A program made the translations under genes and the position numbers. DNA of 10,833 nt from Desulfobacterales bacterium (GTDB lineage Bacteria > Desulfobacterota > Desulfobacteria > Desulfobacterales > Desulfobacteraceae). Shown one piece after another: positions 1 through 10,833 of this stretch. Numbering within the stretch: position 1 is the stretch's first letter; each line of letters opens with the position of its first letter. A model generated the notes under the pieces. That model ran no database searches and was not told where the DNA came from. It was given only the letters and a program-made list of their open reading frames with translations. The stretch spans positions 1-10,833 of the forward strand of contig JAKSBB010000208.1 of assembly GCA_022361315.1 (NCBI GenBank). Direction: 5' to 3'.

Positions 1-755
1 AAATCATCGAGGATCCTCCGGGCGTCGGCAAAACTCATTTTGGTCCTGTCGCTTCTGTCATAACAGTGCCTGCAATGGAGATCGCAGGCCTGGGTGACAT
101 GCCATTGCAGGGTGAATACATCGCTTTTAAGGAAAGATTCCCCGCCGCTTCGGGCCGCATAGCGGTTTGGCGTTCTGACGATCTTTGTCTCAGGGGCAAT
201 GAGAAGGCCCTGGTCCACGGCACGGTGGATGATGGCCTGGATTTTTCCTATTGGTGTCTTTTCCCGGGCGCTCAGTGCTTCGGGATCAATACCTTCCACC
301 ACCAGTTTTAAGGCAAGCAGGTCGTCATCGGCGGCATCCCGGCAATGGACGTGGCCTGTTGTTGGAGACCGCCATATCAGGATGTGTCCTTCCCTTTTCT
401 TTGGTTCCGGAGTGTCCCGGTGATGGGCATCCGGCGCATTCTCTTCCAGAAGGTGCGGCAGGTGCTGCCATTGCACCGGCAGAAGCAGAAGCTTCGGATT
501 CACGGTGAGTACTTCAACCGGTTCCGGCTGGTTTCCGGAAGACCGGCAGAAGGTTCTGAATGCCATCTCCAATGCAGCCAGTTCTTTTAGAAAGGGTGGT
601 AATCCTTCTGTTTCCGTCATGGTACCAAGACGACGGACGAAGGCATCGGGTTCATGGGGTTCCAATGCCGCCAGAATCCTGTCCCAGGCAGTATTTCCGA
701 GGATCCTGCGGCAGTTGGAAAAATAATGGTTTAAGTTATTTAAAGATGGTTTCAT
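1..755 (-). CDS. sbtM: SbtM-like radical SAM peptide maturase, 5' part (runs off left edge)
   Basis: I translated this frame by hand: it is open from the ATG at 755-753 to base 1, giving 251 residues, with the C-terminal part outside the window. A roughly 215-residue N-terminal domain without a recognised motif (begins MKPSLNNLNHYF) precedes the radical SAM core, whose cluster motif is C224-DLH-C228-RH-C231-Y, i.e. CX3CX2C. The stretch before it (FTLQWHVTQACDLHC) is typical of peptide-maturing radical SAM enzymes. The first in-frame stop upstream is TGA at 791-789, and the ATG at 755 is the first start after it; no good Shine-Dalgarno is visible. The gene lies 56 bp downstream of the Sec-codon peptide gene on the same strand, which is the arrangement of SbtA/SbtM systems. 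In that family the maturase is thought to modify Cys/Sec in the peptide (recent family names suggest thio/selenooxazole chemistry); this is inference here. Radical SAM identity is near certain, the SbtM assignment likely. Confidence 0.85.
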   Translation of the reverse strand, partial: MKPSLNNLNHYFSNCRRILGNTAWDRILAALEPHEPDAFVRRLGTMTETEGLPPFLKELAALEMAFRTFCRSSGNQPEPVEVLTVNPKLLLLPVQWQHLPHLLEENAPDAHHRDTPEPKKREGHILIWRSPTTGHVHCRDAADDDLLALKLVVEGIDPEALSAREKTPIGKIQAIIHRAVDQGLLIAPETKIVRTPNRYAARSGGESFLKSDVFTLQWHVTQACDLHCRHCYDRSDRTKMSFADARRILDD

Positions 756-787
756 GGGAGATTGTTCATGCCCATGGCCGGGGGGAG

Positions 788-806
788 GTCATGCGAACCG
801 CATGAC
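788..806 (-). promoter_or_regulatory. bSECIS-like hairpin 3, for Sec codon 83, lying after the stop codon
   Basis: Minus-strand GTCATGC-GGTTC-GCATGAC: a perfect 7-bp stem with a GGTTC loop, starting 18 nt after the TGA at 820-818. The peptide ends (TAA 814-812) before this hairpin, so it is untranslated and no protein sequence constrains it. A perfect stem here is strong independent evidence for selenocysteine insertion at the last TGA. Confidence 0.82.
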
Positions 807-811
807 AATGG

Positions 812-1066
812 TTACCCTCAGCCGCTCTTGGGTTTTTCGGGTTTTGTGGCGGTACCGTCGTCAACCGGCGGTTTTTCCTCGTCTGTTGTGGTGTCACCTG
901 ACCCACTGTGGCTGCCGCTTCAGCCGCTCTGGGAACTACCTGTTCCCGATTTTTTATCCCCTCAGCCGCTGCTGGCGAGGCATTCCGGCACCAGGGCGGA
1001 TGAACCGGCAAGGAGACCGGCGGCACAAAATCCCGCCAGGATTTTTTTCAATTCTTTCTGATCCAT
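812..1066 (-). CDS. sbtA: SbtA-like selenopeptide precursor with three in-frame TGA (Sec) codons
   Basis: An 84-residue precursor read through three TGA codons as selenocysteine (U): positions 35 (964-962), 49 (922-920) and 83 (820-818), ending with TAA at 814-812. Start ATG 1066 has a textbook SD (TAAGGAGG, 6-nt spacing). Residues 1-34 form a leader: charged start MDQKELKK, then a hydrophobic Ala/Gly/Leu stretch with Cys14 and Cys29. The core is rich in Ser, Gly, Lys, Asp and Thr with no Cys; each U sits in Ser-Gly-U (AGC GGC TGA all three times), followed by Gly, Ser and Gly. A bSECIS-like hairpin follows each TGA. Its partner is the radical SAM maturase gene 56 bp downstream. Sec insertion would need SelA/B/C/D encoded elsewhere. 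Read conventionally, the gene is a meaningless 34-residue ORF. The alternative, a pseudogene with three nonsense codons, is unlikely given the identical contexts and hairpins. The final product and its function are unknown. Confidence 0.88.
888..906 (-). promoter_or_regulatory. bSECIS-like hairpin 2, for Sec codon 49
   Basis: Minus-strand GTGGGTC-AGGT-GAC(A)CCAC: seven base pairs with one bulged A (position 892) and a 4-nt AGGT loop. The loop starts exactly 20 nt after the TGA at 922-920, the same spacing and the same AGGT loop start as hairpin 1, although the stem sequences are unrelated. That is what a shared SelB-binding requirement would produce. Confidence 0.82.
931..947 (-). promoter_or_regulatory. 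bSECIS-like hairpin 1, for Sec codon 35
   Basis: Minus-strand GGGAAC-AGGTA-GTTCCC: a perfect 6-bp stem with a 5-nt loop. The loop begins exactly 20 nt after the TGA at 964-962. Bacterial SECIS elements lie within the coding sequence about 16-37 nt after UGA and have a G in the first two loop bases; both hold. The loop AGGU resembles the E. coli fdhF SECIS loop (AGGUCU) recognised by SelB. Confidence 0.85.
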
Positions 1067-1072
1067 GTCATT

Positions 1073-1080
1073 CCTCCTTA
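1073..1080 (-). promoter_or_regulatory. Strong ribosome binding site deciding the sbtA start
   Basis: TAAGGAGG, 6 nt before the ATG at 1066. It excludes a longer reading frame that could start near 1144 and places the leader peptide start at MDQKE. Confidence 0.85.
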
Positions 1081-1097
1081 ATAAGAAGACAATATGA

Positions 1098-1126
1098 AGG
1101 GTCCCTGCCCGGGAAAGGGGAACCCT
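1098..1126 (-). promoter_or_regulatory. Stem-loop in the presumed 5' leader of sbtA
   Basis: On the minus strand AGGGTTCC (1126-1119) pairs with GGGACCCT (1105-1098), eight pairs including one G-U, around a 13-nt loop that itself contains CCCGGG. It ends 18 nt before the SD of sbtA. No T-tract follows, so it is not an obvious terminator. A role in leader control is possible but unproven. Confidence 0.35.
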
Positions 1127-1145
1127 GGCCTTAATGATGATCACA

Positions 1146-1161
1146 GCATCAGGGCATCAGG
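1146..1161. repeat. Perfect 8-bp tandem duplication GCATCAGG x2
   Basis: Two adjacent copies of GCATCAGG in the intergenic region between the divergent peptide and MFS genes. It could be half of a regulator site or chance. Apart from this, the hairpin at 1098-1126 and the promoter candidates, I see nothing coding between 1081 and 1342. Confidence 0.4.
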
Positions 1162-1194
1162 TATGGGGGGACGAATTTTACTGTGATACTGAAA

Positions 1195-1223
1195 ACCTAT
1201 CAGTTCGCCTGCGAATAAGTCAA
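1195..1223 (-). promoter_or_regulatory. Weak candidate promoter of sbtA with a palindrome in the spacer
   Basis: Minus-strand TTGACT (1223-1218) as a -35, 17 nt, then ATAGGT (1200-1195), a poor -10. Between them lies the palindrome TTCGC-AG-GCGAA (1215-1204), in the usual place for a repressor site. The -35 and the palindrome are clear, the -10 is not. A start here would give a leader of about 120 nt. Confidence 0.3.
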
Positions 1224-1342
1224 TGACTTTGGCATTCTGCGGTTGAAACAGGAGGGCTCACATATGTGTTTTCTGTACGAATGGTTTTTATATGAAATAA
1301 ATTCAGAAGGATGCGTCATTTTGACCCATGTTCGTTTTCATA

Positions 1343-1371
1343 TTGACATCCCGCTGAACCGGATTTATTAT
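1343..1371 (+). promoter_or_regulatory. Sigma-70 promoter of the MFS transporter gene
   Basis: TTGACA (1343-1348), a 17-bp spacer and TATTAT (1366-1371): consensus -35, one mismatch at -10, ideal spacing. Transcription would begin near 1378, about 25 nt before the ATG at 1404, giving a short leader that contains the ribosome binding site. Confidence 0.75.
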
Positions 1372-1403
1372 GCGCCGAAATCCACCTTTTGAGGAATCTT
1401 GCC

Positions 1404-2762
1404 ATGATCTCAAAAACATCTATTCTGCCATTGCTGAAACCCTTTATTTCACTCTACTCATCGGTGTTTTTTCTGCTGACGGGTTTAGGGCTTTTAAACA
1501 CCTTTTTAAGTCTGCGGCTCACCATGGCCGGGGTCGGGGTACAGACCACGGGTATGGTGCTGACGGTGTATTTTATGGGACTGACCACGGGCACATTCTG
1601 CTGCGGAAGAATTATTCGCAGCGTGGGGCATATCCGGGCGTTTTCCGCCTTTGCCGCTGTAGGTGCCGTGATGGTACTGATCCACGGGCTTTATCTTTCG
1701 GTTCCCCTGTGGATGGCCCTGCGCTTTTTCAGCGGCCTTGCCAACATGGGGATGTTCATGGTCATTGAAAGCTGGCTCAACGAATGTGCCGAACCCTGGG
1801 TGAGGGGTCGTATTTTTTCCATCTATATGATCATGACCTATCTCGGTGGTACCCTGGGGCAGAAGATGCTGAATCTGGCCGATATCGAAAGCCAGACCCT
1901 GTATCTGGTAATCAGTATTTTCATGGTGCTGAGCATTGTTCCGGTAGCCGTGACAAAGGCCATGCATCCCGAACTTCCCAAACGGGAAGGCATCCGCCTG
2001 TCCCGGGTCTGCCGGAAAGCCCCCATCGGAATGACGGGCTGTTTCATCTCCGGGATTCTCATTTCCGGGTTTTATGCCATGGCCCCGGTGTTTGCCCATC
2101 AGATCGACCTGGATGTGGCCCAGCTTTCCTGGTTCATGGCCCTGAGCATCGTGGGTGGCCTTCTGTTTCAATGGCCGGTGGGCATATTGTCGGACCGGTT
2201 TGACCGGACCCTGATCCTTCCCGGGATCGGCCTGGTACTGGCCGGGGTTTCCGTCTTTATCGCCTTCATCGGAAACGGCCATGTGGAGATGATTTTAGGG
2301 GGGACCGTATTTTTCGGCGGATTTTTATTCACCATTTACCCCGTTTCCGTGGCCAGGGCCCATGATATGTTCGATGCCGAAGATGTGGTAAAGGTCAGTT
2401 CAGCACTTCTCTTATCCTACGGCCTGGGCTCCATTCTCGGACCCATGGCCGCCTCCACCACCATGAGCCTGGCCGGGACGCCCTACGGCCTCTATTACTA
2501 TTTCATCTACGGCAGCCTTGTCTTTGTGGTGTTGTCCATTGCATGGCGGAGCCTTGAAATGGCCGAGATCGTTCCGCCGGAAGAGCAGGTGGATTTTGTG
2601 ATCATGAAGCAGACCTCAAATGTGGCCATCCACATGGACCCGCGGCTTGATGTTGAGGAAGACGACGGTAATGAGACCCGGGATGGAGAAACCACAGGGA
2701 CTCCGGCGGATTCATCTGACGAAGGCGAATCAAAAGCTGAAGAAACGCAGATGACCTTCTAG
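1404..2762 (+). CDS. MFS transporter, YcaD-like
   Basis: A 452-residue inner-membrane protein with about twelve predicted hydrophobic segments (roughly 13-38, 48-70, 78-98, 101-122, 136-156, 164-186, 208-230, 240-261, 268-288, 294-316, 330-352 and 361-382). The motif GILSDRFDR (260-268) is the MFS cytoplasmic-loop signature, and ESWLN (122-126) plus RGRIFSIYM (134-142) match my memory of the YcaD group. I chose ATG 1404 over the TTG at 1389: TGAGGA (1390-1395) is a good SD 8 nt before 1404, and the TTG lies inside it. The C-terminal 70 residues are hydrophilic, the last 40 very acidic. Substrate unknown. It stands alone, with its own promoter, divergent from the selenopeptide gene and converging on thyA with 18 bp between stops. 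A role in exporting the modified peptide cannot be excluded but nothing shows it. Confidence 0.88.
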   Translation: MISKTSILPLLKPFISLYSSVFFLLTGLGLLNTFLSLRLTMAGVGVQTTGMVLTVYFMGLTTGTFCCGRIIRSVGHIRAFSAFAAVGAVMVLIHGLYLSVPLWMALRFFSGLANMGMFMVIESWLNECAEPWVRGRIFSIYMIMTYLGGTLGQKMLNLADIESQTLYLVISIFMVLSIVPVAVTKAMHPELPKREGIRLSRVCRKAPIGMTGCFISGILISGFYAMAPVFAHQIDLDVAQLSWFMALSIVGGLLFQWPVGILSDRFDRTLILPGIGLVLAGVSVFIAFIGNGHVEMILGGTVFFGGFLFTIYPVSVARAHDMFDAEDVVKVSSALLLSYGLGSILGPMAASTTMSLAGTPYGLYYYFIYGSLVFVVLSIAWRSLEMAEIVPPEEQVDFVIMKQTSNVAIHMDPRLDVEEDDGNETRDGETTGTPADSSDEGESKAEETQMTF

Positions 2763-2780
2763 TTGGAGGAAATCAGAACA

Positions 2781-3647
2781 CTATACCGCAATGTCAAACC
2801 GGATGCCCGGATGGTGCTGATAGCCGGTTAGTTCGGTATCCGTATATTCCCAGTCAAAGATGGAGGTAAAATTTCGGGTCTCTATTTCCGGCAGGGGGTA
2901 AGGTTCTCTTTTCAATTGTTCGTTCAGGCCATCCACATGATTCTCGTAGATATGGGTGTCCCCTAAAAAGCCCACCAGTTTACCCTGGTCAAAACCGGCT
3001 TCCTTTGCCAGAAGCGTAAGCAGCAGGCCGTAGCTGGCAATGTTGAAGGGCAGGCCCAGGGCCGTATCCACGGACCGCTGGTTCCAGAGCAGGTTCAGTT
3101 TGCCGCCGGATACCGTGACCTGGAAGCCGTAGTGACAGGGGGGCAGGGCCATCTTATCCAGGTCCGCGGGGTTCCAGGCGGAAACGAGCATCCGCCTGTC
3201 ATCGGGATTGGTTTTCAGCATCTCCACCACCCGTTTGATCTGATCCACCCCGGGGGTCGCCGGTGGCTGATCGTGGGCGGTGTAACGGGCACCGAAATGC
3301 CGCCATTGAAATCCGTAAATGGGACCCAGCTCCCGTTCAGCCATCATCTGCTTCTGGGTTTCCTCATCGTGACCGTATGCCACTTTCAGGGGGGAGCACC
3401 ATTCATCCCAGATATGGTTCTTTCTTTCCCGCAGCCATTCTTTGTCCGTGATGCCCTTGATAAAGAATTCCAGTTCGCTGGCAACCAGGTGGAAGGGCAT
3501 GTATTTGGTGGTGAGCAGGGGAAAGCCTTTAGACATGTCGTGTTCGAACATGGCACCCGGCACGGCGATGGTATTTACGCCGGTACGGTTGTGTTTTACG
3601 GTGCCTTCAGCCAGTATCTTCTTAACAATGTTCAGATATGCGTCCAT
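2781..3647 (-). CDS. thyA: Thymidylate synthase ThyA
   Basis: 288 residues. It catalyses dUMP + 5,10-methylenetetrahydrofolate to dTMP + dihydrofolate in the cytoplasm. The family signatures are in order: phosphate-binding Arg21 in NRTG, Arg151-Arg152 (DDRRM), nucleophile Cys171 in LPPCHY, then QRSVD (190-194) and LGLPFNIASY (197-206) with the nucleotide-binding Asp194 and Asn202. It ends IRFDIAV, close to the usual ThyA C-terminus. The substitution of HYGFQ for the common HAFFQ after the catalytic Cys is within family variation. The start at 3647 has AAGG about 7 nt upstream. No folA-like gene follows; the MFS gene converges from the other side, so it appears monocistronic. Full length and intact. 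Confidence 0.97.
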   Translation of the reverse strand: MDAYLNIVKKILAEGTVKHNRTGVNTIAVPGAMFEHDMSKGFPLLTTKYMPFHLVASELEFFIKGITDKEWLRERKNHIWDEWCSPLKVAYGHDEETQKQMMAERELGPIYGFQWRHFGARYTAHDQPPATPGVDQIKRVVEMLKTNPDDRRMLVSAWNPADLDKMALPPCHYGFQVTVSGGKLNLLWNQRSVDTALGLPFNIASYGLLLTLLAKEAGFDQGKLVGFLGDTHIYENHVDGLNEQLKREPYPLPEIETRNFTSIFDWEYTDTELTGYQHHPGIRFDIAV

Positions 3648-3662
3648 GTCATGCCTTTGCTA

Positions 3663-3699
3663 CTGATAGGGTTGCCGGTTTAAAAAAGTATCCTATCAG
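3663..3699. repeat. 8-bp inverted repeat between divergent thyA and tautomerase genes
   Basis: CTGATAGG (3663-3670) and CCTATCAG (3692-3699) separated by 21 bp containing an A-rich run. It lies 16 bp upstream of the thyA start in a 191-bp divergent intergenic region. It may be a regulator site or a transcript hairpin. No convincing -10/-35 pair was found for either gene. Confidence 0.4.
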
Positions 3700-3838
3700 A
3701 ATTGGCCGGTGCGGGCAAAATAAAAACGTTAGATTGGATCGGCATTTTCATTTATCTTGTTTGGTCATCTTGGGCTTGCTTTTTATGGGCGGGAGAGGGT
3801 ATCTGTTTCGGTATCTATCAACACTCTGGAGGGAAAAA

Positions 3839-4228
3839 ATGCCGCTTGTCAAAATAGAAACGCGGAAACCCCGGAATTCATCCCGGAAAAAAGAAATCAT
3901 GGATGCCGTCCATTCGGCCATGCGGGACGCCTTCAAAATTCCCGAAGATGACCGTGATATCAGATTCCGGGAATATCACCCGGATGATTTTCAGGTGTCA
4001 CCGGAAAAGAGCGAGAATTACATCCTGGTGGAAATAAGCATTTTCTCCGGACGGTCCCTGGATGCAAAGCGGGCGTTATACCGGGGCATCGTTACCAAAC
4101 TGGAGGCGCTGGGTATCCGGGCCACCGATGTGTTTATCGTGCTCCATGACATCCCACTGGATAATTGGGGGATTCGTGGAGGAATTCCTGCATCCGAAGT
4201 GGATCTGGGGTTTAAGGTGGATGTCTGA
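3839..4228 (+). CDS. Tautomerase-superfamily protein (Tautomerase_2 type)
   Basis: 129 residues, small cytoplasmic enzyme. After Met removal the protein starts with Pro (MPLVKIE), the catalytic base of this superfamily. GRS (71-73), the long second beta-alpha-beta half and the C-terminal block NWGIRGGIPASE (109-120) followed by LGFKVDV match the double-length Tautomerase_2 group, as in Bacillus YusQ-like proteins. The start ATG 3839 has GGAGGG at 3828-3833; an in-frame upstream extension to 3638 has no SD and reads like noise. The family includes keto-enol tautomerases and dehalogenase relatives; the real substrate is unknown. Two terminator-like hairpins follow, so it is probably monocistronic. 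Confidence 0.88.
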   Translation: MPLVKIETRKPRNSSRKKEIMDAVHSAMRDAFKIPEDDRDIRFREYHPDDFQVSPEKSENYILVEISIFSGRSLDAKRALYRGIVTKLEALGIRATDVFIVLHDIPLDNWGIRGGIPASEVDLGFKVDV

Positions 4229-4232
4229 GAAT

Positions 4233-4263
4233 GGCAGCTTAGATTGCTGCCGGGTTATTTTTT
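4233..4263 (+). terminator. Rho-independent terminator after the tautomerase gene
   Basis: GGCAGC (4233-4238), loop TTAGATT, GCTGCC (4246-4251), then GGGTTA and a run of seven T. The hairpin begins 5 nt after the stop codon. The T-run is slightly displaced from the stem. Confidence 0.65.
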
Positions 4264-4305
4264 AAAAGACCCTTTTCGCCGCAGGGACGAGCCGGGCCTT
4301 TTTTT
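4264..4305 (+). terminator. Second terminator, possibly bidirectional
   Basis: AAAAGACCC (4264-4272) pairs with GGGCCTTTT (4294-4302) with one A-C mismatch, followed by more T (seven in all, 4299-4305). On the minus strand the mismatch becomes a G-U pair, so the same element could also stop transcripts from the small secreted gene to its right. Confidence 0.6.
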
Positions 4306-4310
4306 AAGGG

Positions 4311-4335
4311 CGCTTCATCACAGTGATTTGAAGCG
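4311..4335. repeat. Strong stem-loop in the convergent intergenic region
   Basis: CGCTTCA (4311-4317) pairs with TGAAGCG (4329-4335), and inside it TCAC pairs with GTGA around a single A, leaving an unpaired TT. No T-tract follows on either strand. It may stabilise a 3' end. Between here and 4380 I see nothing else. Confidence 0.45.
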
Positions 4336-4380
4336 TTGCTACCAAAGATGGTGGTGCAGGTTGACCCTATACGGGCCGAA

Positions 4381-4506
4381 TCAATGCTCAAACGGATCAT
4401 TGTAACAACTGTCGATTTGAACCGTTACCGTCCCATCTCCGGAAAACGGATAATCCCTCATGTCAGTGGTATAGGATTGGGTTTCACCCTCGTCGGAACA
4501 TTTCTA
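4381..4506 (-). other. In-frame 40-codon extension behind the TAG of the small secreted gene
   Basis: From TAG at 4506-4504 the same reading frame continues with KCSDEGETQSY and GDGTVTVQIDSCYND up to TGA at 4383-4381. The polar, beta-strand-like style matches the upstream part and it adds two Cys. This looks like the severed C-terminus of a 152-residue protein: a nonsense mutation, a sequencing error, or amber readthrough. Confidence 0.5.
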
Positions 4507-4839
4507 GTCAAAACTGAATTTGTATGAGTATTTGCCAAGGTCATAGGAGATTGTGGTGGTCATGGTCTTTGTATACCCGGCACTCAGCTCCCCGGTGGTC
4601 CCGCTGCCGGCATCGGTGCTCTTCCACTGTGTAAAATCAAGGTAGTGTACTTTGGCATTGCTGATGATGATGCCGGGCGCATCACTGCCGACCGTTCCGA
4701 TTGAATTTTTAACATTCAATACGTAAGTGCACTGCCCGCCCCCGAACTTCGAAGCATAGGCGCCACCGGTGATAATCCCAAGGAGAATCAAAACCAGGGT
4801 CAGCTTTTTTAGTGTGTTGGGTGTAAATAATGTTTTCAT
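4504..4839 (-). CDS. Small secreted protein of unknown function, probably prematurely ended by TAG
   Basis: 111 residues, not recognised. Residues 1-30 are a clear Sec-type signal peptide: Lys-rich start, hydrophobic LTLVLILLGIITGGAYA and an AYA-S cleavage site near 29/30. The mature part is Ser/Thr/Gly/Tyr-rich with alternating patterns typical of beta strands (TMTTTISYDL, YSYKFSF) and one Cys at 37. SD AGAGGAG stands about 9 nt before ATG 4839. The frame ends at TAG (4506-4504), but the same frame stays open for 40 more codons of protein-like sequence, so the native protein may have 152 residues. Four 11-bp direct repeats lie just upstream. It is on the same strand as the radical SAM gene to its right, 203 bp away, but no substrate relation is evident. 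Confidence 0.65.
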   Translation of the reverse strand: MKTLFTPNTLKKLTLVLILLGIITGGAYASKFGGGQCTYVLNVKNSIGTVGSDAPGIIISNAKVHYLDFTQWKSTDAGSGTTGELSAGYTKTMTTTISYDLGKYSYKFSFD

Positions 4840-4877
4840 AACGGTTTTCTCCTCTGTTGGTGACCGTGTCGGCCGTT

Positions 4878-4921
4878 TACTCTTTCAAGATTACTCCAAA
4901 ACTAATCCAAGACTGTTCCAA
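4878..4921. repeat. Four tandem 11-bp direct repeats upstream of the secreted protein gene
   Basis: Read on the minus strand: TTGGAACAGTC, TTGGATTAGTT, TTGGAGTAATC, TTGAAAGAGTA, contiguous and each 11 bp. The TTGGA start is kept in three and TTGAA in the fourth. One repeat per helical turn puts the sites on one face of the DNA, as for OmpR/PhoB-type response regulators. They end 38 bp before the ATG at 4839. No standard -10 is evident. The rest of the 4840-5042 gap holds nothing I recognise. Confidence 0.6.
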
Positions 4922-5042
4922 GAACCGTGCCGGGAAATGTGTTGGTTGAAATAGTCTTCAATATTGAGTGGTTATATAAAATGGCCGCTTGGCTCCGGCC
5001 GGAATGGCTGTGGCCGTACCCCGTCTGGATAGACAGAAGTGT

Positions 5043-6368
5043 TTAGCCATAATCGATAAGGCCGGGGAGGCAGCCGTCTTCGCCCCGGATCCGGGCAAGC
5101 CCCGTGTAAAGGGCTCCGCAATCCGCGCTGGGCTCGAACAGGTAGCAGTCGCTGCGTTTGGTGTTGCGGTTCAGAATCCGGTTTTTCCGGGTCTCCGCCA
5201 CCTCTTTGAGACGGGATTTTTGCCAGATGGCAGACAGGCCCTCTGTGAGGAGGTTGGGCATGCCGGTAAGGCCTGAGCCGGCAAACATGCGGCAGGGTAA
5301 CATCGTGCCGTCGGGCATCAGGTAGGGGGAACTGCTGCAGACACCACAGGAAAAGTGAGTGGGGTTGTGGCAGAGTTGCCGGGCAGGCCGGTGGGTGCCG
5401 GCCGCCTGGTCCCTGCTGTTATACATGGCACCGAGTTTCAGGTGGAAGGGGCAGCCGTCCTTTTGCCAGCGTATGAGCAGGGGGTGGTACAGCGCCAGTT
5501 CTCCGTCCAGGGAAATGGCGGTGCTCGAGGTCTGCCAATTGCCGGTCCTGTGGGGCGGGGAGATCTGCCAGGACTGGACGTCAAGATCCCTGAGTTTATC
5601 GTAGGTGGCCATCAGGCTGCCCCGGGATTTTATGTCGATACTGGTGGCGATATTCACCTGAAAGCCTGCCTGCCGGATTCTCCGGGCGGCATCAAGCACA
5701 CGGGATTCGCTGCCCGGTACGCCCCGCATGTCATCGTGGGTGCCCATGCCGTCAAAGCCGAGGCTGAAAACCGGGGCCGCGCCTAAGGTTTTAACGGTTT
5801 CCAGGGCTTTGTCGGTGACCCGTACGCCGTTGGTGTGTATCTGGTTGACCCGTATCCGTCTGTCCAGCAGTTTTCGGATGATTTGAAAAATATCCTTGCG
5901 GACAAAGGGTTCTCCGCCGGTGAGCGTGACCTGGGGAAGGTTGGCTTCGGCAAACCGGCTGATAATCCGGTCTATGGCTTCATCCCCAAGGTCCGTATAG
6001 CCGCCGTCCGGGGATGACATATAACAATGTCTGCAGCGCATATTACAGCGGCCGGTGACGGCCCAGTGGATGCCGTCCAGGTAGGGGATCTCCGCTTTTC
6101 GAAACTCCTGGCCATCTAATATAGCCTCTCCCTTGGCACACCCCTCTACAATACCGTTCTCAATGAGTTTATCCAGCAGGGTGCGGTGTGCGGGGAGAAA
6201 GAGGGGGGAATCGAAATTCGTTTCTCCGTCACAGGCCCGGGCCACGTGGGCGAGCCGGTCTGAAAACGGTCTGATATCCGCTGTTTTCCAGTTCATGACG
6301 GCAAAGGGCAAATTTTCCCAGCCCCGCATCTGCCATTCTGTTTTTAAGCGCGCGTATCTTCCGGCCAT
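5043..6368 (-). CDS. Radical SAM protein with SPASM-like C-terminal cysteines, probable peptide/protein modifier
   Basis: 441 residues, cytoplasmic. An N-terminal segment (RGWENLPFAVMNW, 15-27) and a small helical domain to about residue 95 resemble those in a broad family of uncharacterised anaerobe radical SAM proteins. The core has the cluster motif C108-NMR-C112-RH-C115-YM and the SAM-binding GGEP (151-154), with FSLGFDGMG (201-209) further on. The C-terminal part has Cys333, 341, 344, 359 (in MPDGTMLPC), 408, 417 and 433: an auxiliary-cluster (SPASM-like) region with reduced spacing. ATG 6368 is the first start after an in-frame TGA; its SD is weak. No short Cys-rich precursor lies beside it; the only small gene nearby is the secreted protein at 4504-4839. 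Substrate unknown. Radical SAM identity is certain, peptide modification is inference. Confidence 0.9.
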   Translation of the reverse strand: MAGRYARLKTEWQMRGWENLPFAVMNWKTADIRPFSDRLAHVARACDGETNFDSPLFLPAHRTLLDKLIENGIVEGCAKGEAILDGQEFRKAEIPYLDGIHWAVTGRCNMRCRHCYMSSPDGGYTDLGDEAIDRIISRFAEANLPQVTLTGGEPFVRKDIFQIIRKLLDRRIRVNQIHTNGVRVTDKALETVKTLGAAPVFSLGFDGMGTHDDMRGVPGSESRVLDAARRIRQAGFQVNIATSIDIKSRGSLMATYDKLRDLDVQSWQISPPHRTGNWQTSSTAISLDGELALYHPLLIRWQKDGCPFHLKLGAMYNSRDQAAGTHRPARQLCHNPTHFSCGVCSSSPYLMPDGTMLPCRMFAGSGLTGMPNLLTEGLSAIWQKSRLKEVAETRKNRILNRNTKRSDCYLFEPSADCGALYTGLARIRGEDGCLPGLIDYG

Positions 6369-6684
6369 TGGCTTTCCATCCGAATCAGATGGCCTCCATA
6401 TATAATTCGTTCCATGTGGTTCGCGGATTTATCATGTCACGGGGCTCCGGTTATTCGCTCATGGCAGTCCCAAATTCTGAAACGAAATATTCCAAAAACC
6501 GTACCACGGGGGAGATTTGAGTGGGATGTGCATTGGATTCAGTTGGTTAAATTGTGGGTGATCGTGTTTTGAACGCGGTGTTTAAGACGGTTAGAACTGT
6601 GTGGATATACAGATGTGTTTAGTCAGAAGTGGGGGAGATGCCGGGGGGAAGAAAGGGGATTTGTCATTAAGAAATTCAACGGCA
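6369..6684. other. Intergenic region without a supported gene
   Basis: About 320 bp upstream of the radical SAM gene. The plus strand is G/T-rich from about 6510 to 6660. A 43-codon plus-strand ORF from 6389 lacks an SD and resembles nothing. I found no Cys-rich precursor peptide ORF on either strand. A TATATA near 6404 could be a -10 for the radical SAM gene, but no matching -35 is visible. Confidence 0.5.
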
Positions 6685-6686
6685 TA

Positions 6687-6727
6687 AAATAAAACTGCAG
6701 CCTTGCCGGGTGCAGGACTGCAGTTTT
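6687..6727 (-). terminator. Rho-independent terminator of the lactate operon
   Basis: On the minus strand AAAACTGCAG (6727-6718) pairs with CTGCAGTTTT (6700-6691) around a 17-nt loop, followed by ATTTTA. It lies 38 bp after the larA stop codon. The A and T runs on both sides make it potentially bidirectional. Confidence 0.8.
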
Positions 6728-6765
6728 TATCAGATTAATTGGCTTGGCAATCAGCCAAGTATTAA

Positions 6766-8010
6766 TTAACCAACCAAGGGCACGGTCAGGCCGCCGTCCA
6801 TGAGAAACAGGACTGTGGCATCTTTGCCTTTTTCTTCAATGGCCTTGTCCAGAGCCGTCTGGAGATCCGGCTGGGGGGTGATAAAGAGCTTGGATATGAC
6901 GTCCGGCTCGATGTCGGTGACGCCCCACATCTGGGCCCAGAGGCCGATCTCGGCCATTTTGGCAGCCTTGTGGTAGCCCAGTACATAGCCTTCTTCGATT
7001 TTATCCAGTGCGGCCTTGGGGGAGTCGCAGGAGCCCAGCAGGTCGGCAAAGGCCTTGCCGCCGATGCCGCAGCGGCACTTGGCCACCAGGATCATGATGC
7101 CGTCTTCCTTCAGGGCCAGCTTGGCATTGTCGATGCCTTTCTGGGCCTGATACAGATCGATTTCCTGGGGGAATTTCACGATGGAGACAACGATGTCTGC
7201 TTTTTCTTTCAGCTTGGCGGCAAAAACCTCGTTGGCCCGGTCAATGGCGGCGTGAAATGAATCGTTGATATGGCCGCAGCAGGTGGCGTAAACCTTGTGA
7301 TGCTTGTCCAGTACCGTCATGATGGAGAAGATCTCCTGTTTGACGGTTTTGATGGCATCGATCATATCTTCGTGAACCGGGTTGCCGTCCAGGGCCAGGG
7401 CTTTGGCTTCGGGTACCAGTGCCAGTTTGTGGTTCTGTTCGATGGTTTTGTAACCGGCAATACCGGGCAGGAAGGATTTTCTGCCGCCGGTGTAGCCTGC
7501 GAAGTAATGGGGCTCTACGGAGGAGATGATGATGAACTTGTCCGCCTCAACACCGGCCTTGTTTACGTACATGTCCGTACCGTTGGTGGATTTGCCGATG
7601 AGAACCATATCTTCATCTTTACGGGCATCGTGGACGATGATGTTGTTCTTCACCTTCTCGTAATAAGGGCCGAAGATCTGGAGGTACTCTTCTTCGCTGG
7701 GGCCCCTGTGGGCACCGGTGGCGATGATGAAATTGTAGGGTACTTTTTCAAGCTCGGGGAAGATAACGTCCAGCACCTTTTTGGTGGGTGTGGGGCGGGT
7801 GGCATCATTCACGATCACCAGTACATTCTTGGCATCCCCGATAAAGGTCTTGAAGTCCCTTGAATTGATGGGGTTGGCAATGGCCGCTTCAATGCACTTG
7901 TCTTCATCCGAAATTTCAACATCGTTGGCTTCCAGGAACCCCACCTGGATGTCGTCATCCAGGGTGGCGGACATGGTGCCGTCTTTTCCGTAGGGTACGT
8001 CTATCTGCAT
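6766..8010 (-). CDS. larA: LarA-type nickel-pincer lactate racemase
   Basis: 414 residues, last gene of the operon. LarA interconverts D- and L-lactate using a nickel-pincer nucleotide (NPN) cofactor. Expected motifs are present: NDATRPTP (68-75; Asp69, Arg72), ATGAHR (97-102; His101), EPHYFAGYTGGRKS (166-179; His168 and the cofactor-anchoring Lys178), NH (193-194; His194, corresponding to the Ni-binding His) and YQAQKG (287-292). Length matches the family. LarA paralogues can act on other 2-hydroxyacids, but the neighbouring lactate-type dehydrogenase supports lactate. larB, larC and larE, needed for the cofactor, are not in the window. The gene starts 19 bp after the iron-sulfur gene, with AAGGAGA about 11 nt before ATG 8010. 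A malate or other 2-hydroxyacid substrate remains possible. Confidence 0.9.
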   Translation of the reverse strand: MQIDVPYGKDGTMSATLDDDIQVGFLEANDVEISDEDKCIEAAIANPINSRDFKTFIGDAKNVLVIVNDATRPTPTKKVLDVIFPELEKVPYNFIIATGAHRGPSEEEYLQIFGPYYEKVKNNIIVHDARKDEDMVLIGKSTNGTDMYVNKAGVEADKFIIISSVEPHYFAGYTGGRKSFLPGIAGYKTIEQNHKLALVPEAKALALDGNPVHEDMIDAIKTVKQEIFSIMTVLDKHHKVYATCCGHINDSFHAAIDRANEVFAAKLKEKADIVVSIVKFPQEIDLYQAQKGIDNAKLALKEDGIMILVAKCRCGIGGKAFADLLGSCDSPKAALDKIEEGYVLGYHKAAKMAEIGLWAQMWGVTDIEPDVISKLFITPQPDLQTALDKAIEEKGKDATVLFLMDGGLTVPLVG

Positions 8011-8029
8011 CTTCTTTTTAATCTCCTTA

Positions 8030-8977
8030 TCAGCGAATGGGGCCTAACTGGTTCATCTGGTCAACAAAGGTGTCGATTTCCGCCTGGAAGAGGGTCTTGT
8101 CACCGGCAGGAATCTCCACCAGCTGGATCCGTGAGCTGTCAATGCCCACCTTTTCCAGGGTGGTTTTCAGGTTTTCAACGAGTTTGATGGCCTTTTTGTT
8201 ACCGTCATGCTGACATTCCCCTTCGGGGCAGCAGGCCACAAGCACACCCTTGGCCTTGTTCAGGAAGGGGGCCATGAGCAATTGGGCTTCGAGGCGGCCG
8301 CCGCACATGTTCACCAGGATTTCATAGTCGTTGTCTTTGGTCTCGGATTCCGGCAGGCGGGAGGCCTGGAGTTCCGGGTAGTAGGACCAGTTACAGGCAA
8401 AGACGATGACCTGGGCGTCGTTGTGGGCATCCAGGAAGGCTTTGGCCCGGTCCGTCAGCTCGGAACGGGAGGTGCCGAAGGTGTTCTCAATGGTGGCGGC
8501 CCCGGCCGGGCAGACTTCCACACAGATACCGCAGGCCTTACATTTGGCCGGGTTGGTCTCGATACCGTCTTCGGTATGGGAGCGGGCATCGTGGGGACAG
8601 GCACCGACGCAGATCAGGCAGCGGGCGCAATTCATATAGGTGACGGAGGTGGTGCCGGGACCTTTGAGTCCCATGTCCATCAGGTCCTGTTTGGCATCGG
8701 TGAACACTTCAGTCAGTTTAACCCCGGAGGAACAGGCGGATTCACACCGTTTGCAGTAAAAACAGTTGAACATCTTTTCCGCGGAGTAGGGGGTGAGTTT
8801 GATCTCGCCGGTGGCCAGACCGAAGGCGGTGATTATCTTGGCTCTGGGGGCGTCGGATTCCCAGCCCGTATGTTTAAACATGGGGCAGTGTTCAAAGCAG
8901 TAGCCGCAGCGGATACAATTGGCCAGTGTCCCCTGCCATTTTTCAAGGTGTTTAAAATCTTTTGTTTTATTTTCCAT
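8030..8977 (-). CDS. Iron-sulfur electron-transfer subunit: GlcF/HdrC-like + 2[4Fe-4S] ferredoxin + MvhD/FlpD domain
   Basis: 315 residues from ATG 8977, preferred over GTG 8986 because AAAGGTG lies 6 nt before the ATG and the GTG is part of that SD. Four CX2CX2CX3C cluster motifs: Cys21/24/27/31 and Cys72/75/78/82 (N-terminal pair, GlcF/HdrC style), then Cys117/120/123/127 and Cys146/149/152/156 (ferredoxin style, NCARCLICVGACP and CKACGICVEVCP). Residues from about 185 form an MvhD/FlpD-type domain: VFACNWSYY (193-201), NMCGGR and CCPEGECQHDGN (249-260). The second Cys of the usual CNWC is Ser here. It presumably takes electrons from the flavoprotein encoded just upstream. MvhD domains normally deliver to HdrA-type flavoproteins, so the acceptor may be an HdrA/Qmo-like complex; no CCG (HdrB-like) domain is present. 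Confidence 0.88.
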   Translation of the reverse strand: MENKTKDFKHLEKWQGTLANCIRCGYCFEHCPMFKHTGWESDAPRAKIITAFGLATGEIKLTPYSAEKMFNCFYCKRCESACSSGVKLTEVFTDAKQDLMDMGLKGPGTTSVTYMNCARCLICVGACPHDARSHTEDGIETNPAKCKACGICVEVCPAGAATIENTFGTSRSELTDRAKAFLDAHNDAQVIVFACNWSYYPELQASRLPESETKDNDYEILVNMCGGRLEAQLLMAPFLNKAKGVLVACCPEGECQHDGNKKAIKLVENLKTTLEKVGIDSSRIQLVEIPAGDKTLFQAEIDTFVDQMNQLGPIR

Positions 8978-8996
8978 ATTGTTCACCTTTTGTCGT

Positions 8997-10430
8997 TTAG
9001 CTGTTCACGGAATATCTTAAATCAGTGGCGGTCACCCAGTTGTCCGGTGCCTGCATGAGCTTGCCCGGATTAAGGATGTTATTGGGATCAAGCGCTTTCT
9101 TGATGGCTGTCAGAAGGTTGAGAGAATCCGATTTTTCCACCTTAAAGGATTCAGCCTTGGAAAGGCCGATACCGTGTTCCGCACTGGTGGTACCATTGAC
9201 CGACCGAACATAGTCATAGACTTCGGTGATAGCAGCTTTTGCAGATTGCCACTGGTCTTTTCGCTTGGTATCCATGAGGATTTTGGTGTGCATGCAGCCG
9301 GAACCGCAGTGGCCGTAGGCCGTCATAATGATGTCGTTTTTCGCCGCAATTTCATGGATTTTCCCGGCCATTTCCGCCATTTTGGAGTAGGGAACCGCCA
9401 TATCATCGGCCAGGGAAGTGCTGGCAAGGTTGTCGTCGTATTTTGAGAGCGCGGGGAAGAGCTTCTTGCGGCCCAGGAATATTTTTGCCCGCTCCTTGGG
9501 ATCATAACTGGCGTATATATCTTTACCATTATGCTGTTCGCAGATTTTCTTCATCTTATTAATTTCGTAATCAACCGCTTCTTTGACCATGCCGTCCGCT
9601 TCAAAAATCAGGGCGGCGGCCACCTCTTTCAATCCCAGGTCCATGGTTTTGTTAACGGCCTTGATGGCCACGGAATCAACCAGCTCAAGCATGGACGGGA
9701 TGGCACCGGATGCCATAATGGAGCCGATGGCTTCCCCGGCATCTTTAAGGGTGTCAAAATTGGCCACCCCCATGCAGCGGAACTCCGGAATGGGAACAAA
9801 GCTTAAGGTAGCTTCGACAACGACCCCCAGGGTGCCTTCGGAGCCCACCATGAGTTTGTGAAGCTGATACCCGGATGCCTCCACACGGGTATGGGCGCCC
9901 AGGCTGACCAGATCGCCGTTGGGCAGCACCACTTTCATGCCCAGTACCGCGTCCCTGGTGGCGCCGTATTTGACGGACCGGACCCCGCTGGCGTTATTGG
10001 CGATTTCGCCCCCGATGGTTGCAATACGGCTGGAAGCCGGTGTGGGCGGGTAAAACACCCCGTATTTTTTCAGGGCAAGGTTGAGGTCATCGTCAACAAC
10101 ACCGGGTTCAACCCGGCAGTAGACATCTTCGAGATTGATTTCAAGGATCCGGTTCATCCGTTTCATATCCAGGATAATGCCGCCTTCCACCGGAACGGTC
10201 TGACCGCACATGCCTGAACCGCCGCCGCGGGCAATCACCGGGATTTTATTTTCGTTGGCATACCTCATAATGTCCTGGACCTGGGATGTGTTTTCCGGCC
10301 GGACAACCGCCCACGGCATTGCATGGTGGACAGATGAATCCGAGCCAAAAACATAGAGGTCGGACGGATCGGTCTTCAGGTTTTTCTCCCCTACAATATC
10401 TTTTAATTTGGCTTCATCAATTGTTTTCAT
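8997..10430 (-). CDS. FAD-linked D-lactate (2-hydroxyacid) dehydrogenase, GlcD/DLD type
   Basis: 477 residues, first gene of the operon. It should oxidise D-lactate (or glycolate) to pyruvate (glyoxylate), passing electrons to the iron-sulfur subunit. The PCMH-type FAD domain spans about 38-215: ARGGGSGMCGQT (67-78), PPTPASSRIATIGG (128-141), NNASGVRSVKYG (145-156) and GSEGTLGVV (196-204). The C-terminal cap has YGHCGSGCMH (372-381), GTTSAEHGIG (413-422) and DPNNILNPGK (448-457). The usual active-site block is GHAGDGNLH; here Asp is Ser and Asn is Cys, so substrate binding may differ. SD GGGAG lies about 6 nt before ATG 10430. The stop is 19 bp before the next gene. LarA in the same operon favours D-lactate. 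No EtfAB genes are visible, arguing against the electron-confurcating LDH arrangement in this locus. Confidence 0.92.
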   Translation of the reverse strand: MKTIDEAKLKDIVGEKNLKTDPSDLYVFGSDSSVHHAMPWAVVRPENTSQVQDIMRYANENKIPVIARGGGSGMCGQTVPVEGGIILDMKRMNRILEINLEDVYCRVEPGVVDDDLNLALKKYGVFYPPTPASSRIATIGGEIANNASGVRSVKYGATRDAVLGMKVVLPNGDLVSLGAHTRVEASGYQLHKLMVGSEGTLGVVVEATLSFVPIPEFRCMGVANFDTLKDAGEAIGSIMASGAIPSMLELVDSVAIKAVNKTMDLGLKEVAAALIFEADGMVKEAVDYEINKMKKICEQHNGKDIYASYDPKERAKIFLGRKKLFPALSKYDDNLASTSLADDMAVPYSKMAEMAGKIHEIAAKNDIIMTAYGHCGSGCMHTKILMDTKRKDQWQSAKAAITEVYDYVRSVNGTTSAEHGIGLSKAESFKVEKSDSLNLLTAIKKALDPNNILNPGKLMQAPDNWVTATDLRYSVNS

Positions 10431-10446
10431 ATCGGCTCCCTTTTTG

Positions 10447-10494
10447 ATGAATCGATAATATTATCTAAATCAATTTTAGCGGCAAACGATTCAT
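10447..10494 (-). promoter_or_regulatory. Promoter of the lactate operon inside an 8-bp inverted repeat
   Basis: Minus-strand TTGCCG (10485-10480), 16 nt, TAATAT (10463-10458), about 28 bp before the ATG at 10430. It is framed by ATGAATCG (10494-10487) and CGATTCAT (10454-10447), and the -10 sits in the palindrome GATAATATTATC (10465-10454). This looks like a regulator site around the promoter. The -10 is good, the -35 moderate. Confidence 0.5.
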
Positions 10495-10633
10495 ATTTCC
10501 ACAAGTCAGTTAAAATTTCAATGCTTATCAGTCCGGATTTGTAAAAATAATGTAAGATTGAAAGCGGATGCAACTTGCCAAACCACGGGCATAAAGTTTA
10601 TACTCCAGAGCGGTTTTAAATGTGGTGTTGTGA

Positions 10634-10833
10634 TGTTCGTTCCGGCACTGCATTCAAGGGGCGAAAGCGGCCTCGGGGCCGGCTGTTTTCCAAAGCGGGT
10701 TCCTGCACCTGCAGGGCCTCCGGCTGCGGGATCGAACGTGTTTTACTGCGATCGGCCCGGAACCCGGCCGATTGAGTGAGATCGTTACGCCCGAAGGGCG
10801 GTATCTGTATCTTTTAGATGTGGCGGTAATAGG
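10634..10833 (+). CDS. Possible 5' fragment of an unrecognised gene, running off the right edge
   Basis: A plus-strand frame is open from after TGA 10631-10633 to the window end (66 codons). From about 10691 it reads like protein (QSGFLHLQGLRLRD, then AIGPEPGRLSEIV and EGRYLYLLDVAVIG) with codons similar to the neighbours. No ATG or GTG and no SD are visible; a TTG at 10773 is the only conventional start. The opposite strand is also open here, so this is tentative. An inverted repeat ATCGGCC/GGCCGAT (10751-10757, 10766-10772) lies within it. The stretch 10495-10633 holds nothing recognisable. Confidence 0.25.

Follow-up and report, generated by a model that had tools for sequence, protein, structure and literature searches.

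The window, which is the whole 10,833 base stretch of DNA that was analysed, carries a well-supported new member of the known SbtA/SbtM family. This is very probably a two-gene system, with a precursor (SbtA) whose three UGA codons are predicted to encode selenocysteine (Sec), likely with the aid of RNA hairpins, and a radical SAM enzyme (SbtM) that likely makes selenooxazoles from Ser-Gly-Sec motifs. Genetically encoded routes to selenium-containing peptides are rare, and SbtA/SbtM is one of them. The two genes and the features belonging to the precursor are the following:

812..1066, minus strand: sbtA-like precursor gene of 84 codons with in-frame TGA at 964-962, 922-920 and 820-818 and a TAA stop; matches TIGR04081.
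1073..1078, minus strand: Shine-Dalgarno sequence AGGAGG, recognised from the sequence, ending 6 nt before the sbtA ATG.
986..1066, minus strand: SbtA leader, residues 1-27, recognised by family match; signal-peptide-like by eye, with a basic start and a hydrophobic core.
1..755, minus strand: sbtM, of which the window, ending inside the gene, holds the N-terminal 251 residues; matches positions 2-236 of the 516 in profile TIGR04082 with 204 bits.

Written with U for TGA, the precursor is MDQKELKKILAGFCAAGLLAGSSALVPECLASSGUGDKKSGTGSSQSGUSGSHSGSGDTTTDEEKPPVDDGTATKPEKPKSGUG, followed by TAA. Its core motifs have the form SGU(G/S), in which exchange of Sec and Cys occurs across the SbtA family, and cleavage of the leader probably takes place near CLA/SSG. 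The original prediction had described, on a strand it did not name, an 84-codon frame with an ideal Shine-Dalgarno sequence, three TGA codons each preceded by AGC GGC, and a TAA stop, all of which is confirmed for the minus strand (1066-812). A fragment of 34 residues, which it had expected from standard gene calling, is indeed what table 11 gives from the sbtA ATG, whereas the mechanical list of open reading frames starts at an upstream GTG and gives 60 residues.

Against the NCBIfam model TIGR04081 (SbtA) the leader scores 46.7 bits (cut-off 30.5 bits, E 1.9e-12), so that the suggested search with SbtA-family models gave a match above cut-off. The suggested pairing of SbtA with SbtM is equally borne out, as the SbtM (TIGR04082) gene adjoins the precursor, its start codon being separated from the stop codon of sbtA by 56 nt. 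Since a TIGR04081 match and a TIGR04082 match lie side by side, the locus is SbtA/SbtM, and because the leader exceeds its cut-off with sbtM directly next to it, the frame is more than a product of chance. All three TGA codons follow AGC GGC; in 200,000 shuffles of the sbtA codons, GGC preceded each of the three TGA 10 times, and AGC GGC never did so. A chance open frame was rejected on the TIGR04081 match and this shuffling result. A changed genetic code was also rejected, since a tautomerase gene of the window ends in an ordinary TGA stop (4226-4228), and there is no sign of an altered code. A protein search with full-length SbtA returned three candidates, none at E 0.001; a search for relatives with a guessed DNA pattern gave nothing useful, and no Rfam match was found in the window at gathering score.

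The window SbtM fragment falls below the TIGR04082 cut-off of 350 bits because only half of the gene is in the window: the cut-off is set for the full-length protein, and the fragment, which covers 236 of the 516 positions, reaches 204 bits. The radical SAM motif CDLHCRHCYD is encoded at 86-57 (minus strand), and the cysteines of its CxxxCxxC signature (CDLHCRHC, residues 224-231) are invariant in 75 aligned sequences. Identity to 74 aligned SbtM proteins is 29–43%, and the highest BLAST identity, among 8 listed of 49 matches, is 44.8%. Searches of plasmids and viral contigs with the fragment gave nothing useful. Like the SbtA/SbtM RiPPs described previously (TIGR04081, TIGR04082; Lewis et al. 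2021), the window has a leader, an adjoining SbtM, SGU motifs and predicted downstream SECIS-type hairpins, but its sequence is new, differing from them in the identity of SbtM and in the linkers.

A broad set of 386 genomes contained 4 with SbtM above cut-off, and 395 genomes of one phylum contained 38, which gives 41 genomes in all (one is common to both sets); searches of 61 relatives of genome G001, and of the classes or phyla of G154 and G138, found none above cut-off. SbtA was located in the available flanks of the SbtM loci, with a leader model built from the sequences found. It adjoins SbtM in 34 of the 41 SbtM-positive genomes and carries one or more Sec codons in 33 of the 41, while the examined flanks of 7 of the 41 SbtM loci showed no SbtA. 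Including the window, 42 precursors were compared, the number of Sec being none in 4, one in 4, two in 13, three in 20 and four in one; in this list L064a, L064b and L068a were ended at a TGA taken as a true stop. The view that three Sec per precursor make the window a special case is not sustained, three being the commonest number (20/42). Sec follows Gly or Ser at 89 of 94 positions in the 42 precursors. Cys occupies motifs of this kind in the first copy at L054 (an all-Cys paralogue), in the all-Cys precursor L058, in the mixed precursors L070, L072 and L073, and in the last motif of L045. The comparison with homologues that had been suggested as a test thus favours Sec, as relatives carry Sec or Cys at the matching motifs. 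A lipobox was recognised by eye in about 14 of the 42 leaders, and a pattern sorted the leaders into 16 lipobox-like, 19 other and 7 neither.

The gene for SelB was detected above cut-off in 39/41 SbtM-positive genomes and in 16/19 SbtM-negative genomes of the same phylum. A tRNA-Sec above the 47-bit cut-off is present in 38/41 and 19/19 of these genomes, respectively, a cut-off that is loose, as several genomes have extra matches of 47–50 bits and the SbtM-negative genome G407 has only such matches and no SelB. Since selB and tRNA-Sec are also common in genomes that are negative for SbtM, their presence is consistent with Sec decoding but not specific. Three draft genomes with Sec-type SbtA have gaps in this set: no tRNA-Sec above cut-off was found in G448 and G595, and no SelB above cut-off in G514. 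Genome G105 (L029/L038) has a strong SbtM (686 bits) with neither SelB nor tRNA-Sec above cut-off and no SbtA seen, and perhaps represents a sulfur-only or orphan SbtM.

RNA signals were examined in an alignment of 42 nt from each of 64 UGA codons of relatives, made without regard to structure and with the window left out. The 64 sites come from a total of 78; besides the three of the window, two near-identical sites and nine chosen by eye were omitted (three from L064 and one each from L053, L055, L067, L054, L042 and L041), the nine being, for the most part, the leading UGA of two closely spaced ones, lacking an in-register hairpin to itself, or a doubtful Sec. Precursors found later are absent from the alignment. 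The consensus of the 64 sites is one six-pair hairpin with a short GG/GU loop, starting 14 or 11 nt after internal UGA codons. Bases are paired in 98.2% of 384 cells, a percentage raised by the removal of the nine sites by eye, and double changes occur in all six pairs (92 cells in total). Covariation was 0.617 compared with 0.276 (sd 0.019) after shuffling, with 0 of 500 shuffles reaching the observed value and slid controls giving at most 0.162; the shuffles ignore relatedness, and the sites are not independent, since some belong to the same gene or to close relatives (L048/L050, L056/L063). At 21 of the 22 terminal UGA sites in the alignment, the hairpin either follows the stop codon (9) or overlaps it (12). 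By eye, pairs of UGA codons three to eight codons apart were seen in L053, L055, L067, L054, L064 and L075. Such close pairs may share one hairpin, which, if true, would depart from the usual mode of SECIS decoding in bacteria.

A covariance model was built from the 64 sites of relatives, using no window data, and searched against both strands of the 10,833 bases. The hairpins of the window are:

931..947, minus strand: SECIS-type hairpin 1, GGGAAC AGGUA GUUCCC, after the first TGA; the best match of the model in the window (20.3 bits, E 2.2e-4), and folds.
888..906, minus strand: SECIS-type hairpin 2, with one bulged base and the loop AGGU, after the second TGA; the second-best match (10.8 bits, E 0.1), and folds.
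788..806, minus strand: candidate SECIS hairpin 3, an 8-bp stem beyond the TAA, proposed from its fold and from a layout as in relatives.

Hairpin 2 scores barely above the next match of the model elsewhere in the window (10.8 vs 9.8 bits), and of hairpin 3 the model recovers the core only (4.7 bits, E 5, rank 15 of 24 matches). The signal is clear for the first UGA and weak for the second, and only its shape and the layout seen in the family speak for the third. None of the three hairpins has an unusual folding energy (z-scores -1.24, -0.23 and -1.21 for hairpins 1, 2 and 3), and the case for SECIS elements therefore rests on the family. In the 'star' selenoprotein families, where Sec is near the C-terminus, the SECIS would likewise fall past the stop codon. 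The window SbtA resembles these families (KCU-star, GUXX-star; described in PMC13188914) in having a Sec close to its C-terminus, and differs from them in being a short, probably exported RiPP precursor with several Sec.

Read with table 11, the first TGA would be a true stop, leaving a 34-residue peptide and a relic downstream. This is extremely unlikely, as the frame stays open to the TAA and every TGA in it is preceded by AGC GGC, Sec codons are found in the SbtA motif in 33/41 genomes and are swapped with Cys, and the hairpins covary. The hairpins of the family also bear on the peptide itself. An in-frame hairpin is present at 42 internal sites, where the codon at its base specifies Gly or Ser in 41 cases and Asp in one, with the codon four further on specifying Thr or Ala in 41 and Val in one. 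Two associations are seen, one between the first base of the base codon and the silent third base four codons on (G-C 27, A-T 12, G-T 3; Fisher p 4e-8), the other between the third position of the base codon and the first position of the later codon (T-A 26, C-G 15, T-G 1; p 1.6e-10). When one site per gene is taken (27 genes), the median p values are 9e-6 and 7e-7, with kinship between the genes still present. The choice of amino acid therefore follows base pairing, and our reading is that the SECIS element writes the linker after Sec. The linker pattern GA[GV]S[TA] follows 46/59 internal Sec and 0/26 Cys, the pattern having been drawn from the same data and the Cys sites coming from few precursors. 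The linkers of the window, GTGSS and GSGDT, are variants outside this usual pattern. An RNA-shaped linker seems to be new; no literature stating that the SbtA linker is written by a SECIS was found, which is not proof of absence. Coupling of hairpin and linker indicates that the cost of Sec decoding can shape a peptide, and cautions that conserved residues beside Sec need not matter for chemistry.

The N-terminal part of SbtM, as judged by profile comparison, is homologous to the DUF2063 (PME1) partners of MNIO enzymes. In the window, this corresponds to the following feature:

180..749, minus strand: predicted domain of SbtM homologous to the DUF2063 (PME1) partners of MNIO enzymes, from hhalign.

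Comparison with myxobacterial DUF2063 proteins gave an hhalign probability of 99.88 (E 2e-32, 184 columns, 75 vs 32 sequences); of 120 listed matches in each case, profile A2 takes in 74 plus the window fragment, and profile A3 takes in 31 plus P0003. The TIGR04082 profile independently matches one of these DUF2063 proteins (E 1.7e-16), a protein that has PF09836 and is encoded next to an MNIO enzyme (PF05114, E 2e-104). The region of SbtM that aligns is the second half of DUF2063 together with the domain after it. Pfam PF09836 itself gives no call in the window SbtM fragment, and in one of six full SbtM proteins it reaches 14 bits, which is below its cut-off. The link between SbtM and PME1 appears to be new, and in the sections consulted of the literature on DUF2063 and radical SAM enzymes no passage was found that joins the two.

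SbtA/SbtM had been thought to be known from genome mining only, which is wrong, as the chemistry of SbtM in vitro has been published (PMC11002830). The enzyme was assayed with Cys and Sec substrates, both of which lose four hydrogens, and the product of the Cys substrate was identified as a thiooxazole by NMR (PMC11002830, on Lewis et al. 2021). The NMR analysis was thus of the Cys product, and the assignment of heterocycles in the class has undergone revision (PMC12668002), so that Sec could be present and SbtM could make another modification in vivo, with the oxazole being a product of the in vitro reaction. This is improbable, given that the UV maximum of modified SbtMa, near 305 nm, agrees with 5-thiooxazoles (PMC12668002) and that a common PME1-type domain fits a common product.

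DUF2063 proteins (PME1) are described as carrying a RiPP recognition domain, and MNIO pathways as making thiooxazoles on copper-binding peptides (PMC12452194, PMC12668002, PMC12538549), although one thiooxazole study is hesitant on copper protection (PMC12538549). In MNIO systems, the precursors that accompany PME1 bear Sec signal peptides (PMC12452194). Captophorins and bufferins, which combine an MNIO enzyme, a DUF2063 PME1 and a Cys-rich signal-peptide precursor, are, as described in these sources, like SbtA/SbtM in their thiooxazole product class and PME1-type domain (PMC12668002, PMC12452194), and in having a signal-peptide-like leader and repeated Cys/Sec-Gly motifs. They use Cys, whereas SbtA uses Sec, and in place of their MNIO enzyme SbtA/SbtM has a radical SAM enzyme with a fused PME1-type domain; the EGKCG and bufferin Cys motifs reported for them are absent from the window SbtA. 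The PME1 feature (DUF2063 plus RRE) is present in the window, by profile comparison, as the fused N-terminal domain of SbtM, and no MNIO match (PF05114/DUF692) was found among the eight window proteins examined or in the SbtM fragment (10.8 kb window). With no MNIO match in this stretch, the locus is not classed as a captophorin system, but SbtA/SbtM may work like one.

In the mechanism proposed, the three UGA codons of the precursor would be read as selenocysteine, likely helped by the hairpin after each, and the DUF2063-like domain of SbtM would bind the signal-peptide-like leader while the radical SAM enzyme converts the Ser-Gly-Sec motifs to selenooxazoles. The modified peptide would then be exported by the general Sec translocon, becoming a lipoprotein in the relatives that bear a lipobox. 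Once exported, the selenooxazoles may bind soft metals such as Cu(I), in the manner of the thiooxazole captophorins and bufferins, and serve as a periplasmic metal buffer. By analogy, the homology of SbtM and PME1 suggests an exported, selenium-based metal buffer, and the DUF2063 link makes the biological role directly testable through leader binding, export and soft-metal binding. A more far-reaching reading is offered tentatively, as a real possibility that falls somewhat short of an even chance: SbtA/SbtM could be the anaerobic selenium branch of the captophorins and bufferins, in which a radical SAM enzyme took over from MNIO pathways the PME1 module that binds leaders, and which produces selenooxazole metal buffers, exported via the Sec translocon, with hairpin-written linkers (GA[GV]S[TA]). 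In that case the hairpins would write the linker between Sec motifs because Sec decoding needs an RNA hairpin.

Neighbouring genes were counted as frames of at least 90 residues, up to about 8 kb on each side, at 16 loci and the window (17 in total); 20 loci had been fetched, of which L088, L093, L095 and L098 were dropped, having been missed by the SbtM motif filter. A conserved larger cluster was rejected, as besides SbtM no neighbour is common to more than 5 of the 17 loci. The only other neighbour cluster common to at least three loci was present in five, and the window shows nothing beyond SbtM. No metal gene recurs beside SbtA/SbtM (frames of at least 90 residues, 17 loci). The same modified peptide could instead be an exported antimicrobial, in keeping with a 2026 review in which TIGR04081 is named 'Selenobacteriocin' (PMC13188914). 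This is unlikely, although less so than the other alternatives, since within the same frames and loci no recurring transporter, peptidase or immunity gene was seen, the leaders by eye resemble Sec signal peptides or carry a lipobox, and SbtM has a PME1-type domain, which in MNIO systems is tied to signal-peptide precursors (PMC12452194). The lack of recurring neighbours argues against a bacteriocin cluster of the classical type and is in line with export through general machinery.

The rest of the window holds several other genes. A protein with two tautomerase-type stretches is encoded on the plus strand at 3839-4228 and has an ordinary TGA stop. On the minus strand, a small signal-peptide-like gene at 4839-4380 has an in-frame TAG (4506-4504) followed by 40 protein-like codons to a TGA; no relative was found at E 0.001 in 54 genomes, and the TAG may be a plain stop, a pyrrolysine codon or a sign of decay. 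The window also encodes a second radical SAM/SPASM protein (6368-5043, minus strand), which passes no NCBIfam cut-off among the best 25 of 65 matches; of five loci found for it, the four nearest are in Eubacteriales-type MAGs, at 32–34%. Further along the minus strand (10430-6766), a GlcD-like FAD oxidase, an FlpD/4Fe-4S protein and a LarA-type nickel racemase lie in a row. The closest model to the racemase is the LarAH6 malate racemase, with a score below cut-off, and the three genes perhaps form a hydroxy-acid utilisation operon.
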